Assembly: GCF_014270065.1 (NCBI RefSeq) | Contig: NZ_JACNME010000002.1 | Span: forward strand, 186,001-250,000 | DNA: 64,000 bases | Origin: Quadrisphaera sp. RL12-1S | GTDB taxonomy: Bacteria > Actinomycetota > Actinomycetes > Actinomycetales > Quadrisphaeraceae | Direction of reading: 5' to 3' | In this document: piece after piece, positions 1 through 64,000 of the stretch | Layout: each line of letters opens with the position of its first letter | Position numbering within the stretch: position 1 is the first letter of the stretch | Position numbers and translations under genes: made by a program | Notes under the pieces: model-generated | What the model was told of the DNA's origin: nothing | What the model saw: only the letters and a program-made list of their open reading frames with translations | Databases searched by the model: none

Positions 1-1
1 C

Positions 2-862
2 CTGCCGCCCACGGGTGACGAGTTCGTCACCGCCGTGCGCGAGCTGGAGCGGCTGTCCGGCACCGCGGTCGGGGCCGTGCTGCCGCTGTCGGCGGCCACG
101 GTGAGCGCGCTGGTGCCCGCCGCGGTGGCCTGCCAGCTGGGCGTGCCGCTGCTCGACGCCGACGGCATGGGCCGCACCTTCGCCCTCATCCACCACACCT
201 CGATGCACCTGGCGGGCCTGCCGGTGACACCGCTGGTGGTGGCGGGCGCCACGGGGGAGAGCGTCAGCCTGCGGGTGCCCGACGCCTGGCGCGCCGACGC
301 CCTGCTCCGCTCCAGCATCGACGCGCTCGGCGGCTGGGGGGCCCTGGCCGCCTACCCGTGCACCGCAGCCGAGGTCGCGACCTCCGCCCTGCCGGGCACG
401 GTGAGCCGGCTGGTCGAGGCGGGGCGGGTGCTGCTCGGCTCGCGCGACCCGGACACCGTGGTGGCCCGCCTGGCCGCGGTGAACGGGTGCCGCCGCGTGG
501 GCCGGGGCCGGATCGTGGCGCTGGAGCACCTGTCCCGGCCGGCTGACGCGACGATCCCCACGCACCCCAGCAGCGTGGTCGTGGAGCAGGTCGGCTCCGA
601 CGCCCGCCAGCTGCGGCTGGAGCTGCGCAGCGAGGTCGTGGCCGTCTTCAGCGACGGCTCCCTCACGGCGGCCGCCCCCGACCTCATCACGCTCCTGGAC
701 GTCGAGCGGGGCGTCATCGCCCCGCTCGACAGCCTGTGGCCGGGCGACCTCGTCGACGTCCTGGTCATCCCCGCCCACCCCGTCTGGTACTCCGCGGAGG
801 CGCTCACCATGGTCGGCCCGGCCTCGCACGGCATCACCCTCGACCACCCCCGCCGCCGGTGA
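2..862 (+). CDS. DUF917 / S-methyl-thiohydantoin desulfurase-like protein, 5' partial
   Basis: The gene is cut by the left edge: the frame is open from base 2, and the in-frame GTG at 35 is probably internal. About 286 residues are visible against a usual family length near 360. The segment PLLDADGMGR, with the acidic DAD motif, and the GWGALAAYPCT block are typical of DUF917, whose N-terminal domain is now named after S-methyl-thiohydantoin desulfurase. Family members are often encoded beside hydantoinase/oxoprolinase genes, and hyuB/hyuA lie 1.6 kb downstream on the other strand. The TGA overlaps the GTG of the next gene (GTGA), so the two are probably translationally coupled. The actual substrate is unknown; a role in hydantoin or related ring-amide metabolism is inferred from family and context. 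Confidence 0.75.
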   Translation: MPPTGDEFVTAVRELERLSGTAVGAVLPLSAATVSALVPAAVACQLGVPLLDADGMGRTFALIHHTSMHLAGLPVTPLVVAGATGESVSLRVPDAWRADALLRSSIDALGGWGALAAYPCTAAEVATSALPGTVSRLVEAGRVLLGSRDPDTVVARLAAVNGCRRVGRGRIVALEHLSRPADATIPTHPSSVVVEQVGSDARQLRLELRSEVVAVFSDGSLTAAAPDLITLLDVERGVIAPLDSLWPGDLVDVLVIPAHPVWYSAEALTMVGPASHGITLDHPRRR

Positions 863-2418
863 GCAGGGCGACGGCGCCGCTGGCGCTGGCCGAGCTGGTG
901 CGCGTCGACCCGCTCGCCCGCGGCGAGGTGGCGGTGCTGCCGGACCCCGCCCAGCGCGTGCTGGGCGTGGAGCTCGCCGAGACGTTCGACAGGCTGGCGC
1001 GCACGCCGGCGCACCGCCTCGTGGTGCTCCACGCCGAGGCGGCCACCGGCGGGTGGTCGCTGGCTGCGGCGCTGCACGTCGCGTGGGAGCGGGGTGCCGC
1101 CGGGGTGGTGGTGCCCCGGCCGGCGATGAGCGGCGCGAGCGCGCTGCTCGCGCGCCGCCTGGGCACGGCGCTGCTGGTGGTCGACGACGACGCCGTCGAC
1201 GTGGCCCTCGAGCTGGCGGCGCGCACCGCAGCGCCGGAGGCGGCCCGGGCGCTCCGCGTGGCCCGCTGCGCGGAGGAGCTGGCCGAGCAGTCGACGGTGC
1301 GGGGCGTGCTGGGCGTGCTCAACGCCGAGCTGGCCCCCGGGGTGGTCGCCCTGGTCACCGGCAGCTCGGTGCTGGCGGGGCGGGCGGCCGCGGTGCAGCA
1401 GCGCGAGGGCTACCGCGAGGTGCGGATGGCCGTGAACGGGCCCGGTGGCCGGGCCTGGGCCTCGCTGGTGGCGTCCCTGCCCGAGGCCGCCTCGGCGGTG
1501 GCGGCGGACGTCGAGGCCCGCAGCGCCGAGTCCGTGCTGCGCCTGGCGAGGCTGCCGCTGGTGGCGGCGTGGGCGCAGCGCCGCCTGGACACCTCCGCGC
1601 AGGCCGAGACCGAGCGCGCGGCGTTCGCGGTGCTGCACGCGGCGGCCCAGCGCCCGGCCGGTGCCGCGGCTGCGGCGCCGGGTGAGCCGGACGGCGGCGC
1701 GGCCGGTGAGGTCCCCCGGTGGAGCGCGGAGCTGGGCTGGAGGATCGAGGGCGTCAACCGCGCCGTGCGCCTGGAGCTGGCGGACGCGCGCGAGGACGAC
1801 GACGAGCCCGCCGTCGAGCTGACCCAGCTGCTGCGCGCCCAGTGGTCCCGGCTGCGGCCGGGGTGGCCGCTGGTGCCCCACGAGGGCGGGTGGGTCTCCT
1901 GGCAGAACACGGCCGAGGAGCCGGCGCCGGCGGCGGCGCGCCGCGCCGCGGCGGGGCTGGAGCAGCTCCTGGCCGACCACGGCGTGGTGATGGGCGTCGG
2001 CGGGGGGCACCGGGGCGCGGCGGGCCTGGTGCGCTCGGTGGAGGAGGCCGGTCTGGCCGTCCGGGTCGGCGGCGCCGACGCGGGGCGCGTCACCTGGTTC
2101 GAGGACGTCGGGGTGCGCGCCGTGCTCGCCCAGGTCTCCGCGCCCGCGGTCGCCGAGGTGGCCGCGCTGGCCCTGCCCCAGCTCGCCGCCGCGCGCGACC
2201 GCCTCGTGCTCGCCGAGACGGTCGCCGCGGTGCTCGACCACGGCGGCTCGCTGGTGGCGGCCTCGGCCGAGCTGGGCGTCCACCGCAACACGGTGCTCGC
2301 CCGCACCGCGCGGGCGCGGGAGCTGGGCCTGGCGCTGGACGACCCGGCCCAGCGGCTGCCGCTGCACGTGGCCTGCCACGGGCTGGTGCGCGCGTGGCGG
2401 GCAGCGGGCAGCGGCTGA
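859..2418 (+). CDS. PucR-family transcriptional regulator
   Basis: A 519-residue protein starting at a GTG that overlaps the upstream stop by four bases. The N-terminal part (about residues 1-125) resembles the PucR purine-catabolism regulator ligand-binding domain, with LARGEVAVLP and GAAGVVVPRP segments. The C-terminal 65 residues carry the PucR-type helix-turn-helix: HGGSLVAASAELGVHRNTV followed by LGLALDDPAQRLPLHVA. The middle is the variable, poorly conserved region of these proteins. PucR regulators commonly control purine, allantoin, hydantoin or proline catabolism. Coupling to the DUF917 gene and convergence with hyuB make the hydantoinase cluster the most likely target. No operator could be assigned. 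An upstream in-frame ATG at 736 would overlap the DUF917 gene by over 100 bases and was rejected. Confidence 0.85.
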   Translation: MSRATAPLALAELVRVDPLARGEVAVLPDPAQRVLGVELAETFDRLARTPAHRLVVLHAEAATGGWSLAAALHVAWERGAAGVVVPRPAMSGASALLARRLGTALLVVDDDAVDVALELAARTAAPEAARALRVARCAEELAEQSTVRGVLGVLNAELAPGVVALVTGSSVLAGRAAAVQQREGYREVRMAVNGPGGRAWASLVASLPEAASAVAADVEARSAESVLRLARLPLVAAWAQRRLDTSAQAETERAAFAVLHAAAQRPAGAAAAAPGEPDGGAAGEVPRWSAELGWRIEGVNRAVRLELADAREDDDEPAVELTQLLRAQWSRLRPGWPLVPHEGGWVSWQNTAEEPAPAAARRAAAGLEQLLADHGVVMGVGGGHRGAAGLVRSVEEAGLAVRVGGADAGRVTWFEDVGVRAVLAQVSAPAVAEVAALALPQLAAARDRLVLAETVAAVLDHGGSLVAASAELGVHRNTVLARTARARELGLALDDPAQRLPLHVACHGLVRAWRAAGSG

Positions 2419-2444
2419 GCCGCTGCTGACCTGGTGGCCTGCTG

Positions 2445-4151
2445 TCAGGCGGTGGTGTCGAGCCCGTACTGGTCGCGCGCGCCAGCCGGGGTGAGGTGGC
2501 CGTCGAGGACGTCGTCGCGGACCCGCTGGGGGTCGCGCTCGGCGGCCGGGCCGTAGCCGCCCCCGCCGCCGGTGGAGCACCGCAGCACGTCGCCGGCGCG
2601 CAGGCGCAGGCCGTTGGCCTTGAGCACCCGCCGCTCGTCGGGGCGGCCGGGGTTGACGACGACGTCGGGGCCGACGGCGTCCTGCCCTCCGAACAGGCCC
2701 CAGGCGGGCTGCTGGGAGCGCTCGAACCACAGCGAGACCGTGCAGTCGGTGAGCATCTCGTACTGCCGGACCACGCCGTCGCCGCCCCGGAACCGGCCGG
2801 CGCCGCCGGAGTCGGGCCGCACCCGGTACTCGGTGATGCGCATCGGGTAGCGCGTCTCGAGCACCTCCACCGGCAGGTCCTTGAGGGACCCGTTGACGTT
2901 GTTGATGAGCGCGGTCTCGCCGTCGCTGCCCTCCCAGGCGCCCCAGCCGCCGACGGTCGCCTCGAGGGTCACGTAGTCGCGGCCGTTGCGCGGGTCGTTG
3001 CCGGCCGTGAGCACGATCATGGAGTCCCCGAAGGAGGCGCCCGCCACCCGGTCGGGCACGGCCGGGGCCAGCGCCTTGGCCACCAGGTCGATGAGCAGAC
3101 CCAGGTGGGAGAAGTACCACTGGCACGCGGCGGGGGCCACGGCGCCGAGCACCGAGCCCCGGCGCACCTGGGTGGTCATCGTGCGAAAGCTGCCGCCGTT
3201 GCCGGGCAGGTCGGGGGAGACCAGCAGCTTGTAGCCGACCCGCAGCGCCGAGACCGCCTGCGCCACCCCGCAGTTCACCGGGCCGGTCTGCTGGTCGGCG
3301 GAGCCGGTGACGTCGAAGTCGATGCTCTCCCCGCGCACGGTGACGTCGAGCCGGATCGGCACCGGGGCGTCGAGGGTGACGCCGTCGCTGTCGAGCACGC
3401 CCTCGGCGCTGTAGACCCCGTCGGGGATCTGCGCGATCACCGCGCGCTCGAGCGCCTCGGTCTGGCGGAAGATCTCGTCGCGGGCGCCGAGGAGCACCTC
3501 CAGGCCGAAGCGCTCCACCACCTCCTGCAGCCGCTTCTCGCCCATGGTGATGCAGGCGACCATCGCCCTCATGTCGCCCAGGGTCGGGTAGGGGAAGCGG
3601 ACGTTGGTGGCGATGACGTCCACCAGTCCCTCCTGCTCCACCCCCGCCACCACGAGCCGCTGCGGCCCCAGGCGCAGCCCCTCCTGGAAGATCGAGGTGG
3701 AGTCCATGGAGCCGCCCGGGTCCTTGGACCCGACGTCCACCCAGTGCGCGCGGCTCGCGGTGAAGCCCACCAGCTGCTCGTCGTCCGTGCCCGCGCCGAC
3801 GAAGACGGGGCCGAAGAGGGTGACGTCGTTGAGGTGGGTGCCGCCGAGGTAGGAGTCGTTGAGGATCCACACGTCGCCCGGCCGCCAGACCCCGCGCCCG
3901 AAGCGCTCCTCGGTGGCGAGGGTGCAGGTCTCCAGGTTCCCCAGGAAGATCGGCAGGCCCGCGGACTGCCCCAGCACCTGGTGGTCGGCGTCGAGGAGGG
4001 CGACCACGCAGTCGCCGCCCTCGTAGATGATCGGGGTGTACGCGGAGCGGATCAGGGTGGCGTTCATGTCGTCCGCCGCCGCGTTGAGCGCGTTGCGGAT
4101 GATCTCCACGGTGACCGGGTCGACGGTGCTGCTCGTCGGGGTGGTGCTCAT
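2445..4151 (-). CDS. hyuB: Hydantoinase B / oxoprolinase family protein
   Basis: A 568-residue protein matching the HyuB half of the ATP-dependent hydantoinase/5-oxoprolinase family at full length. The N terminus DPVTVEIIRNALNAAADDM and the following GDCVVALLD and GDVWILNDSYLGGTH segments are family hallmarks, and the glycine-rich end GGGGGYGPAAERDP is also typical. These enzymes open five-membered cyclic amides such as hydantoins, N-methylhydantoin or 5-oxoproline in the cytoplasm with ATP and need the HyuA partner. The ATG overlaps the hyuA stop (ATGA), giving a two-gene coupled unit. A much longer in-frame extension to about 6356 lies over hyuA on the same strand and is a shadow. Substrate specificity cannot be read from sequence. 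Confidence 0.93.
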   Translation of the reverse strand: MSTTPTSSTVDPVTVEIIRNALNAAADDMNATLIRSAYTPIIYEGGDCVVALLDADHQVLGQSAGLPIFLGNLETCTLATEERFGRGVWRPGDVWILNDSYLGGTHLNDVTLFGPVFVGAGTDDEQLVGFTASRAHWVDVGSKDPGGSMDSTSIFQEGLRLGPQRLVVAGVEQEGLVDVIATNVRFPYPTLGDMRAMVACITMGEKRLQEVVERFGLEVLLGARDEIFRQTEALERAVIAQIPDGVYSAEGVLDSDGVTLDAPVPIRLDVTVRGESIDFDVTGSADQQTGPVNCGVAQAVSALRVGYKLLVSPDLPGNGGSFRTMTTQVRRGSVLGAVAPAACQWYFSHLGLLIDLVAKALAPAVPDRVAGASFGDSMIVLTAGNDPRNGRDYVTLEATVGGWGAWEGSDGETALINNVNGSLKDLPVEVLETRYPMRITEYRVRPDSGGAGRFRGGDGVVRQYEMLTDCTVSLWFERSQQPAWGLFGGQDAVGPDVVVNPGRPDERRVLKANGLRLRAGDVLRCSTGGGGGYGPAAERDPQRVRDDVLDGHLTPAGARDQYGLDTTA

Positions 4152-6214
4152 GCGCGGGCCTCCTGCTGGCGGATGACGAGGGTGCCGTCGTCGTCGACGG
4201 TGACGGTGTGCGCGGGGGGCACCACGGTGGTCGCGGTCCCCTCGAGCACGACCGCGGGACCGGAGAAGCCGTGCCCGGCGAGCAGGTCGTCGCGGTGGAC
4301 GACGAGCGCGTCGTGCGCGGCGCCGGCGAAGACGACCCGGCGGGTGGTGCTCGCGAAGGCGTCGGTCTCGGCCCGCGGGTGGGGGTGGCGCGGCGGTGCG
4401 CCCAGGTCGCCCGTGGCCGTGGTCCGCAGGGTCACCAGCTCGATCGGGGCGCCGGGGTTGGCGTGTCCGTAGCGGGCCTGGTGCGCGGCGGTGAACCGCT
4501 GCGCCAGGGCCGTGGTGAAGCCCTCCACCAAGGGCTCGTCGGCACCGGTGAGCGGCACGGTGAGGGTGAACTCCTGGGCCTCGTAGCGCACGTCGACGGC
4601 GTGGGTGACGCTGCGGTCGGCGGCGGGCACGCCCTCGGCGGCGAGGTCGGCCAGTCCCTGCTGCTCCAGGCGCGACAGGACCCCGCGCACCTGCTCGCCG
4701 TCGACGTCGGCGTCCAGGCGGTAGTGCGGCTCGGTGTAGTCGCGCCGGATCTTCGTGTGCAGCATCCCCCACGCCGAGAACGCGCCCGGCAGGCGCGGCA
4801 CGAGCACCTCGGGGATCCCCAGCTCGTCGGCGAGGAACACCGCGTGCATGGGTCCCGCGCCGCCGAAGGCCACCAGGGAGGAGGTGCGCGGGTCGATGCC
4901 GCGCGCCACGGTGATGGTGCGGACCGCCTGCGCCATGGTGGCGTTCGCGACGTCGCAGACGCCCTCGGCCATGGCCTGCGCGCTCAGCCCGAACTGCTCC
5001 CCGAGCGCTCCGAGGGCCTGTTCCGCCGACGCCGCGTCCAGGGTCATCTGCCCTCCGGCGAAGCCCTCGGCCTCGATGCGCCCCAGCACGAGGTTCGCGT
5101 CGGTGACCGTCGGCTCGGTGCCGCCGCGGCCGTAGCAGACAGGTCCCGGGCGGGCACCCGCCGAGCGCGGTCCCACCCGCAGCCCACCCGCCTCGCTCCA
5201 GGCCACGGAGCCGCCGCCGGCGCCGACGGTGTGGATGTTGACGATGCTCATGAGCATCGGCAGGCCCTCGAGCTCGGCCTCCGCGGTCACGTCGGGCTCG
5301 CCGTCCACCACCAGCGACACGTCGAAGGACGTGCCGCCCATGTCCACGCCGATGAGGTGCGGGCGCCCGCTGCGCGCCGACAGCTCGGCGCAGGCGATGG
5401 CTCCGCCGACCGGGCCGGACAGCAGCGTCTGCAGGGGCCGCTCCTGCGCCGAGGCCGCGGTGACGATGCCCCCGGAGGACTGCATGACGTGCAGCGGCAC
5501 CGCCAGGCCGTCGTCGTCGAGGCGGCGCTCCAGGCGCTGCAGGTAGCGCCGCACCACCGGGCCCGTGTAGGCCTCGACCACCGCCGAGGAGGTGCGCTCG
5601 TACTCGCGCCACTCCTTGGCCGCCTCGTGCGAGAGCGACACCGACACGTCGGGGCCCAGCTCCTCGCGCAGCACCTCCCGGGCGCGCAGCTCGTGGGCCG
5701 GGTTGGCGTAGGAGAACAGCAGCGCGACGGCGACCGCCCCGTGGCCCTCGTCGCGCACCCGCTTCGCGGCCGCGCGCACGGCGTCCTCGTCCAGCGGGAC
5801 GAGCTCGCTGCCGTCCGCAGCGATCCGCCCGCCCACGCCCACCACGTCGCGCCGGGGCACCAGCGGGGTCGGCTTGCGGTAGTGCAGGTCGTACAGGCGG
5901 CGCCGGGTGCCGCGGGCGATGTGGTAGCTGTCCTCGACGCCCGCGGAGGCCAGCAGCAGCACCGGCACGCCGCGCCGCTCCAGGAACGCGTTGAGGCCCT
6001 GGGTGGTCCCGTGCACGAGGAAGGAGATCTCCGCCGGGGAGTCCACGACCGCGCCCAGGCCCGCCAGGACGCCGTCGGACAGGTCCGCCGGGGTGGTGGA
6101 GGCCTTGGTGGCCGTCACCGCGCCGGTCACCTCGTCGTAGTGGACGACGTCGGTGAAGGTCCCGCCGATGTCCATGCTGACCCGGGCTCGCCCCGGGTGC
6201 GCCTGCTCGGGCAT
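4148..6214 (-). CDS. hyuA: Hydantoinase A / oxoprolinase family protein
   Basis: A 688-residue protein, the usual length for HyuA. It begins RVSMDIGGTFTDVV, the N-terminal hydantoinaseA/oxoprolinase motif of the ASKHA-like ATP-binding fold, and has a second ATP-site motif GVDMGGTSFDVSLV around residue 290. It would supply the ATP-dependent activation of the cyclic amide while HyuB completes ring opening. The start is ATG 6214, preceded on the minus strand by GAGGAG six bases away, which decides it against the longer open frame. The gene is divergent from the ornithine-cyclodeaminase-like gene, with 195 bp between them, and coupled to hyuB. DUF917 plus PucR nearby support a catabolic role in nitrogen scavenging. 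Confidence 0.93.
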   Translation of the reverse strand: MPEQAHPGRARVSMDIGGTFTDVVHYDEVTGAVTATKASTTPADLSDGVLAGLGAVVDSPAEISFLVHGTTQGLNAFLERRGVPVLLLASAGVEDSYHIARGTRRRLYDLHYRKPTPLVPRRDVVGVGGRIAADGSELVPLDEDAVRAAAKRVRDEGHGAVAVALLFSYANPAHELRAREVLREELGPDVSVSLSHEAAKEWREYERTSSAVVEAYTGPVVRRYLQRLERRLDDDGLAVPLHVMQSSGGIVTAASAQERPLQTLLSGPVGGAIACAELSARSGRPHLIGVDMGGTSFDVSLVVDGEPDVTAEAELEGLPMLMSIVNIHTVGAGGGSVAWSEAGGLRVGPRSAGARPGPVCYGRGGTEPTVTDANLVLGRIEAEGFAGGQMTLDAASAEQALGALGEQFGLSAQAMAEGVCDVANATMAQAVRTITVARGIDPRTSSLVAFGGAGPMHAVFLADELGIPEVLVPRLPGAFSAWGMLHTKIRRDYTEPHYRLDADVDGEQVRGVLSRLEQQGLADLAAEGVPAADRSVTHAVDVRYEAQEFTLTVPLTGADEPLVEGFTTALAQRFTAAHQARYGHANPGAPIELVTLRTTATGDLGAPPRHPHPRAETDAFASTTRRVVFAGAAHDALVVHRDDLLAGHGFSGPAVVLEGTATTVVPPAHTVTVDDDGTLVIRQQEARA

Positions 6215-6409
6215 GTGCTGCTCCTCGTCGTGCAGGGTGCCGGTCCGGCGGTCGTGCCCCGCGACCGGTCTCGTGGTGCCGGAACGTACGGCGGCGGCGG
6301 GGGAGCCGCGTGTGCTGCGCGCCCGGGCGCCGTCGCGCCGGCCGGGCGGGCAGCACAGCGGCGGCGGTGGCACCGACGGACCGGTCCAGGTGTGCCAGGC
6401 TCGCGCGCT

Positions 6410-7426
6410 GTGCCGACCACAGCGCCAGCCTCGGGACTGCCCCACCACGACGCCCACCGCGTGCTCAGCGCCGTCGGCCCCCGCCGGGCCACCGACCTGC
6501 TGCGCCAGGCGCTGATCGCGGGGCTCGACCCGGCGGCTGCCCCGCCCCGGTCGAGCACCGCGCTCGGCGGCGGCGAGCTGCTCACCATGCCGGCGGCCGT
6601 CGGCGACCGGGCGGGTGTGAAGCTGGCGTTCGTCGCCCCCGGCAACGCCGCGCTCGGCCTGCCCCGCATCACCGGCGTCTACGTCCTCCTCGACGCGGCG
6701 ACCCTCGTGCCGCTGGCCACCCTGGACGCCCCCTCCCTGACGCGGCTGCGCACGCCCGCGACGTCCCTGCTCGCCGTGCAGTCGGTGCTGGCCGGCCGCC
6801 CCGGCCGCCCCGGCTCGACGCGCAGCCCGCTGCGCGCCGTCGTCGTCGGCAGCGGTGTGCAGGCGCAGGGCCACGTCGCCGCGCTGCTGGCGTGCCTGGG
6901 GCCGGGCACGCCCGTGGAGCGCGCGGTGGGCCACCTCGACGTGCTCGTGCGCGACCCCGCCCGCGTCGGACCGACCGGTGAGCTGGTCGGCGACGCGGAC
7001 GGGGACCTGCTGGCGCTCGGCTCGCCCGCGGCGCGGGAGGCGCTCGCCGCGGCCGACGTGGTGGTCTGCGCGACCTCCGCCGGGGAGCCGCTGTTCGACT
7101 CGTCGGTGCTCCGCGAGGACGTCGTCGTCGTCGCGGTGGGCACCCACGAGCCGGACCGGCGCGAGCTGGACGCGGCGCTGCTGGCACGGGCCGCCGTGGT
7201 CGTCGAGGACCGCGCGACGGCGCTGCGGGAGGCGGGTGACGTCGTCATGGCCATCGCGGAGGGCGCGCTCGAGGAGGGCGACCTGCTGCCCCTGGCCGAC
7301 CTCGTCACCGGCCGGGCCCCCGTCCCCTCCGGCGCGGTGGTGTTCAAGGGCACCGGCATGGCGTGGCAGGACCTCGTGGTGGCCTCCGCCGTCCACGACG
7401 CCGTCAGCTCGCGACCTGGGCCCTGA
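6410..7426 (+). CDS. Ornithine cyclodeaminase / mu-crystallin family protein
   Basis: About 338 residues from a GTG at 6410. The N-terminal half has the family substrate-binding layout, including GGGELLTMPA, GVKLAFVAPGN and LGLPRITGVYVLLDAATL. It is followed by a Rossmann segment, VVVGSGVQAQGH, that binds NAD(P), and by VVVVAVGTHEPDRRELD near the end. Members include ornithine cyclodeaminase (ornithine to proline plus ammonia), ketimine reductases and lysine or alanine relatives. Proximity to putA makes an ornithine-to-proline-to-glutamate route attractive, but this is inference. The 3' end overlaps the convergent LysR gene by 23 bases. A CAGGCT hexamer ends eight bases before the GTG; no clear Shine-Dalgarno sequence is present, so the start is moderately certain. 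Confidence 0.85.
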   Translation: MPTTAPASGLPHHDAHRVLSAVGPRRATDLLRQALIAGLDPAAAPPRSSTALGGGELLTMPAAVGDRAGVKLAFVAPGNAALGLPRITGVYVLLDAATLVPLATLDAPSLTRLRTPATSLLAVQSVLAGRPGRPGSTRSPLRAVVVGSGVQAQGHVAALLACLGPGTPVERAVGHLDVLVRDPARVGPTGELVGDADGDLLALGSPAAREALAAADVVVCATSAGEPLFDSSVLREDVVVVAVGTHEPDRRELDAALLARAAVVVEDRATALREAGDVVMAIAEGALEEGDLLPLADLVTGRAPVPSGAVVFKGTGMAWQDLVVASAVHDAVSSRPGP

Positions 7427-8366
7427 GCGCGGCGACGACGACGGCGAGGCCCGGCTGGCCGGACGCCGCGGCGCGCTGCGCGGCGAACACCGTCCGGCGC
7501 GGCTGTCCCGGCAGCTCCACCAGGCGCGCGGCGCTCTCTCGCCCGGCGTGGACGAGGTCGGGCAGGACGGCGACGGCGCAGCCGGTCTCCACCAGGCGCA
7601 GGTGCGTCTGCAGGTCGGCGCTGGTGAACCGCACGTCCGGCTCGAAGCCGCTCGTGCGGCAGGTCTGCTCGGCGAAGTGCCGGCTCGCGGTGCCTTCCGG
7701 CTCGGCCACCCACGGCAGGGACGCGGCGCTCGCGAGGTCGTGGACGCCGGGCGCGAGGTGCTCGGGCGGCAGCGCCAGGCGCAGCGCGTCGCGGACCAGC
7801 TCGGTGCGCACCAGCCCGGGCAGGTGCGGCGCCGAGTGCGCCGGGTACTCCTCGGCGACGACGACGTCGAAGTCTCGCGCCTGTGACGCCGCTGCCCGGA
7901 CCGCCGCAGACTCCAGCGCGGCGCCGGGCTCGGCCTGCACCACCTCCACCCGCAGGTCGGGGTGCTCGGCGGTGAGCTGCCGCAGCGCCCCGGGCACCAG
8001 CGCCAGGGCCGCGGACTGGAACACCGCCAGCCGCACTCGCCCGGTCAGCGGCGCCGACGGGCCCCCGGCGCGCTCGCGCGCGGTCACCGCCACCCGGGCC
8101 TGGGCGCGCTCCAGCACGTCGAGCACCTCCCCGGCGGCGGCCACCAGCTCCTCGGCCTCGGCGGTGAGCACCACGCGGCGGCCGGTGCGGCGCAGCAGGG
8201 GCGCCCCCGCCTCGCGCGCCAGCAGCGTCAGCTGCTGGGAGACGTGGGAGGGGGAGTAGCTGAGCGCCTCGGCGGCCGCGGCGAGCGTGCCGCGGGTGGC
8301 GACCTCCCGCAGGAGCAGCAGCCGCCTCACGTCGAGCACCGGTGTCCCGCCCCTCCCTCGAACCAT
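7404..8366 (-). CDS. LysR-family transcriptional regulator
   Basis: A 320-residue LysR regulator. The winged helix-turn-helix is at residues about 12-70 (LLLREVATRGTLAAAAEAL, then YSPSHVSQQLTLLAREAG), and the effector domain follows from about 100. ATG 8366 is used; GTG 8339 would shorten the protein by nine residues and is a real alternative. The gene is divergent from putA across 82 bp and overlaps the end of the ornithine-cyclodeaminase-like gene. Two TCACC/GGTGA inverted repeats lie between it and putA, so regulation of putA and of itself is likely. Known putA regulators in actinobacteria are often PucR-like, so a LysR here is somewhat unusual. Confidence 0.9.
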   Translation of the reverse strand: MVRGRGGTPVLDVRRLLLLREVATRGTLAAAAEALSYSPSHVSQQLTLLAREAGAPLLRRTGRRVVLTAEAEELVAAAGEVLDVLERAQARVAVTARERAGGPSAPLTGRVRLAVFQSAALALVPGALRQLTAEHPDLRVEVVQAEPGAALESAAVRAAASQARDFDVVVAEEYPAHSAPHLPGLVRTELVRDALRLALPPEHLAPGVHDLASAASLPWVAEPEGTASRHFAEQTCRTSGFEPDVRFTSADLQTHLRLVETGCAVAVLPDLVHAGRESAARLVELPGQPRRTVFAAQRAAASGQPGLAVVVAALRAQVAS

Positions 8367-8378
8367 CACCTGCGGTGA
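8366..8378. promoter_or_regulatory. Candidate LysR operator, copy 1
   Basis: Inverted repeat TCACC-TGC-GGTGA. It overlaps the LysR start codon and lies 12 bases downstream of a TACCGT-like -10 for that gene (reverse complement at 8379-8384), a layout suited to autorepression. It shares both half-sites with the second copy centred about 31 bp away, roughly three helical turns. Confidence 0.5.
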
Positions 8379-8398
8379 ACGGTACTGCGCCTCAACGC

Positions 8399-8408
8399 TC
8401 ACCGGTGA
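8399..8408. promoter_or_regulatory. Candidate LysR operator, copy 2
   Basis: Perfect 10-base palindrome TCACCGGTGA centred about 45 bases upstream of the putA ATG, next to where RNA polymerase would bind. Together with copy 1 this resembles the paired recognition and activation sites of LysR regulators. Confidence 0.5.
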
Positions 8409-8448
8409 TGACCTGTTGCTCCCGTCGGGTCCGGCGCAGACTCCCTGC

Positions 8449-11400
8449 ATGACGACGACGACCGCACCCTCGAGCAGCACCACCCCTGCACCGCAGGTGC
8501 GCGTGGAGGACGTCTCAGCGCTGGTCAGCCGCTGGCTGGACGAGGCCGCAGCGCACCCCCTCAAGGGCGCTGAGGCCCGCGCCGCGGCGCAGCTGGCCGG
8601 GCTGCTGCGCGACCCCGACGGGCTCGCGTTCGCCACCGGGTTCGTCGACGGTGTGGTCCGCCCCGAGGACCCGGCCGCCGGCGCCGCCGTGCTGCACCGC
8701 CTCGCCCAGCGCCCGCCGGCGTTCCTCTCCCCGGCCCTGCGCTCGGCCGTGAAGGCCGGAGGCGCGCTCGGGCCGGTGGTGCCCGGCGTCGTCGTCCCGG
8801 CCGCCAAGCGGGCCCTGCGGGAGATGGTGGGCCACCTCGTGGTCGACGCCACCGACGCCAAGCTGGGCAGGTCGCTGCAGCGCATCCGGCGCGCCGGGGA
8901 CGAAGCGGCCCCCGTGCGCCTCAACCTCAACCTCCTCGGGGAGGCCGTGCTCGGCGGGCGCGAGGCGGACCGCCGCCTGGCCGGGCTGCGCCGCCTCGTG
9001 GAGCGCCCCGACGTCGACTACGTCTCGGTGAAGACCTCCGCCGTGGTCGGCCCGCACGCGCCGTGGGGGTTCGACGAGGACGTCGAGCACGTCGTCCAGC
9101 GGCTGGCCCCGCTCTACGAGACCGCCGCGCGCACCAGCGACGGCCCGACGTCCCGACCGACCTTCCTGAACCTCGACATGGAGGAGTACAAGGACCTCGA
9201 CCTCACCCTGGAGGTCTTCACGCGCCTGCTCGACCGGCCGTCCCTGCGCGGCTACGAGGCCGGGATCGTGCTGCAGGCCTACCTGCCCGACGCGCTCGCC
9301 GCCATGCAGCGGCTGCAGTCGTGGGCGGCCCGGCGGGTGGCCGCCGGGGGCGCTCCGATCAAGGTGCGCCTGGTCAAGGGCGCCAACCTCTCCATGGAGC
9401 GCGTCGACGCCGACGTCCACGGCTGGCCGCTGGCCACCTGGGACTCCAAGGCCGCCTCCGACGCCCACTACAAGCGGGTGCTCGACTGGGCGCTCACCCC
9501 CGAGCGCACCGCCAACGTCAGGCTCGGCGTGGCCGGGCACAACCTCTTCGACATCGCCCACGCGTGGCTGCTCGCCGGGGCGCGCGGTGCCCGCGACGGC
9601 ATGGAGGTGGAGATGCTGCTCGGCATGGCCGCCGGGCAGGCCGCCGCGGTGCGCCGCGAGACGGGCTCGCTGCTGCTCTACACGCCCGTGGTGCACCCGG
9701 CCGAGTTCGACGTCGCCATCGCCTACCTCGTGCGCCGCCTGGAGGAGGTCGCCAGCCCCGACAACTTCATGTCGGCCATCACCGAGATCACGCCGTCCTC
9801 GCCGCTGTTCGCCCGCGAGCTGGCACGCCACGAGGAGTCGCTGCAGCTGCTGGCCACCTGGCGCGAGGAGGCGCTCGCGGAGCGCGGCGACGCCGACGCG
9901 CCGCCTCCGGCGCACCGCCGCTACGACGTGCCGTCGGACCGGTACCTCGCACTGCCCCACGCGCCGGGGGAGGAGGGCCGCCCCTTCGTCAACACCCCCG
10001 ACTCCGACCCGGCCGTCGAGGGCCACCGCGCCTGGGTGCGCGCCGCGCTCGCCCGGGCCGTCACGTCGCGCGCCGGGACCACCGGCCGCTTCAGCGCGGC
10101 CGGCTCCCTGGTCGACGGTGCTGACGGTGAGGAGCTGCTCGACGACCTCCTCGCCCGCACCGCCGCCGCCGGCGAGGCGTGGGGACGCCGCCCCGCGCAC
10201 GAGCGGGCCGCGGTGCTGCACGCCGCGGGCCGCGCGCTGGAGGCGCGCCGCGCCGAGCTGCTCGAGGTGATGGCGTCGGAGGCCGGCAAGACCGCCGACC
10301 AGGCCGACCCGGAGGTCTCCGAGGCCGTCGACTTCGCCCACTACTACGCGGACGCGGCCCTGGAGCTGGCCGCGGTCGAGGCCCGCGACGGCGTCCGGGC
10401 CGTGCCCGCGCGGCTCACGCTGGTGACCCCGCCGTGGAACTTCCCCGTGGCGATCCCCGCCGGAGGCGTGCTCGCGGCGCTGGCGGCGGGCTCCGCCGTC
10501 GTCCTCAAGCCCGCCGAGCCCGTCCAGCGCTGCGGCGCGGTGCTCGCCGAGGCCATCGCCTCCGCGCTCGCGGAGGTCGGGGGCCCCGACGCCGCAGCCG
10601 CGCTGCGCGTGGTCACCGTCGACGAGGGTGGGCTAGGCCGACAGCTCGTGAGCTCGCCGCGGGTGGACCGCGTCATCCTCACCGGTGCGTACGCCACCGC
10701 CGAGCTGTTCCGCACCTTCCGCGCCGACCTGCCGCTGCTGGCGGAGACGTCGGGCAAGAACGCGATGATCGTCACGCCGTCGGCCGACCTCGACCTCGCC
10801 GCGCGCGACGTGGTCGCCTCGGCGTTCGGGCACGCGGGGCAGAAGTGCTCCGCCGCATCGCTCGTCGTGCTCGTCGGGTCGGTGGCCACCTCGCGGCGCT
10901 TCCACGACCAGCTCGTCGACGCGGCGTCGTCGCTCGTGGTCGGCGCCCCGTGGGACCCGCGCACGCAGGTCGGGCCGGTCATCGAGCGGCCGCAGCCCGG
11001 ATCGGCGCTGCACTGGGGGCTCACCGAGCTGGAGCCCGGGCAGCACTGGGCCCTCGCGCCCCGCGCCCTCCCCGCTCCGGCTGACGCGCCGACGCTGGAG
11101 GGCCGGCTGTGGACGCCGGGCATCCGCTCCGGCGTGACCCGCGGCTCGAGGTACCACAGCACCGAGGTGTTCGGGCCGGTGCTCGGCGTCATGACGGCGC
11201 GCACGCTGGACGAGGCGATCGACGTCGTCAACGACGTTGACTACGGCCTCACCTCCGGCATCCACTCCCTCGACGCCGGCGAGCTGCGCCGCTGGGCCTC
11301 GCGGATCCAGGCGGGCAACCTCTACGTCAACCGCGGCACCACCGGCGCGATCGTGCAGCGCCAGCCGTTCGGCGGGTGGAAGCGCTCCGCCGTCGGCGCC

Positions 11401-12018
11401 GGTACCAAGGCGGGCGGGCCGTCGTACCTGCTGGGCCTGACGCGGTGGGAGCGGACGGACGCGCTGGAGGGGGCGGCGTTCCTGGAGTGCGCCGCCGCCT
11501 CCGACGCCGCCGCGTGGGAGTCCCTCCTCGGCACCCCGCAGGACCCGAGCGGGCTGGTGTCGGAGCGCAACTGGCTGCGCCACGTGCCGACGCCGATCAC
11601 CGTGCGCGCCGTCTCCGGTGCCTCCCCGGTGGACGTCGAGCGCGTGCTCGCCGCGGCCGCTCGGACCGGGGCACGCGTCGAGGTGTCGCTGGCTGCGCCG
11701 CTGCCGTGCGCCCCCACCGCGGTCATCGAGGACGACGACGCCTGGCTGGCGCGCGCCGCCCGTGACAGCCAGGGGCCGGCGCCATCGCTGAGCCGGGTGC
11801 GACTCGTCGGTCCGGCTGGTGACGCCTCCGGCGCGGCTGCGGCGGCCACCGCGCTCGCGCAGGCCACCGGCGGTCGCCCGGACCTCGCCGTGTGGCACGG
11901 CCAGGTCACCGCGTCCGGCCGGCTGGAGCTGCTGCCGTTCCTGCGCGAGCAGGCCGTCAGCGCCACCGCCCACCGCTTCGGCACGCCGTCGACCCTCGTC
12001 GACGGCCTGCTGTCCTGA
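8449..12018 (+). CDS. putA: Bifunctional proline dehydrogenase / L-glutamate gamma-semialdehyde dehydrogenase
   Basis: A 1189-residue PutA that oxidises proline to glutamate through P5C. Residues about 20-470 form the FAD-dependent PRODH barrel (VDYVSVKTSAV, FLNLDMEEYKDLDLT, RLVKGANLSMER). Residues about 530-1010 are the aldehyde dehydrogenase, with PPWNFPVAIPAGG, glutamate near 766 in LAETSGKNAMIV and the catalytic cysteine near 800 in GHAGQKCSAASLV. A roughly 170-residue C-terminal tail follows. There is no N-terminal DNA-binding ribbon-helix-helix, so unlike the enterobacterial enzyme it is not its own repressor; the divergent LysR is the candidate regulator. ATG 8449 is used, with a CAGACT hexamer six bases upstream. 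A perfect 18-bp terminator hairpin follows the stop. Confidence 0.95.
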   Translation: MTTTTAPSSSTTPAPQVRVEDVSALVSRWLDEAAAHPLKGAEARAAAQLAGLLRDPDGLAFATGFVDGVVRPEDPAAGAAVLHRLAQRPPAFLSPALRSAVKAGGALGPVVPGVVVPAAKRALREMVGHLVVDATDAKLGRSLQRIRRAGDEAAPVRLNLNLLGEAVLGGREADRRLAGLRRLVERPDVDYVSVKTSAVVGPHAPWGFDEDVEHVVQRLAPLYETAARTSDGPTSRPTFLNLDMEEYKDLDLTLEVFTRLLDRPSLRGYEAGIVLQAYLPDALAAMQRLQSWAARRVAAGGAPIKVRLVKGANLSMERVDADVHGWPLATWDSKAASDAHYKRVLDWALTPERTANVRLGVAGHNLFDIAHAWLLAGARGARDGMEVEMLLGMAAGQAAAVRRETGSLLLYTPVVHPAEFDVAIAYLVRRLEEVASPDNFMSAITEITPSSPLFARELARHEESLQLLATWREEALAERGDADAPPPAHRRYDVPSDRYLALPHAPGEEGRPFVNTPDSDPAVEGHRAWVRAALARAVTSRAGTTGRFSAAGSLVDGADGEELLDDLLARTAAAGEAWGRRPAHERAAVLHAAGRALEARRAELLEVMASEAGKTADQADPEVSEAVDFAHYYADAALELAAVEARDGVRAVPARLTLVTPPWNFPVAIPAGGVLAALAAGSAVVLKPAEPVQRCGAVLAEAIASALAEVGGPDAAAALRVVTVDEGGLGRQLVSSPRVDRVILTGAYATAELFRTFRADLPLLAETSGKNAMIVTPSADLDLAARDVVASAFGHAGQKCSAASLVVLVGSVATSRRFHDQLVDAASSLVVGAPWDPRTQVGPVIERPQPGSALHWGLTELEPGQHWALAPRALPAPADAPTLEGRLWTPGIRSGVTRGSRYHSTEVFGPVLGVMTARTLDEAIDVVNDVDYGLTSGIHSLDAGELRRWASRIQAGNLYVNRGTTGAIVQRQPFGGWKRSAVGAGTKAGGPSYLLGLTRWERTDALEGAAFLECAAASDAAAWESLLGTPQDPSGLVSERNWLRHVPTPITVRAVSGASPVDVERVLAAAARTGARVEVSLAAPLPCAPTAVIEDDDAWLARAARDSQGPAPSLSRVRLVGPAGDASGAAAAATALAQATGGRPDLAVWHGQVTASGRLELLPFLREQAVSATAHRFGTPSTLVDGLLS

Positions 12019-12020
12019 CC

Positions 12021-12064
12021 GCTCGTCCGGTGCTGCGCGAGCGGGGGCGCAGCACCGGACGAGC
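12021..12064 (+). terminator. Strong intrinsic terminator of putA
   Basis: Perfect 18-bp stem: left arm 12021-12038 starts GCTCGTCCGG, right arm 12047-12064 ends CCGGACGAGC, with an 8-base loop. It begins two bases after the putA TGA and is followed by TCTCCTT rather than a long U run, as is common in high-GC actinobacteria. Confidence 0.85.
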
Positions 12065-12255
12065 TCTCCTTCCCCGCACGATCAAGCACCTGCGCGCCAC
12101 TACCGGCACTGGTCGTGGCGGAGGACGGGGCGCCACCAGGGTCCGCCGGGCGACGTCCTCAGGAGCGCGCCGTCTCGGCTGCATGATCGTGCGAGGGGGT
12201 GGGGGCGTGGGCGCTCCAGCCGAGCTGTCGGGGTGCCGCCCCCTCCCGCCGCGCC

Positions 12256-12261
12256 TACGGT
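12256..12261 (+). promoter_or_regulatory. -10 element TACGGT, leaderless start of aldo/keto reductase
   Basis: TACGGT ends six bases before ATG 12268, so transcription would start at or next to the A of the start codon. There is no Shine-Dalgarno sequence between them. Confidence 0.5.
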
Positions 12262-12267
12262 CGAGCG

Positions 12268-13128
12268 ATGCCCCTCGAGTTCGGAACCACCGTCCCCTTC
12301 ATCACGCTCAACGACGGCGTGCAGATCCCGCAGGTCGGCCTCGGCGTCTTCCAGGTCGCTCCCGAGAAGACCGACGAGACCGTGCTGGAGGCCCTGTCCG
12401 CCGGGTACCGCCACATCGACACCGCCGCCGGGTACCGCAACGAGGCCGGCGTCGGTGACGCGCTGCGCACAGCGCAGAGCAGCCTCGGCCTGACCCACGA
12501 GGACGTCTTCGTCACCACCAAGCTCGCCAACGCCGAGCGCGCCGGCGGCCGCGACGCCGCGCTCGCGGCCTTCGACGACTCGATGTCCAAGCTGCAGCTG
12601 GAGCGCCTCGACCTGTGGCTCATCCACTGGCCCGGCTCGGACCAGCAGACGTTCGTGGAGGTGTGGAAGACCTTCGCCGAGCTCAAGGAGGCCGGCCGCA
12701 TCCGCTCCATCGGCGTCTCCAACTTCCAGAAGACCCACCTGCGGGCGCTCTTCGACGAGACCGGCGTGGTGCCCTCGGTGAACCAGGTGGAGCTGCACCC
12801 GTGGATGCAGCAGGAGGACCTGCGCGCCTTCCACGCCGAGCACGGCATCGCCACCGAGGCGTGGAGCCCGATCGGCCAGGGCGGTGACCTGCTCGCCGAC
12901 GAGACCATCGGCACGATCGCCGCCGCGCACGGCAAGGAGCCCGCCCAGGTGGTGCTGCGCTGGCACCTGCAGCTGGGGAACATCGTCATCCCGAAGTCGG
13001 TGACGCCCTCGCGCATCCGCTCCAACATCGACCTCTTCGGCTTCGAGCTGACCGACGACGACATGGCCGCCATCGCCGGGCTCGAGCGCGGCCAGCGCCT
13101 CGGCCCGGACCCCGACGTCTTCGGCTGA
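12268..13128 (+). CDS. Aldo/keto reductase
   Basis: A 286-residue single-domain AKR, close to the AKR5/2,5-diketo-gluconate-reductase type. The catalytic tetrad is visible: Asp in RHIDTAAGYRNE, Tyr in the same motif, Lys in FVTTKLAN and His in DLWLIHWPG. NADPH-binding residues are represented by IPKSVTPSRIRSN near residue 235, and the family signature GRIRSIGVSNF is intact. It would reduce aldehydes or ketones with NADPH in the cytoplasm. ATG 12268 is favoured by a TACGGT -10 six bases upstream. The gene stands alone between the putA terminator and the hairpins that follow; the substrate is unknown. Confidence 0.93.
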   Translation: MPLEFGTTVPFITLNDGVQIPQVGLGVFQVAPEKTDETVLEALSAGYRHIDTAAGYRNEAGVGDALRTAQSSLGLTHEDVFVTTKLANAERAGGRDAALAAFDDSMSKLQLERLDLWLIHWPGSDQQTFVEVWKTFAELKEAGRIRSIGVSNFQKTHLRALFDETGVVPSVNQVELHPWMQQEDLRAFHAEHGIATEAWSPIGQGGDLLADETIGTIAAAHGKEPAQVVLRWHLQLGNIVIPKSVTPSRIRSNIDLFGFELTDDDMAAIAGLERGQRLGPDPDVFG

Positions 13129-13130
13129 GG

Positions 13131-13327
13131 CTCGAGAACGCCGTCCAGGACGCGCGGGACCCGCGCGTCCTGGACGGGTTCTGGGCCGCGGCGCTCGGCG
13201 CCGACATCGTCAGCGCGGCGGGCCTGCGCTCGACGACGTCGGACAGGGCGACGACGGCCCCTGGACCGTCTTCGCCGACCCGTCGGGCGACGAGCTCTGC
13301 GTGCTGCCTCCCTCGCCGCCGTCCTGA
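13131..13327 (+). pseudogene. Remnant of a VOC/glyoxalase-like gene
   Basis: Two pieces of a VOC-superfamily protein survive in different frames. From 13131 one frame reads NAVQDARDPRVLDGFWAAALG, like the start of a VOC domain (DP..L..FWAAALG). From 13250 another reads DDGPWTVFADPSGDELCVLP and ends at TGA 13327, like the usual C terminus (DPEGNEFCVLP). The middle of the roughly 120-residue domain is missing and there is a frame change, so this is decay after an internal deletion. There is no start codon or ribosome-binding site. A perfect hairpin is embedded at 13141-13177. Confidence 0.6.
13141..13177 (+). terminator. Perfect 17-bp hairpin after the aldo/keto reductase
   Basis: Left arm 13141-13157 begins CCGTCCAGGAC, right arm 13161-13177 ends GTCCTGGACGG, with a 3-base loop. 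It starts 12 bases after the aldo/keto reductase stop and probably terminates it, although it lies inside the VOC remnant. Confidence 0.65.
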
Positions 13328-13350
13328 GGCGGCCCCAGGCCCTCCGTGGG

Positions 13351-13434
13351 TGCAGAAGACGCCCCGTGGATGCAGAAGACGCCCCATCGGTCTGGCCGAT
13401 GGGGCGTCTTCTGCACGGAAGGGGCGTCTTCTGC
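13351..13434. repeat. Four copies of GCAGAAGACGCCCC forming nested inverted repeats
   Basis: The 14-base unit GCAGAAGACGCCCC occurs twice directly (13352-13365 and 13372-13385) and twice inverted (13401-13414 and 13421-13434). The inner pair extends to a perfect 20-bp stem (13371-13390 with 13396-13415) around a TCTGG loop. It sits between the end of the rightward aldo/keto reductase/VOC unit and the end of the leftward DUF808 gene, so it may act as a bidirectional terminator. The duplicated arms also suggest a REP-like palindromic element. No other copy was noticed in the window. Confidence 0.75.
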
Positions 13435-13447
13435 GCCCGGCGGGGCG

Positions 13448-14431
13448 TCAGTGCCCGGCGGCCTTCGCGCCGCGCCGCGGCAGGACGTGCATGACCGCCA
13501 CCACCACCGCGCCGACCACGACGCCCACCAGCGCTGAGAACGCCGTGTTGGTCAGCCACCCGAGCACACCCCCCAGCGCGCCGGTCGCTGCGGCGACGGC
13601 CTCCTCGGCGTGGTGCACCAGGCCGTACGGGCCGTGCCACCCGAGCTCGTCGGTGCCCACGAGCAGGATGTGGCCGCCCACCCAGAGCATCGCCACCACC
13701 CCCACGGTGGACAGCGTCGACAGCACCACCGGCATCGCCTTGACGAGCCCGCGCCCGAGCGCCGCCACCCCGCTCGAGCTGCGCTTCGACAGCGCGAGGC
13801 CGATGTCGTCCATCTTCACGATGAGCCCGACCGCGCCGTACACGAGCACGGTGATGAACACCGCGACGACGGCGAGGATGACCGCCCGCTCCCACAGGGG
13901 CTCCGCGGCGACCTCGTCGAGCGCGATGACCATGATCTCTGCGGAGAGGATGAGGTCGGTGCGCACCGCGGAGGAGACGATCTTCTTCTCGCGCTCGGCC
14001 GGGTCCAGCGCGGCGGCCTCGTCGTCGTCCTGCGCCGCGGCGCCGTGGTCACCGTGCGCGCCGGCACCGCGCCTCTCCTGGACCTTCTCCCAGACCTTCT
14101 CCGCGCCCTCGTAGGACAGGTAGAGCCCGCCCAGCATGAGGATCGGCGTGAGCAGCCAGGGCAGGAACGCGCTCAGCAGCAGCGCCACCGGCAGGATGAT
14201 GAGCAGCTTGTTGCGCAGGGAGCCCTTGGTGATGCGCCAGATGATCGACAGCTCGCGCTGCGGCTCGATGCCCTGCACGTAGCGGGGCGTGACGGCGGCG
14301 TCGTCCACCACCACTCCGGCCGCCTTGGCGCTGGCGCGGCCGGTGGCGGCGGCGACGTCGTCCAGCGAGGCCGCTGACATCCGCACCAGCGCGGCGACGT
14401 CGTCCAGCAGCGCGAACAGCCCGCCGCTCAC
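13448..14431 (-). CDS. DUF808 (YedI-like) multi-pass membrane protein
   Basis: A 327-residue protein of the DUF808/YedI family, full length. The N terminus SGGLFALLDDVAALVRMSAAS and the segment DDVAAATGRASAKAAGVVVDDAAVTP are highly characteristic. Hydrophobic spans occur near residues 80-105, 170-205, 230-255 and 285-310, with a charged loop (HGDHGAAAQDDDEAA) between the first two. The function of the family is unknown; it is an inner-membrane protein. The start is GTG 14431. The upstream deaminase is on the same strand about 80 bp away, and the fourfold inverted repeat lies just past the stop. No regulatory site was identified. Confidence 0.88.
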   Translation of the reverse strand: MSGGLFALLDDVAALVRMSAASLDDVAAATGRASAKAAGVVVDDAAVTPRYVQGIEPQRELSIIWRITKGSLRNKLLIILPVALLLSAFLPWLLTPILMLGGLYLSYEGAEKVWEKVQERRGAGAHGDHGAAAQDDDEAAALDPAEREKKIVSSAVRTDLILSAEIMVIALDEVAAEPLWERAVILAVVAVFITVLVYGAVGLIVKMDDIGLALSKRSSSGVAALGRGLVKAMPVVLSTLSTVGVVAMLWVGGHILLVGTDELGWHGPYGLVHHAEEAVAAATGALGGVLGWLTNTAFSALVGVVVGAVVVAVMHVLPRRGAKAAGH

Positions 14432-14512
14432 CGCAGCACCCCCGCGGCCGGCATGCGGGTCACGGGCGCTGTCACGGGCGTGGGAGCGGGAGGCCGGAGC
14501 ACGAGCGCGAGC

Positions 14513-15028
14513 CTAGGGCTGAGAGGAACCTGGGCGCAGGCTCCGCGCGTGCAGCTCCCGCACGCGGTCTGCCAGCTGCGGCGCCGGACCGTCCACCACC
14601 GCACCCGGCAGCACCGCGGACACCGGCAGCGGGACCACCGCGGACGGGGGTGCCCCCAGCTCCCGCTGCCAGGCCAGCAGCTGGGCGGTGGTGGTGGCGA
14701 CGACGATGCGCCCCAACCCGGCCCACCCGTGCGCCGCCGAGCACATCGGGCAGTGCTCCCCGGACGTGTACGCCGTGGTCGTCGCGCGCTCCTCGGTCGG
14801 CACGTGCGCTCCGGCCCACTGCGCCAGCGCCAGCTCCGGGTGGCGCGTGCCGTCCCCACCGCCCACGCGGTTGCGGTCCTCGAACAGCACCTCCCCGCTC
14901 GCGCTCACCAGCAGCGACCCGAACGGCTCGTCGCCCGCGTCGACGGCCTCCTCGGCGAGGTCCACGCAGCGGGTCAGGTGCGCGAGGTCGCGCTCGTCCA
15001 GGGGCACCCCGCCGAGCCTGCCAGCCAC
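14513..15028 (-). CDS. Nucleoside deaminase (CDA/guanine-deaminase fold)
   Basis: A 171-residue zinc-dependent deaminase. The zinc site is complete: HPE within GTRHPELALAQW supplies His and the catalytic Glu, and EHCPMCSAAHGW supplies the two cysteines. PFGSLLVSASGEVLFEDRN is the usual substrate-loop region. Family members deaminate guanine, cytosine or tRNA adenosine; the separate N-terminal layout DLAHLTRCVDLAEEAVDAGD resembles the guanine/cytosine deaminase branch more than TadA. The start is GTG 15028, supported by GGCGGAG about 10 bases upstream. It is divergent from the small membrane protein and asparaginase, hinting at a nitrogen-salvage neighbourhood, which is inference. Confidence 0.88.
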   Translation of the reverse strand: MAGRLGGVPLDERDLAHLTRCVDLAEEAVDAGDEPFGSLLVSASGEVLFEDRNRVGGGDGTRHPELALAQWAGAHVPTEERATTTAYTSGEHCPMCSAAHGWAGLGRIVVATTTAQLLAWQRELGAPPSAVVPLPVSAVLPGAVVDGPAPQLADRVRELHARSLRPGSSQP

Positions 15029-15081
15029 CCGGCCGACGCGCTCCGCCAGACTGGCCGCCCCCGACGAGCTGGAGGCCCCCC

Positions 15082-15336
15082 TTGGACGACGACGCCCGCC
15101 GCAGCGCCCAGCCCGACCCGCAGTCCGCCCGGCACGACAGCGCGTCCCGGTACGTCGACGCGGTCCCCCAGAGCGTCGACGGCTTCCTCACCACCGCCGC
15201 CGGGGGCACCGACCTGAGCCGCCCGTTCCCCGACCGCCCCCCGCTCGCGCCGCGGTCCGCGTGGAGCGTCGTGGCGCCGCTGCTGCTCGTGGTGGTCGCC
15301 GGAGCCGGCTACCTGGGGTGGCGGGCCCTCTCGTGA
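15082..15336 (+). CDS. Small C-terminally anchored membrane protein
   Basis: An 84-residue ORF starting at TTG 15082, chosen because GGAGG at 15071-15075 sits six bases upstream; longer in-frame versions run over the divergent deaminase. The N-terminal 60 residues are polar (RYVDAVPQSVDGFLTTAA, PFPDRPP) and the C terminus has one hydrophobic span, WSVVAPLLLVVVAGAGYLGW, ending RALS. The protein is probably tail-anchored with a cytoplasmic domain. The TGA overlaps the asparaginase GTG (GTGA), so the two should be translationally coupled. No family recognised. Confidence 0.7.
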   Translation: MDDDARRSAQPDPQSARHDSASRYVDAVPQSVDGFLTTAAGGTDLSRPFPDRPPLAPRSAWSVVAPLLLVVVAGAGYLGWRALS

Positions 15337-16334
15337 CGTCGACCGGCGCCCGGCCGCTGGTGGCGGTGGTGACCACCGGCGGCACCATCGCCAGCACCAC
15401 CGGGGACGACGGCGTCAGCCGCCCCACGCTCTCCGGCGACGGCGTCCTCGGTGACACCGCCCAGCGCGCCGGGGTGGCGGTGCGCGTGGTGGAGGCGCTG
15501 CGGGTCGACTCCTCCACCACCACCCTCGCGCAGGCCGAGCGGGTGCGGGCCGCCGTGGCCGAGGCGCTCACCGACCCGGCGGTGGCCGGCGCGGTGGTCG
15601 TCCACGGCACGGACTCCCTGGAGGAGACGGGGTACCTGCTCGACCTCCACCACGACGACGAGCGCCCCGTGGTGCTCACCGGCTCCCAGCGCACCGCCGA
15701 CGCCCCGGCCTCCGACGCCCCCGCCAACCTCCTCGCCGCGCTGGCCGCCGCCGCGGACCCGGTCCACCGCGGCGCCGGTGTGCTGGTGGCCTTCGGCGGC
15801 GCGCTGCTGCCGGTGGCGGGCACCACCAAGCGCCACACCACCGACCTCGCCGCCTTCGTCCCGCCCGCCGTGCCGCTGCCCCGCCCCGCTCCGCTGCCCC
15901 TGCCGCTCGCCGCGGAGCAGGAGCCCTGGCCGCGGGTGGACGTCGTCGCCGTCGTCCCCGGGGACGACGGCGCCCTGCTGGACGCCGCCCTCGCGCTGGG
16001 AGCGCGCGGCGTGGTGCTGCAGGCGCTCGGCTCGGGCAACGCCACGGCCGCGGTGGTGGCGGCCGTGCGCCGCGCCACCGACGCGGGGGTGCCGGTGGTC
16101 CTCACCACCCGCGTGCCCGACGGGCCCGTGGTGCCCTCCTACGGCGACGGCGGGGGCGGGGCCGACCTCGTGGCCGCCGGAGCCGTGCCGTCGGGCCTGC
16201 TGCGCGCCGGGCAGGCGCGGGTGCTGCTGGCGGTGCTGCTGCGCTCCTCGGGGACCACGGCGCCCGGCGGCACCGACGTGCGCGCGTTGGTGGCGGAGCA
16301 GCTCCGCCTCAGGAGCGGGCCCGCGGCGACCTGA
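15333..16334 (+). CDS. Asparaginase (type I/II family)
   Basis: A 333-residue protein with the bacterial asparaginase fold. The first catalytic threonine motif VVTTGGTIAST is at residues about 11-22, and the second, VVHGTDSLEETGYLLDL, is near residue 90. GTTKRHTTDLAAF resembles the lysine-containing motif, and VVLTGSQRTADAPASDAPANL is the usual helix region. It hydrolyses asparagine to aspartate and ammonia; there is no signal peptide, so it is probably cytoplasmic. GTG 15333 overlaps the preceding small membrane protein by four bases. The C-terminal half is alanine-rich but conserved enough (LQALGSGNATAAVV) to be functional. Confidence 0.92.
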   Translation: MTSTGARPLVAVVTTGGTIASTTGDDGVSRPTLSGDGVLGDTAQRAGVAVRVVEALRVDSSTTTLAQAERVRAAVAEALTDPAVAGAVVVHGTDSLEETGYLLDLHHDDERPVVLTGSQRTADAPASDAPANLLAALAAAADPVHRGAGVLVAFGGALLPVAGTTKRHTTDLAAFVPPAVPLPRPAPLPLPLAAEQEPWPRVDVVAVVPGDDGALLDAALALGARGVVLQALGSGNATAAVVAAVRRATDAGVPVVLTTRVPDGPVVPSYGDGGGGADLVAAGAVPSGLLRAGQARVLLAVLLRSSGTTAPGGTDVRALVAEQLRLRSGPAAT

Positions 16335-16439
16335 CGCGTTCGGCTGATCACCGGCGCGGCCCCTGGTGCCGGGGCGGTCGCCTGCGCCACGATGCGCGGC
16401 GCAGCACCGTCCACGCGTCCTCACACCCGGGGAGATCCC

Positions 16440-16721
16440 ATGTCCCAGCAGCCGGCCCAGTACGGGTACCAGAACGCGCCCGTCCAGCGCCCCACCGAGA
16501 CCATGGCGATCCTGGCCATCATCTTCGCCTTCGTCTTCCCGGTTCTCGGCATCGTCTTCGGCGTCATCGGGCGCAAGAACATCGCCCGCAACGGCAACAA
16601 CGGCCGCGGCCTCGCGACCGCGGGCATGTGGCTGGGCATCGTGTTCACCGTGCTCACGCTCGTCTACATCGTCGTCGTGGTGGCCATCGTGGCCAGCAGC
16701 GGCATGCAGACCGCTCCCTGA
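16440..16721 (+). CDS. DUF4190-domain small membrane protein
   Basis: A 93-residue protein. After a Gln/Tyr/Pro-rich head (MSQQPAQYGYQNAPVQRP) come two hydrophobic spans, AILAIIFAFVFPVLGIVFGV and MWLGIVFTVLTLVYIVVVVA, separated by a polar loop IGRKNIARNGNNGRGLATAG. This is the DUF4190 arrangement, common in actinobacteria and of unknown function. ATG 16440 is preceded by GGGGAGA at a suitable distance. The codon choices in the loop (AAGAAC, AACGGCAACAAC) and Lys/Asn content are lower in GC than the surroundings, as usual for this family. It is separated from asparaginase by 105 bp with no clear terminator. Confidence 0.85.
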   Translation: MSQQPAQYGYQNAPVQRPTETMAILAIIFAFVFPVLGIVFGVIGRKNIARNGNNGRGLATAGMWLGIVFTVLTLVYIVVVVAIVASSGMQTAP

Positions 16722-16725
16722 CGCC

Positions 16726-17325
16726 TCACCCCCGTCCGGTCCGGAACGGACCGTCCCAGCCGCCGTCCGCGTCGTCGCCCTGCGACCTCGCGGGCGGCGG
16801 CTGCCGCGTGCGGGCCCCGAACAGCTCCGCCAGCTGCCCGGCCACCTCCGGCGGCAGGCCGGGCAGCTCCAGGCGCGTGCCGTCGGCGAGCACGGCCGTC
16901 GGCCACCACGCGAAGCGCCGCGCCGGTTCCACCGCCGCCACCTCGTGCCACCCCACCCGCCGCCGGCGGCGGCCCGAGGCCACCTCGACCCCCTCGGCGT
17001 CGAGCACCGTGCGGGCCTCGCCGGAGCGGACCCACCGCACCAGCAGGTAGCCGCCCCCCGTCACGAGCAGGGCCTCCCACGGCACCCCGCCCAGCCCGTC
17101 GCCCGGCAGCAGCGCACCCGCCAGGCCGGTGCCGTCCACCACCAGCGCCCGCACCAGCACCCCCAGGACGACGACGGCGACGAGCCCGCCCAGCAGCCAC
17201 CGCGCCGCCGGAGGCAGCGCCGCCACCGCGGGCCGGGTCTCGGTGCTGTCGGGGTGGACATCGGGGTGGACGCCGTAGCGCCCGCTCAGCGCGTCCAGAC
17301 GGGCGGCGCGGTCGTCGTCGTCCAC
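16726..17325 (-). CDS. Membrane protein with bacterial PH-like domain
   Basis: About 199 residues. Two adjacent hydrophobic spans (WLLGGLVAVVVLGVLVRALV and the PWEALLVTGGGYLLVRWV region) are followed by a bPH_6-like domain: EARTVLDAEGVEV, RRVGWHEVAAVEPARRFAWW, TAVLADGTRLELPGLPPE. The tail RSQGDDADGGWDGPF is polar. Such PH-like domains occur in many small actinobacterial membrane proteins, function unknown. The start is uncertain: GTG 17325 opens VDDDDRAARLDALSGRYG, but no Shine-Dalgarno sequence is visible, and the frame stays open to 17490. It converges with the DUF4190 gene, with only four bases between stops. Confidence 0.75.
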   Translation of the reverse strand: MDDDDRAARLDALSGRYGVHPDVHPDSTETRPAVAALPPAARWLLGGLVAVVVLGVLVRALVVDGTGLAGALLPGDGLGGVPWEALLVTGGGYLLVRWVRSGEARTVLDAEGVEVASGRRRRRVGWHEVAAVEPARRFAWWPTAVLADGTRLELPGLPPEVAGQLAELFGARTRQPPPARSQGDDADGGWDGPFRTGRG

Positions 17326-17491
17326 CGGCTGATCATGGCCGGGGACGGGACCGGTCCGCCACCACCGGGATGGGCCGGACGTGGGAACCGGGCGTCCTCG
17401 CGCGGTGGACGCTCGAGTTCTGCGCCCAGGTGTCGATGCCAGGGGTGCGGGACCGACGGACGCGGTCCCGAGCACCACCGAGAGGACCACG

Positions 17492-17581
17492 ATGAGGTTC
17501 GACGTCCGCCGGGTCCCCCAGGACCGGGCGCACCACCAGCCCGACCAGCCCGACCAGCCCGACCAGCGGGCTGCGGCGTGA
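17492..17581 (+). CDS. 29-codon leader ORF with DQP repeats
   Basis: A short ORF, ATG 17492 to TGA 17581, with AGAGG six bases upstream, so it has a good initiation region. It encodes 29 residues: an Arg-rich head (MRFDVRRVPQDRAHH) and three QPD repeats from a tandem 9-base unit, CCCGACCAG. Its stop overlaps the GTG of the GGDEF-EAL gene (GTGA), so translation of the signalling enzyme is probably coupled to this peptide. Nothing similar is recognised; it may be a regulatory leader rather than a functional peptide. The following GTG has no separate Shine-Dalgarno sequence, which supports coupling. Confidence 0.6.
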   Translation: MRFDVRRVPQDRAHHQPDQPDQPDQRAAA

Positions 17582-19770
17582 GCGCCGAGGCCGTGCCGCT
17601 CTCACTGGTCCCTCCCGCCGGGCGGGCCGCACCCGCCCAGGAGCGCCTGGTGATGCGTTCCCTGCTCGACGCCGGGCTCGCCGCGTCCGACCCGCTGCTC
17701 GTGGTGGAGGTGCCCACCGGGCCGCGCCGCGGCCGGCGGGCCTCCGCGGTCCCGCTGGAGCAGGCGCGCGTGCTGTGGGCCAACCGCTCCTGCCACGACC
17801 TGCTGCGCACGGGGGCCGGTGAGCTGCTGGGCCGGCCGGTGGTGCGGCTGCTCGCCCCGCTGACCCCCGACCAGCTGCAGCCGCTCGTGCTGCGCCGCGG
17901 TCGTCCCGCGCGCGCCCACGTGGAGGTGCTCACCGCGGACGGTGCGCTGGTGCCGGTGCTGCTGCAGGCGCTGCCAGCCTCGACGGGGCGGACCTGGGCG
18001 ATCTCCCTGACCCCGGTCGGCACGCCCGCCGAGCGCGCCGCCCAGCAGCGCGCCGGCGCGCAGGAGCGCCGCTTCGCCGCGCTGGTGGAGCACAGCCCGG
18101 TCGCCACGATCATCTCCGAGGCGGGCCTGCGCCTCGCGCACGTCAACGACGCCTTCTGCGACCTGCTCGGCGAGGTGCAGGCGGAGCTGCTGGGCACCGC
18201 GTGGATCGACCGCGTGGCCCCCGACGACCTGCCCGCCGTGCTGGAGTGCGTGGAGCGAGCCCTGGGCGGCGCGCCCGCCGCCGCCGAGGTGCGCCTGGTG
18301 CGCAGCGACGGCCAGCACCGATGGGTCAACCTGCGGCTGTCGCCGACCTCCAGCCCCGGCCACGGCGCCGGCTTCGTGGGCACCGCCGAGGACTTCACCG
18401 ACCGGCGCGCCTTCGAGGAGCAGCTGGCCCACCAGGCCCGCCACGACGCGCTCACCGGCCTGCCCAACCGCACCGCGCTCGTGGAGTCCATGGCCCGCCG
18501 CCTCACCGCCGGCGGCCCGGACGCCTCGCCCATGACGTGCGTCTTCCTCGACCTCGACAACTTCAAGGTCATCAACGACAGCCTCGGGCACGACGCCGGG
18601 GACCGGCTGCTGGTGGCCGTCGCCGAGCGGCTGCGCTCGGTGGTCCGCGCCGGTGACCTCGTCTCCCGCTGGGGCGGCGACGAGTTCGTGGTGGTCTGCG
18701 ACGGCGTCCCCGACGAGCCCACGGCCCTGGACGTGGGGGAGCAGCTGCTGGACCGGCTCCGCGAGGGCGTGGAGCTGGACGGCGTGCGCCTCGACGTGGC
18801 CGCCAGCGTGGGGGTCACGCGCGCCACCAGCCGCCACCGCACCCCCGACGACGTCCTGGCCGACTGCGACATCGCCATGTACCGCGCCAAGCGCGCCGGC
18901 CGCGACCGCGTCGCCCTGTGCGACGAGGCCGCCCGCGCCCTGGCCCACGAGGCGCTCGTGCTCACCCTCGAGCTGCGCGAGGCGCTCGCGGCCAAGCACC
19001 TCACCGTCGAGTACCAGCCGGTGCTGGACTCCGCCGACGCCGGTGACGGCCCGGAGCGCTGCGCGCTGCCCGCCGTGGAGGCCCTGGTGCGCTGGCGCCA
19101 CCCGCAGCGGGGCCTGGTGCCGCCGGACCTGCTGGTGGAGACCGCGGAGGCCAACGGCCTCATCGACGCGGTCGGGCTGTTCGTGCTGCGGGAGGCCTGC
19201 GAGCAGGCGCTGCGCTGGGACGTCGAGCTGGGGGACCTCGCGCCGCGCGCGGTCAACGTCAACCTCTCGGCCATCCAGCTGTGCTCCCCGCACCTCGTCG
19301 ACGACGTCGCCCGCGTGCTCGCGCAGACCGGCCTGCCGCCGGAGCGCCTGTGCCTGGAGGTCACCGAGACCGCCCTCATGGCCGACGGCGACGCCGCCAG
19401 CGCCCGCCTGCTGCGCCTGCGCGGCATGGGCGTGCGGATCGCCCTGGACGACTTCGGCACCGGGTACTCCTCCCTCGCGCGCCTGCGCACCCTGCCGCTG
19501 GACTCCCTCAAGGTGGACCGGTCGTTCGTGGTCGAGCTGTCCCAGGGCCACCCGCAGGTGGCGTCCGCCGTCATCGGGCTGGCCCGCAGCCTGGGCCTGG
19601 TGGCGGTGGCGGAGGGCGTGGAGAGCCGCGAGCAGGCGGCGGCGCTGCAGGCGCTGGGGGCCCAGCAGGTGCAGGGCTGGCTGTACGCCCGGGCGATGGC
19701 CCCGGCGGACCTCGTGGCGTGGCGACGCGGCGAGCTGCGTCAGCCGTCCCAGGAGCAGCGGGGCACCTGA
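17578..19770 (+). CDS. PAS-GGDEF-EAL cyclic-di-GMP signalling protein
   Basis: A 730-residue cytoplasmic protein with no membrane span. Two PAS-like regions (about 20-150, with a degenerate VLWANRSCHDLLR motif, and 155-280, LVEHSPVATIISEAGLRLAHV) precede a GGDEF domain with intact RWGGDEF at residues 366-370 and an RAGD inhibitory I-site five residues before it. The EAL domain from about 455 retains VEALVRWRHP (Glu 501), NVNLS, EVTETALM, DDFGTGYSSL and LKVDRSFV. Both cyclase and phosphodiesterase sites therefore look intact, so net activity cannot be predicted. It starts at GTG 17578, overlapping the leader ORF. The 3' end overlaps the convergent DUF4153 gene by 31 bases. Confidence 0.93.
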   Translation: MSAEAVPLSLVPPAGRAAPAQERLVMRSLLDAGLAASDPLLVVEVPTGPRRGRRASAVPLEQARVLWANRSCHDLLRTGAGELLGRPVVRLLAPLTPDQLQPLVLRRGRPARAHVEVLTADGALVPVLLQALPASTGRTWAISLTPVGTPAERAAQQRAGAQERRFAALVEHSPVATIISEAGLRLAHVNDAFCDLLGEVQAELLGTAWIDRVAPDDLPAVLECVERALGGAPAAAEVRLVRSDGQHRWVNLRLSPTSSPGHGAGFVGTAEDFTDRRAFEEQLAHQARHDALTGLPNRTALVESMARRLTAGGPDASPMTCVFLDLDNFKVINDSLGHDAGDRLLVAVAERLRSVVRAGDLVSRWGGDEFVVVCDGVPDEPTALDVGEQLLDRLREGVELDGVRLDVAASVGVTRATSRHRTPDDVLADCDIAMYRAKRAGRDRVALCDEAARALAHEALVLTLELREALAAKHLTVEYQPVLDSADAGDGPERCALPAVEALVRWRHPQRGLVPPDLLVETAEANGLIDAVGLFVLREACEQALRWDVELGDLAPRAVNVNLSAIQLCSPHLVDDVARVLAQTGLPPERLCLEVTETALMADGDAASARLLRLRGMGVRIALDDFGTGYSSLARLRTLPLDSLKVDRSFVVELSQGHPQVASAVIGLARSLGLVAVAEGVESREQAAALQALGAQQVQGWLYARAMAPADLVAWRRGELRQPSQEQRGT

Positions 19771-21329
19771 CCCGCCGCCTCCTCGGCGAGCTGCGCGGCG
19801 CGAGCGCGGGAGGCGTTGGCGGACGGCCACCCCTCGTCGTCGTCCTGCGCGGCGGAGAGGGTGCCAGTGAGCTGCGCCAGCACACACGGTCCGTCCGGCC
19901 CGAGGGCGCCCGGGTCGTCGCGCAGGGCCCCGGCGACGGCGGGGACCGCGTCTGCCGAGAGCGTGGCGAGGTACCGGGTGTCCGCGTCGGAGCGGGCCAG
20001 CTGCGCCCGGGCGACGGCGGCGTCGGGGTCCGCCGCGGTCAGCCCGAGCAGGCACGCGGCGGCCACGGCCACCGCCGCGTGCGGCACCCACGGCTGACGG
20101 CGACGCCGCTGCCAGCGCGCGCCCGCCACGAGCAGCAGCACGAGCAGCCCGGCGAGGCCCGCGCAGACAGCGGCGACGCCGATCCGCAGCCGCGTGAGGC
20201 CGTAGGCGTCCACGTAGGCGCGCAGGTCGGCCGCGGCCGCGGCGTCCAGCCCCAGGGACAGCACGCACAGCAGCGCCAGCGCGGCGCGGACCCCGGGCGC
20301 CATGCCCGTCCACCGCACCGCCAGGGCGACGACGACGAGCACCAGCGCCGTGGCCGCCACCAGCTGCGCGAACCCCGCGTGCACCTGACCGGCGAGGGTG
20401 GCGCCGGGGGTCTCGGCCACCTCCGGGGCCGTCGCGCGGACCACGAGGAACGCGGTGAACAGCGCGTCGAGCGCGACCAGCGGCAGCAGCTGCTCCACCC
20501 GGCGGGTCAGCGCCGGGCGCGGGCGCCGGCCCGCCCGAGCGGGGGCGGGGGTGTCCTCGGACGCGGTGCGCAGCACCGCCGCGAGGGCCACGGCCGCCAG
20601 GGCGAAGACCACCGCGCGCCCCACCACGAGGTCCGGTCGGGAGCCCATGAGCGCCTCGGTCGCGGTCGAGAGCGCCTCGGCCAGCCAGGCGGCGCTGGAG
20701 CCGGTGAGCCGGTCCAGCAGGTCGGCGAACCGGGCGTCGGCGCCGGCCAGCAGCGGCACGAACACCACCAGCAGCACCGCCGTCAGCGCCGCGGCGCGCA
20801 GCGACGGCACCAGCCACGGCCAGCGCCCGCCTGCCCGTCGGGGGCGGCCGGCGCGCCGCAGCACCACGCGGCGCGCGCCGCGGACCACCCACCCGGTGCC
20901 GGAGCCCACGCGCGCCAGCGGGCGCAGCGGGGCGAGCAGCACGGCGCGCCACGCGCGCTCGGCGCCGGGTGCCAGCGCGACCGCCCCCAGCGCCAGCGCC
21001 GCGACCAGGTCGAGGGCCACGAGCCACCCGGCGTCGCGCAGCGCCGCCGCGCTCGCGAGCAGCACCGCGGCGCTCCCGTGCACCAGCTGCCAGCCGCGCG
21101 GCCCTCGGTGCGGTCCTCGGTGCGGCCCGACCGGCCGCTGCACCACGACGACGGCGAGGGCCACCGCCACCGCGAGCACCGCGACGCCGAGCCCGGCGCG
21201 CTCGCCGACGAGCACCCGGGCGGCCAGCGCCGCCACCGCGGCCACGGCCACGAGGGCGCGGGCCGGCGCGGCGGGGGCGTGCGGGAGCAGCTCGCGGCTC
21301 AGGGGCCGCTCAGGGGCGGGTGCAGACAC
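19740..21329 (-). CDS. DUF4153/DUF4173-like polytopic membrane protein
   Basis: A 529-residue membrane protein with about ten hydrophobic segments, including ALVAVAAVAALAARVLV near the N terminus and LRIGVAAVCAGLAGLLVLLL later. A conserved-looking central part (FVPLLAGADARFADLLDRL) and a C-terminal soluble tail with RYLATLSADAVPAVAGALR match the DUF4153/DUF4173 family of unknown function. GTG 21329 is chosen because AGGAGG lies seven bases upstream. It follows the response-regulator/kinase pair on the same strand after 142 bp and may belong to that unit. A family role in membrane or envelope homeostasis is not established. Confidence 0.8.
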   Translation of the reverse strand: MSAPAPERPLSRELLPHAPAAPARALVAVAAVAALAARVLVGERAGLGVAVLAVAVALAVVVVQRPVGPHRGPHRGPRGWQLVHGSAAVLLASAAALRDAGWLVALDLVAALALGAVALAPGAERAWRAVLLAPLRPLARVGSGTGWVVRGARRVVLRRAGRPRRAGGRWPWLVPSLRAAALTAVLLVVFVPLLAGADARFADLLDRLTGSSAAWLAEALSTATEALMGSRPDLVVGRAVVFALAAVALAAVLRTASEDTPAPARAGRRPRPALTRRVEQLLPLVALDALFTAFLVVRATAPEVAETPGATLAGQVHAGFAQLVAATALVLVVVALAVRWTGMAPGVRAALALLCVLSLGLDAAAAADLRAYVDAYGLTRLRIGVAAVCAGLAGLLVLLLVAGARWQRRRRQPWVPHAAVAVAAACLLGLTAADPDAAVARAQLARSDADTRYLATLSADAVPAVAGALRDDPGALGPDGPCVLAQLTGTLSAAQDDDEGWPSANASRARAAQLAEEAAGQVPRCSWDG

Positions 21330-21471
21330 GGTCGGACCTCCTGGGGGCAGGCATGACGGGGTTGACGGGTGGCGTGGTGCCCAGTGGGTGCTCTGCTGCC
21401 CGGGGCCGGGCCCCTGACCCGGGCACACGCCCACCCAGCGGACACCAGCGCACCCGGGGGGCGCGGGTGGC

Positions 21472-22509
21472 TCAGGCGGGCAGGGTGACGACCACGCGGC
21501 AGCCGCCACCGGGCTGCAGGTCGGGGAGCGGGTCGGCGATGCGCACGGTCCCGCCGTGCAGGTCCACCACCCACCGCACGATCGCCAGCCCCAGCCCGCT
21601 GCCGCCGGTCTGCCCCGCCGAGCGGGCGCGGGAGGTGTCGGTGCGGGCGAACCTGTCGAAGACGCGCTCGCGGTCGGCTGCGTCCACGCCGGGGCCGGCG
21701 TCGAGCACCTCCAGCACGACCCCGGCGGGGGAGCTCCGCCCGGTGACGCGGACGGCCGATCCCGCGGGGGAGTGGCGGGTGGCGTTGTCGAGGAGGTTGG
21801 CGAGCACCTGCGCCAGGCGCTCGGGGTCGGCGTCCAGCTCCACCTCGGGGGCGCTGACGACGACGGCGACGTCGCGGCCCAGCGCCGAGCACTGCGCCCG
21901 CGCCTCCGCGGCGGCGGTCTCGAGCAGGTCGCGGACCAGCACGCGGCGGCGGTGCAGGGGCACCTCGCCGGCCTCGAGGCGCGACAGGTCCAGCAGCTGC
22001 GCCACGAGGCGGGACAGGCGCTGGGTCTGGGCGAGGGCCACCTCGAGGGCCGCCGGGTCGGGCTCGGTGACGCCGTCGGCGAGGTTCTCCAGCTGCGCCT
22101 GCAGCGCGGTGAGCGGGGTGCGCAGCTCGTGGCTGGCGTCGGCCACGAGGCGCCGGCGCTGGGCGTCGGTGCGCTCCAGCTCGGCGGCCATGGAGTTGAA
22201 GGCCGCCGCCAGCTGGCCGACCTCGTCGCGCCCGGCGGCGGTGACCCTCACGCCGTGCTCGCCGCGCGCCATGCGTCCGGCGGCCGCGGCCATCTCCCGC
22301 AGCGGGGCGGTGACGCCGCGCGCCAGCAGCTGGATCACCACCACGGCGATGACCACGGCGATGACGAGGGAGTAGCGCATGCGGAACCCCTGCAGCAGCA
22401 GGAACGCCCCGCCGGCCAGGCCCGCCACCACCGACCCGAGCACCACCACCCCGAGCTTGGCCTTGATGGAGGTCATCCACGCCAGGGGCGCCGCCAGTGG
22501 GCTCGTCAT
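21472..22509 (-). CDS. Sensor histidine kinase with minimal external loop
   Basis: A 345-residue kinase. Two hydrophobic spans (residues about 20-40 and 47-63) are separated by only some six residues, GFRMRY, so there is almost no extracytoplasmic sensor. A HAMP domain (about 64-116) leads to the phosphoacceptor H127 in ADASHELRTPLTAL. The ATP site has NLLDNATRHSP, DAGPGVD and GGSGLGLAI. This is the layout of intramembrane-sensing kinases, which respond to membrane stress or to partner membrane proteins. The ATG overlaps the regulator stop (ATGA). A downstream membrane gene (DUF4153) is a possible sensory partner, by inference only. Confidence 0.93.
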   Translation of the reverse strand: MTSPLAAPLAWMTSIKAKLGVVVLGSVVAGLAGGAFLLLQGFRMRYSLVIAVVIAVVVIQLLARGVTAPLREMAAAAGRMARGEHGVRVTAAGRDEVGQLAAAFNSMAAELERTDAQRRRLVADASHELRTPLTALQAQLENLADGVTEPDPAALEVALAQTQRLSRLVAQLLDLSRLEAGEVPLHRRRVLVRDLLETAAAEARAQCSALGRDVAVVVSAPEVELDADPERLAQVLANLLDNATRHSPAGSAVRVTGRSSPAGVVLEVLDAGPGVDAADRERVFDRFARTDTSRARSAGQTGGSGLGLAIVRWVVDLHGGTVRIADPLPDLQPGGGCRVVVTLPA

Positions 22510-23273
22510 GCCGGGGTGACCGGGAGCGCGCCGGCGTAGCCGACGCCGTGGACGGTGCGGACCACGTCGTCGCCGAGCTTGCGGCGCAGGGCCGCGACGT
22601 GGCTGTCGACGGTGCGCGTGGTGGTCGTCGACTCGGCCCGGCTGACGGCGAGGTCGCGCCAGCCCCAGACGTCGGTGAGCAGCTGCTCGCGGGAGATGAC
22701 GGCGCCGGGGCGCTCGGCCAGGCGCACCAGCAGGTCGAACTCGGTGGGCGTCAGGTGCACGGCCCCACCGCCGCGGTGGACCAGGCGGGACTCCACGTCC
22801 ACGGTGACGTCCCCCAGGCGCAGCGCGACCGGAGCCGGGTCGGGGACCGGGGCGGGGGCGGTGGTGCGGGCGGCCCGGCGCAGCAGCGCGGCCGCGCGCG
22901 CCGACAGCTCGCGGGGGCTGAACGGCTTGGTGAGGTAGTCGTCGGCGCCCAGGCGCAGGCCGAGCACGAGGTCGGCCTCGTCGTCGCGGGCGGTGAGCAT
23001 GAGCACCGCGGCGTGCAGCGGGTCGGGCCCGGACTGGATGCGCCGGCACACCTCGTAGCCGTCGAAGCCGGGGAGCATGAGGTCCAGCACCACCAGGTCG
23101 GGGCGCACGCTCCGGCACAGCGCGACCCCGGAGGGACCGTCACCGGCGAGGGTCACGTCGTGGCCGTCCGCGCGCAGGCGCGCGGCGACGGCGCCGGCGA
23201 TGGCGGGCTCGTCCTCGACCACCACCACCTGCGCGCGGCGTGCGCCCGGCGGGGTCTGCTGCGTCATGACCAC
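22506..23273 (-). CDS. OmpR-family response regulator
   Basis: A 255-residue two-domain regulator. The receiver has the acidic pocket VVVEDE, phosphoacceptor D64 in LVVLDLMLPG and the lysine in DDYLTKPFSPREL. The winged helix follows (HLTPTEFDLLVRLAERPG, then TVDSHVAALRRKLGD and VHGVGYAG). Two starts are possible: GTG 23273 and ATG 23267 two codons later. GTG 23273 is preferred because a TAGCCT -10-like hexamer ends seven bases before it and there is no Shine-Dalgarno sequence. It is the first gene of the kinase unit. Its target is unknown. Confidence 0.93.
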   Translation of the reverse strand: MVMTQQTPPGARRAQVVVVEDEPAIAGAVAARLRADGHDVTLAGDGPSGVALCRSVRPDLVVLDLMLPGFDGYEVCRRIQSGPDPLHAAVLMLTARDDEADLVLGLRLGADDYLTKPFSPRELSARAAALLRRAARTTAPAPVPDPAPVALRLGDVTVDVESRLVHRGGGAVHLTPTEFDLLVRLAERPGAVISREQLLTDVWGWRDLAVSRAESTTTTRTVDSHVAALRRKLGDDVVRTVHGVGYAGALPVTPA

Positions 23274-23356
23274 GCCCCGAAGGCTAGGGAGGCCGGCGCC
23301 CCCGGTGGCGGACGTCCTGTGCCGGACGTGTGGAGGTCCTGTGGAGACCCCCCTCC

Positions 23357-23833
23357 GTGATCATGGGCGTCGTGCGCACCACCCTTCCCGCCCCGAGGAT
23401 GATCGACGAGGTGGAGCAGCATCCCCGCCTCGACGCACCGCGCGTGCTCGTCGTCGTCACCGTCGGGTGGGCGCTGCTCGCCGTCGTCGCCTGCGTCGCC
23501 CTCCCCCTCGTCACGGTGCACCGGGGCGCGACGGGGGAGCAGCCGATGGTCCCGCTGGTGACCTCCTACGGGCTGAGCGGCTTGCCGCCGGGTGGTCTGC
23601 TCCTCGTCGCAGCCCTGGTCACCGGTCTGCTGCTGCGGCGGGGGCGAGCGGTCCAGCTGGAGCGCTGGAGGGTGGTCGCGGTGTCGGTGTGGTCCGGTGC
23701 GGTGCTGGTCTGCTGCCTGGCGGGCTCGCTCCTGTCGCCGCGCGGCGGGCTGGTCCTCCTGCCGTTCGGTCTCCTGGTCGTCGCCACCGCGGCGGTCGCG
23801 TGGTCCTCGCGCTCCGCGAGGATGCGGGGGTGA
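23357..23833 (+). CDS. Four-span hypothetical membrane protein
   Basis: About 158 residues with four hydrophobic spans: VLVVVTVGWALLAVVACVAL, GGLLLVAALVTGLLL, VVAVSVWSGAVLVCCLAG and VLLPFGLLVVATAAVAWS. Short loops carry Arg-rich stretches (RRGRAVQLERWR). No family recognised. The start is uncertain: GTG 23357, with GGAG about 10 bases upstream, ATG 23363 and GTG 23330 are all in frame. The stop overlaps the GTG of the PLP-enzyme gene (GTGA), so the two are coupled. It is divergent from the response regulator. Confidence 0.65.
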   Translation: MIMGVVRTTLPAPRMIDEVEQHPRLDAPRVLVVVTVGWALLAVVACVALPLVTVHRGATGEQPMVPLVTSYGLSGLPPGGLLLVAALVTGLLLRRGRAVQLERWRVVAVSVWSGAVLVCCLAGSLLSPRGGLVLLPFGLLVVATAAVAWSSRSARMRG

Positions 23834-25092
23834 CCGCCCCCACCTCGTCCGCCAGCTACGACGTCGACGCCCTGCGCTCCCGGTTCCCCTCCCTCGACCC
23901 GGCCGGTCCCGGTGGCGGGTGGGCGCTGTTCGACGCCCCCGGCGGCACGCAGACCCCGCGCGAGGTTGGCGAGGCGATGGCGGCAGCGCTGACCGGCCCG
24001 CTGTCCAACCGCGGGGCCGCGTCCCCGTCGCAGCAGCTCGCCGAGCGCGCCGTGGTGGACTTCCGCGCCGCGGTCGCGGACCTGCTGGACGCCGACCCCC
24101 GCGGCGTCGTCCACGGCCGCAGCGCCACCGCGCTCACCTACGACCTGTCCCGGGCGATGGCCCGCACGTGGCAGCCCGGTGACGAGGTGGTGCTGTCCCG
24201 CCTCGACCACGACGCGAACGTCCGCCCCTGGGCGCAGGCCGCCGAGCGCGCGGGCGCGGTGGTGCGCTGGATCGACCTCGACGCCGCGACGGGCGAGCTG
24301 CGCGTGGACCAGCTGGGCGAGCTGCTCAGCGACCGCACCCGCCTGGTCTCGGTCACCGGCGCGTCCAACCTCCTCGGCACCCGCCCGCCGCTGCGGCGCA
24401 TCGCCGACGCCGCCCACGCCGTCGGCGCGCTGCTGTGGGTGGACGGCGTGCACGCCACCGCCCACGAGCTGCCGTCCCTGCGGACCAGCGGCGCGGACGT
24501 CTGGGTGTGCTCGCCGTACAAGTTCCTCGGCCCGCACTGCGGCGTGCTCGCCGCCGACCCGGCGCTGCTGGAGACCCTGCACCCGGACAAGCTGGTCCCG
24601 TCCACCGATGCCGTCCCGGAGCGCTTCGAGCTGGGCACCCTGCCGTACGAGCAGCTCGCCGGGGTGACCGCGGCCGTCGACGTGCTCGCCGGGCTCGTCT
24701 CCGCGTCGTCGTCGGCGCAGGGGAGCCGGCGCGAGCGGCTCGCCGCCTCCTTCGCCGCCGCCGAGGCCCACGAGGACCGCCTGCGCCACCGCCTCGAGGA
24801 GGGGCTGGCAGAGCTCGCCGAGCGCGGCGCCGTGGTCGTGCACTCCCGCGCCGCCGACCGCACGCCCACGCTGTACTTCTCCACCCCCGGCCGCGACGCC
24901 GCCGCCGTGTCCGCGGCGCTCGCGGAGCACCGGGTGCTCGCGCCGGCCGGGTGGTTCTACGCCGAGGAGCCGTACCGCGCGCTGCAGCGGGCGGCCGCCC
25001 TCGACGGTCCCGGCATCCGCGTGGGGACCGCGCCCTACACCTCCGACGACGACGTCACCCGCCTCCTCGACGCCCTCCGCTCCGCCCTCTGA
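23830..25092 (+). CDS. Aminotransferase class V / cysteine desulfurase-like PLP enzyme
   Basis: A 420-residue fold-type I PLP enzyme. The N terminus WALFDAPGGTQTPREV, the central LVSVTGASNLLGTRPPLRRIAD and the Schiff-base lysine in VWVCSPYKFLGPHCGVL are those of the cysteine desulfurase-like SufS/Csd branch. The C-terminal IRVGTAPYTSDDDV resembles the family substrate-binding Arg motif. No conserved active-site cysteine loop of the IscS/SufS type is obvious, and there are no suf genes nearby, so it may act on another amino acid. GTG 23830 overlaps the upstream membrane gene. A 30-bp inverted repeat follows the stop by 13 bases. Confidence 0.88.
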   Translation: MTAPTSSASYDVDALRSRFPSLDPAGPGGGWALFDAPGGTQTPREVGEAMAAALTGPLSNRGAASPSQQLAERAVVDFRAAVADLLDADPRGVVHGRSATALTYDLSRAMARTWQPGDEVVLSRLDHDANVRPWAQAAERAGAVVRWIDLDAATGELRVDQLGELLSDRTRLVSVTGASNLLGTRPPLRRIADAAHAVGALLWVDGVHATAHELPSLRTSGADVWVCSPYKFLGPHCGVLAADPALLETLHPDKLVPSTDAVPERFELGTLPYEQLAGVTAAVDVLAGLVSASSSAQGSRRERLAASFAAAEAHEDRLRHRLEEGLAELAERGAVVVHSRAADRTPTLYFSTPGRDAAAVSAALAEHRVLAPAGWFYAEEPYRALQRAAALDGPGIRVGTAPYTSDDDVTRLLDALRSAL

Positions 25093-25105
25093 CCCCCCCA
25101 CCCCA

Positions 25106-25170
25106 CCGTGATCATGGACTTCGGAAGCACTTTCCACTGCGGAAACTGCTTCGGAAGTCCATGATCACGG
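25106..25170. terminator. 30-bp inverted repeat between convergent genes
   Basis: Left arm 25106-25135 begins CCGTGATCATGGACTTC and right arm 25141-25170 ends GTCCATGATCACGG; 28 of 30 positions pair, around ACTGC. GC content of the arms is near 50%, far below the surroundings. It lies 13 bases after the PLP-enzyme stop and contains the stop codon of the leftward EamA gene (25165-25167), so it probably ends transcription both ways. The atypical composition suggests it may be a dispersed palindromic element. Confidence 0.75.
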
Positions 25171-26181
25171 CAGGGGGGCAGCGGGGGAGCGGCGGGGCCA
25201 GCGCTGCTGGACCAGCAGCACGCTGACCACCACCACGAGCGCGCCGACCGGCTCGTTCCAGGTGACCCGCTCGCCCAGCACCGCCACCCCCGCCAGCACG
25301 CCCACCAGCGGCGTCAGGTACGTGACGCTCGAGGCCGCCAGCGACCCCCACTCCACCAGCACGAACGTGCTCCACACGTACGCCAGCCCGGTGCCGAGAA
25401 CCCCGAGCGCGACCAGCGCCAGCACCGGTGCGGCGCCCGGGGCGCCGACGCCGCCGGAGATCAGCCGCGGCACCAGCACCGGGGAGAGCAGCAGCCCGAG
25501 CACCGCCGCCGACCCCACCTGCCCCGCGGCGACCGCCAGCGGCCCGTGCCCGTGCCGCCCGGTGACGAAGCGCCGCATCCACGCGAACCCCGTGCCGTAG
25601 CAGGCCGTGGCCCCGAGGCAGGCGAGCTGCGCGGGCACCGACGCCGCGAAGGACGCGTCGGCCACCACCCGCCACAGCCCCAGGACGACGGCGACGCCGA
25701 CCACCCCCAGCGCCACCCCCGCCACCTGCCCGCGCGTCAACCGCTCACCGCGGCCGGCGGTCCGCGAGGCGGCGGTCACCGCCAGCGCGGTCCAGATCGG
25801 GGTGGTCGCGTTGAGGATCGCCGACAGCCCCGACGGCAGGTGCTCACCCGCCCAGGAGAACAGCAGGAACGGCGCCAGGCACAGCAGCACCCCCACCACC
25901 GCCAGGTGCGCCCACAGCCACCGCTCCCGCGGCCACCGGGTCCGGGAGAGGGCCATGAGGACGACGAGCGCCGCCGCCCCCAGCACGATCCGCCCGACGG
26001 CCACGCCGCCCACGGTGAAGCCCGAGCCCGAGCCCGAGCCCGACCCCGGACCCGGACCCGAACCCGAGCCACCGAGCGCCACCTTGATGAGCAGGAAGCT
26101 GCTGCCCCACGTGAGGGCCAGGGCGGCGTAGGCGGCCACCGCGCTCGCGCGCGGTCGGGTGGGGGAGGGGGTGGTGCTCAC
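25165..26181 (-). CDS. EamA/DMT-superfamily transporter
   Basis: A 338-residue protein with ten predicted spans in two EamA repeats, as in RhaT/YdcZ-type drug/metabolite exporters. The first span AAYAALALTWGSSFLLIK is the family signature, and SAILNATTPIWTALAV and SSVTYLTPLVGVLAGVAVLGE are the conserved ends of each repeat. Residues about 39-55, between spans 1 and 2, are a Gly/Ser/Pro run encoded by tandem hexanucleotides that the family does not normally have. GTG 26181 is used; CAGACT ends eight bases upstream. A divergent LysR gene probably regulates it. The stop is inside the 30-bp inverted repeat. Confidence 0.88.
   Translation of the reverse strand: MSTTPSPTRPRASAVAAYAALALTWGSSFLLIKVALGGSGSGPGPGSGSGSGSGFTVGGVAVGRIVLGAAALVVLMALSRTRWPRERWLWAHLAVVGVLLCLAPFLLFSWAGEHLPSGLSAILNATTPIWTALAVTAASRTAGRGERLTRGQVAGVALGVVGVAVVLGLWRVVADASFAASVPAQLACLGATACYGTGFAWMRRFVTGRHGHGPLAVAAGQVGSAAVLGLLLSPVLVPRLISGGVGAPGAAPVLALVALGVLGTGLAYVWSTFVLVEWGSLAASSVTYLTPLVGVLAGVAVLGERVTWNEPVGALVVVVSVLLVQQRWPRRSPAAPLP
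26022..26072. repeat. Tandem hexanucleotide tract inside the EamA gene
   Basis: On the plus strand, imperfect repeats of CCCGAG/CCCGGA run over about 50 bases. They encode the Gly-Ser/Gly-Pro linker between spans 1 and 2 of the transporter. Slippage in units of six would keep the frame. Confidence 0.7.
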
Positions 26182-26239
26182 GGACGTCGAGTCTGCGCAG
26201 TGCAGGGCCGCCCGTCGAAGAAGCCGCGCCGCGATCCCA

Positions 26240-26245
26240 TAAGGT
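26240..26245 (+). promoter_or_regulatory. -10 element TAAGGT, leaderless start of LysR gene
   Basis: TAAGGT ends six bases before ATG 26252. AAGG could be read as a Shine-Dalgarno core, but the spacing and the window-wide pattern favour a -10. Confidence 0.45.
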
Positions 26246-26251
26246 CGTCTG

Positions 26252-27121
26252 ATGGCGGTGACCCTCGCCCAGCTGCGCGCCCTCGACGCCGTGGAGCACC
26301 TCGGCTCCTTCTCGGCCGCGGCCGAGGCGCTGCGGGTGTCCCAGCCCGCGGTCTCCGGCACCGTGAAGGCGCTGGAGGCCGAGGTCGGGGGAGCGGTGCT
26401 CCACCGGCCCGCCGCCGGGCGGCCCCTGGCGCTGACCCCGCTGGGCGGGGCGCTGCTGCCGCACGCGCGCACGGCGCTGGCAGCCCTCGCCCGGCTGGAC
26501 GCCGCGGCCGCCCAGCACCGCGGTGCGCCGCACGGGGCGCTGCGCCTCGCCGTCGTCCCCTCGGTCCGGGCCGGGCTGGTCCCCGACCTGCTGCGGCGCG
26601 CCGCCGAGGCGCTGCCGGCGGTCACCGTCGACGTGGTCGAGGGCGACGACCCGGAGATGCCCGACTGGCTCGACGCGGGCCTGGCCGACGTCGCCGTCCT
26701 CGTCGACCCCTCCCCGCGCGACCTCGGCCCGGGCGCCGTCGAGCTGCCCGGGGACCTGCTGCTGGCCGCGGTGCCGGCCGCGCACCCCCTCGCCGCCGGG
26801 CCGGTGGCGCACCTGCACGAGCTGGCGGCCGACCGGCTGCTCTCCAGCGGTGGCGGCTGCCAGGTGCAGCTGCGCGCCCTGCACCGCGCCGAGGGGCTGC
26901 CGTTCCGGCCGGTGGCCGAGGTGGCGGGCCTGCCGTCGCTGCTGTCGATGGTCGCCCGCGGCGACGGCGTGGCCGTGGTGCCCGAGCTGGCGGCGCCGCT
27001 GGTGCCCGACGGGGTGCGGCTGCTGCCCCTTCTGCCCGAGCTGCGCCGCCGCCTGGTGCTGACGGGACCCCCCGACAGCGCGCACCCGCTGGTCGAGCCG
27101 CTCCTCGCCGCCCTGCGGTGA
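26252..27121 (+). CDS. LysR-family transcriptional regulator
   Basis: A 289-residue LysR protein. The winged helix-turn-helix covers residues 3-62 (LAQLRALDAVEHLGSFSAAA, then EALRVSQPAVSGTVKALE), and the periplasmic-binding-like effector domain starts near 92 with GALRLAVVPSVRAGLVPDLL. It is divergent from the EamA exporter across 70 bp, the classic arrangement for a LysR regulator and its transporter target. The intergenic CTGC-N5-GCAG dyad near 26194 is a weak operator candidate. The effector is not predictable. Confidence 0.92.
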   Translation: MAVTLAQLRALDAVEHLGSFSAAAEALRVSQPAVSGTVKALEAEVGGAVLHRPAAGRPLALTPLGGALLPHARTALAALARLDAAAAQHRGAPHGALRLAVVPSVRAGLVPDLLRRAAEALPAVTVDVVEGDDPEMPDWLDAGLADVAVLVDPSPRDLGPGAVELPGDLLLAAVPAAHPLAAGPVAHLHELAADRLLSSGGGCQVQLRALHRAEGLPFRPVAEVAGLPSLLSMVARGDGVAVVPELAAPLVPDGVRLLPLLPELRRRLVLTGPPDSAHPLVEPLLAALR

Positions 27122-27173
27122 GGCGGAGCCAGCGCGGGCCCAGCCGCGTCACAGCGCCGTCGCAGCGGACGCG

Positions 27174-28670
27174 GTGATCGTCGACGCCGTGCGCGCCCCG
27201 GGCCTGGCAGCGGCTGCCGTCGTCGTCCTGCTCGTGCTGGCGGGGTGCACGGGCACCGGGTCGAGCACGACGACGGGCGACGGCGTGCCCGGGGACCGCC
27301 GCCACGTGGTCGAGCCCACAGCACCGGCCACCACCTGCGCCACCGTCACGGCGCAGGTGGCCATGACCGGCCGCGAGGCCAGCCCCGCCGACGAGGCCGC
27401 CCCGCCCGACACGGGCCGGCTCCAGCAGGCCCTCGACCGGTGCGCGCAGCGGGGTGACGGTGTCGTCGCCGTCCGCCTCACCGCGGGCGCGAGCTCGTCG
27501 AGCTTCCTGTCCGGCCCGCTCACCGTGCGCCGCGGGGAGGTGCTGCTGCTCGACCCCGGCACCACCCTCGACGCCTCCCGCGACGCCGCCGACTACCAGG
27601 CCCCCGGCCAGCCGACCTGCGGCACCGTCGCTCGCGGCGGCGGCAGCAGCGGGTGCCGGCCGTTCATCACCCTCAGGGGCGGGGACGACGGGCTCGCGTC
27701 GACCCGGGCCGCCGACGGGACCCAGGGCCGGGTCGACGGCCGCGGTGACCTGCCCGTGCTCGGGACCACCACCAGCTGGTGGCAGCTCGCCGCCGCTGCG
27801 AAGGGCAGCGGCGAGCAGCAGCAGGTGCCGCGCCTCGTGGAGTCGGAGGACGCCGACGACGTCGTCCTCCACGACGTCGACCTGGTCGACTCACCCGGGT
27901 TCAACGTCTCCGACGAGGGCGGTGACGGGTTCACCGCGTGGGGCGTGCGCATCGACGAGCCCGCCACCGCCCGCAACACCGACGGCATCGACCCCGCGGG
28001 CGCCACCGACGTCACGATCACGGACAGCTGGATCGCCGACGGCGACGACGGCGTCGCCGTCAAGGGCGGCTCCGCGCCGTCGTCGCACATCACCGTCAGC
28101 GACGACCACTTCTACGGCACGCACGGCATCTCCCTCGGCTCGGAGACGACGGCGGGGATCAGCCACGTGCTCGTCGCCGACGACACCGTCAGCGGCACCG
28201 ACCCGAGCGGCACCCCCAGCGCCGACAGCGCCGGCATCCGCATCAAGAGCGACCCGAAGGCCGGCGGGGTGGTCGACGACGTCGTCTACCGCGACGTCTG
28301 CGTGGCGGCGGTGAAGGCACCGATCGACGTCGACCCGCGCTACGGCGACCCCAGCGGCCCGAGCGAGAGCGGAGCGCACGTGCCGTGGTTCACCGGCATC
28401 GCCGTGGACGGGCTCACGGCGGTGGGCTCCCCGGCCGGGGCGACCTCCACCCTGGCCGGCTACGACGACGACCACCCGCTCGGGCTCACCCTCACCGGCG
28501 TCTCCGTGGACGCACCGCACGTGGTGGTCGCGCACGCGCACGTCACCGCCTCCGGCACGACGTTCGGCGGTGCGCCCCTGCCCGGCGCGGCCGGCGCGGC
28601 CGTCGCGCCGTCGTCGTCGTCCTCGGGAGCAGCACCCGCGTGCACGTTCCCCGCCTACCCGGCGCTGTGA
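27174..28670 (+). CDS. GH28 polygalacturonase-like lipoprotein
   Basis: A 498-residue exported protein. The signal peptide ends in a lipobox, VLLVLAGC (cysteine near 25), so it should be lipid-anchored outside the membrane. The right-handed beta-helix has all four GH28 motifs: NTDGID, DDGVAVK, GTHGIS (with the catalytic-site Gly-His-Gly reduced to HG) and RIKSD. GH28 enzymes hydrolyse galacturonan or related pectic chains. Cysteines in PTCGTVARGGG, SSGC, DVCVAAV and PACTFPAYPAL may pair. It starts at GTG 27174; no clear Shine-Dalgarno sequence is visible. There are no pectin-uptake genes nearby, so the substrate is uncertain. Confidence 0.85.
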   Translation: MIVDAVRAPGLAAAAVVVLLVLAGCTGTGSSTTTGDGVPGDRRHVVEPTAPATTCATVTAQVAMTGREASPADEAAPPDTGRLQQALDRCAQRGDGVVAVRLTAGASSSSFLSGPLTVRRGEVLLLDPGTTLDASRDAADYQAPGQPTCGTVARGGGSSGCRPFITLRGGDDGLASTRAADGTQGRVDGRGDLPVLGTTTSWWQLAAAAKGSGEQQQVPRLVESEDADDVVLHDVDLVDSPGFNVSDEGGDGFTAWGVRIDEPATARNTDGIDPAGATDVTITDSWIADGDDGVAVKGGSAPSSHITVSDDHFYGTHGISLGSETTAGISHVLVADDTVSGTDPSGTPSADSAGIRIKSDPKAGGVVDDVVYRDVCVAAVKAPIDVDPRYGDPSGPSESGAHVPWFTGIAVDGLTAVGSPAGATSTLAGYDDDHPLGLTLTGVSVDAPHVVVAHAHVTASGTTFGGAPLPGAAGAAVAPSSSSSGAAPACTFPAYPAL

Positions 28671-28678
28671 GCCGCGGC

Positions 28679-28684
28679 TAGCGT
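28679..28684 (+). promoter_or_regulatory. -10 element TAGCGT before the LLM oxidoreductase
   Basis: TAGCGT ends seven bases before GTG 28692. It overlaps the alternative GTG 28683, which argues that 28692 is the true, leaderless start. Confidence 0.5.
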
Positions 28685-28691
28685 GACGGGT

Positions 28692-29762
28692 GTGCCGCAC
28701 CAGGGTGAGCCGCTGCGCCGGCTCGGCTTCCTCACCATCGGGACCTTCGCCGAGGACGACCCAGGCCCCGGGCACGAGGAGGTGCTGCGGGTCGTCGAGC
28801 TGGGCGAGCGCCTCGGGTTCGACTCCGCGTGGCTGCGCCACCGCCACCTGCAGCCCGGCATCTCCTCGCCGGTCGCGGTGCTCGCCGCCGCCACGCAGCG
28901 GACCACCCGCATCGAGCTGGGGACGGCGGTGACCCCGCTCGGCTGGGAGAACCCGCTGCGCGTCGCGGAGGACTGGGCCACGGTCGACGTGCTGTCCGGC
29001 GGCCGCCTCAACCCCGGCTTCTCCACCGGCACCCCGATGCGCTTCGACGACGTCCGCGGGGCGCTCTACCCCGACACCGCCGAGGTCGAGGACTTCACGC
29101 ACCGCCGCGGCGAGCGCCTGCTCGCGCTGCTGCGCGGCGAGCCCGCCGGCACGCGGGGCACGCAGGGGATCGAGGTGTTCTCCGACCGGGTGCAGCCGCA
29201 CTCGCCGGGCCTGGCGGCCCGCACGTGGTGCGGCGTGGGCAGCACCGGCTCAGCGCGCTGGGCGGGGGAGCAGGGGCTCAACCTGCTGCTCTCGTCGGTG
29301 GTGAGGGCCGAGGACGGCGTCGGCCAGCGCCCGGGCTCCTCGCCCGAGGAGGACCACGCGTGGGACTTCGGCGCGGTCCAGGCCGAGCACGTCGCTGCCT
29401 ACCGCGCCGGCTGGGGCGAGCGCGCAGGAGCGGGGCGGGTCTCGCAGGGGCTGGTGGTCATCCCCACCGACTCCGCCACCCCCGCCCAGGTGGAGCGCTA
29501 CCGCGACTACGCCGCCTCCCGCGACGCCCGCACCGCCAGGCCGCAGGGCCCCGCGCGGCTGCTGTTCGCCCGCGACCTCGTGGGCAGTTCCGCGCAGATC
29601 GCCGAGCGGCTGTGGGAGCACGCCGGCTTCCGCGCCGTCGACGAGGCGGTGTTCGCGCTGCCGTTCACGTTCGAGGCCGCCGACTACGAGCAGATCCTCA
29701 CCGACCTCGCGGGCGCGCTCGGACCCGCGCTCGGCTGGGCCCCGTCGACGTCCCCGGCGTGA
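28692..29762 (+). CDS. LLM-class flavin-dependent oxidoreductase
   Basis: About 356 residues with the luciferase-like monooxygenase TIM barrel. LRRLGFLTIGTFAEDD opens the protein, and the family blocks LGFDSAWLRHRHLQPGISSP, RTTRIELGTAVTPL and VDVLSGGRLNPGFSTG (the flavin-phosphate-binding region) follow in order. These enzymes use FMN/F420 for oxygenation or reduction; the cofactor and substrate here are not determinable. GTG 28692 is chosen over 28683 because the TAGCGT hexamer occupies 28679-28684. It lies 13 bases from the GH28 stop but appears to have its own promoter. Confidence 0.9.
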   Translation: MPHQGEPLRRLGFLTIGTFAEDDPGPGHEEVLRVVELGERLGFDSAWLRHRHLQPGISSPVAVLAAATQRTTRIELGTAVTPLGWENPLRVAEDWATVDVLSGGRLNPGFSTGTPMRFDDVRGALYPDTAEVEDFTHRRGERLLALLRGEPAGTRGTQGIEVFSDRVQPHSPGLAARTWCGVGSTGSARWAGEQGLNLLLSSVVRAEDGVGQRPGSSPEEDHAWDFGAVQAEHVAAYRAGWGERAGAGRVSQGLVVIPTDSATPAQVERYRDYAASRDARTARPQGPARLLFARDLVGSSAQIAERLWEHAGFRAVDEAVFALPFTFEAADYEQILTDLAGALGPALGWAPSTSPA

Positions 29763-29819
29763 CGCGGGCCACGGACCGCGCGCTCGCCGAGATGGGTCGT
29801 GTGCGGCAGAGTTCTGCCC

Positions 29820-30185
29820 GTGACTCGCGACGGGGCGACGACGCCCCCCGGTGACGGACGGGCGGAGTACGGCGACGTGCTCGCGCTGCTCGACAGGGCC
29901 GGCCTGGACGCCTCGCTGACGCACGATGGCGACGAGCTGCGCGCCATCGAGGTGGTCCTCGACGACGGGCAGGCGCTGGTCATCACCGAGGTCGACGGCT
30001 GCCTGGCGCCGCGGCGCGAGGAGCACCGCAGCTGGGGCGTCAGCCTGTACCCGGTGGGCGCCGAGCGCGGCGAGCCGGTCGCGTGGGACGGCGTCCCCGA
30101 CGACGGCAGCCCGGAGGCGCTGATGCCGCTGGTCAGCGGGGTGCTGCTCGACACGATGCGAGGTCCCACCCCGCCTCTGCGGTGA
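29820..30185 (+). CDS. Hypothetical protein
   Basis: A 121-residue soluble protein. The sequence looks genuinely coding (ALLDRAGLDASLTHDGDELR, VVLDDGQALVITEVDG, SWGVSLYPVGAERGEPVAWD) and has alternating strands and helices, but no family was recognised. GTG 29820 is chosen because CAGAGT ends seven bases before it; GTG 29799 is an alternative adding seven residues. It lies 57 bp after the LLM gene on the same strand and converges with the exonuclease gene, with 11 bases between stops. Confidence 0.6.
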   Translation: MTRDGATTPPGDGRAEYGDVLALLDRAGLDASLTHDGDELRAIEVVLDDGQALVITEVDGCLAPRREEHRSWGVSLYPVGAERGEPVAWDGVPDDGSPEALMPLVSGVLLDTMRGPTPPLR

Positions 30186-30196
30186 TCGTGGGGTGG

Positions 30197-30793
30197 TCAG
30201 CGGGGCAGGTGCGCCAGGCGCACGGCGCCGGTGCGCTCCGCCAGCCCGAGCAGCACCGCGGCCGTGGCGCGGGCCTCGGCACCTGACTGGTGCAGCGGGA
30301 AGCGCGGCAGCGCCAGCGCGGTGGAGACGTCGGGCAGCGCCCAGCTGGTGAGGTCCAGGGCCTTGCGGGCGATCGCCTCGGTGCAGTGCCACTCCCACGC
30401 CGGGGCGTCCACGCCCGCGACCTCGCACGCCTGCGCCAGGTGGGCGGCGTCCGCGGCAGCGTGGTGCGCCACCACCGGGAGGTCGCCGACGAAGGCGCTG
30501 ACGGTCTCGAACAGCTCGGCGAACGGCTGCGCGTGGTAGATGTCGCCCAGCTGCAGGCGGTTGGCGGACATGCGGCGGTAGTCGGCCTCGCCGAGCTCGG
30601 CGGCCGGGTGGCACAGCGCCTCGTACTCGTCGACCACCACGCCGCCGCGCACCACGGCCAGGCCGACGGCGCAGACGGAGCCGGTGCGGCCGTTCCACGT
30701 CTCGACGTCGACGGCGACGAAGTCGAAGCCCGTCAGGTCGCGCCGCTGCCGCGGGACGACGGCGGTGCGCAGGGACTCGGCGGTGCTGCTCAT
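30197..30793 (-). CDS. DEDD-family 3'-5' exonuclease (PolC epsilon-like)
   Basis: A 198-residue RNase T/DnaQ-type nuclease. Motif I is FVAVDVETWN (Asp and Glu), motif II is VVAHHAAADAAHL, and motif III reads FPLHQSGAEARATAA. In motif III the His of the DEDDh class is present, but the usual final Asp is Glu, a conservative change that may affect metal binding. Homologues act as stand-alone epsilon-like exonucleases in DNA repair or RNA processing. ATG 30793 is used; the frame extends upstream to 30880 without better signals. It is divergent from the DNA ligase gene, with about 140 bp between them. Confidence 0.85.
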   Translation of the reverse strand: MSSTAESLRTAVVPRQRRDLTGFDFVAVDVETWNGRTGSVCAVGLAVVRGGVVVDEYEALCHPAAELGEADYRRMSANRLQLGDIYHAQPFAELFETVSAFVGDLPVVAHHAAADAAHLAQACEVAGVDAPAWEWHCTEAIARKALDLTSWALPDVSTALALPRFPLHQSGAEARATAAVLLGLAERTGAVRLAHLPR

Positions 30794-30935
30794 CAGGGGT
30801 CGTCCTCTCGGTGCGGACAAGGTCGCTGGCTGGATCGGGGAGAGGTCACCGGTGGTTGAGCGGGTGACACCCGCCGCCATCCGTTCGCCGCAGTCCGCTA
30901 CCCCGCCCGGCGCAGCCGGCTGCGAGCATCAGCGC

Positions 30936-32543
30936 GTGCTGCTCGCCGAGGTGGTCGCCGCGTCCGCGGACGTCGCCGCCACCCGCTCCCGCTCCGCCAA
31001 GGCCGCGCGCGTGGCGCAGGTCCTGCGCGCCGCCGCCCCCGCGGAGGTGCCCGTGGTGACCAGCTGGCTGGCGGGGGAGCCGCGCCAGCGCAAGCTCGGG
31101 GTCGGCTGGCGCACCCTCGCCGGCCGCCGGCAGGCCGCCCGGGAGGCTGCCGCCGCGGAGCAGGAGCGGTCGGCACCGGGGCTGCACGTGCTCGCTGTCG
31201 ACGAGGCCCTCGACCGCCTGGCCACCACCTCCGGCCCCGGATCCGCCGCGCGGCGCGAGGCGCTGCTCGACCAGCTGTTCGCCGCCGCCGACGACGACGA
31301 GGGCGCCTTCCTCGTGCGCCTGCTCACGGGAGAGCTGCGCCAGGGGGCGCTGGAGGGCGTGGTGCTCGACGCGGTGGTGGCCGCCTCCGGCGCACCGGCC
31401 GCCCTGGTCCGCCGGGCGGCCATGCTGACCGGCAGCCTGCCCGCCACCGCGGGGGCGGCGCTGGCGGGGGGCAGCCCCGAGGCGGCGGTGGCGGCGCTGT
31501 CAGCGGTGGGGCTGGAGGTCGGCAGGCCCGTGCACCCCATGCTCGCCAGCCCCGGCGGCAGCGTCGCGGACGCGCTGGCGGACCTGGGCGCCGACGTCGT
31601 CGTCGAGCCCAAGCTGGACGGAGCCCGCATCCAGGTGCACCTCGACCGCACCGCCCCCGACCCGTCGCGGCGGGTGCGGGTGTGGACCCGCACGCTGCGG
31701 GAGATCACCGACGGGGTCCCGGAGATCGCCGCCGCCGCGCTCGCCCTGCCGTGCCGGTCCGCCGTGCTCGACGGGGAGACCCTGGCCCTGGACGACGACG
31801 GCCGGCCGCGCCGCTTCCAGGACACGATGAGCCGGTTCGGCAGCGCCCCCGGGACCCTTGACGACGACGACGACGACGCGTCGCGCGTGCTGCTCAGCCC
31901 GTTCTTCTTCGACCTGCTGCACCTGGACGGGTGCGACCTGCTCGACGAGCCCCTGGAGGCGAGGCTCGCGGCGCTGGACGGCCTGCTCGCCGCGCCCGAG
32001 CACGCGCCGCTGCGGATGCCCGGCGCGCGCCGGCCGGACCCCGGCGCCGCGCAGGCCGCGCTGGCGGCCGCGCTCGCGGCGGGGCACGAGGGCGTGGTGG
32101 TCAAGGAGCTCGCCTCGTCGTACGCCGCGGGCCGGCGGGGGAGGGCGTGGCAGAAGGTCAAGCCGGTGCACACCCTCGACCTCGTGGTGCTGGCCGCGGA
32201 GTGGGGGTCCGGCCGGCGCACCGGGAGCCTGTCCAACATCCACCTCGGCGCGCGGGACCCCGACGGCGGGCCACCGGTGATGGTCGGCAAGACCTTCAAG
32301 GGCATGACCGACGAGCTGCTGGCGTGGCAGACCGCCACCTTCGGGCAGCACGCGGTGGCCGAGCCCCGCTGGGGCGTGGTGCTGCGCCCGGAGCTGGTGG
32401 TGGAGGTGGCCCTGGACGGCGCGCAGCGCAGCAGCCGCTACCCGGGGGGTGTGGCGCTGCGCTTCGCGCGGGTGCTGCGCTACCGCCCCGACAAGACCGC
32501 GGCGGACGCCGACGACCTCGACGCTGTGCGCGCCCTGCTCTAG
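30936..32543 (+). CDS. ligB: ATP-dependent DNA ligase, LigB type
   Basis: A 535-residue monomeric ATP-dependent ligase resembling mycobacterial LigB. The N-terminal ligase domain starts LLAEVVAASADVAATRSRSA and includes RKLGVGWRTL. The adenylation site is VVVEPKLDGARIQVH, with nucleophile K226, followed by DGETLALDDDG, GHEGVVVKE and WQKVKPVHTLDLVV (motifs III-V). An OB-fold C terminus follows (GSLSNIHLGARDPDG). It seals nicks as an accessory to NAD-dependent LigA. A six-aspartate run near residue 311 comes from a GAC repeat. GTG 30936 is supported by GAGCAT ending six bases upstream and by alignment with the usual N terminus. Confidence 0.92.
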   Translation: MLLAEVVAASADVAATRSRSAKAARVAQVLRAAAPAEVPVVTSWLAGEPRQRKLGVGWRTLAGRRQAAREAAAAEQERSAPGLHVLAVDEALDRLATTSGPGSAARREALLDQLFAAADDDEGAFLVRLLTGELRQGALEGVVLDAVVAASGAPAALVRRAAMLTGSLPATAGAALAGGSPEAAVAALSAVGLEVGRPVHPMLASPGGSVADALADLGADVVVEPKLDGARIQVHLDRTAPDPSRRVRVWTRTLREITDGVPEIAAAALALPCRSAVLDGETLALDDDGRPRRFQDTMSRFGSAPGTLDDDDDDASRVLLSPFFFDLLHLDGCDLLDEPLEARLAALDGLLAAPEHAPLRMPGARRPDPGAAQAALAAALAAGHEGVVVKELASSYAAGRRGRAWQKVKPVHTLDLVVLAAEWGSGRRTGSLSNIHLGARDPDGGPPVMVGKTFKGMTDELLAWQTATFGQHAVAEPRWGVVLRPELVVEVALDGAQRSSRYPGGVALRFARVLRYRPDKTAADADDLDAVRALL

Positions 32544-32547
32544 CCGG

Positions 32548-33696
32548 TCAGCCGGCCGGGGTGGCGGCGGGGGCGGCCGGGTCGGTGCCGACCGAGCCGG
32601 ACTCGCCCGAGGTGCCCGACGTGCCCGACGTGCCGCTGCCCTGCTCCGCTCCGGAGCCGGAGGCGGGCGCCTTGGACGGGGCCTTGGAGGCGGCGGGGGC
32701 GGCCGCCGACCCGCCGCTGACGCCCGCGGCGTCGGCCGTGGCCGGCTCCGCGCTGGCCGAGGGGGCGGCGCTCGCCTTGGCGGTGGCCTTGGCGGTGGCG
32801 CTCGCCGCGGCGCTGGTGGCCGCCTTCTTGGTCTGGTCTGTGCTCGCCTGGGCGTCCTTGACGGCGGTCGTGGCGCCCTGCGTGGCGGTCTGGGCCTGCT
32901 GCGCGGTGGCGAGCTGCTGCTCCGCCGCCTGCTGCGCCTGCTGCGCCTGCTGCGCCTGCTGCGCGGTGGTCGCGGCGTTGCGCGCCGCCGTCAGCTCCGA
33001 GGCGTGGCCGCTGGCGCCGAGCAGGTACCCGACCATGCCGGTGAGCACGAGGGCCGCCGCCACCAGCAGCCACGTCAGCACCGGGGGGCGCTGGCGGCGG
33101 GGGGCCGGCTCGTCGTCGTGCAGCAGCTGCAGCTCACCGTCCGCGGGGTGCGGCAGCTCGTGGGGCATCGCGTACCGCGCGTCGGGGGGCATCGCGTACC
33201 GCGCGTCGTGGGGTGCCGGGCGGCGGGTGCTGCGGGGTGCGGCGGCGGGCAGCTGCTGGTAGCTGTCGTAGGCGTCGGCGCTGCCGTAGGAGTCGTAGCT
33301 GCCGTAGCTGCCGTAGGCGGTGTGCTGGGCGTGGTCGTCGTCGTCCCAGGAGCGCGCGGGGACCTGCTCCTCGACGTAGCCGTACCGGTGGGCGTGCGGC
33401 CGGTGGTCGAGCTGGTCGTCCTCGTCGAACCCGTGCGCGTCGGGTGCCTGCGGCGCGACCCAGCGGGTCTGCGCGACGGTGGGCGCCGGGGCGGGAGCCG
33501 GGGCCGAGGTCGCGGAGGGGCGCAGGTCGCGGCGGCGGGGCGCCGGTGCGGCCAGGGTCTCGGCGGCGGCCGCGGTGGGCGTGCCCTCCAGCCCGAGGTC
33601 CGCCCAGGATGGGAAGCGCGGAGTGGGCACGCGGCCCGGGGCGGGGCGCGCCTCCTCGACGAGGGCCGTCAGGTCGATCGCCCGCTCGCGTGCCAC
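32548..33696 (-). CDS. Low-complexity single-span membrane protein with Gln/Ala coiled coil
   Basis: A 382-residue protein, no family recognised. The cytoplasmic N terminus begins ARERAIDLTALVEEARPAPG and contains Ala/Pro tracts, a Tyr/Ser/Asp-rich repeat region (YGSYGSYDSYGSADAYDSY) and a duplicated DARYAMP unit. One span, VLTWLLVAAALVLTGMVGYLL, at about residues 208-230 is followed by a predicted external coiled coil of QQA repeats and an Ala/Lys/Ser/Thr-rich tail ending in Gly-Thr-Ser repeats. GTG 33696 is fixed by AGGAGG five bases upstream. The composition suggests a cell-wall-spanning or envelope scaffold role, which is inference. It converges with ligB, four bases apart. Confidence 0.75.
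   Translation of the reverse strand: MARERAIDLTALVEEARPAPGRVPTPRFPSWADLGLEGTPTAAAAETLAAPAPRRRDLRPSATSAPAPAPAPTVAQTRWVAPQAPDAHGFDEDDQLDHRPHAHRYGYVEEQVPARSWDDDDHAQHTAYGSYGSYDSYGSADAYDSYQQLPAAAPRSTRRPAPHDARYAMPPDARYAMPHELPHPADGELQLLHDDEPAPRRQRPPVLTWLLVAAALVLTGMVGYLLGASGHASELTAARNAATTAQQAQQAQQAQQAAEQQLATAQQAQTATQGATTAVKDAQASTDQTKKAATSAAASATAKATAKASAAPSASAEPATADAAGVSGGSAAAPAASKAPSKAPASGSGAEQGSGTSGTSGTSGESGSVGTDPAAPAATPAG
33163..33214. repeat. Tandem duplication within the Tyr/Asp-rich protein gene
   Basis: The unit GGGGCATCGCGTACCGCGCG occurs twice in close tandem, spaced 24 bases, duplicating DARYAMP in the encoded protein. Confidence 0.65.
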
Positions 33697-33894
33697 TGGT
33701 GCCTCCTGGTCGTCCACGGACGAAGGGTCTGTGTGGTTGGTGACGGTAGGTCGGCGGCCGCCGGGAACCGGGGCAGACACGCCGACCGGGCGTCGCCCGC
33801 GCCGCGCCGCCGGTGTGTCGGGCGCGACTCGCCGGGTTGGGTGCCGCGCCGCAGGTGCTGCGGGACGTCGGTGGCGGTGGCCAGGATCCCCGGT

Positions 33895-34434
33895 GTGGAC
33901 GACCGCGCCCGGTTCCTCGAGCGAGCTCCCGCGCTGGGGCTGCCGGACTGGTGGCTCACCGCGGGCGCCCTGTTCCAGACGGTGTGGAACGGGCTCGACG
34001 GCCGAGACCCGGCCGCAGGCATCCGTGACGACGACCTCTTCTACGACGACGACGACGTGAGCTACGCCGCCGAGGACCGCGTGATCCAGGCGGCCGCTCG
34101 CCTGTTCGCAGACCTGGACGCCGTCGTCGAGGTCCGCAACGAGGCCCGGGTGCACCTCTGGTACGAGGAGCGCTTCGGCGTGCCGGCGGAGGCGTTCACC
34201 AGCGCCACTGACGCCGTGGACCACTTCGCCTCGACCACCTGCTGCTTCGCCGTCACGACGCTCGCCGGCGGAGGTCTGGAGGTGTACGCCCCGCACGGGT
34301 ACGGCGACCTCTTCGCGCGCCGTGTGCGACCGATCCCCGTCATGGCGCCCCGCGCGGTCTACGAGGCCAAGGAGCGCCGGTGGCAGGCCGAGTGGCCGTC
34401 GCTGCGCGTGGACCCCTGGCCGGACCCGGCCTGA
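33895..34434 (+). CDS. Nucleotidyltransferase-family protein (NTP_transf_6 type)
   Basis: A 179-residue protein of the DUF925/NTP_transf_6 group. The characteristic sequence LGLPDWWLTAGALFQTVWNG, the GIRDDDLFYDDDD acidic motif and the C-terminal VYEAKERRWQAEWPSLRV are present; the acidic run would be the metal-binding centre of the nucleotidyltransferase fold. The biological substrate of the family is unknown. GTG 33895 is preferred since CAGGAT ends seven bases upstream; GTG 33877 and 33871 are alternatives. It is divergent from the low-complexity membrane protein, with 198 bp between them. Confidence 0.83.
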   Translation: MDDRARFLERAPALGLPDWWLTAGALFQTVWNGLDGRDPAAGIRDDDLFYDDDDVSYAAEDRVIQAAARLFADLDAVVEVRNEARVHLWYEERFGVPAEAFTSATDAVDHFASTTCCFAVTTLAGGGLEVYAPHGYGDLFARRVRPIPVMAPRAVYEAKERRWQAEWPSLRVDPWPDPA

Positions 34435-34490
34435 CCCGCACGGGTCTCGCCCGCGCTCGGCGGCGCGTCGACGGTGCCAAGATCACCACC

Positions 34491-35240
34491 GTGCTCTGGT
34501 CGGTGCTGCTCGACGTCGCCCCCGCTGCGATCGGGGTGATGGTGGCGGTGGTCGTGCTGCGCCGAGGGCCGCAGCCCCGCTTCGGGCCGTGGGAGTCGCT
34601 GCGCCGGCAGCTCGCGCGGTACGGCACCTTCGGAGGGCGTGCCAGCCGCTCGGAGCTGTGGTGGCCCTGGCTCGTCATCCTCCTGCTCGACACCGTCCTC
34701 CACCTGGCGTCGTTCCCACTGGCTCACGGGGCCGCCCAGGTCGTCGACGTCGTCCGGTCAGTGATCGCGGCAGTGGTGCTCCTCCCGGGCTTCGCCGTCA
34801 CCGCGCGCCGTCTGCACGACACCGGGCGGTCGGCGTGGTGGTGGCTGCTGGTGCTGACCGTCGTCGGCATCCCGTGGGTGCTCTGGTGGCTCACGCGCCC
34901 CTCGCAGGTCGGTCCCAACCCGTGGGGCCACGGACCCGGGACGTCCCTCCGCCTGCCCCGCACCGAGGGGCAGCCGCGCCCGTGGACGACCACCGGGCCG
35001 GCTCGGCTCGGGGTGCTGTGGAGCACGGTGACGCTGGCGGGAGCCCTCCTGTGGGGCGGGGGCGAGGTCGTGGAGTCGCTGTGGGGAGGCCGTGAGCCGT
35101 CGTCCTCGTGGAGCCTGCTCTCGGCCCTGGGATCCCTGCTCCTCCTCGGAGGGGTCGTGGGCCTGCGAGGTGCTCCGCTGTTCGGCCGGGCGGGGGCGGA
35201 CCCGCGGGCCACTGCTCCAGCGGCCCCGCCGGCGACCTGA
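34491..35240 (+). CDS. DUF805-family membrane protein with C-terminal extension
   Basis: A 249-residue protein. A leading span (VLLDVAPAAIGVMVAVVVL) precedes a DUF805 core: RYGTFGGRASRSELWWPWLV and VTARRLHDTGRSAWWWLLV, both diagnostic. DUF805 proteins are usually about 110-150 residues; here another 90 residues with two more hydrophobic stretches follow. Function unknown. GTG 34491 is supported by CAAGAT ending seven bases upstream; the longer frame from 34380 overlaps the preceding gene. Confidence 0.85.
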   Translation: MLWSVLLDVAPAAIGVMVAVVVLRRGPQPRFGPWESLRRQLARYGTFGGRASRSELWWPWLVILLLDTVLHLASFPLAHGAAQVVDVVRSVIAAVVLLPGFAVTARRLHDTGRSAWWWLLVLTVVGIPWVLWWLTRPSQVGPNPWGHGPGTSLRLPRTEGQPRPWTTTGPARLGVLWSTVTLAGALLWGGGEVVESLWGGREPSSSWSLLSALGSLLLLGGVVGLRGAPLFGRAGADPRATAPAAPPAT

Positions 35241-35350
35241 GGCCGAAGGCAGTGCTCGCTGGTCGTGCTGCGAAATGGTTGGCCGGAGGCGTTGCTCTCC
35301 TGTGACGATCGCACCCGCTGACGTGACGCGAAGGGGTGGAGGTGGCGGCG

Positions 35351-35740
35351 GTGGGCGTGGCGGTGGTCCTCTGCGTGGACGAGCTCCCCAGCCCGCGTCA
35401 CCGCTCCGTGAAGCGCCGCCGACGCGAGACCCGCACGGAGATCCGCCGACGCAACCAGGCGCCGTCACGGGTCGTGGACCGCCTCGACGACGAGGAGGCG
35501 TTGTCGCACTTCCTGGGGGACCCCAACCGCCACGGGCAACCGCTGCTCTCGCGCTGGGCGCCGTTCGGGCGCTGCTGGGTGATCCCGTCGGACGAGGTCT
35601 CGGCGATCGCCGTCGAGGTGGGGCGGGCCCTCGTCGCCGCCGAGTCCGGCAGCGATGAGGCGCTCATGCTCGAGCAGCTCCTGGGCCTGGCCCGGCGTGC
35701 TGCCGCCGAGGACCTCGTGATGCGCGTCTACCCGGACTAG
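35351..35740 (+). CDS. Hypothetical protein
   Basis: A 129-residue protein without a recognised family. An Arg-rich segment (RSVKRRRRETRTEIRRRNQ) is followed by a predicted alpha/beta domain (DEEALSHFLGDPNRHGQPLL, then GRCWVIPSDEVSAIAVEVGR) and a helical C terminus. The basic stretch could bind nucleic acid. GTG 35351 follows GGAGG by eight bases; several other in-frame GTG codons (35336, 35342, 35357) make the start uncertain. It is followed by a 231-bp gap before the MBL gene. Confidence 0.55.
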   Translation: MGVAVVLCVDELPSPRHRSVKRRRRETRTEIRRRNQAPSRVVDRLDDEEALSHFLGDPNRHGQPLLSRWAPFGRCWVIPSDEVSAIAVEVGRALVAAESGSDEALMLEQLLGLARRAAAEDLVMRVYPD

Positions 35741-35773
35741 GCGCTCGGCCCCGGACGGCGATCGGTCCGGCTG

Positions 35774-35961
35774 TCACCAGGTGAGCCAAGCCATGCCTCC
35801 GGGGACGGCCACCACGTCGTCGTCGGTCGGTTCGACGACCACCTCGAGCGCAGGTTCCTCGGACTGCCAGAACCCCTCGGCGTCGACGTCGGATCTGGAG
35901 GTCTCGAGCAGATCGTCGTGCCACAGCGAACACGTGCTCCCGGACGCCGCCTGGCCTCCTA
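35774..35961 (-). other. Possible gene remnant or start-less small ORF
   Basis: On the minus strand a frame ending at 35774 reads WHDDLLETSRSDVDAEGFWQ and then a Val/Asp-rich tail ending PGGMAWLTW. It looks protein-like and GC-rich at third positions, but has no ATG, GTG or TTG in a sensible place; further upstream it runs antisense to the MBL gene. It may be the 3' remnant of a lost gene or chance. Confidence 0.2.
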
Positions 35962-35965
35962 GCGT
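35960..35965 (+). promoter_or_regulatory. -10 element TAGCGT, leaderless start of MBL gene
   Basis: TAGCGT ends six bases before ATG 35972, with no Shine-Dalgarno sequence. Confidence 0.5.
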
Positions 35966-35971
35966 TCGACC

Positions 35972-36730
35972 ATGACCGCACCAGCCACCCGTCCGGAGCG
36001 TCCGGGCTGGGACCACTGGGAGCTCCTGCCCGGCCTGCACCACCTGCGGTGCGGGCACAGCAACGCCTACCTGTGGTGGCCCCGGACTCCCGCGGAGGGC
36101 GGGGCCACCCTCATCGACACCGGTCCGGTCGGCACCTTCCCCCGCCTGCTCCAGACGCTGGCGGAGCTCGACGTCACCGACACCGCGCTCCAGCGCGTGG
36201 TGCTGACCCACTTTCACGACGACCACACCGGTGCAGCCGCCGAGGTCGCCGAGTGGAGCGGTGCCGAGGTGGTCGCCGGCCGGGCCGACGCCGACGTGGT
36301 CCGCGGTCTCACGACCGGACCGGTCCCGGTGCTGACTGCGGCGGAGCAGCAGCTGTTCGCGGCCGTGACCGCCGCTGCCGGCGCCGGGCCGGTCCCTCGG
36401 CCCGAGCCGTGCCGGGTGGACCGGGAGGTGGAGGACGGTGACGTGCTGGACCTCGCCGGAGGAGCCAGGGTCCTCGCGCTGCCCGGGCACACGCCCGGCA
36501 GCATCGCGCTGCACCTGCCGCGGCTGCGGGCGGTGCTGACCGGGGACACCGCGGCCGAGCACGACGGCGTCGTCGTCCTCGGTCCCTTCGGGCTGGACCG
36601 TGCGCAGGTCCGGTCGGACCTGCGGCGCCTGGGTGCGCTCGACGTCGAGGTGGCCTGCTTCGGGCACGGCGAGCCGGTGCTCACCGGAGCCGCCCGGGCG
36701 GTGGCGCAGGCCGGCGACCCCTTCGCCTGA
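35972..36730 (+). CDS. MBL-fold metallo-hydrolase
   Basis: A 252-residue metallo-beta-lactamase-fold protein. The dinuclear metal motif THFHDDHTG (HxHxDH) is intact near residue 75, with further ligands in LPGHTPGSIALHL, LTGDTAAEHDG and the final FGHGEPV. The N-terminal HSNAYLWWP and LIDTGPVGTFPRLLQTL are typical of the glyoxalase II-like branch. It could hydrolyse thioesters, lactones or similar; the substrate is not determinable. ATG 35972 is supported by TAGCGT six bases upstream. The 3' end overlaps the convergent membrane gene by 50 bases. Confidence 0.9.
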   Translation: MTAPATRPERPGWDHWELLPGLHHLRCGHSNAYLWWPRTPAEGGATLIDTGPVGTFPRLLQTLAELDVTDTALQRVVLTHFHDDHTGAAAEVAEWSGAEVVAGRADADVVRGLTTGPVPVLTAAEQQLFAAVTAAAGAGPVPRPEPCRVDREVEDGDVLDLAGGARVLALPGHTPGSIALHLPRLRAVLTGDTAAEHDGVVVLGPFGLDRAQVRSDLRRLGALDVEVACFGHGEPVLTGAARAVAQAGDPFA

Positions 36731-37202
36731 CGGTGGTCCGCAGTCCGGCCGCTCGATCCGCGTCCCCGTGCAGCGGCTCCACGACCCACCTCCGCGTGGT
36801 GGTGACGCACGCGGCGACCAGCCCGAGCAGCACCACCTGGAGGAGCGCAGCGACCCCTGGGCCGTCGTCGGTGTCGCTGAGGACGAACGTCAGCGCCAGC
36901 ACCGTCACGGCGGCAGGCCATGCGAAGAGCAGCCCCAGCACGAGGCCCCTGCGCCGCGGCGCCCGAGCCGCGACGACCAGGCCCGTGGCGGCGCACAGGA
37001 CTGCCGTGGGCACCCCGCAGGCAGCGCCCACCAGGGCAGCCACGAGCAGGAAGCCGCCGCCGTCGAACAGCGTGCCGCCTTCCAGCGCGGTGACCAGCAG
37101 CACCAGGACCGACGCCGTGAGAGCTCCGGTCAGCACTCCGACGGCGAGGAGGCGCACGGCTGCGCTGAACCACGCCGTGGACCAGACGCCAGGGGCAGCC
37201 AC
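36681..37202 (-). CDS. Hypothetical four-span membrane protein
   Basis: A 173-residue membrane protein with four hydrophobic spans, including AAVRLLAVGVLTGALTASVL, FLLVAALVGAACGVPTAVL and VAALLQVVLLGLVAACV, and an Arg-rich C-terminal tail (TVRRRGRRPAPPPGRLR). No family recognised. The tail is encoded antisense to the last 50 bases of the MBL gene, so it may not be conserved. GTG 37202 is chosen, with CACACT six bases upstream as a weak -10. Confidence 0.55.
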   Translation of the reverse strand: MAAPGVWSTAWFSAAVRLLAVGVLTGALTASVLVLLVTALEGGTLFDGGGFLLVAALVGAACGVPTAVLCAATGLVVAARAPRRRGLVLGLLFAWPAAVTVLALTFVLSDTDDGPGVAALLQVVLLGLVAACVTTTRRWVVEPLHGDADRAAGLRTTVRRRGRRPAPPPGRLR

Positions 37203-37282
37203 GTGATCAGTGTGGGGGTGGCAGGTTCTGGACCGATGGCATCCTCGACCACGGCGTGCCGGTTCGAGCTCCGTGGACCTGG

Positions 37283-38047
37283 TCACAGGCCCCCTGCGAC
37301 GCGCAGGACCGCTCCGGTGACGTAGGCCGCGTCGGGCCCCAGCACCCAAGCGACGGCGGAGGCCACCTCCTCCGGCCGTCCCACGCGTCCGACGGGGATG
37401 CGCGGCAGCACGCGCTCCAGCCGTCCGGGGTCACCGGCGGCCGCGTGGATGTCGGTGGCGACGACGCCGGGGGCGACGGCGTTCACCCTCACGCCCTCCG
37501 CGGCCAGCTCCTTGGAGAGTCCGGTGGTCAAGGCCTCCAGGCCCGCTTTGGCCGCGGCGTAGTGGACGTACTCGTGCGCAGAGCCGAGCGTCGCCGCTGC
37601 GGAGGAGATGTTGACGATGGCGCCGCCGGACCCACCCCGCGCGGTGGACATCACCTGTGCGGCGCGGCGGGCGCACCAGATGGCGCCGAGGAGGTTGGTC
37701 TCCACCACCTGGGAGATGACGTCGACAGGGGTGTCGGCGAGGTCGCCGATGTGGGCGGTCACGCCCGCGTTGTTGACCAGTCCGGTGACCGGACCCAGGT
37801 CGCTCGCCGCGTCGAAGAGGCGGTCCGCGACGGCGGGGTCGCGCACGTCACCGGCGACGACGACCACCGCGGCGCCCGCGGCTCGCGCCGCAGCGGCGAC
37901 GGACTCGACGGAGGCACGGTCGGTGAGGTGGCCCAGGACCAGGTCGTGCCCTTGCCGGGCCAGCAGCCCGGCGGTCGCGGCTCCGATGCCGCGTCCGGCG
38001 CCGGTGATGACCGTGACCGCTCGTCCGACGGGCTCCTCATGCGACAT
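37283..38047 (-). CDS. SDR-family oxidoreductase
   Basis: A 254-residue classical short-chain dehydrogenase. The NAD(P)-binding TGAGRGIGAAT is at residues 15-25, followed by VVAGDVRD, LVNNAGV, the catalytic Ser in IVNISSAAAT and the Tyr/Lys of YVHYAAAKAG. The C terminus AYVTGAVLRVAGGL is typical of FabG-like SDRs. The substrate is unknown. ATG 38047 is favoured because CAAGAT ends six bases upstream; GTG 38065 is an in-frame alternative. Confidence 0.92.
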   Translation of the reverse strand: MSHEEPVGRAVTVITGAGRGIGAATAGLLARQGHDLVLGHLTDRASVESVAAAARAAGAAVVVVAGDVRDPAVADRLFDAASDLGPVTGLVNNAGVTAHIGDLADTPVDVISQVVETNLLGAIWCARRAAQVMSTARGGSGGAIVNISSAAATLGSAHEYVHYAAAKAGLEALTTGLSKELAAEGVRVNAVAPGVVATDIHAAAGDPGRLERVLPRIPVGRVGRPEEVASAVAWVLGPDAAYVTGAVLRVAGGL

Positions 38048-38053
38048 GGGGCG

Positions 38054-38059
38054 ATCTTG
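38054..38059 (-). promoter_or_regulatory. -10 element CAAGAT, leaderless start of SDR gene
   Basis: On the minus strand CAAGAT ends six bases before ATG 38047. The same hexamer ends seven bases before the DUF805 start. Confidence 0.4.
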
Positions 38060-38091
38060 CGCCACGTCACGGTGGGTCCGTCAGCGGGCGC

Positions 38092-38754
38092 TCAGCGATC
38101 CCGTGGGGCGCCGAGGTGGGAGAGGGCAGCGTCCGTCAGACCGTGGACGCTGGTCGTCGGATCGGGCGTCCAGTCCGCTCGTTCCAGCGTGAAGTTGAGC
38201 TGCAGGTGCCGCCTGCCGTCCCCGCTGCGCACCGTGGTCCCGTTCTCCCGGTAGCCCAGAGCTCGAGAGATGGCGAGAGACGGCGCGTTGTCCGACCACG
38301 CCGATGACTCAGCGCGCAGGGCACCGAGGGCGAAGGCGAGGTGGAGCACCGCTGCGCGCATGGTCCGTCCGTACCCGCGCCTCTGGTGCTCAGGCGTGAT
38401 CCAGGACCCCGTCGAGACGGTGCGCGTGACGGCGAAGTCCTGCGCGCCGATCTCCTGGACGCCGATGCACCGTCCACCCACCTCGACGGCCAGCAGCAGG
38501 TTCCACCGACGAGGTGACCAGTCGGCGAGCGAGGCCCAGTAGTAGCGCAGGAAGGCGCGGCCGGCCTCGGTGGGCTCACCTCCGCTCCAGCCCGCCACGG
38601 GCGAGCGTGGCAGGAACCGGTTCTGAGGGTCGTAGATGGTGGTGCTGGCCAGGGCGGCGAGCTGCGCGAGCTGGTCCTCGTCGGGGCTCCTGAGCTGCAC
38701 GTCGGAGGCGCTCACCCGAATGCCGAAGGTGGGCCAGAGCTCGGCGATGGGCAT
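38092..38754 (-). CDS. GNAT-family N-acetyltransferase
   Basis: A 220-residue RimJ/RimL-like acetyltransferase. The acetyl-CoA loop is in WITPEHQRRGYGRTMRAAVL (Q/RxxGxG), preceded by RCIGVQEIGAQDFAVTR and followed by AESSAWSDNAPSLAISRALG YREN-type C-terminal motifs. It may acetylate a protein N terminus or small molecule. ATG 38754 is preceded by GGGAGGA about seven bases upstream. It is followed by the SDR gene 44 bp away on the same strand. Confidence 0.88.
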   Translation of the reverse strand: MPIAELWPTFGIRVSASDVQLRSPDEDQLAQLAALASTTIYDPQNRFLPRSPVAGWSGGEPTEAGRAFLRYYWASLADWSPRRWNLLLAVEVGGRCIGVQEIGAQDFAVTRTVSTGSWITPEHQRRGYGRTMRAAVLHLAFALGALRAESSAWSDNAPSLAISRALGYRENGTTVRSGDGRRHLQLNFTLERADWTPDPTTSVHGLTDAALSHLGAPRDR

Positions 38755-38846
38755 GGGGCATCCTCCCGCTGTTCCTCGTCAGGGCCGCAGACTGCCTGCT
38801 CACTGCTGGGCCGCGGCGCGGCGTCCGAGCGGGCGATCTCCCCGCG

Positions 38847-39635
38847 TCACGGGGTCGGGGAGGCGTCGGGGAAGCCGGCGCACGCCAGCTCGTGGAACCC
38901 GGCGCGGGTGGTCAGTACCGGAGTGGAGCCCCTGTCGCCCTCGGGGTCGTACGCGGAGTAGAGCACCGCATCAGGTCCGGCTGCCACCACCGAGGCCAGT
39001 TCCGCCGCGCCGAAGTCCACCTGGCGCAGCTCGCTCTGCCGCCCGGACGCGGAGACGATGACGAACTCGACGGAGTCCAGGGGCAGCGACGCGGGAGCTC
39101 CGGTCCAGCCTGACGGTGGTGCCAGCAGCGGCACCGTCGTCGGCGCGGTGACCGGTGCCGGAGCCTGCAGGGCCGCGATGAACGCGTTCGTGCCTCCGGT
39201 GTTGGGGCCGACCACGCTGATGGTGTCCACCGCGCCGCGACACACCTCCAGCACCAGTACGGGATCGCCCGCAGCGTCGGCGGCGAGCCCTACCTGGCCG
39301 TTGACGCCCGCCAGTCCGCCGTCGGGGCCGGTGTCACCGGGGAGCACCCTGTTGACCACCTGCAGCGCGACCACCAGGACGGCGGCTGCGACGACCGGCA
39401 CGAGCAGAGCGCCTCTGCCCAGACGGACGCGGTGCGCCGCCAGCAGCGCCCCGCTGGCCACCACGGTGAGGAGCCCCGCGCCGGCCACGACCTGGGCAGC
39501 GACGTAGATGAAGAACCCGCCGATGTTGGGGCCGCCCCAGCTGAGCGGGTACAGCGTGCGCAGCACCCGGTCGGTGATCTGCCACGACAGGCCGAGCGCG
39601 AGCAGGGCCGCCCCGGTCCACCAGGCCCTGGTCAT
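38847..39635 (-). CDS. Hypothetical membrane protein with external domain
   Basis: A 262-residue protein. Three N-terminal spans (GAALLALGLSWQITDRVL, IYVAAQVVAGAGLLTVVAS, GALLVPVVAAAVLVVALQVV) are followed by a roughly 160-residue domain that should lie outside: DPVLVLEVCRGAVDTISVVG, LPLDSVEFVIVSASGRQSEL, VLTTRAGFHELACAGFP. It has two well-separated cysteines. No family recognised. ATG 39635 is used; CAGAGC ends five bases upstream. It sits between the GNAT and P-loop genes on the same strand. Confidence 0.65.
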   Translation of the reverse strand: MTRAWWTGAALLALGLSWQITDRVLRTLYPLSWGGPNIGGFFIYVAAQVVAGAGLLTVVASGALLAAHRVRLGRGALLVPVVAAAVLVVALQVVNRVLPGDTGPDGGLAGVNGQVGLAADAAGDPVLVLEVCRGAVDTISVVGPNTGGTNAFIAALQAPAPVTAPTTVPLLAPPSGWTGAPASLPLDSVEFVIVSASGRQSELRQVDFGAAELASVVAAGPDAVLYSAYDPEGDRGSTPVLTTRAGFHELACAGFPDASPTP

Positions 39636-39762
39636 GCGGCGCTCTGCCGAGCGGGGGCGAGGGTGGAGCGCGGCGTGATCACGTGCTGAGGGAACCAGCG
39701 CAGCGGCCGGGGTGGAAGCCGCCGCACTGTGAACGGGATGGTCGAAGCCGTGCGCTGGCGCG

Positions 39763-40263
39763 TCAGCAAGGCTTTCCGGTCCCCGTGAGCCGCTCGATCT
39801 CGTCCACCACCTGCGCCACCGGCCTCGTGGCGTCGACCGGGGTCCCCTCGGGCAGGTCCCGCCCGGTGCGGTGGAGCTCCTCCACCAGGGCGCGCTCCTC
39901 GGGGGCGGCCCCAAACTCGTCGGCCGGGCGCGCGTCGAGCCGCCGCAGGAGCGTCGCGCGGTCGACGGTGAGCACGAGGACCCCGTCCCACGCGGCCGTG
40001 AACTCCGCGTGGTTGCGCGCCCCGCCGCAGAAGTACGTCACCTCGTGGGTGGTGTCCGCGAGCAGGGCCCGGACCTTCGCCACGTCCCACAGGTGGTGCT
40101 CGTGCCCGCCGTCGGCGACAGGCGCACCCGTCACCGGGTCGCCCCGGTAGGCGAGCTCGCGGTCGCCGTGCACCACGTGGTGGCCGCGTCGCTGCAGCTC
40201 CTCACCGACCGTCGTCTTGCCGCTGCAGGAGACGCCGTCGACGAGGTGGTTGTGGCGGCCCAC
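39763..40263 (-). CDS. P-loop AAA-family ATPase / small-molecule kinase-like protein
   Basis: A 166-residue P-loop protein. Walker A is DGVSCSGKTTVGEEL at residues 9-23, followed by GHHVVHGDRELAYRGDPVTG, a lid-like segment with TYFCGGARNHAEFTAAW, and VLVLTVDRATLLRRLDAR. This resembles the adenylate/shikimate-kinase-like AAA_18/AAA_33 proteins. The substrate is unknown. GTG 40263 is favoured over 40272 and ATG 40311 because TACCGT ends seven bases upstream. It is divergent from the nucleotidyltransferase gene. Confidence 0.82.
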   Translation of the reverse strand: MGRHNHLVDGVSCSGKTTVGEELQRRGHHVVHGDRELAYRGDPVTGAPVADGGHEHHLWDVAKVRALLADTTHEVTYFCGGARNHAEFTAAWDGVLVLTVDRATLLRRLDARPADEFGAAPEERALVEELHRTGRDLPEGTPVDATRPVAQVVDEIERLTGTGKPC

Positions 40264-40349
40264 GGTCCGCACGGTAGGGAGCGCGCGGGACCGGGTCACG
40301 CCGAATTCCATGGCGCGCGGCGTCGGCGGGCCCGAGGATCGCCCCCGTG

Positions 40350-40853
40350 ATGGCCGCACCCACCGCGCTCGACCTCCTGCGCCTCCTCCAGCGCGCCAGC
40401 GACGCCGTGTGGGTGGACGGCGGATGGGGCGTGGACGCCCTGCTGGGGGAGCAGACCCGGCCGCACGCTGACCTCGACGTCGTCCTCCCCGCTGCCGACG
40501 TCTCCCGCGTGCGGCAGCTGCTCGAGGACGGCGGCTTCGCTGTCCTGAGGCAGTGGCTGCCCACCGCGCTCGCGCTGCGCCACCCCGACGGGCGGGAGGT
40601 GGACCTGCACCCCGTCACCCCCACCGACGACGGCGGCGGCGACCAGCAGCTGCCGCCGCCCGACCCGCCCTTCCACTACGGACCCCCCGTGGTTGGCCGG
40701 CTGGACGGCGAGGAGGTGCTCTGCGTCAGCGCCGAGTCACAGCTGCGCGCGCACGTCGGCTACGAGCCGCAGCCGGAGGACCGCGCCGACGTGCGCGCCC
40801 TGGCCGAGCGGTTCGGCCTGCCGCTGCCCGAGGGTTACGGACCCCTGCCCTGA
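40350..40853 (+). CDS. Aminoglycoside/lincosamide nucleotidyltransferase-like protein
   Basis: A 167-residue protein of the Aminoglyc_resit (LinB/AadB-like) group. The metal motif is in VWVDGGWGVDALLGEQTRPH followed by ADLDVVLP (GGW...D...DLD), and HPDGREVDLHPV provides the third acid. The family adenylylates aminoglycosides or lincosamides in resistance strains, but chromosomal members are mostly uncharacterised; no resistance should be assumed. ATG 40350 is used; GTG 40347 directly precedes it. It is first in a rightward run of four genes. Confidence 0.85.
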   Translation: MAAPTALDLLRLLQRASDAVWVDGGWGVDALLGEQTRPHADLDVVLPAADVSRVRQLLEDGGFAVLRQWLPTALALRHPDGREVDLHPVTPTDDGGGDQQLPPPDPPFHYGPPVVGRLDGEEVLCVSAESQLRAHVGYEPQPEDRADVRALAERFGLPLPEGYGPLP

Positions 40854-40926
40854 CGGCCGATGAGTTCCGACCCCTCGACAGGTCTCAGCGACGAGACGCC
40901 GACGACCGACCCACCGCGGAGGAACC

Positions 40927-41223
40927 GTGTCCTACCAGGCCTACCTCGACGCCGTCGAGGCCGAGAGCGGCAAGACGCCGCGCCAGCTGCTCGACCTCGC
41001 CGCCGAGCGCGGCTACGGCCCGGCCACCAAGGCCGGTGAGGTGGTCGCGTGGTTGGCGGAGGACTTCGGCATCGGCCGTGGCCACGCCATGGCCTTCTAC
41101 GGCGTGCTGAAGAACGGCCCCACCATCAGCGACAAGCACGTCGGCACCACGGGCAACCACCGCGACGCCTCCACCGAGCTGCACCTGGACGGCGTGGCCA
41201 ACCGCCCTCCAGCCGCCGGCTGA
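40927..41223 (+). CDS. DUF4287-domain small protein
   Basis: A 98-residue protein. SYQAYLDAVEAESGKTPRQL, TKAGEVVAWLAEDFGIGRGH and AMAFYGVLKNG are the conserved DUF4287 sequence, a short helical domain of unknown function found singly or in front of DUF5655. The C-terminal 30 residues are polar and variable. GTG 40927 is preceded by GGAGG five to six bases away, which fixes the start. Confidence 0.9.
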   Translation: MSYQAYLDAVEAESGKTPRQLLDLAAERGYGPATKAGEVVAWLAEDFGIGRGHAMAFYGVLKNGPTISDKHVGTTGNHRDASTELHLDGVANRPPAAG

Positions 41224-41282
41224 CCGCCAGAGCGGGGGTGGAGGACGTCGAAATGGCGTGGTCCGCGGACGGCCACCGGTCC

Positions 41283-41288
41283 TAGCGT
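41283..41288 (+). promoter_or_regulatory. -10 element TAGCGT, leaderless start of phosphotransferase
   Basis: TAGCGT ends six bases before ATG 41295, identical in hexamer and spacing to the MBL gene. Confidence 0.5.
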
Positions 41289-41294
41289 GCCCGC

Positions 41295-42215
41295 ATGGCG
41301 CTCGACGACCCCCGCGTGGAGGCCGACGCGGCCCTGGTCCGTCGGCTCCTGCGCGAGCAGCTGCCGCAGTTCGCGGACCTGCCCGTCGTCGCCGTCGCCG
41401 CGCAGGGCAACGACAACCGCACCTTCCGCCTCGGGGACGACCTCACCGTCAGGCTCCCCTCCCACCAGCGCTACGCCGCGGGCATCGCCAAGGAGGACGC
41501 CGCCCTCCCGCTGCTGCGCCGCCACCTGAGCACGCGGGTCCCCGAGGTGGTCGCCACCGGCCGCCCGAGCCCGGCGTTCGGCATGCCCTTCTCGGTGCGC
41601 CGCTGGCTGCCGGGCACGGCGCTCGATGCGACCGCAGCCGTCGTCGACGACGAACAGCTCGCCGTTGACGTCGGCGCGTTCCTGCGCGAGCTGCGCGCCG
41701 CCCCCACCGCGGGCGGGCCGGCCGGCGGCCTGCACTCCTTCTTCCGCGGCTGCCACCCCAGCGCCTGCGGCCACGAGGTGCAGCTCGCGCTGGCGCAGCT
41801 GGCGGGTGTGGTGGACGCCGCCGCGTGCGAGCGCGTGTGGGCGCGGGCGCTCCTCACGGTGTGGCAGCACCCGCCCGTCTGGTTCCACGGCGACGTCGCC
41901 CCCGGGAACCTGCTGGTCGACGACGACGACGACGACGCAGCAGCGCTCGCGGCTGCCATCGACTTCGGGACCTGCGGCGTCGGCGACCCCGCCTGCGACC
42001 TCGTCCTCGCGTGGACCCGCTTCGACGGTGACGCGCGGGCGGTGTTCCGCGAGGCGGCCGGCCTGGACGAGGGCACCTGGGCCCGGGGTCGCGCGTGGGC
42101 GCTGTGGAAGGCGCTCATCGTCCTCGCCGAGCTGCGCGGCCTTGGCGAGCAGCGGCGTCCCGGCGAGGAGGAGGCCCAGCTCCTCATCGTCGACCGCGTC
42201 CTGGCCGACGCCTGA
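41295..42215 (+). CDS. Aminoglycoside phosphotransferase-family kinase-like protein
   Basis: A 306-residue APH/choline-kinase-fold protein. The catalytic loop is WFHGDVAPGNLLVDDDD and the metal-binding DFGTCGVGDPACDLVLAWT follows at the usual distance. The N lobe includes GNDNRTFRLGDDLTVRLPSH. Substrates of such proteins range from aminoglycosides and macrolides to sugars and fructosamine. A run of six aspartates follows the catalytic loop, encoded by a GAC repeat. The TGA overlaps the next ATG (TGATG). TAGCGT six bases upstream supports the ATG. Confidence 0.9.
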   Translation: MALDDPRVEADAALVRRLLREQLPQFADLPVVAVAAQGNDNRTFRLGDDLTVRLPSHQRYAAGIAKEDAALPLLRRHLSTRVPEVVATGRPSPAFGMPFSVRRWLPGTALDATAAVVDDEQLAVDVGAFLRELRAAPTAGGPAGGLHSFFRGCHPSACGHEVQLALAQLAGVVDAAACERVWARALLTVWQHPPVWFHGDVAPGNLLVDDDDDDAAALAAAIDFGTCGVGDPACDLVLAWTRFDGDARAVFREAAGLDEGTWARGRAWALWKALIVLAELRGLGEQRRPGEEEAQLLIVDRVLADA

Positions 42216-43315
42216 TGGGGGTCACCGGGCTGCGCGAGGTGTTCGACCGCGCAGCCCGCGACCTCGGCTCCGCGCTCGACAGCGAGCAGCGACCGGCCGC
42301 TGACGCGCTCGCCGCGGTCGGCGCTTCGCTGCTCGACGCCTCACCCGTCGAGGGTGCGAGGCGTCGGGTGCGCCGCACGCCCGCCCGTGGCGCCTACCTG
42401 CACGGTCCCGTCGGGCGCGGCAAGACCTGGCTCGTCGACGTGCTCGCCGACCAGCTCGCCGTCCACCTGCCCGACGGCACGGTGCTGCGGCTGCACGCCT
42501 ACGAGGCCGCCCGCCGTCTGCACCGGGCCGTCGCCGCCAGGGCCGGCACGGGCACCGGCCTGGACGGCGCCCTGACCGACCTCCTCGGCGACGCCCGCGC
42601 GCTCGTCCTCGACGAGCTGCACGCCCACGACCCCGGCGACGCCATGCTCCTCTCGCGCCTGGTGCGGTCACTGCCCGAGCGCGGGGTGGTGCTGCTCGCC
42701 ACCTCGAACTACGCCCCGGCGGGTCTCCTGCCCGACCCGCGGCACCACCACCTCGTGCTGCCGCTGGTCGCGGCCCTCGAAGCGACGTGCCACGTGGTCG
42801 CGGTGGACGGCCCGGTCGACCACCGCGCCGCGGGGCACGGCGGCGCCCGCCCCCGCTGGTGCACCGGAGCGTGGCTGACCCCGGGGACGGCCGCGCAGCT
42901 GGCCGCCGAGGGTCTGGCTCGGCCCGTCCCGGCGCGGCGCCGCCAGCTGCTCGTGGGCGGTCGCCCGCTGTGGGCGCTGGCAGCGGACCCCCTCGACGAC
43001 GACGACGGGGACGCCGAGCCGGCGGTGCACCTGCACTTCGCCGAGCTCTGCGAGCGGCCGACGTCGGTGGGAGACCTCCTGGAGCTGACCGACCGCTACC
43101 GCACCGTGGTCCTGTCAGGGGTCCCCGCTCCGGCCGCGGCCGGACAGGATCCCTGGCGGCGCTTCGCGGACCTCGTCGACGTCTGCTGGGACCGCGACGT
43201 GCGGCTCGTGGTGCTCGCCGCCGAGGAGCCGAGGTGCGTGCTCGACCTGCCCATCACCGACCGTGACCGGATGCTCAGCCGCGTCAGCCTGCTGCCGGCC
43301 ATCGCCGCCAGCTAG
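42215..43315 (+). CDS. AFG1/ZapE-like ATPase
   Basis: A 366-residue AFG1-family P-loop ATPase. Walker A is YLHGPVGRGKTWLVDVLAD near residue 65 and Walker B is ALVLDELHAHDPGDAMLL; LLATSNYAPAGLLPDPRHH is the sensor-1/family motif. The C-terminal DRYRTVVLSGVPAP and ADLVDVCWDRDVRLVVLA match ZapE-like proteins. Proteobacterial ZapE binds FtsZ at the closing septum; the actinobacterial role is not established. It is coupled to the phosphotransferase by a one-base overlap. It ends overlapping the DUF222-HNH gene by four bases, tail to tail. Confidence 0.85.
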   Translation: MGVTGLREVFDRAARDLGSALDSEQRPAADALAAVGASLLDASPVEGARRRVRRTPARGAYLHGPVGRGKTWLVDVLADQLAVHLPDGTVLRLHAYEAARRLHRAVAARAGTGTGLDGALTDLLGDARALVLDELHAHDPGDAMLLSRLVRSLPERGVVLLATSNYAPAGLLPDPRHHHLVLPLVAALEATCHVVAVDGPVDHRAAGHGGARPRWCTGAWLTPGTAAQLAAEGLARPVPARRRQLLVGGRPLWALAADPLDDDDGDAEPAVHLHFAELCERPTSVGDLLELTDRYRTVVLSGVPAPAAAGQDPWRRFADLVDVCWDRDVRLVVLAAEEPRCVLDLPITDRDRMLSRVSLLPAIAAS

Positions 43316-45549
43316 AACGGCGGCTCGACGGGGAAGCCGCGGGTGGGGTCGACCGGCCTGCGCACCGGACCGGTCGACGGCACCCGCGACGGTGGTGCCC
43401 ACGCGCGGTAGCGCGGGATCGGGTCGGTGTACGGCCGGGGGCGGGTGACGTGGTCCAGGCCGAGGGGGGAGCGCCAGTGGGCGTGCCCAGCGGTGCACCG
43501 CCAGTGCTGCCAGCGCGCGCTCCACGCTACGTCGGCGGCGGTGCGGGGATCACCGGCGTGCTTGCGCCGGTGCCAGCGGCGGGACTTGGGGTCCAGGTTG
43601 CACGCGCACGTCGGACCGCCCTGGCCGGGCAGCTGCCCCCAGGCGGTGACGTGGTCCAGGTCCGCCTGGTGGGCGGGCAGGAGGTCCCCGGGACCGGTGG
43701 AGGTGCCCCACAGCGCGCTGACATGGCGGCGCAGCGCCTCGGGCGGGTCGTGAGGCCCACCGCCAATGGCTCCCAGGGGGCAGGTGGTGGGGTCGACCGG
43801 CTCGCAGGTCCCCGCCTGGCAGGGATCGGCAGGCTCGACAGCACCACCGACGTCACCGACGTCGCCGGCGGCGAGGTCGGAGTCAGTGTCAGAGATGAGT
43901 TCTGCTGGTGGCGGCGGGAGCTGCTGGATCGGTCGGCCCCGGAAGAACCCCGCCCGCCTGCCACCGGACGGAGGCTGCTGCGGTGGTCGCGGCGGTGGTG
44001 GTGGTCCGCCGTCGCCACCCGGGGCTTGCGGGCCTCCGGGATCGGGGCCGGGGTCGGGGGTGTCGGGGCCGGGGTCGGTGAGCCAGGAGGCGGGGTAGGT
44101 GTGCCCGTCCACGGCGATGAGGTCACCGGTGAACGGGTCGGTCAGCACCCGCCGCAACCGGCACCGTCCCCAGCCCAGTGCGGTGCGCACCAGCCAGGCC
44201 GGCACCCACCCGTACCCCTCGACGTAGCCGGGGTCGTCATCGACGCCGACCAGCGCGGGCAGGCTGATGCGGATCTCCATGCCCGTGCCCACGGCCCACC
44301 CCGCGCTGGAAGCGTCCAACGCCTCCGGGCGCACCGCCCCCAACGCGGTCACCGCGGCGTCGAAGGCGTGCGCGGCCACCGACCGCTCATCAGGCTGGTC
44401 GGCGTCATCGGCGTAGGGGTCCCCACCGCCGGGGGCGGGCACCCCCTCGCGGGCGGCGTCGCGGGCGGCGGCCAGGTTCGCCCTGGCCGCCGCTCGCACC
44501 TTCAGTGCTACCGCGGCCACCGCGGTGACCGGCCCGATCAGGCTCAGCTTGGCCTGCCCGTCGCCCAGCGCGGTGTAGCACACCCGCCGCGCGGAGGTCT
44601 TGGCCCGCACCCGCCGCGTCGCCGCTTCCGGGTCGTGCAGCTGCACCTGGTGGTCGACCTCCTCCCGCAGGCTGGCCAGGGTCAGCCCCATCCCGACCGC
44701 GTCCGCACCGAACAGGTGCTCATCGATGGTGCCCGCGACCACGTCATCGACCTCGGACAGCCGGTTCACCGTCGCGGTCAGCCCCGCCATGGACAGCTGC
44801 CCCGCAGCCAGGCGCTCCAAGGCGTGCGGCATCACCGCCACCACCGTCTGGGCCAGCAGCACCTGGCTGGCGGCGGTGTACTCCGTCCACCCCAGCGCCG
44901 GAGCCAGCTCAGCGACCAGGTCGTCCAACCCCGCCGCAGCCACCGCCTGCGCCTGGGCGGCGAAGGCGGCCCCCACCCCCTCACCCACCCCCTCACCATC
45001 CTGCTCAGACGGGACCGGACCGCGGCGGGCGCGCCGGTACAGCGGCGCCAACGCGGCGAGGTCGTCGATCCGCTCGGCCTGGATCGAGCCGATGAGGGCT
45101 TCCTTGGTGCGCATCCGGGTCAGCACCCGCGCGGCGGTGGCGACGTCCTCCCGCTCGGCGCGCACCGCCGCGACCACCGCCCGACCGGCCTCGTCCTGAG
45201 CCGCCAGCCAGGAGCAGAAGGCGAAGACGATGGCGTCGGTGGCATCGTCGGGACCAGGCACGGGGCGCAGGTCGGCATCGAGGTGGTCGTAGGCGCAGCG
45301 CAGCTGCACCTCGCTGAGCGCGTCAGGGCCGGGCAGGCGCCCGGCGGCCTCCACGGCGTCGCGAGCGGGACGGTGGCGTTCAGGGCGCGGTCCGCGCAGC
45401 GGTGGCCGGGTCATCACCCCGGCGACGCGGCGCCGGCGGCGGCGCCTGGGCAGCGGCAGTGGAACCCCAGTGGCGTCGGTGGCATCGGCAGCACCGGCGA
45501 CGTGGGCAGGTGGGGGCGTCTCCTCGGGGCGCCCGTCCACCTGGCTCAT
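43312..45549 (-). CDS. DUF222 / HNH endonuclease-domain protein (copy 1)
   Basis: A 745-residue protein of the 13E12-type family widespread and multicopy in actinobacteria. DUF222 spans about 75-480 (AAGLDDLVAELAPALGWTEY, LLAQTVVAVMPHALERLA, then SMAGLTATVNRLSEVDD). A Pro/Gly-rich linker follows, and a C-terminal HNH nuclease domain has DHVTAWGQLPGQGG, NLDPKSRRWHRRKH. Function unproven; nuclease activity is inferred. ATG 45549 is supported by a -35/-10 pair (TTGCTC-N18-TAAGAT) ending seven bases upstream. Confidence 0.9.
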   Translation of the reverse strand: MSQVDGRPEETPPPAHVAGAADATDATGVPLPLPRRRRRRRVAGVMTRPPLRGPRPERHRPARDAVEAAGRLPGPDALSEVQLRCAYDHLDADLRPVPGPDDATDAIVFAFCSWLAAQDEAGRAVVAAVRAEREDVATAARVLTRMRTKEALIGSIQAERIDDLAALAPLYRRARRGPVPSEQDGEGVGEGVGAAFAAQAQAVAAAGLDDLVAELAPALGWTEYTAASQVLLAQTVVAVMPHALERLAAGQLSMAGLTATVNRLSEVDDVVAGTIDEHLFGADAVGMGLTLASLREEVDHQVQLHDPEAATRRVRAKTSARRVCYTALGDGQAKLSLIGPVTAVAAVALKVRAAARANLAAARDAAREGVPAPGGGDPYADDADQPDERSVAAHAFDAAVTALGAVRPEALDASSAGWAVGTGMEIRISLPALVGVDDDPGYVEGYGWVPAWLVRTALGWGRCRLRRVLTDPFTGDLIAVDGHTYPASWLTDPGPDTPDPGPDPGGPQAPGGDGGPPPPPRPPQQPPSGGRRAGFFRGRPIQQLPPPPAELISDTDSDLAAGDVGDVGGAVEPADPCQAGTCEPVDPTTCPLGAIGGGPHDPPEALRRHVSALWGTSTGPGDLLPAHQADLDHVTAWGQLPGQGGPTCACNLDPKSRRWHRRKHAGDPRTAADVAWSARWQHWRCTAGHAHWRSPLGLDHVTRPRPYTDPIPRYRAWAPPSRVPSTGPVRRPVDPTRGFPVEPPF

Positions 45550-45556
45550 GGCGGTG

Positions 45557-45586
45557 ATCTTACCGTACAGGTGTTCGGGTGAGCAA
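45557..45586 (-). promoter_or_regulatory. Promoter of DUF222-HNH copy 1
   Basis: Minus strand: TTGCTC (45581-45586), 18-base spacer, TAAGAT (45557-45562), then seven bases to ATG 45549. This is the best sigma-70-like promoter in the window and implies a leaderless mRNA. Confidence 0.55.
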
Positions 45587-45727
45587 GTCAGAAACAGCCC
45601 CTGACCTGGTCCTGAGCGACCCCAGGCGCCTCTCTGCGTCCCGACCGGGGCACCCAGGGGCTCCCCTGCCGGAGCGCACGGTCCGTATCTCCTGGGGCTC
45701 GGTGGAGCCGCCCCGCGTGCGAGGCGG

Positions 45728-48175
45728 TCAGCTGAGGCAGACCGCGAGCACCGCGACGTCGTCGGAGGAGGCAGCAGGCAGCATCTGCGCGAGCACGGCG
45801 TCCACCAGCTCCTCCAGGTCACCGCAGGTCGCGACCGCCTCGCCGACCACCACCAGCAGCCGGGCGATGCCCTCGGACAGCGCCTGCCCGCGCCGCTCCA
45901 CCAGCCCGTCGGTGTACAGCAGGATCATCGCGCCGGGCGCGAGCCGCGTGCGGTGCAGCCGCCGGTTGGTGCGCGGGTCCACGCCCATGAGCAGGTCGGT
46001 GGTCCTCGCCTCCAGCAGCGAGACCCGCCCGTCGGCGTCCACCACCACCGGCGGCGGGTGCCCGGCGTTGGACCACTGCAGCTCCACCGACCCCGGCAGC
46101 ACCTCCGAGCCGACCCCGTCCAGCGCCGGGTCGTCGCTGCCGGGCACGGCCAGCCGGACCACGGCCGCTGTCGCGGTGGTCTCCACGCCGGAGGCGCGCA
46201 TCACCTCGTCGGCGCGGGTCAGCACCTGGCGCGGGTCGTCGGTGCCCACCATGCCCAGCGTCCGCACGATGGAGCGCAGCTGCGACATCGACGCCGCCGC
46301 CTGCGTGTCGTGTCCCATGACGTCACCGATGACAGCGACGGCCGCCCCGTCGGGCTGGGTGAAGACGTCGTAGAAGTCCCCGCCCACGGCGGCGGCCTCC
46401 GCGGCGGCGACGTAGCGCACCGCCACCTTCACGTGCTCCGGCGCGGCGGTGGGGGAGAGGTCCAGCAGTGCGCGCTGGAGCCCTTCGGCGAGGTCGCGCT
46501 GCTGGCGGAACAGGCGGGCGCGGTCCAGCGCGAGGCCGGCGCGGGCGGCGATGTCGGCGCCCAGGGCCAGCTCGGTGGCCTGCAGCGGCGCGGTGGCGCC
46601 GTCCGTGGCCAGCGTCATGAGGCCGAGGGTGCGGCCGCGGCTGCGCAGGGGCAGCGTCACCATCGACGTCGGGTCGAGCTGCTCCAGCGAGGTGCGGGCC
46701 GGTCCCGGCACCAGCAGGGCGCTGATCATGGCGACGACGTCGGGGGCCTGCGCCCCCTCGTCGTCGTCCTCTGAGCCTGCGCGGGGCGCTGCGCCGAGGG
46801 CGGGAGCGGGCAGCGCCAGCACGGCCTGAGCGTCCGGCCCCACCATCGACGCCAGCGCCTGGCGGCCCTCCGGCGTCAGGGAGGTCAACCGGGTGCGCGC
46901 GTGCTCGGCGAGCACGTCGAGCCGGGTCTCGTCGCGGTGCCACCAGGCGACGTCGTGCAGGCCCAGGCGCCCCCCGCGGGAGCCCGCGGCCACGGCCCGC
47001 TGGCTGTCCCGGGTGGGCAGCGGCAGCTGCACGCCGTCGGAGACGACGGCGAGGACGGCGAAGTCGGCGAGGGCGGGCACCACGAGGTGGGCCAGGCGCT
47101 CCAGCGCCTGCTGCGGGTCCACCACCTCCGACAGCTGCCGCGTCACCTCCGCCAGCAGCTGCAGGCGGGCGTGCGCGCCCTCGACGTCGGCCCGCGCCGC
47201 CTCGGCCTCCCCGCGGGCGGTCTCCGCCTCGGCGCGGGCCTCCTTGGCGGCGGCGAGCGCGCGGTCGCGCTCGGCGTCCGCGGCCACCCGCGCGGACACG
47301 TCGGTCTGGATGCCCACGTAGTGCGTGAGCAGCCCGTCGGCGTCGTGCACCGGGCTGAGCGCCACCTGGTTCCAGAACGCGGTGCCGTCAGCGCGGAAGT
47401 TCAGCAGCGTCTCGGTGATGGGCTCCCCGGCGCGCAGCGCCGCGCGGATCCGGCCGGTGGCCGCGCGGTCGGTGGCGGGCCCCTGCAGGAAGCGGCAGTT
47501 GGTGCCCACCGTCTGCTCGAAGGTGTACCCGGTCACCGCGGTGAAGGCCGGGTTCACCCAGACCAGCGGCATGTCGGGGGTGCGGGCGTCAGCCACCGTG
47601 AACGACAGCCCCGTGGCCAGCACTGCCGCCTCGCGCACCGCTACGCCGTCGCCCGGGGCACCTGCCGCCTGGGCCGCCTGGACCGAGCCGGGCAGGTCCG
47701 GGCCCGTCTCACCGCCGGTGGCGTGGGCCACCTCGGCGCGCTGCTGCAGCAGCGCGCGCTCGGCCACCGGGAGGAACACCACCAGGGCGTGGCCCGCCAG
47801 GTTGGGCGCGTCGTCCAGCGGCAGCGCCACCACCCACAGCGGCTCGCGGCGCTCGCCGAGGTCGGTGCGGCGGGCGGCGGACACGCCCTGCCCGGCCACC
47901 GGCTCGAAGCGCGCGATGCGCGACAGCGGGTGCGCCGTCTCGTCGAGGGGGTCTCCGTCGATGTCGCGCAGGTCGGCGGCGCTGGCCCACTCGTCCACGG
48001 TGACCGGCAGCGCCAGGCCCGGGGCCATCTGCCCGGCCACCTCGTTGGCGTACAGCACCGTGCGCGAGGGAAGGTCCACCATGAGCACGGCCGCCGACGC
48101 GTCGGGCCGGACCTGGACGACGGTGGTCCGGCGCTCGGAGGACGAGCCCGCAGTCACGGGGTCGGAGCCGTTCAC
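45728..48175 (-). CDS. PAS-LOV-GAF-PP2C (SpoIIE-like) phosphatase, putative blue-light sensor
   Basis: An 815-residue cytoplasmic protein. A degenerate PAS domain (about 18-125) precedes a LOV domain (185-300) with VNPAFTAVTGYTFEQTVGTN CRFLQG: C227 is the flavin-adduct cysteine of the GxNCRFLQ motif, and NFRADGTAFWNQVALSPV plus THYVGIQTDVS complete the flavin pocket. A heptad-like linker (295-340, AKEARAEAETARGEAE) leads to a GAF domain (345-555). The PP2C/SpoIIE phosphatase (580-815) has metal-binding acids in GGDFYDVF, GDVMGHD and SSDDVAV. It should dephosphorylate an anti-anti-sigma protein; the STAS gene just upstream is the obvious substrate. GTG 48175 follows GAAGGCGAG. Confidence 0.92.
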   Translation of the reverse strand: MNGSDPVTAGSSSERRTTVVQVRPDASAAVLMVDLPSRTVLYANEVAGQMAPGLALPVTVDEWASAADLRDIDGDPLDETAHPLSRIARFEPVAGQGVSAARRTDLGERREPLWVVALPLDDAPNLAGHALVVFLPVAERALLQQRAEVAHATGGETGPDLPGSVQAAQAAGAPGDGVAVREAAVLATGLSFTVADARTPDMPLVWVNPAFTAVTGYTFEQTVGTNCRFLQGPATDRAATGRIRAALRAGEPITETLLNFRADGTAFWNQVALSPVHDADGLLTHYVGIQTDVSARVAADAERDRALAAAKEARAEAETARGEAEAARADVEGAHARLQLLAEVTRQLSEVVDPQQALERLAHLVVPALADFAVLAVVSDGVQLPLPTRDSQRAVAAGSRGGRLGLHDVAWWHRDETRLDVLAEHARTRLTSLTPEGRQALASMVGPDAQAVLALPAPALGAAPRAGSEDDDEGAQAPDVVAMISALLVPGPARTSLEQLDPTSMVTLPLRSRGRTLGLMTLATDGATAPLQATELALGADIAARAGLALDRARLFRQQRDLAEGLQRALLDLSPTAAPEHVKVAVRYVAAAEAAAVGGDFYDVFTQPDGAAVAVIGDVMGHDTQAAASMSQLRSIVRTLGMVGTDDPRQVLTRADEVMRASGVETTATAAVVRLAVPGSDDPALDGVGSEVLPGSVELQWSNAGHPPPVVVDADGRVSLLEARTTDLLMGVDPRTNRRLHRTRLAPGAMILLYTDGLVERRGQALSEGIARLLVVVGEAVATCGDLEELVDAVLAQMLPAASSDDVAVLAVCLS

Positions 48176-48288
48176 GATCTCGCCTTCGGTGGTCGTCCGC
48201 CTCGAGGTCGAAGCGCTCGCCCACCCGGGTGGTGGGCCGGTCGGCCAGGGGAGAGCGATGAGGCACCCCCGTGCCGGTGTCGATGATG

Positions 48289-48705
48289 TCACCCCCCCGG
48301 GTGGTCGCCGCCGGAGCGGTGCCCTCCGTCCGGGAGACGCCCGGTCGCCGCGGACACGGCCTCCGCGGCGGAGGGGTGCAGCGCGACCACCCTGTCGAGC
48401 CCGGTCTGCGCGAGCCGCGCCCGCAGCTGCGGACCGGACCCGGCGATGCTGAACCCCGCCCGGTGCGCCAGCGCCCGCTTGAGCAGGCTGACCAGCGCCC
48501 CGAGGCCGGCGGAGTCGACGAAGGCGACCCGCGACGCGTCCAGCACCACCACCGCCGGCTCCACCGGCCCCGCCAGCGCCTCGTCCACCAGCTCCCGCCC
48601 CTGCACCAGCAGCTCGTGGGCGGAGATGAGGTCCAGGTCGCCCGCCACCTCGAGCACGGGCACTCCCTGGTCGTGGTGGAGCTGGATGAGCAGGCCGTGA
48701 GCCAT
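48289..48705 (-). CDS. STAS-domain anti-anti-sigma factor
   Basis: A 138-residue protein with a single STAS domain. GVPVLEVAGDLDLISAHEL and VLDASRVAFVDSAGLGALV are diagnostic; S65 in FVDSAGL is the phosphorylatable serine of SpoIIAA/RsbV proteins. A 20-residue Gly/His-rich tail follows the domain. When unphosphorylated it would bind an anti-sigma kinase and free a sigma factor; the LOV phosphatase 113 bp downstream would activate it. No RsbW-like kinase is in the window. ATG 48705 is preceded by GAAGGCGAG, nearly the same initiation region as the phosphatase gene. Confidence 0.9.
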   Translation of the reverse strand: MAHGLLIQLHHDQGVPVLEVAGDLDLISAHELLVQGRELVDEALAGPVEPAVVVLDASRVAFVDSAGLGALVSLLKRALAHRAGFSIAGSGPQLRARLAQTGLDRVVALHPSAAEAVSAATGRLPDGGHRSGGDHPGG

Positions 48706-48854
48706 GAGCTCGCCTTCGCCGGGGACCACCGCTCGGCCCGTGGTGGTGCGGATCCCCCCAGCGTCGATCACGTCGAGCTGCAGCGCCCGTCGATCAGCCC
48801 CGGACGCCGACAGGGCGCGGCGTCACTGACGGCGTCACTGACCGCGCAGGCCTC

Positions 48855-48860
48855 TACGGT
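48855..48860 (+). promoter_or_regulatory. -10 element TACGGT, leaderless start
   Basis: TACGGT ends six bases before GTG 48867, as for the aldo/keto reductase. Confidence 0.5.
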
Positions 48861-48866
48861 GCCCCG

Positions 48867-49202
48867 GTGACCGCGCCCGGCCCCGAGCCGTCCACCCAGC
48901 CGTTCCCCGAGGTGGTGACCCTGTGCGGGTCCACCCGCTTCCGCGAGGCCTTCGAGTCCGAGCAGCGGCGCCTCACGCTGGAGGGTCGCATCGTCCTCAG
49001 CGTCGGGATGTTCGGCCACGAGGAGGGCCTCGACCAGACCTCGCCCGCCAAGGCCGACCTCGACGCCCTCCACCTGCGCAAGATCGACCTCAGCCAGCGC
49101 ATCCACGTCATCAACGTGGGCGGCTACGTCGGCACCAGCACGCGCCGGGAGGTCGCCTACGCGCGGGCCCGCGGCGTCGCGGTCACCTACCTCGAGCCCT
49201 GA
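48867..49202 (+). CDS. Conserved nucleoside 2-deoxyribosyltransferase-like small protein
   Basis: A 111-residue protein. VVTLCGSTRFREAFESEQRR, IVLSVGMFGHEEG and IDLSQRIHVINVGGYVGTST followed by RREVAYARARG are a well-conserved bacterial and phage sequence related to the nucleoside 2-deoxyribosyltransferase fold (DUF4406-like). Enzymatic activity in this short family is not established. GTG 48867 is supported by TACGGT six bases upstream. It is divergent from the STAS gene, and 132 bp separate it from the sigma operon. Confidence 0.85.
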   Translation: MTAPGPEPSTQPFPEVVTLCGSTRFREAFESEQRRLTLEGRIVLSVGMFGHEEGLDQTSPAKADLDALHLRKIDLSQRIHVINVGGYVGTSTRREVAYARARGVAVTYLEP

Positions 49203-49263
49203 CCGCCCACCGCGACCGGTCCCGCGCCGAGGGGGCCGGCGCAGAAGAAGTCCGGCGCGGGAG

Positions 49264-49290
49264 GCAACCCCGGCGCTCCTGGGACGTCTT
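49264..49290 (+). promoter_or_regulatory. ECF-type promoter of the first sigma operon
   Basis: GCAACC (49264-49269), 15-base spacer, CGTCTT (49285-49290), about 45 bases before the sigma ATG. This resembles actinobacterial SigE-type ECF promoters (AACC...CGTC) and suggests autoregulation. Confidence 0.5.
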
Positions 49291-49334
49291 GGTGGTGAGG
49301 CCATCACCGCGGTGGCGCCCGAGGAGACCCGGTG

Positions 49335-49901
49335 ATGTCAGCAGTGGCCACCACGCACGACGACGACCACCCGCCGCCCGGCCCGGCGGAGGCGGCAGCG
49401 CCCGCGTTCGACGACCTGTTCGTCCAGCGCTGGGCCGCCACCGTCCGCCTCGCGCTGCTCCTCGTCGACGACGAGGCCAGCGCCGAGGACGTCGCCCAGG
49501 AGGCCTTCACCGGCCTGCTGCGGCAGTGGCACCAGCTGGCCGACCCGAGCCGCGCGCAGTCCTACCTCCACCGGGCCGTGGTCAACGGCGCCCGGTCGGT
49601 GCTGCGACGCCGCCGCACCGCCCGCGCCTGGACCCCGCCCCACGCCGCCCCGGGCCCCTCCGCCGAGGAGCTCGCGCTCCTGGACGACGAGCGCCGCCAG
49701 GTCATCGCCGCCGTCGCCGCGCTGCCGCAGCGCCAGCGCGAGGTGGTGGTGCTGCGGTACTGGTCCCAGCTCGACGAGGCTGCCACCGCGGAGGCCATGG
49801 GCATCACCCGCGGCACCGTGAAGTCCACCGCCCACAAGGCCCTCGCCGCGCTGCACCGCCAGCTCGGCGAGACCCCGCCGCCCACCGGGAGCACGCGATG
49901 A
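49335..49901 (+). CDS. SigE-family ECF RNA polymerase sigma factor (operon 1)
   Basis: A 188-residue ECF sigma factor. Region 2 is FDDLFVQRWAATVRLALLLV and DEASAEDVAQEAFTGLLRQW; region 4 is ALPQRQREVVVLRYWSQLDE, then ATAEAMGITRGTVKSTAHKA. This is the SigE-70/ SigE-family type that usually lacks a zinc anti-sigma partner. ATG 49335 follows GAGGAG by eight bases, better than GTG 49332. The stop overlaps the next ATG (ATGA), so it is coupled to the PASTA membrane protein, which is a plausible anti-sigma factor. Confidence 0.93.
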   Translation: MSAVATTHDDDHPPPGPAEAAAPAFDDLFVQRWAATVRLALLLVDDEASAEDVAQEAFTGLLRQWHQLADPSRAQSYLHRAVVNGARSVLRRRRTARAWTPPHAAPGPSAEELALLDDERRQVIAAVAALPQRQREVVVLRYWSQLDEAATAEAMGITRGTVKSTAHKALAALHRQLGETPPPTGSTR

Positions 49902-51331
49902 GCCAGGACGAGAAGGCGCTGGAGCACCTCGAGCAGCGGCTCGCCCAGGCGCTCGGCGCCCGTGCCGCCCTCAAGACCGTGGAGCCCGCGGCGCTGGGGG
50001 AGCGCCTCGCCCGCGTCCACGCCGCCGCCGCAGGCACCCCGGCCGGTGCGGCAGCCGCCACGGCCCCGGTCGTCGAGCTCCCGGTAGCCGGTGAGGACGA
50101 CGGCGGCTCCCCGGGCGAGCGCCGCCGCTCGCGCCTGCTCCTCGCGGTGGTCGCGTCCGCGGCGGCAGCCGCCGTCATCGTGGCGGTCGCCCTGGGCGCG
50201 GGGCACCGCGACGGGAGGGCGCCCGCGCCGGCGGCGACCGCGCAGCCGTCGCCGTCGTCGTCCTCCTCTTACCCGGGGGAGGAGTGGTCTGCCTACCCCG
50301 CGCTGGCGCACGCGCAGTGGCCCTCCGACCTCGAGGGCGTCGCACCGCTCGGGCCGGACGTGGTGGCGGGGTCGGTGCGGATGCTCGTCCAGCTCGGTCA
50401 GGTGAAGTACTGGGCCGGGCGGACGGCCAGCGGTGTGCTCTGCTGGCGGGTGGTGGGGCCGGGCGTCGACCAGGGTGGCTGCCTCATCGACCCGGCCACG
50501 GGCAGGGCCCCGACGGCGAGACTCGTGGAGGTCTCGGACGGGTCGGTCGCACCGCGGGTCTGGCTGGTGCCAGCCGGCGCGACCGACGCCGAGACCGAGC
50601 CCCTGACCGCCGAGGGCGTCGTCCCGTACGTGCACGGGGTGTGGGTGGAGGCGAGCGCGTCGCCGTCCTCGGTGGACCGGTACGCGCAGCTGCGCGCGGC
50701 GCCGACCGCCGCGGACGAGAAGGCGGCGGGGTTCGAGTACGCGGGGATCAACGCGATCGTGCCGGGTTCGCTGCGGCTCGTCCACGACGGCCCCGAGGGG
50801 ACGTTCGTGGTGGGGGCGCTGCCGCTGGGGAAGCTGTGCTTCTTCGAGTTCCAGCCCGGCATGGCGGGGAGCATGTGCCGGACACCGCAGGAGCTCGCCG
50901 GTGAAGGGGTGATGGTGCGCACCCAGGACGACAGCACCACCGCGACCGCCTGGTTCGTGCCGGACGACGAGGACACCTCCGGCTGGCCGGCGCTGGGGCG
51001 AGAGCAGCTGGCGCGGAACCTCTGGTACCGCACGGAGCCGCCCCCGACGCCGGAGCCGGTGAGGTCGTTGACGCCCGAGGAGGAGAAGGCGATGACCGAG
51101 CAGCAGCCGGTGGTGGGTCAGGTGGTCGACCGCGGGACCCCCGCCCCGGACGTCGTCGGGCTCACCCAGGCGGAGGCCACCTGGGTCCTGGACCGCTACC
51201 ACGTCCCGATCAGCGAGGTCACCGTCCGGGACGCCGGGTCGGCACCCTCGGGGATGGTCGTCAGGGCGACGCCCGGCGCGGACGAGTGGGTGCCGGAGGG
51301 CACCGGGGTCCACCTGGTCGTCGCGCGGTAG
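49898..51331 (+). CDS. Single-span membrane protein with C-terminal PASTA domain, putative anti-sigma factor
   Basis: A 477-residue protein coupled to the sigma gene by ATGA. The N-terminal 80 residues are cytoplasmic (LEHLEQRLAQALGARAALK, VEPAALGERLARVH), with no zinc-binding HxxxCxxC. One span lies at about 80-102 (LLLAVVASAAAAAVIVAVAL); the outside carries a Ser-rich linker, a large unrecognised domain with cysteines (GVLCWRVVGPGVDQGGC) and a C-terminal PASTA domain (PDVVGLTQAEATWVLDRYHV). PASTA domains bind cell-wall muropeptides or beta-lactams in PknB kinases, so envelope sensing is a reasonable inference. The DDDE and Glu/Pro tracts are low complexity. Confidence 0.82.
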   Translation: MSQDEKALEHLEQRLAQALGARAALKTVEPAALGERLARVHAAAAGTPAGAAAATAPVVELPVAGEDDGGSPGERRRSRLLLAVVASAAAAAVIVAVALGAGHRDGRAPAPAATAQPSPSSSSSYPGEEWSAYPALAHAQWPSDLEGVAPLGPDVVAGSVRMLVQLGQVKYWAGRTASGVLCWRVVGPGVDQGGCLIDPATGRAPTARLVEVSDGSVAPRVWLVPAGATDAETEPLTAEGVVPYVHGVWVEASASPSSVDRYAQLRAAPTAADEKAAGFEYAGINAIVPGSLRLVHDGPEGTFVVGALPLGKLCFFEFQPGMAGSMCRTPQELAGEGVMVRTQDDSTTATAWFVPDDEDTSGWPALGREQLARNLWYRTEPPPTPEPVRSLTPEEEKAMTEQQPVVGQVVDRGTPAPDVVGLTQAEATWVLDRYHVPISEVTVRDAGSAPSGMVVRATPGADEWVPEGTGVHLVVAR

Positions 51332-51408
51332 CTGCAACGGTCCCGACGGTGCCGGCGTCGTGGTGGGTGACGAGACGATGGCGAGTCGACGACGAGACGA
51401 GGGCGCTC

Positions 51409-52056
51409 ATGGGCCGGCCGGACCAGCTCGGCACCCGGACCCGGGTGGCGGGGACGGCGGCGCTCGTCGTCGTCCTGAGCGGCTGCGGGCAGGCGGGGGT
51501 GGGGGAGGCCGGTGCGGTGCAGGCGCCCGGCCCGATCCCCGTGGTCGAGCCGACCTGCATGGCGGACTACCCCTGGTACGGGTCGGCGGCGGACGTCGTC
51601 TCCCGCGCGGACGTCGTGGTGCGCGTCGCGGCGACGGGACCCTCGCGCGACTACCAGGACCACCCGCTGCCGCAGGCGGGGATGTCACCGCAGGAGTTCG
51701 CGCGGTTCCGGGAGGAGACGGTCCTCGACGCCACCGCCATCACCGTGGAGGCGCTGGAGGTGCTCAAGGGCGACGTCACCGTGGGGGAGAGGTTCGAGGT
51801 GGCGCAGAACACGTGCACCGCCCGGCCGCTCCCGGTCGGTGACGGTCGGGAGTACCTGCTGGCGCTGGAGCGGTTCGACCCGGGCCACCCGATGAACCAG
51901 CTCAACGACAGCCAGGCCGCGTGGCAGGTGCTCGCCGACCGGACACTGGTGCCGGTGAACCCGGAGAACGACCTCGGCGTGACCAGCGTCGACCAGCTCG
52001 CAGCGCTGGTCGGTCACGCCGGTGCTGGTGCTCTCGTTGGGAAGGGAACGGCGTGA
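51409..52056 (+). CDS. Putative lipoprotein
   Basis: A 215-residue protein with an N-terminal Arg-containing hydrophobic signal ending in the lipobox VVVLSGC, so it should be lipid-anchored. The mature part contains DYPWYGSAADVVSRADVVVR, ITVEALEVLKGDVTVGERFE and RPLPVGDGREYLLALERF, an arrangement typical of secreted proteins in which a cost or release function is described only as hypothetical. ATG 51409 follows GAGGG. The stop overlaps the GTG of a small transmembrane ORF. It begins 77 bp after the PASTA gene and may be part of the same transcription unit. Confidence 0.75.
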   Translation: MGRPDQLGTRTRVAGTAALVVVLSGCGQAGVGEAGAVQAPGPIPVVEPTCMADYPWYGSAADVVSRADVVVRVAATGPSRDYQDHPLPQAGMSPQEFARFREETVLDATAITVEALEVLKGDVTVGERFEVAQNTCTARPLPVGDGREYLLALERFDPGHPMNQLNDSQAAWQVLADRTLVPVNPENDLGVTSVDQLAALVGHAGAGALVGKGTA

Positions 52057-52178
52057 GGCCGGCGCCGTGGAGCCGGCGGATGACGCTGGTCGTCGCGGTC
52101 ATCATGATCGCGATGGTGGTCGTCATCGTCGGGATCATCGTGGTCTACGGGGGTGGAGGGGAGGCTTCTGCGGGCTGA
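52053..52178 (+). CDS. 41-residue single-span membrane peptide
   Basis: A small ORF from GTG 52053, overlapping the lipoprotein stop by four bases. It encodes a basic head (RPAPWSRRM), one strongly hydrophobic span (TLVVAVIMIAMVVVIVGIIV) and a short glycine-rich tail. The composition and coupling support expression; no family recognised. Its last 34 bases overlap the end of the convergent ABM-domain gene. Confidence 0.6.
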   Translation: MRPAPWSRRMTLVVAVIMIAMVVVIVGIIVVYGGGGEASAG

Positions 52179-52468
52179 GCGCCCCCGCCGGGGAGCCCTT
52201 CCACCGCGTAGCGGCGCTGCAGGTGAGCGGTCGCGCGGCCCCAGTCGCTCGCCGCAGTGCGGGCCTGGTGGGCGCGGAACGCCTCCGGGCCCTCGAACTC
52301 CTCGTCGACCTGCCACGTGCGCCCGTCACCGGTCAGGACGACGTCGAACCGCCGGCACCCGGCCTCCGCCCTCGTGAGGCGGACGTGCTCCGGCAGGTGC
52401 CCGGCCACCAGCCGCACGTCGTCGGCGGTGGAGCAGAGCAGCTGCCCCGTCAGTCGGACGCCGTCCAC
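52145..52468 (-). CDS. Antibiotic biosynthesis monooxygenase (ABM)-domain protein
   Basis: A 107-residue ferredoxin-like-fold protein. VRLVAGHLPEHVRLTRAEAG, CRRFDVVLTGDGRTWQVDEE and PEAFRAHQARTAASDWGRAT give the ABM signature (EAGCxxFxV...W...E.......H). Members are small dimeric monooxygenases or dehydratases; the Pro-rich tail is variable. GTG 52468 is supported by TAGCGT ending six bases upstream on the minus strand. Confidence 0.8.
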   Translation of the reverse strand: MDGVRLTGQLLCSTADDVRLVAGHLPEHVRLTRAEAGCRRFDVVLTGDGRTWQVDEEFEGPEAFRAHQARTAASDWGRATAHLQRRYAVEGLPGGGAQPAEASPPPP

Positions 52469-52474
52469 GACCGG

Positions 52475-52480
52475 ACGCTA
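52475..52480 (-). promoter_or_regulatory. -10 element TAGCGT, leaderless start of ABM gene
   Basis: Minus strand TAGCGT ends six bases before GTG 52468, the same hexamer and spacing as the MBL and phosphotransferase genes. Confidence 0.5.
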
Positions 52481-52577
52481 GCCCCCCTCTCCGCGTTCCT
52501 AGGCTGCACCCGTGGGGCCGGCCCTCGCCCCGGTCGCCCCACGCCTCAGCGGTGCAGCCCTGCGGTGAGCCCGCCTG

Positions 52578-53099
52578 TCATCGCAGGGGGCGCAGCCGCC
52601 GGTCTCCGAGCACGGCCACGACGGCCTGCCGCTGTTCCGCGGTCAGCCTCAGCGCCAGTGACGTCCCCTGGTCGGCGATCCCGACGACGACGCAGCCCGC
52701 GTCCGTCATCACGTCTGCGTCCAGCACGTGCGGGGCGAGGAGCACGAAGGCCGCCCACGTCGCGTCGTCGTGGGCCGGGAGCCAGCCCGTGGTGGCGTAC
52801 CCGTCCGTGTCGCCGCGGTGGCGCGGGGAGACCGCGTGCAGGTGATCGGCTGCCGCGACGAAACCGGCCGGCCACTCCCCGCGCATCGCGAGTGGCAGGT
52901 CCGTCTGCAGCTGGTCGGCCCACGGCCTCAGCGCGTGGAGCACCGCCCGCAGCACCGCCCGGTCGCCGTCACCGTCGTCGTCCTGGTCCCAGGGGTCCAC
53001 GGTGCACCAGAGCCCGGCGCGAGCGGCCCGGGCCTCGCGCCACCGCGTCCACCAGCGGACGCGGTGCAGCGCGAGGTGGCGGGCGGGGGTCACGTGCAC
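52578..53099 (-). CDS. Hypothetical protein
   Basis: A 173-residue soluble protein, family not recognised. It is Trp- and Asp-rich (VRWWTRWREARAARAGLWC, VDPWDQDDDGDGDRAVLRAV, HALRPWADQLQ) and has a well-structured second half (DDATWAAFVLLAPHVLDADV). GTG 53099 is chosen because GGAGGAG lies about eight bases upstream. Its start overlaps the stop of the next upstream gene by ten bases, so the pair is probably one transcription unit. Confidence 0.6.
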   Translation of the reverse strand: MHVTPARHLALHRVRWWTRWREARAARAGLWCTVDPWDQDDDGDGDRAVLRAVLHALRPWADQLQTDLPLAMRGEWPAGFVAAADHLHAVSPRHRGDTDGYATTGWLPAHDDATWAAFVLLAPHVLDADVMTDAGCVVVGIADQGTSLALRLTAEQRQAVVAVLGDRRLRPLR

Positions 53100-53533
53100 G
53101 GTGCGCTCCTCCGGCCTGACCGCTTCGGCCACAGGGACGCGAGGGCGTCGCCGCCCGACCACCGCTCGCCATCGGCGAAGGTGACCTCGGCGAAGGCGTC
53201 GGCGCGCGGACCGCGTTCCACGAAGCGGCCTGCCAGCACCGCCTCGACCAGCTGCTCCACCACGGTGGGCGTCTGTTCGTCGACGCCCAGGTAGACGTGG
53301 GTGCCGCCGAAGGTGACGGTCACCTCGTCCGGCAGCACCACAAGAGCGATGTGAGCAGCTCCCGGCGCGCGCGGTGTCACGTGGACGAGGGGGATGCCGG
53401 AGCCCGTGCCGGGGTCAGCCACACCCTGGCCCACGGCAGCAGAACCGGCCGGGCGCGTGCTGACGGCCCGGTGGACAGCCGCGAGGAGCTGCTCTGCCAG
53501 GTCGTCCACACCTCCACGATCAGTGGCGGGCAC
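53090..53533 (-). CDS. Hypothetical protein
   Basis: About 147 residues from GTG 53533. The segment HIALVVLPDEVTVTFGGTHV followed by YLGVDEQTPTVVEQLVEAVL and DAFAEVTFADGERWSGGDAL looks like a single alpha/beta domain; no family recognised. GTG 53509 is an alternative start. It is divergent from the GNAT gene and overlaps the following gene by ten bases. Confidence 0.5.
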   Translation of the reverse strand: MPATDRGGVDDLAEQLLAAVHRAVSTRPAGSAAVGQGVADPGTGSGIPLVHVTPRAPGAAHIALVVLPDEVTVTFGGTHVYLGVDEQTPTVVEQLVEAVLAGRFVERGPRADAFAEVTFADGERWSGGDALASLWPKRSGRRSAPCT

Positions 53534-53606
53534 GGCGTCTGTCGACGTGTTTGCGCAGCGGACGGTCTCCTGCGGTCCGGTCGCGGGCTTGCGGCAGCCT
53601 GGGCCC

Positions 53607-54101
53607 GTGGACGAGCCCGTCGAGCTGGTGACTCGCAGAGGGACGGTGCTCCTGCGCCGGGCGGTGGCGCAGGACGTGGCCGATGTGGTGGCGCTGCTCG
53701 CCGACGACCAGCTGGGTGCGAGGCGTGACGCCGTCACCGGTCCCGCAGGGCTGGAGCCCTACCTGCGGGCCTTCGAAGCCATCGACGCCGACCCCGCGCA
53801 CCTGCTGCTGGTGGCTGTCGGCGCTGAGCGCGAGGTGGTGGCCACGATGCAGCTGAGCTTCCTCCCGGGGCTCGCCCGCCGAGGGGCGCTGCGCGCTCAG
53901 CTGGAGGCGGTGCGCGTCGCTGCTGCCCACCGCTCCAGCGGGCTGGGGACGGCGATGGTCGGGTGGGCGGTGGAGGAGGCACGACGACGGAGCTGCGCGC
54001 TGATCCAGCTCACCACCGACGCGCGGCGCACCGACGCTCACCGCTTCTACGAGCGGCTCGGGTTCACGCCGTCACACGTGGGCATGAAGCTCCACCTCTG
54101 A
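53607..54101 (+). CDS. GNAT-family N-acetyltransferase
   Basis: A 164-residue acetyltransferase. The acetyl-CoA-binding motif A is VRVAAAHRSSGLGTAMVGWA, preceded by AEREVVATMQLSFLPGLARR and followed by LTTDARRTDAHRFYERLGF, the typical motif B. This order and length match small-molecule or protein GNATs. GTG 53607 is favoured because CAGCCT ends six bases before it; the long upstream extension of the frame is rejected. It converges with the second DUF222-HNH gene. Confidence 0.9.
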   Translation: MDEPVELVTRRGTVLLRRAVAQDVADVVALLADDQLGARRDAVTGPAGLEPYLRAFEAIDADPAHLLLVAVGAEREVVATMQLSFLPGLARRGALRAQLEAVRVAAAHRSSGLGTAMVGWAVEEARRRSCALIQLTTDARRTDAHRFYERLGFTPSHVGMKLHL

Positions 54102-54154
54102 CGGTGGTGCACAGGGTGATAACGGGACCAGGCGTAGCTGGATCGCGGCGGCAG

Positions 54155-56752
54155 TCAGCCCAGGACGTCGGCGAGGTCGGGCAGCAGTGGGGTGGCGGTG
54201 CGGTGGTAGACCCGTCCGGTCGGTGAGGTCCAGGTGAAGGTGCCCGGGGACGGCTGGGTGAGGTCCCAGCCGCCGTGGGTCTTGGCGGTGTGCCAGCGCT
54301 GGCAGATGCAGCCGAGGTTGCCGGCTTGGGTGAGTCCTCCGCGCAGACGGGTGGGGGTCGAGGGACCCCAGGCGGTGGTGTGGTCCAGCTGGGTGGCCCC
54401 GGCGCGGGCGCTGTGGTGGCAGACCGGGGAGATGCAGACCGCGTCGCGGGAGCGGACGTGGGCGGCCAGCAGCACTGAGGGTCGGTAGGTGACTTCGATG
54501 CGGGTGGCGGGGTCATTCGGGTCGGGGGCGGCGGTCTGGGCCAGCAGCACCGCCAGGTGCTGGGTGGTGCTGCGGGTGGGGAGGGTGTTGGGGGCGGGCA
54601 GGGTCCAGCGGGAGCGGTGGGTCAGCACCCCGGTGGTGGGGTCGGCGACCAGGCGGCGCCAGCGGGCAGCGCGCACAGCGGTGCGGGTGATGTGGGGGGC
54701 GAGGCGTCCGATGCCGGGGACGTGGCCGAAGGGTCCGTACCCGGCCAGGGCGCGGCGGGCGGAGCGGGCAGCGCGAGCAGCCCGCAGCCGCTGCTGCCCG
54801 CTGCCGGTGGGAGTGCCGGTGGGAGTGCCGGTGGGGCTGCTGTCGGTGCTGGCGGAGGCGGAGGCGGAGGCAGGCGCAGGCCCCCCGGTGGCCCGGGCGC
54901 TCTGGGCGCTGCGGGGGCGCGGCGGGGTGGGCACCGGCGCCGTCGTGGGCTGGCCGGTGGGCCTGGGGGAGGGGGCTGCAGTTGTGGGGCGGGGTCGTTC
55001 TCGTGGCGGACAGGGTGGAGCGCTGCTCGGTGGGGTCCCGGAGGTGTCAGAGGTCTTGGAGGTGTCAGAGGTCTCGGCGGTGTCGGCCAGCGGCCGGCTC
55101 GGGCTGCTCGGACCCGGCGGCGGGTCCTCACCACCTGGGCCGTCACCTGGGCCGTCGCTCGGCCCGTCGCTCGGCCCGTCGCTCGGCCCGTCGCGGTCAT
55201 CGGGGCCGTCGGGCCCGTCGGGGTCTTCGGGGTCGTCCAGGTCGGCGAGGTCATCGGCCAGGACCACGATGTGGATCTCGGAGAGCCGGGCCCGCTGCTC
55301 AGGGGTGGGGATGGCCACCGGCTTGCGGGTGTCCGGGACCAGACGGCTCACCGGCGCCGGCGGCTGGGCTCCACCGCCGAGGCCGTCGGAACCGTCGAGG
55401 CCGTCGGAGCCGTCGGAGCCGTCGGCGTCCTCGTCGACGTCGTCCTCGTCCTCGGCGGCGTCATCCTCGCCGTCGTCGAGGTCGTCGTCGACGTCCTCGT
55501 CGGCGTCGTTGCTGGGCTGGGAGGTGAACAGGTCATCCGCGCTGGTGGGTCCCCCGGTCCTCGCGCTGGAGGGGGTGGGCTCACCCAGGACCTCGGCGAG
55601 GGCCTGCGGGGTGAGGCTGAAGTCACCGACCACCAAGCTGACCAGCACGTCCGCGCGCAGCTGCCCCAGCGACCGCTGCTCCTTCTCCTGGGCCTGCTGG
55701 CCCTGGTCGCCGGCAGCACCAGGGTCAGGGTCAACTCCAGGGTTGGTGTAGGTGTCTCCGTCCTTGGCGTTGGCGGCCACCTGCTGCAGCACCTGCCACA
55801 CCCGCGCCGCATCAGAGGCTTCCAGCGTGGCCACCACCTGCCGGCACCCCGGCACCGCAGAACGACGCAGCACCACATCGCGCTCTTGGATCCCGGCGGC
55901 CATCGCCCGGGCCGCGTACCCGGGGTCAGCAGCCAACGCTGCTTCCTCCAGCACCCCTGCTAACCGGGCCCGGCTCAAGGTGGCCGCTGCGGCCACCGCC
56001 GCGGCCTCCACCTGCGCCCGGGCTGCCTGCCCGGCTGGGCCCTCCGGCAGGCGGCGGCAGACCTCAGCGAGCACGTCCAGCTGGGCGGGGGTCATCACTC
56101 CCCGGGTCAGTGCTTCCTCAGCTGCTGGGAGCTGGGTGAGCTGGCGGGCCAGGCCCACCAGGGCGGTGGCGGTGCGCCCGGCGATGCGCAGCACCGGGGC
56201 CAGCTCATCAGAGGCTGGGCGGCGGGTGTCCTTGGCTGCAGCGCGGGTGGGGTTCTCGGCGAGCTTGGCTGCGTCCAGGCCGTTGATGCAGGTGAGCTTG
56301 AGGGCGTGCAGGTAGGAGGTGCAGCGCTCAGCGGCGGCGGTGACCTCGGTCCACTCCCGACTGGACAGTCCCAGCCCGCCTGGCCCCTGGACGCCGGCGA
56401 CGTCGGCGACGTCGGCGACGTCGGTGGGGTCGGCGACGTCGGTGGCGCCGAGGGCTGCGTGCAGGGCGTCCAGGGTGGCGATCTGGGTCGGGCCGGGCTC
56501 ATCGGCCAGTGCGGCGGCGATGGCGGGGCGGATGCGGCGCCGCTCGGCGATGGACCCGGTCAAGGGATCGCTCAGCAGCTGCTGGGTCCACCAGGGACGG
56601 CTGAAGCGGACCGGCCCCCCGCCGTCGTCCTTCGGCACGTCAACGCCGTCGTCGTCTAGGTCGGCGTCCAGGTCGAAGGTGTGCGCGTCCCAGGTGCCGG
56701 GCTGGTCGGCGTCGTCGCCGACCGCCCAGTCCGGGGGTGCGCTGGTGGTCAT
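54155..56752 (-). CDS. DUF222 / HNH endonuclease-domain protein (copy 2)
   Basis: An 865-residue protein, 120 residues longer than copy 1. DUF222-type helical sequence covers roughly 100-400 (LVGLARQLTQLPAAEEALTR, MTPAQLDVLAEVCRRLP). A long acidic and repetitive linker follows, with DDDLDDGEDDAAEDEDDVDE and tandem SDGP units. The C-terminal HNH domain has DAVCISPVCHHSARAGATQL, DHTTAWG, GNLGCICQRWHTAKTHGGW. The acidic linker resembles a disordered spacer. ATG 56752 is supported by TAACGT ending seven bases upstream. Confidence 0.9.
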   Translation of the reverse strand: MTTSAPPDWAVGDDADQPGTWDAHTFDLDADLDDDGVDVPKDDGGGPVRFSRPWWTQQLLSDPLTGSIAERRRIRPAIAAALADEPGPTQIATLDALHAALGATDVADPTDVADVADVAGVQGPGGLGLSSREWTEVTAAAERCTSYLHALKLTCINGLDAAKLAENPTRAAAKDTRRPASDELAPVLRIAGRTATALVGLARQLTQLPAAEEALTRGVMTPAQLDVLAEVCRRLPEGPAGQAARAQVEAAAVAAAATLSRARLAGVLEEAALAADPGYAARAMAAGIQERDVVLRRSAVPGCRQVVATLEASDAARVWQVLQQVAANAKDGDTYTNPGVDPDPGAAGDQGQQAQEKEQRSLGQLRADVLVSLVVGDFSLTPQALAEVLGEPTPSSARTGGPTSADDLFTSQPSNDADEDVDDDLDDGEDDAAEDEDDVDEDADGSDGSDGLDGSDGLGGGAQPPAPVSRLVPDTRKPVAIPTPEQRARLSEIHIVVLADDLADLDDPEDPDGPDGPDDRDGPSDGPSDGPSDGPGDGPGGEDPPPGPSSPSRPLADTAETSDTSKTSDTSGTPPSSAPPCPPRERPRPTTAAPSPRPTGQPTTAPVPTPPRPRSAQSARATGGPAPASASASASTDSSPTGTPTGTPTGSGQQRLRAARAARSARRALAGYGPFGHVPGIGRLAPHITRTAVRAARWRRLVADPTTGVLTHRSRWTLPAPNTLPTRSTTQHLAVLLAQTAAPDPNDPATRIEVTYRPSVLLAAHVRSRDAVCISPVCHHSARAGATQLDHTTAWGPSTPTRLRGGLTQAGNLGCICQRWHTAKTHGGWDLTQPSPGTFTWTSPTGRVYHRTATPLLPDLADVLG

Positions 56753-56759
56753 GGCGGAG

Positions 56760-56791
56760 ACGTTAGGGGTCACCACCGACAGTCCGGTGGT
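56760..56791 (-). promoter_or_regulatory. Promoter and operator-like dyad of DUF222-HNH copy 2
   Basis: Minus strand TAACGT (56760-56765) lies seven bases before ATG 56752. ACCACCG-N6-CGGTGGT (56772-56791) sits directly upstream, between the expected -35 and -10, where a bound protein would block polymerase. Confidence 0.4.
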
Positions 56792-56990
56792 CCTCGTCCC
56801 CGCAGGTCAGGACCGTGATCACAGTCTCACGGAACGTGACAGCAGGCCCCCAGCTGGATGCCCGTGGCGCGCCCACCGCGTGGGTGGGATGCACCTGCAG
56901 GCCGTGAAGATCGTGCGGCGCGCGACACGTGCCTGACCGCACTACCTTCGGTGGATCTTCTGGATCCCGGGGCGTGGTGAGGGAACGGAC

Positions 56991-57854
56991 ATGACCACCC
57001 AGCGTGCGACCCCGGTGGGCGTCGACCCCGTCCTGCACCTGGCGACCCCCGCGGAGCTGGGAGCGCTGCACCTGCGTCACGCCCAGCGGCGGCACCTCGC
57101 AGCGGCCGTGCTGGACCTGGCCGCCCGGGGGCGCCTCCGCGTCGCCGACGCCGGGAACGACGCGACGGTCGGCTACGCCCTGGACTGGTACCTCCTGCTG
57201 CCGGGGGAGGCGCCACCGGTCGGCGTGGACGCCACCGTGCTCGCGGAGGTCCGCACCGCCCATCCGCGGCACGCACCGTGGACCGAGCCTGGATCCGAGC
57301 CTGCTGTCCCTGAGCGGCAGGACGCCCTGCGCGAGCACGAGCAGCGGCTGCTGACCCTCGTCGCGGACACCCCCAGCAGGCTCCTGTCGCGGGTGCGCGC
57401 TCACACGGACCTCCCGCGGGTGCTGGCGGCCCTGGACCACGACGTCGTCGAGCGCGGGTGGTTCGCCCGGAGCTCCCGGGTGCTGCCCGCCGGGCTGCTC
57501 GACCACCTGCACGGCGTGCACGCGGGACGACGACGGACCCGCGACGGCGACGAGGTCGCCGCGAGGCTGAGGGCTGCGCGAGCCGGTCTGTCGAAGCACC
57601 GCCCCGAAGCCCCTGCTGTCGCTGACCTGCTCCCGACGGCCGTGGCGCTCGGACTGCTCGACCTGTGGACGGCGCACCTGGGCCAGCTGCGGCCACCGCC
57701 GCCGTCGTGGTTCACCCCGGGGCGGTCGACCACGGCACGGGGGTGGCTGGGGGTGTGCGGGGTGGCGACGGCGATGTCCGTCGAGCCTCCGCCCGGCGGC
57801 GGTGCCGGGTCGGGCTTCGTGGGTGGGGCCGGCTCCGGGGGAGGCTTCGCCTAG
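56991..57854 (+). CDS. DUF2207-C-terminal-like soluble protein
   Basis: A 287-residue protein. LATPAELGALHLRHAQRRHL followed by AAAVLDLAARGRLRVAD resembles the C-terminal domain of DUF2207 proteins, and the glycine-rich end GAGSGFVGGAGSGGGFA is like their tails. The usual N-terminal membrane spans are missing, so it is a truncated or specialised version. Function unknown. ATG 56991 follows GAGGG by about seven bases. Upstream are 238 bp holding the copy-2 HNH promoter and a small CCGTGA/TCACGG dyad (56813-56832). Confidence 0.6.
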   Translation: MTTQRATPVGVDPVLHLATPAELGALHLRHAQRRHLAAAVLDLAARGRLRVADAGNDATVGYALDWYLLLPGEAPPVGVDATVLAEVRTAHPRHAPWTEPGSEPAVPERQDALREHEQRLLTLVADTPSRLLSRVRAHTDLPRVLAALDHDVVERGWFARSSRVLPAGLLDHLHGVHAGRRRTRDGDEVAARLRAARAGLSKHRPEAPAVADLLPTAVALGLLDLWTAHLGQLRPPPPSWFTPGRSTTARGWLGVCGVATAMSVEPPPGGGAGSGFVGGAGSGGGFA

Positions 57855-57873
57855 CTCTCCCCGCGGGTCCCTC

Positions 57874-57901
57874 CCAACCGCAGGGCCTCCCGGAGCGTAT
57901 G
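57874..57901 (+). promoter_or_regulatory. ECF-type promoter of the second sigma operon
   Basis: CCAACC (57874-57879), 16-base spacer, CGTATG (57896-57901), 20 bases before the sigma ATG. It matches the site before the other sigma operon (CAACC...CGT) and suggests a very short leader. Confidence 0.45.
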
Positions 57902-57921
57902 CAGGGGCGAGGAGGTGGGGG

Positions 57922-58479
57922 ATGCGCCCAGCACCACGGCCGGCACCGTCGGCGACCGAGGAGTCGTTCGACGAGTTCGCCGCCTTCGCCATGCCGCGGC
58001 TGCGTCGCGTCGCCTACGCCTACTGCCGCGACTGGCACCACGCCGACGACGCCGTCCAGGGAGCGCTGGAGCGGGTCTACGGCGCCTGGTCGCGGGTGCG
58101 TCCGGGCGACGCCTACGGGTACACCCGCACCACGCTGGTCCGTCTGCTCGTCTCGGAGGGACGTCGACCGTGGCGCCGCCACAAGATCTCCACCGACGAC
58201 CCCACCGCCCACGAGCACCCCCGCAGCGGCTCACCGCTGGTCGCGAGCCACACCGGCTCGTCCGAGCACGACCTGCTCTCGCTGCTCGCCGACCTCACGC
58301 CCGGGCAGCGGGCCGTGGTGGTCCTGCGCTACGTCGAGCACCTCTCGGTGGCGGAGACCGCACGCACCCTCGGGTGCAGCGAGGGCACGGTCAAGAGCCA
58401 GACCCACGCCGCCCGGCAGAGCCTGCGCGTGCTCCTCACCGACCAGTCCGACCCGTCACAGCAGGGAGCGTCACGATGA
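57922..58479 (+). CDS. SigE-family ECF RNA polymerase sigma factor (operon 2)
   Basis: A 185-residue ECF sigma factor. Region 2 is EFAAFAMPRLRRVAYAYCRD, then HHADDAVQGALERVYGAWSR; region 4 is DLTPGQRAVVVLRYVEHLSV, then AETARTLGCSEGTVKSQTHA. This is the same SigE-type class as the sigma factor at 49.3 kb. ATG 57922 is preceded by GAGGAGG six bases away. The stop overlaps the next ATG (ATGA), coupling it to a membrane protein. Confidence 0.93.
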   Translation: MRPAPRPAPSATEESFDEFAAFAMPRLRRVAYAYCRDWHHADDAVQGALERVYGAWSRVRPGDAYGYTRTTLVRLLVSEGRRPWRRHKISTDDPTAHEHPRSGSPLVASHTGSSEHDLLSLLADLTPGQRAVVVLRYVEHLSVAETARTLGCSEGTVKSQTHAARQSLRVLLTDQSDPSQQGASR

Positions 58480-59807
58480 CCCGACCCCAGAGCGCGCCGG
58501 GCGGTGACCACGCAGCGGTCGACCTCGACGTCGTCGACGACCCGGACGCCACGTCGGAGGAGCGGGCCCTGGACGCCCGCCTCGCGCACCTGCTCACCGA
58601 CCGGGTGCTGGCGCTGCAGCCACCGCCGTCGAGGATCGACCTCGCGGCCGCCAAGGCCCGCGTCGACGCGGCCCGACGACGTGCGCGCCGGCGCCGCGCC
58701 TGGGCGGTCGCAGGTGCGGGAGCAGCCGCTGTGACCGCTGCTGTCATCGTCGTGGCGACCGGGATCGTCGCCCCTCCTGAGCTCGGGGTCTACCGGCCCG
58801 CCAGCTCCGGCCGTGGCGAGGGCGACCCGGCCCAGCTGCGCGCGGGCGTCCCCGACCTCCCGTCCGACGAGTCGGCGCGCCTCGAAGCCCTCCAGCCGCC
58901 CCAGCCGCCCCCGGCGCTGCGCGGCGGGAGGGTCCCGCTGCCGTTCCGGGAGTTCACGACGGCGGTGGACTGCGACACCACCGCGTTCGGGCTCGGTGTG
59001 CAGCCCGCGGAGCTCGACGGTCTGGACACCAGCCGCATGACGCAGGCGTGCGCCGTGTCGGACCAGGCGGGATCCGCGCTCGGGACGGACGGGGAGCTCT
59101 CGCACGACCGGTACCTGTACCGCTTCTACCTGCCGCCCGGCATCGACCTCGGCGACGCCGCCCCGGAGGACGCCACCGCCAGGGGCATCTCCTGGACGGA
59201 GGTGGCCGTCGACCAGCCCGCGCAGCCCGTCGTCGCCCGCGACGCACCGCGCGACCCCGACGGCGGGGTGACGACCATTCGCTGGGGTGCCTGGGACCCC
59301 GCGCTGGCGTCGGTGCGTCGCACCGACGGCTCCAGCAGCGAGATCACCTGGGCCGAGCCCAAGAAGATCTCGCAGGAGGGTGACGCTCCCACCCTCGCCG
59401 TACGCGCGTCGGTCGCGGCGGCGCCGGTGACCGCGGTGCGGGCCGCGCTCGGGTTCGTCAACCAGGCCGGGATGCGGGTGGTGCGCTCGAGCGACGGGTC
59501 CCTGCTGCTCGTGCCGTCGTCGCCGCCGGTGGTCTCGATGCAGGCGCTCGGGGGCGGGCGGCTGACCCGGACCCCGGAGGGCTGCTTGGGGCTCGACGAC
59601 GCGGGCGGGTTCCGGCTGGTGCGGTGGCCCTACGGCACCACGTGGGACCCGGTGGCGCAGTCGCTGACCGTCCCCGGAGCCGGAGTGGTCCGGCTGGGGC
59701 AGGACGTGCAGCTCGGTGGAGGGGAGGGTGGCAGCCTCGCGCCCCTGGGGCTGCTCCCCGCCGGGTGCGTCAGCGAGAAGACCTGGTTCGCCGCGTCCCC
59801 CCTGTGA
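58476..59807 (+). CDS. Single-span membrane protein, putative anti-sigma factor
   Basis: A 443-residue protein coupled to the sigma gene by ATGA. The cytoplasmic N terminus (ALDARLAHLLTDRVLALQPP, RIDLAAAKARVDAARRRAR) is followed by one span at about 92-112 (AWAVAGAGAAAVTAAVIVV), then an extracytoplasmic domain with DCDTTAFGLGVQPAEL and GWGALDPALA-type repeats and a small number of cysteines. No zinc-binding anti-sigma motif and no PASTA domain. The arrangement matches the other sigma operon, so the two membrane proteins probably act as cognate regulators; this is inference. Confidence 0.8.
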   Translation: MTRPQSAPGGDHAAVDLDVVDDPDATSEERALDARLAHLLTDRVLALQPPPSRIDLAAAKARVDAARRRARRRRAWAVAGAGAAAVTAAVIVVATGIVAPPELGVYRPASSGRGEGDPAQLRAGVPDLPSDESARLEALQPPQPPPALRGGRVPLPFREFTTAVDCDTTAFGLGVQPAELDGLDTSRMTQACAVSDQAGSALGTDGELSHDRYLYRFYLPPGIDLGDAAPEDATARGISWTEVAVDQPAQPVVARDAPRDPDGGVTTIRWGAWDPALASVRRTDGSSSEITWAEPKKISQEGDAPTLAVRASVAAAPVTAVRAALGFVNQAGMRVVRSSDGSLLLVPSSPPVVSMQALGGGRLTRTPEGCLGLDDAGGFRLVRWPYGTTWDPVAQSLTVPGAGVVRLGQDVQLGGGEGGSLAPLGLLPAGCVSEKTWFAASPL

Positions 59808-59929
59808 CGGCGAGGGTGCTCCGTGTGACGCCCTGGCGCGCTGCAACACCGCGGTCGCCTGCGGCGTCCTGCTCTGAGGACGACGACGGGAGGCGCGTGC
59901 GGTGCGGACGCTGTCAGCAGCCGCAGGGG

Positions 59930-60400
59930 TCAGCGGGGCAGCAGCCCGAGGGAGGCGACGAGCAGCCCGGTGAGGACCACAGCGAGCACGCCGAGGACGA
60001 CGCCGACTGCCACCCCCAGCAGCAGTGCCCGTGACCGCCGCGCGAGCTGACCACCGGTGGTGCCCGTCGCCGGGCTGTCGGCGGCCACCACCGCCGGGGC
60101 AGCAGGCGGGACAGCAGGAGGGGTGGGGGCGGAGGGAGGCGCGGAGCGCTGAGCGGGCACGGGGGCGCTCGTCGTCGTCCGGAGCGCGGTGGTGCTCGTG
60201 CTGGTCCGGGTGCTGGCGTGGGCCGCCGGCTGCACCGGGAGCGGCTCCGTGGCGGGGAGCACCACCTCGAGCGCTCCGGTCTCCACGAAGGCCACCCGGT
60301 ACGCGTGGCCCAGGTGGGCCGGCGGCTGGCGCAGGCGCACGGGCGCGTCGTCAGAGGGTTCGTCTCGGGACGGCGGCTCGGCGGCGACGGGGGCAGGCAC
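59930..60400 (-). CDS. Hypothetical C-terminally anchored membrane protein
   Basis: A 156-residue protein from GTG 60400, preceded by GAGGAG about ten bases away. A short ordered start (PVRLRQPPAHLGHAYRVAFV, ETGALEVVLPATEPL) is followed by a Thr/Pro/Ala-rich linker and one C-terminal span, ALLLGVAVGVVLGVLAVVLT, ending GLLVASLGLLPR. No family recognised. It converges with the second sigma operon. Confidence 0.55.
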   Translation of the reverse strand: MPAPVAAEPPSRDEPSDDAPVRLRQPPAHLGHAYRVAFVETGALEVVLPATEPLPVQPAAHASTRTSTSTTALRTTTSAPVPAQRSAPPSAPTPPAVPPAAPAVVAADSPATGTTGGQLARRSRALLLGVAVGVVLGVLAVVLTGLLVASLGLLPR

Positions 60401-60521
60401 TGCGGCGGGGCTCCTCGGGGGTCGGGGTGCCCGTCACCTCCCGGACACCGCTCGAACACGCTGGTGTCACCCCAGGTTAAGGCGCCGAGGTCTGCTCCGG
60501 GGGGATCTCCAGGGGGACGCG

Positions 60522-62111
60522 TCAGCGCGTCGCGTCGTGGACCACCCGTCCGTCCACCACGGTCAGCGCCACCCGCACCGCGCCGCGCACCACGTCGGCG
60601 GCGACCCCGTCCGCCAGCGGGTCCGCCTCCAGGGCCACCACGTCGGCGACGTCCCCGACCGCCACCGCGGACCGCCCCCGGGCGCTCGCCGCGAGCGCCT
60701 CCGCCGTCGTGATCGACTGCTCGGGGTGCCACGGCGGCCGCGGCCCTCCGCGTCCGCCGTCGGCGAGGGCGCGGGGGTCGGTGCGGTCGACGGCGGCGGC
60801 CACGGCCAGCCACGGGTCGAGCGCTGCGACGGGGGCGTCCGAGCCCATCGCCAGCCGTGCGCCGGAGTCGAGCAGCGCGCGCAGCGGGAAGGCGCGGCCG
60901 GTGCGGCCGCGCCAGTGGACCTCGGCGACGTCGCGGTCGTCGAGGAGGTGGGCGGGCTGCACGCTGGCGACGACGCCGAGCGCGGCGAAGCGGGCGACGT
61001 CGTCGTCGGCGACCAGCTGGGCGTGCTCGACCCTGCCGCCACCGCCGACGACCTCCAGCGCGTCCAGCGCCGACCGCACGGCGGCGTCGCCGATGGCGTG
61101 CACCGCGGGCGTGAGGCCGCCGGTGCGGCCACGGCGCAGGAGGTCGAGCAGCGCGTCGGGCTCCCAGGTGAGCTCCCCGTAGCTGCCGGGGCCGCTGCGC
61201 CCGGGGTAGGGCTCGAGGCAGCAGGCGGTGCGGGTGTTGAGCGACCCGTCGGTGATGACCTTCAGGGGGCCCGCCACCACCAGGGGCGCCGAGCCCGGAG
61301 CGCTGTCGGACAGGGCTCCGGCTCCGCGCACCCCGCGCGCCAGCACCTCCTCGAGGTGCTGCGGGTAGGTGCCGGCCTCCACCCGCAGCCCCGCCGACGC
61401 CGCCCGTCCGGTCCCGCTCGAGCCGGCGCGGCGCGCCCACACGGCCACCGTGCCGCCGGGGGAGTCGGTCATCTCCAGGTCCACCACGCCCACCACGCCG
61501 CGGGTGGCGGTTTCCGCGAGCGCGTCGGCGACGGCGGCGTCCAGCTCCGCCTCGCCGACCCGGCCGAGCGCGCGCTGCACCGCGAACGCCGCTTCCTCGC
61601 GCACCAGCCCGCGCTCGTCCGGGACCACGCCGAGCGGTGCCGCGACCTGCTGCGCGGCGGCGGTGGACAGCCACGCGCAGTGCAGGTCTCCCGAGACGAG
61701 CACCACGGGCCGCGCAGCGGCGCGGTCGAGCAGGGACGGCGACGGCGCGTCCGGCCAGAGCCCGTCGCGGAAGCCGAAGCCGACCAGCACGCCGGCCGCG
61801 GCGGCCGTGCCGCGCTCGGCCGCCGCCCGCTGCGCCACCGCCGCCGCGGCCTCGGCGGCGCTGGTGGCGCCGGAGACGTCGAGCCGGCGCCGCACCTGCG
61901 CCCACTGGCCCAGGTGGACGTGCTCGTCCCACAGCCCCGGCAGCAGCCAGCGCCCGTCCAGGTCGACCACCCGGTCGGGGACGGCGCCCGTCGTTGTCGT
62001 CGGCGTGACGGAGGCGACCCGTCCGCGGTCGAGGAGGACGTCGACGAGCCCGTGCCTGCCGGCGGGAACCCCGGCGAGGCGGCAGCGGCGCAGCAGCAGA
62101 GCGGCGGTCAC
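60522..62111 (-). CDS. Amidohydrolase (YtcJ-like metal-dependent hydrolase)
   Basis: A 529-residue amidohydrolase. The N-terminal metal ligands are in LLPGLWDEHVHLGQW (HxH), with further motifs VLVSGDLHCAWLSTAAA, DGSLNTRTACC, HAIGDAAVRSALDAL and MGSDAPVAALDP near the C terminus, giving the metal-dependent YtcJ/TTHA-like arrangement. It would hydrolyse an amide or similar bond on an unknown substrate. GTG 62111 is favoured because CAGGAT ends six bases upstream on the minus strand. It is divergent from the pirin gene, only 31 bp between starts. Confidence 0.88.
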   Translation of the reverse strand: MTAALLLRRCRLAGVPAGRHGLVDVLLDRGRVASVTPTTTTGAVPDRVVDLDGRWLLPGLWDEHVHLGQWAQVRRRLDVSGATSAAEAAAAVAQRAAAERGTAAAAGVLVGFGFRDGLWPDAPSPSLLDRAAARPVVLVSGDLHCAWLSTAAAQQVAAPLGVVPDERGLVREEAAFAVQRALGRVGEAELDAAVADALAETATRGVVGVVDLEMTDSPGGTVAVWARRAGSSGTGRAASAGLRVEAGTYPQHLEEVLARGVRGAGALSDSAPGSAPLVVAGPLKVITDGSLNTRTACCLEPYPGRSGPGSYGELTWEPDALLDLLRRGRTGGLTPAVHAIGDAAVRSALDALEVVGGGGRVEHAQLVADDDVARFAALGVVASVQPAHLLDDRDVAEVHWRGRTGRAFPLRALLDSGARLAMGSDAPVAALDPWLAVAAAVDRTDPRALADGGRGGPRPPWHPEQSITTAEALAASARGRSAVAVGDVADVVALEADPLADGVAADVVRGAVRVALTVVDGRVVHDATR

Positions 62112-62117
62112 GCCCTC

Positions 62118-62123
62118 ATCCTG
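62118..62123 (-). promoter_or_regulatory. -10 element CAGGAT, leaderless start of amidohydrolase
   Basis: Minus strand CAGGAT ends six bases before GTG 62111. The same bases lie in the leader of the divergent pirin gene. Confidence 0.4.
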
Positions 62124-62142
62124 CGGGGAGGAGACTCCTGGG

Positions 62143-63090
62143 GTGGACGAGGGGACGGGCGGGCGTCTGCTGAGCGGGCGCGAGGTGCCGCTGGGCGGCG
62201 TGCGCGGCATGAGCGTGCAGCGGTGGCTGCCGCACCGCGAGGTGCCGACCGTGGGGGCGTGGTGCTTCCTGGACCGGATCGGGCCGCAGCGGGTGGACAT
62301 GCGCGTGCAGCCGCACCCGCACACCGCGCTGCAGACGGTGACGTGGCCGCTGACCGGACAGATCCGCCACCGCGACAGCACCGGGTCGGACGTGGTGGTG
62401 CGCCCCGGGGAGCTGAACCTCATGACCGCGGGGCGGGGGGTCTCCCACAGCGAGTTCTCCCTCGGCGACCAGCCGCTGCAGCACGCGGTGCAGCTGTGGG
62501 TGGTGCTGCCGCGCGAGCAGGACGGGTGCCCGCCGCGGTTCGAGCAGCAGCGCGAGCTGCCGGTGCTGGAGGTCGGCGGTGCGCGCGGCGGCGTGCGGGC
62601 CACCGTGCTGGTGGGGTCGCTGGGCGGGGCGACGTCCCCGGCGGGCGTGGCGCCTGGGCTGGTCGGCGCCGACGTGGTGCTCGACGAGGGTGCGGACGTC
62701 GAGGTGGAGGTGGACCCGGCGCACGAGCACGCGCTGCTCGCGCTCGACCCCGAGGGCGGGGCCCCGGCGCTGCGGCACTGGGCCCCGGGCCGGGCCAGCC
62801 TGCGGCTGCGCCACGCCGACGGCGCCCGGCAGCTGCTGCTCGGCGGGGTGCCCACCACCGACGACCTGGTGATGTTCTGGAACTTCATCGGCCGCACCCA
62901 CGAGGACGTCGCCGCCGCCCGCGCCGACTGGGAGGACCCGGACGCCGCCGCCGAGCGCTTCGGCCGGGTGCCCGGGCACGCCGCGGGCGAACGGATCCCG
63001 TCGCCGCCGCTGCCTCCGGTGCGCCTCACCCCGCGGCGCCCGCGCCCCCGCCGGGTGGTCGAGCCCGGGGAGGCCCCCGCCTTCAGCTGA
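62143..63090 (+). CDS. Pirin-family protein
   Basis: A 315-residue cupin protein. The N-terminal pirin domain has VGAWCFLDRIGPQRVDMRVQ, PHPHTALQTVTWPLTGQIRH and HSEFSLGDQPLQHAVQLWVV, in which the three His and Glu metal ligands are conserved; the C-terminal cupin follows from about 175. Bacterial pirins include quercetin dioxygenases and metabolic regulators. GTG 62143 follows GGGGAGGAG by about nine bases. Confidence 0.9.
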   Translation: MDEGTGGRLLSGREVPLGGVRGMSVQRWLPHREVPTVGAWCFLDRIGPQRVDMRVQPHPHTALQTVTWPLTGQIRHRDSTGSDVVVRPGELNLMTAGRGVSHSEFSLGDQPLQHAVQLWVVLPREQDGCPPRFEQQRELPVLEVGGARGGVRATVLVGSLGGATSPAGVAPGLVGADVVLDEGADVEVEVDPAHEHALLALDPEGGAPALRHWAPGRASLRLRHADGARQLLLGGVPTTDDLVMFWNFIGRTHEDVAAARADWEDPDAAAERFGRVPGHAAGERIPSPPLPPVRLTPRRPRPRRVVEPGEAPAFS

Positions 63091-63208
63091 CCTCAGCCCA
63101 GTCGCACGGCTGCGGTCCCCGGCAGGGGGACAGAGCCGTCGAAGTCACCACCTCGCCCGTCCCCCCTGCCTAGGTTCGCCCCCACACCGAGCGTCTGAGG
63201 GGGGACCG

Positions 63209-64000
63209 GTGGCAGAGGAGTCCTGGAACGAGGCGCGGCTCATCCCGACGTCCGGCATCAACGGTGCGGAGGAGGCTGAGCGGCGCGCGACGTCTGCGCT
63301 GCTCGCGGTCATGTCCGCGGTCAAGGAGTTCGGGAGGGCCCTGGTGCAGCCGCTCGGCGCGCCCGCGGGCGCGCTGCAGACGTTCATCGAGGTGCCCTTC
63401 TCCCTCGGGGAGCGCCGCCTGTACCCGGACGGCCTCATCCGCTGCGCTCGCGGCCAGAGGTCGTGGACCGCCCTGGTCGAGGTCAAGACCGGCACCAACG
63501 AGCTGCAGCGAGACCAGCTCGAGGCCTACCTCGAGATCGCCCGCTCCCAGGGCTACGACTGCGTCATCACCATCTCGAACGAGATCTCCCCCGCCGCGGG
63601 TGTCCACCCGACCACCGTCGACAAGCGCCTCCTGAAGAAGGTCGCCCTCCACCACTGGTCCTGGTCCCAGGTCCTGCACGAGGCCGTGATGCAGAAGGAG
63701 CACCGCGGCGTCGCGGACCCGGACCAGGCGTGGATCCTCGGTGAGCTCATCCGCTACCTGGAGCACCCGCGCTCCGGAGCCCTGGAGCTGGACGACATGG
63801 GGCCGGGCTGGGTGCCGCTGCGAGAGGCCGTCACCGCTGGCACCCTCCGCGCGTCTGACAAGGCGCTGCCGCAGGTCACGGCTCGCTTCGACGCACTCCT
63901 GCGCTTCGCGAGCCTCCGGCTGGGGCGCAACCTCGGGACCGACGTCACTCCCGCGCTGAGCCGGCGCGAGCTCAGCGACCCTGGCCTGCGCGCCCAGGCC
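63209..64000 (+). CDS. PD-(D/E)XK nuclease-like conserved actinobacterial protein, 3' partial
   Basis: The gene runs off the right edge; 264 codons are visible from GTG 63209, preceded by AGGGGGG about five bases away. Sequence ALQTFIEVPFSLGERRLYPD and TALVEVKTGTNELQRDQLEA give the core PD...EVK motif (Asp 74, Glu 91, Lys 93) of the restriction-endonuclease-like fold. Further conserved stretches are GVADPDQAWILGELIRYLEH and DDMGPGWVPLREAV. The family is widespread in actinobacteria, sometimes annotated as stress-response; activity is not established. A defence or DNA-repair role is inference. Confidence 0.8.
   Translation, partial: MAEESWNEARLIPTSGINGAEEAERRATSALLAVMSAVKEFGRALVQPLGAPAGALQTFIEVPFSLGERRLYPDGLIRCARGQRSWTALVEVKTGTNELQRDQLEAYLEIARSQGYDCVITISNEISPAAGVHPTTVDKRLLKKVALHHWSWSQVLHEAVMQKEHRGVADPDQAWILGELIRYLEHPRSGALELDDMGPGWVPLREAVTAGTLRASDKALPQVTARFDALLRFASLRLGRNLGTDVTPALSRRELSDPGLRAQA

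Follow-up and report, generated by a model that had tools for sequence, protein, structure and literature searches.

A LOV-domain PP2C phosphatase and its neighbouring STAS protein in Quadrisphaera: a candidate blue-light input to a SigF-type sigma factor

In Bacillus subtilis, RsbP joins a PAS-type sensor to a PPM phosphatase that acts on RsbV, and serves energy stress together with RsbQ, according to PMC12143880 and PMC3183031. In the SigF switch of Mycobacterium smegmatis, as outlined in PMC7693655, RsbW1 is the anti-sigma factor, RsbW2 the kinase and Ser63 of RsfB the switch; the kinase gene has a nearby gene for a PP2C phosphatase with a receiver domain, and the regulon answers to inhibition of respiration. 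The same source describes Rv1364c, in which sensor, PP2C, RsbW-like and STAS domains lie in one chain. Finally, YtvA and Lmo0799 (RsbL), in the account of PMC4844311, relay blue-light signals to a SigB-type factor, with LOV and STAS as domains of one stressosome protein.

The window analysed here (the whole stretch of 64,000 nucleotides from Quadrisphaera sp. RL12-1S) encodes a LOV-PP2C phosphatase preceded by a STAS gene. Set against these accounts, the locus resembles RsbP in its PAS-type sensor, helical linker, PPM domain, putative STAS substrate and presumed sigma output, but differs in its photoactive-type LOV domain, extra PAS domain and GAF-like domain. With M. smegmatis it would share the splitting of anti-sigma and kinase roles between two RsbW-like proteins, the STAS serine switch, a SigF-type sigma factor and a PP2C phosphatase encoded near the candidate kinase, whereas its phosphatase carries a LOV photoreceptor and its genes are scattered. 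The pair also differs from Rv1364c, which is a single fused protein. With YtvA/RsbL it shares the presumed route from light to sigma factor, but its LOV domain belongs to the phosphatase and its STAS domain to a second polypeptide. The kinds of component are already known, and the link between phosphatase and STAS protein is what we propose; in the literature searched, most subscription papers being outside its reach, we recognised no functional work on a pair of LOV-PP2C and STAS protein.

The phosphatase gene (45728..48175; minus strand, as for all window features below unless stated) has a GTG start and encodes 815 residues arranged as PAS, LOV, helix, GAF-like domain and PP2C/SpoIIE phosphatase, as read from the ORF, Pfam, phmmer, an AlphaFold model and Foldseek. 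The LOV domain (residues 183-292; 47300..47629), recognised by the last four of these, matches the LOV domain of a histidine kinase (phmmer, 6.6e-34) and has what marks a LOV photoreceptor, namely a photoactive-type cysteine in GxNCRFLQ and the flavin-pocket residues; the predicted photoactive residue is Cys227 (codon 47495..47497), in GTNCRFLQ. The phosphatase domain (residues 582-814; 45734..46432), delimited by Pfam, alignment, AlphaFold model and Foldseek, contains Asp600, Asp618, Asp756, Asp805 and Asp806 and belongs to the PPM/SpoIIE group (Pfam SpoIIE, 2.3e-35; 122.7 bits, cut-off 25). The original prediction of an 815-residue LOV protein with Cys227 and a SpoIIE domain is confirmed. 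The top Foldseek match of the PP2C domain, and its closest fold match, is the RsbU-RsbW part of Rv1364c (3ke6; 30% identity over 241 alignment columns), a protein in which no LOV cysteine is known. On the NCBIfam YtvA_fam model (NF052652) the protein scores 117.2 bits where the cut-off is 250, and thus falls outside the YtvA family.

The remaining parts are known mostly from the AlphaFold model. A long helix (residues 294-349; 47129..47296) is modelled as the LOV output linker and putative coiled coil, the latter being weak by sequence because only 4 of 16 a/d positions carry large hydrophobics in the best register; a second helix (residues 533-571; 46463..46579) leads into the phosphatase domain. 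Between them, the predicted GAF domain (residues 354-524; 46604..47116) appears in the model, but its Pfam GAF score of 18.4 bits lies under the gathering cut-off of 22.4, and we therefore term it GAF-like only. Similarly, the predicted first PAS domain (residues 29-137; 47765..48091) finds backing in the model and in conserved columns, but not in a Pfam match at E 0.01.

Conservation was assessed in an alignment of 81 sequences, comprising the best 80 relatives and the paralogue from the same genome. LOV residues N226, C227, R228, Q231, N259, N269 and Q290 and phosphatase residues D600, D618, D756, D805 and D806 are kept in 81/81. These counts were taken from the alignment, as regular expressions failed to recognise many PP2C motifs and the LOV domain of L096 (NCRYLQ); the N269, Q290 and D600 columns, unlike C227, were partly preselected, since peptides around these sites were among those used to scan for relatives. 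Judged from these sequences, the architecture is not unusual, and the idea that the PAS-LOV-GAF-PP2C order is non-standard is not upheld. Columns of the first PAS domain are conserved together with LOV, which would suit a reading in which LOV-PP2C dephosphorylates the STAS protein but light is not the main input, the LOV flavin being a redox reporter or the PAS and GAF-like domains dominating. YtvA, too, is described as having light-independent effects (PMC4844311). We consider this reading unlikely: a redox-only flavin sensor would presumably not need the cysteine found in every aligned sequence, and the genome also encodes a bacteriophytochrome-PP2C.

The STAS gene (48289..48705) has an ATG start, lies 113 bp upstream of the phosphatase gene on the same strand and encodes a 138-residue anti-anti-sigma protein, the likely substrate, identified by Pfam, NCBIfam, AlphaFold model and Foldseek. 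Indeed, the protein combines a STAS fold (Pfam STAS, 3.1e-16), a D-S-x-G serine and an NCBIfam ant_ant_sig score over the cut-off (56.5 versus 53.45 bits), as expected of an anti-sigma factor antagonist and as originally predicted, although on the SpoIIAA equivalog TIGR02886 it reaches only 29.8 bits against 114.75. The putative phosphorylation site, Ser65 (codon 48511..48513; sequence and AlphaFold model), lies in DSAGLG and opens helix 65-80 of the model (pLDDT 89.6, built from 15 sequences). The top Foldseek matches of this model are SpoIIAA in its complex with SpoIIAB, then TM1442, RsbV of RsbV/RsbW and the UsfX-RsfB complex.

Within the genus, a STAS gene stands directly upstream of this phosphatase, on the same strand, at 9 of 13 distinct loci, the other four being solo; D-S-x-G is kept in all nine paired STAS proteins, and the STAS stop overlaps an in-frame possible start codon at seven of the nine paired loci (4/4 in clade B). 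In the window's own genome, a second LOV-PP2C also has a STAS gene beside it. This recurrence upholds the prediction that the neighbouring STAS protein is the likely substrate of the LOV-controlled phosphatase, and from gene context we regard the pairing of phosphatase and substrate as likely. That the adjacency is incidental, the STAS protein belonging to another of the genome's 16 SpoIIE proteins over cut-off, seems very improbable: the four solo copies would fit, as would the 71 of 80 relatives' loci where a home-made profile found no STAS gene within about 1.7 kb upstream (5 of the 80 with shorter upstream DNA), but the genus pairings, the clade-B codon overlaps and a chance expectation of 0.00026 per PP2C gene, on a crude uniform estimate, argue against it. 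A LOV-PP2C need not come with a STAS gene, since a short one on contig C11 has no match nearby to a search with the window STAS protein; the count of eight STAS proteins is from that search, not a family model, and could be an underestimate. Cross-talk is possible given the 16 SpoIIE proteins.

The pairing is present in at least two genomic contexts, and perhaps in only two independent ones, because the clade B and clade C loci have two flanking genes in common (L055 and L129) and were never found together in one genome. An unconstrained tree splits the paired STAS proteins and a joint clade is not rejected (p-AU 0.139), so that a common origin for every paired STAS gene is neither shown nor rejected. 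One locus, L051, did not appear in the scan for the genus loci, although L054, which bears the same species name, has its match in genome G001. Clade A shows wide synteny around the pair, which makes adjacency there less telling. This also bears on the SigE-family ECF sigma gene (49332-49901, plus strand) that lies 0.6 kb from the pair, at a position kept in NP160 and G002, and might be the factor regulated; the second pair of the same genome is likewise flanked by an ECF-like gene. Such a target is, to us, the least probable of the readings considered, as synteny within clade A extends over the entire region and, among the matches over 45% identity that were listed outside clade A, no close homologue of it appears at clades B and C. 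Moreover, RsbW-type anti-sigma proteins are not the usual partners of ECF sigma factors.

A complete partner-switching module was not found beside the pair. The predicted absence of a visible kinase is true of the window but not of the genome, where anti-sigma and sigma candidates lie on another contig and a kinase candidate 58 kb from the pair. The candidate anti-sigma gene (C7:48313-48810), present in 6/6 genus genomes, scores below the Pfam cut-off (24.2 versus 27.4), adjoins the SigF gene (C7:48823-49641) and encodes a protein without kinase motifs, probably kinase-dead. The genome search for an RsbW-like kinase proposed with the original prediction gave C2:292764-293291, which has an N box and DGGGG, occurs in 5/6 genus genomes, holds the top HATPase_c_2 score in its genome and adjoins the bacteriophytochrome-PP2C gene. 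Both proteins are called RsbW-like only, because they lie far under the cut-off of 145 of the NCBIfam RsbW equivalog NF003144 (46.3 bits for the C7 protein, 50.1 for the C2 protein). Kinase-motif expressions were applied to 15 of the 34 HATPase_c_2 matches in the genome, 23 of which are over cut-off; both were passed by three frames shorter than 210 residues, L009, L011 and L015 (in the last, the second motif falls beyond the match shown), and by the longer frames L014 and L016. Genuine kinases need not fit the DxGxG expression, B. subtilis RsbW, for one, aligning D-E-G-D-S at that position. On motifs and scores, the C2 protein thus appears to be the best kinase candidate, not the sole one.

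An indication of the output comes from Pseudonocardia, where in 4/7 loci STAS, anti-sigma and SigF-type sigma genes follow in that order with the LOV-PP2C gene divergent; at a fifth locus, L105, transposase genes separate the phosphatase gene from this trio. Unlike in the window, STAS, anti-sigma and sigma are there encoded together with the phosphatase, which supports the prediction that the likely output is a sigma factor controlled by partner switching. These loci weigh against a light-gated phosphatase and substrate whose STAS protein has a non-sigma target, such as another kinase-like protein or an enzyme. That reading, which we hold to be possible but doubtful, draws on the many HATPase_c_2 proteins, on a weak match to the model of SiaA, a biofilm-pathway phosphatase (17.8 bits against a cut-off of 700), and on the Quadrisphaera pairs L049-L052, L055 and L129, in whose flanks no SigB/F/G-type sigma gene was found, the sole sigma match there being of ECF type (L049).

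We accordingly favour, with a probability of roughly 0.6, a light-gated phosphatase that dephosphorylates the STAS protein and so frees a SigF-type sigma factor by partner switching. A kinase encoded elsewhere would phosphorylate Ser65 and inactivate the STAS protein; blue light would form a Cys227-flavin adduct, and the signal would reach the PP2C domains by way of helix 294-349, the GAF-like domain and helix 533-571; the alignment of the PP2C domains in a dimer may set phosphatase activity (linker-transmitted activation of a PPM phosphatase is treated in PMC12143880). The phosphatase would then act on the neighbouring STAS protein, which, once dephosphorylated, would bind the C7 anti-sigma protein and free SigF. 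Flavin binding is inferred, as are the direction in which light acts, the specificity for this substrate and the identities of the cognate kinase, anti-sigma factor and sigma factor. If this is true, the photoreceptor itself would be the anti-anti-sigma phosphatase of a sigma pathway without stressosome or two-component relay, and a simple natural light-to-transcription part; it would help to explain why many actinobacteria retain LOV-PP2C genes, and two to five proteins would suffice for a direct test of the link between light and SigF-type stress responses. More speculatively, and on balance doubtfully, Quadrisphaera may integrate colour in a general-stress switch, the blue-light LOV-PP2Cs (two in this genome with their own STAS) and the red/far-red bacteriophytochrome-PP2C opposing one RsbW2-type kinase encoded beside the phytochrome, so that light quality would set the active STAS pool and hence SigF.

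The spacer (48176..48292) could also be read as a 39-codon extension of the phosphatase, because a GTG in the phosphatase frame (48290-48292) shares bases with the STAS stop codon (GTGA); starting at 48292 would add 117 bp and give 854 residues. The extension is of equal length and open in frame in all three comparisons made, in which substitutions by codon position number 12/13/16, 11/12/17 and 7/12/14 over the 39 codons, against 59/50/217, 63/57/217 and 59/49/216 in the core. Being near-even, they do not mark the extension as clearly coding; with the GTG at 48175 and its GAAGGCGAG kept in 3/3 clade-A loci (the window counted), this favours, though it does not prove, the 48175 start of the original prediction. 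The spacer also looked coding in another frame, behind a G run; the frameshift idea was dropped because that frame is interrupted by a stop codon in the relative L049, while the position of the STAS stop is kept. No RNA families or tRNAs were found in the window, nor promoters or terminators in scans of 45400-49000. The ribosome-binding-site-like CGAAGGCGAGCTC (48706..48718) precedes STAS, and the same sequence, CGAAGGCGAGATC (48176..48188), precedes the phosphatase GTG. As first noticed, the two genes share the start sequence CGAAGGCGAG-N-TC, which occurs twice in the window, exactly at these two starts (0 in 100 shuffles), and seven times in the genome.

The minus strand of the window (45728-48705) carries two genes, the first encoding a 138-aa STAS protein (48289-48705) and the second an 815-aa phosphatase (45728-48175). 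The STAS protein has Ser65 within DSAGLG, and its model is a confident STAS fold (pLDDT 89.6, 15 sequences) with a helix beginning at Ser65; the top Foldseek matches were SpoIIAA in the SpoIIAB complex, then TM1442, RsbV with RsbW and the UsfX-RsfB complex. In the AlphaFold model of the phosphatase (pLDDT 82.3, 60 sequences), a PAS-like domain (residues 29-137), a LOV domain (183-292), a long helix (294-349), a GAF-like region (354-524), a further helix (533-571) and a PP2C domain (582-814) follow one another, their mutual placement being unreliable because pTM is low (0.51). LOV and PP2C are clear both by sequence and by fold; in the Pfam search, the GAF-like region scored under the cut-off and no match was obtained for the first PAS domain. 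The same ribosome-binding-like sequence, CGAAGGCGAG-N-TC, precedes both genes (48706-48718 and 48176-48188, minus strand); it occurs in seven copies in the genome and may tie the translation of the two together.

The original prediction held this domain order, with a neighbouring STAS gene and no visible kinase, to be no standard set; as regards the phosphatase architecture, the relatives do not support this. One scan for related loci gave 183 relatives, the best 80 of which were kept and aligned with the paralogue from the same genome, L129 (n = 81). LOV residues N226, C227, R228, Q231, N259, N269 and Q290 and the five PP2C aspartates were present in 81/81 sequences, the columns of N269, Q290 and D600 (C227 is not among them) being partly preselected since the scan peptides covered the stretches around them; R244 was retained in 75 and N703 in 57 of the 81. 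Record titles include Kineococcus, Cellulomonas, Geodermatophilaceae, Pseudonocardia, Actinomycetospora and others; one record, unverified, is titled Bacillus sp. The LOV-PP2C architecture is therefore no one-off: it is widespread, and chiefly actinobacterial.

Pairing with a STAS gene was followed within the genus at 13 distinct loci (12 places in six genomes, plus locus L051), duplicate records of a locus being merged since their sequences and scores agree. A STAS gene lies directly upstream on the same strand in nine of these and is absent in four, and D-S-x-G is retained in 9/9 paired STAS proteins. In the phosphatase tree, the paired loci form clades A (window, L049, L160), B (L129, L052, L051, L167) and C (L050, L055), which recur in the STAS tree. 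A GTG overlapping the STAS stop can open the phosphatase frame in all four clade B loci, and the frame is likewise open from this overlap in 3/3 of clade A. There is little codon-position bias in the 117-bp extension of clade A, where the downstream GTG with GAAGGCGAG is also conserved, so either start is possible, judging from the sequences. Two flanking genes are common to L129 (clade B) and L055 (clade C), and no genus genome was seen to hold both clades, so these pairs may descend from one ancestral locus. Clade A loci are syntenic across many kilobases; together with the shared B/C flanks, this tempers the weight of the recurrence. The window's own genome holds two pairs, the second at C4:290021-292731, with phosphatases 68% identical. 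At loci L049, L052 and L053, under a record titled Streptomyces sp. NP160, the LOV-PP2C gene and its flanks resemble the window's; the scores of this record are identical to those of a genome of the window's genus (G003), and its Streptomyces name is probably wrong.

STAS, HATPase and sigma proteins were also sought in the 80 loci (best 80 of 183) by means of home-made profiles. In four of the seven Pseudonocardia loci (L082, L095, L103, L108), a STAS gene divergent from LOV-PP2C is followed on the same strand by an RsbW-type anti-sigma gene and then a SigF-type gene, sigma-70 domains being found in each sigma; in L082 the sigma factor scores 288.1 bits (SigBFG cut-off 234.35) and the anti-sigma exceeds the Pfam HATPase_c_2 cut-off. 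In L105 (Pseudonocardia sp. ICBG1293), a distance of 4.4 kb separates LOV-PP2C from the STAS gene upstream of it, with anti-sigma and sigma just past the locus; two transposase genes and a pRiA4b ORF-3-like gene (121-417 and 1525-4535) stand between LOV-PP2C and this operon. Locus L128 stops at the contig end, and the profiles found no such cluster in L093. Among the 80 loci, the flanks searched in other genera gave no SigF-type match.

In the window's own genome, a search with its STAS protein gave eight STAS matches; there are 34 HATPase_c_2 matches (23 over the cut-off), 13 SigBFG-model matches (two over) and 16 SpoIIE proteins over the cut-off. Directly before a SigF gene (C7:48823-49641) lies a gene for a 165-aa protein (C7:48313-48810), found in 6/6 genus genomes. 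This protein has neither an E-x3-N box nor D-x-G-x-G and falls under the Pfam cut-off (24.2 versus 27.4); its matches are anti-sigma-F RsbW/UsfX (8.5e-06) and, at 1.7e-10, the initial portion of B. subtilis RsbW. The RsbW-like kinase that the original prediction proposed to seek in the genome now has a candidate at C2:292764-293291, 58 kb from the pair, with EACSNVVQH and DGGGG and with residues 33-160 aligning with B. subtilis RsbW. Its gene (L135 9764-10291, plus strand) is divergent from that of a bacteriophytochrome-PP2C (PAS_2-GAF-PHY-SpoIIE; L135 7262-9664, minus strand), both at C2 ~290.3-293.3 kb. It occurs in five of the six genus genomes, adjoined in those five by the N-terminal phytochrome part, the PP2C end being covered in the window's genome and the other four seen for the N-terminal part. 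In M. smegmatis, RsbW1 is described as the anti-sigma and RsbW2, in which kinase motifs are kept, as the only kinase for RsfB (PMC7693655); the C7 protein without motifs and the C2 protein with them mirror this split. A shorter LOV-PP2C of 493 aa with GRNCRFLH lies at C11 ~84.2-85.7 kb (L045 1489-2970, minus strand); its SGDFFD corresponds to GGDFYD of the window protein, and none of the eight STAS matches is near it.

PPM phosphatases of this kind are described as acting on STAS proteins and reading docking surfaces (PMC11418112), and sensor domains as controlling such enzymes via helical linkers and dimer geometry (PMC12143880). Helices 294-349 and 533-571 would fit linker-type control of PP2C, although in helix 294-349, which is rich in alanine, large hydrophobic residues occupy few of the a/d positions. 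Our interpretation on these grounds is that the pair consists of a phosphatase gated by light and its substrate, and would feed a split SigF switch (probability of the whole about 0.6). That the STAS protein is the substrate of the adjoining phosphatase is very probable, and a SigF-type output has slightly better than even odds. In a 2014 review (PMC4844311), SpoIIE-type phosphatases appear as one kind of partner of bacterial flavin photoreceptors, and the literature searched yielded no recognisable functional study of a LOV-PP2C that has a STAS partner. The pair is novel in the input and gene order of partner switching, the kind of system being already known.

A SigE-family ECF sigma factor is also encoded 0.6 kb from the STAS gene (49332-49901, plus strand; 141.6 bits against TIGR02983, cut-off 141.55), its place being kept in NP160 and in another genome of the genus (G002).
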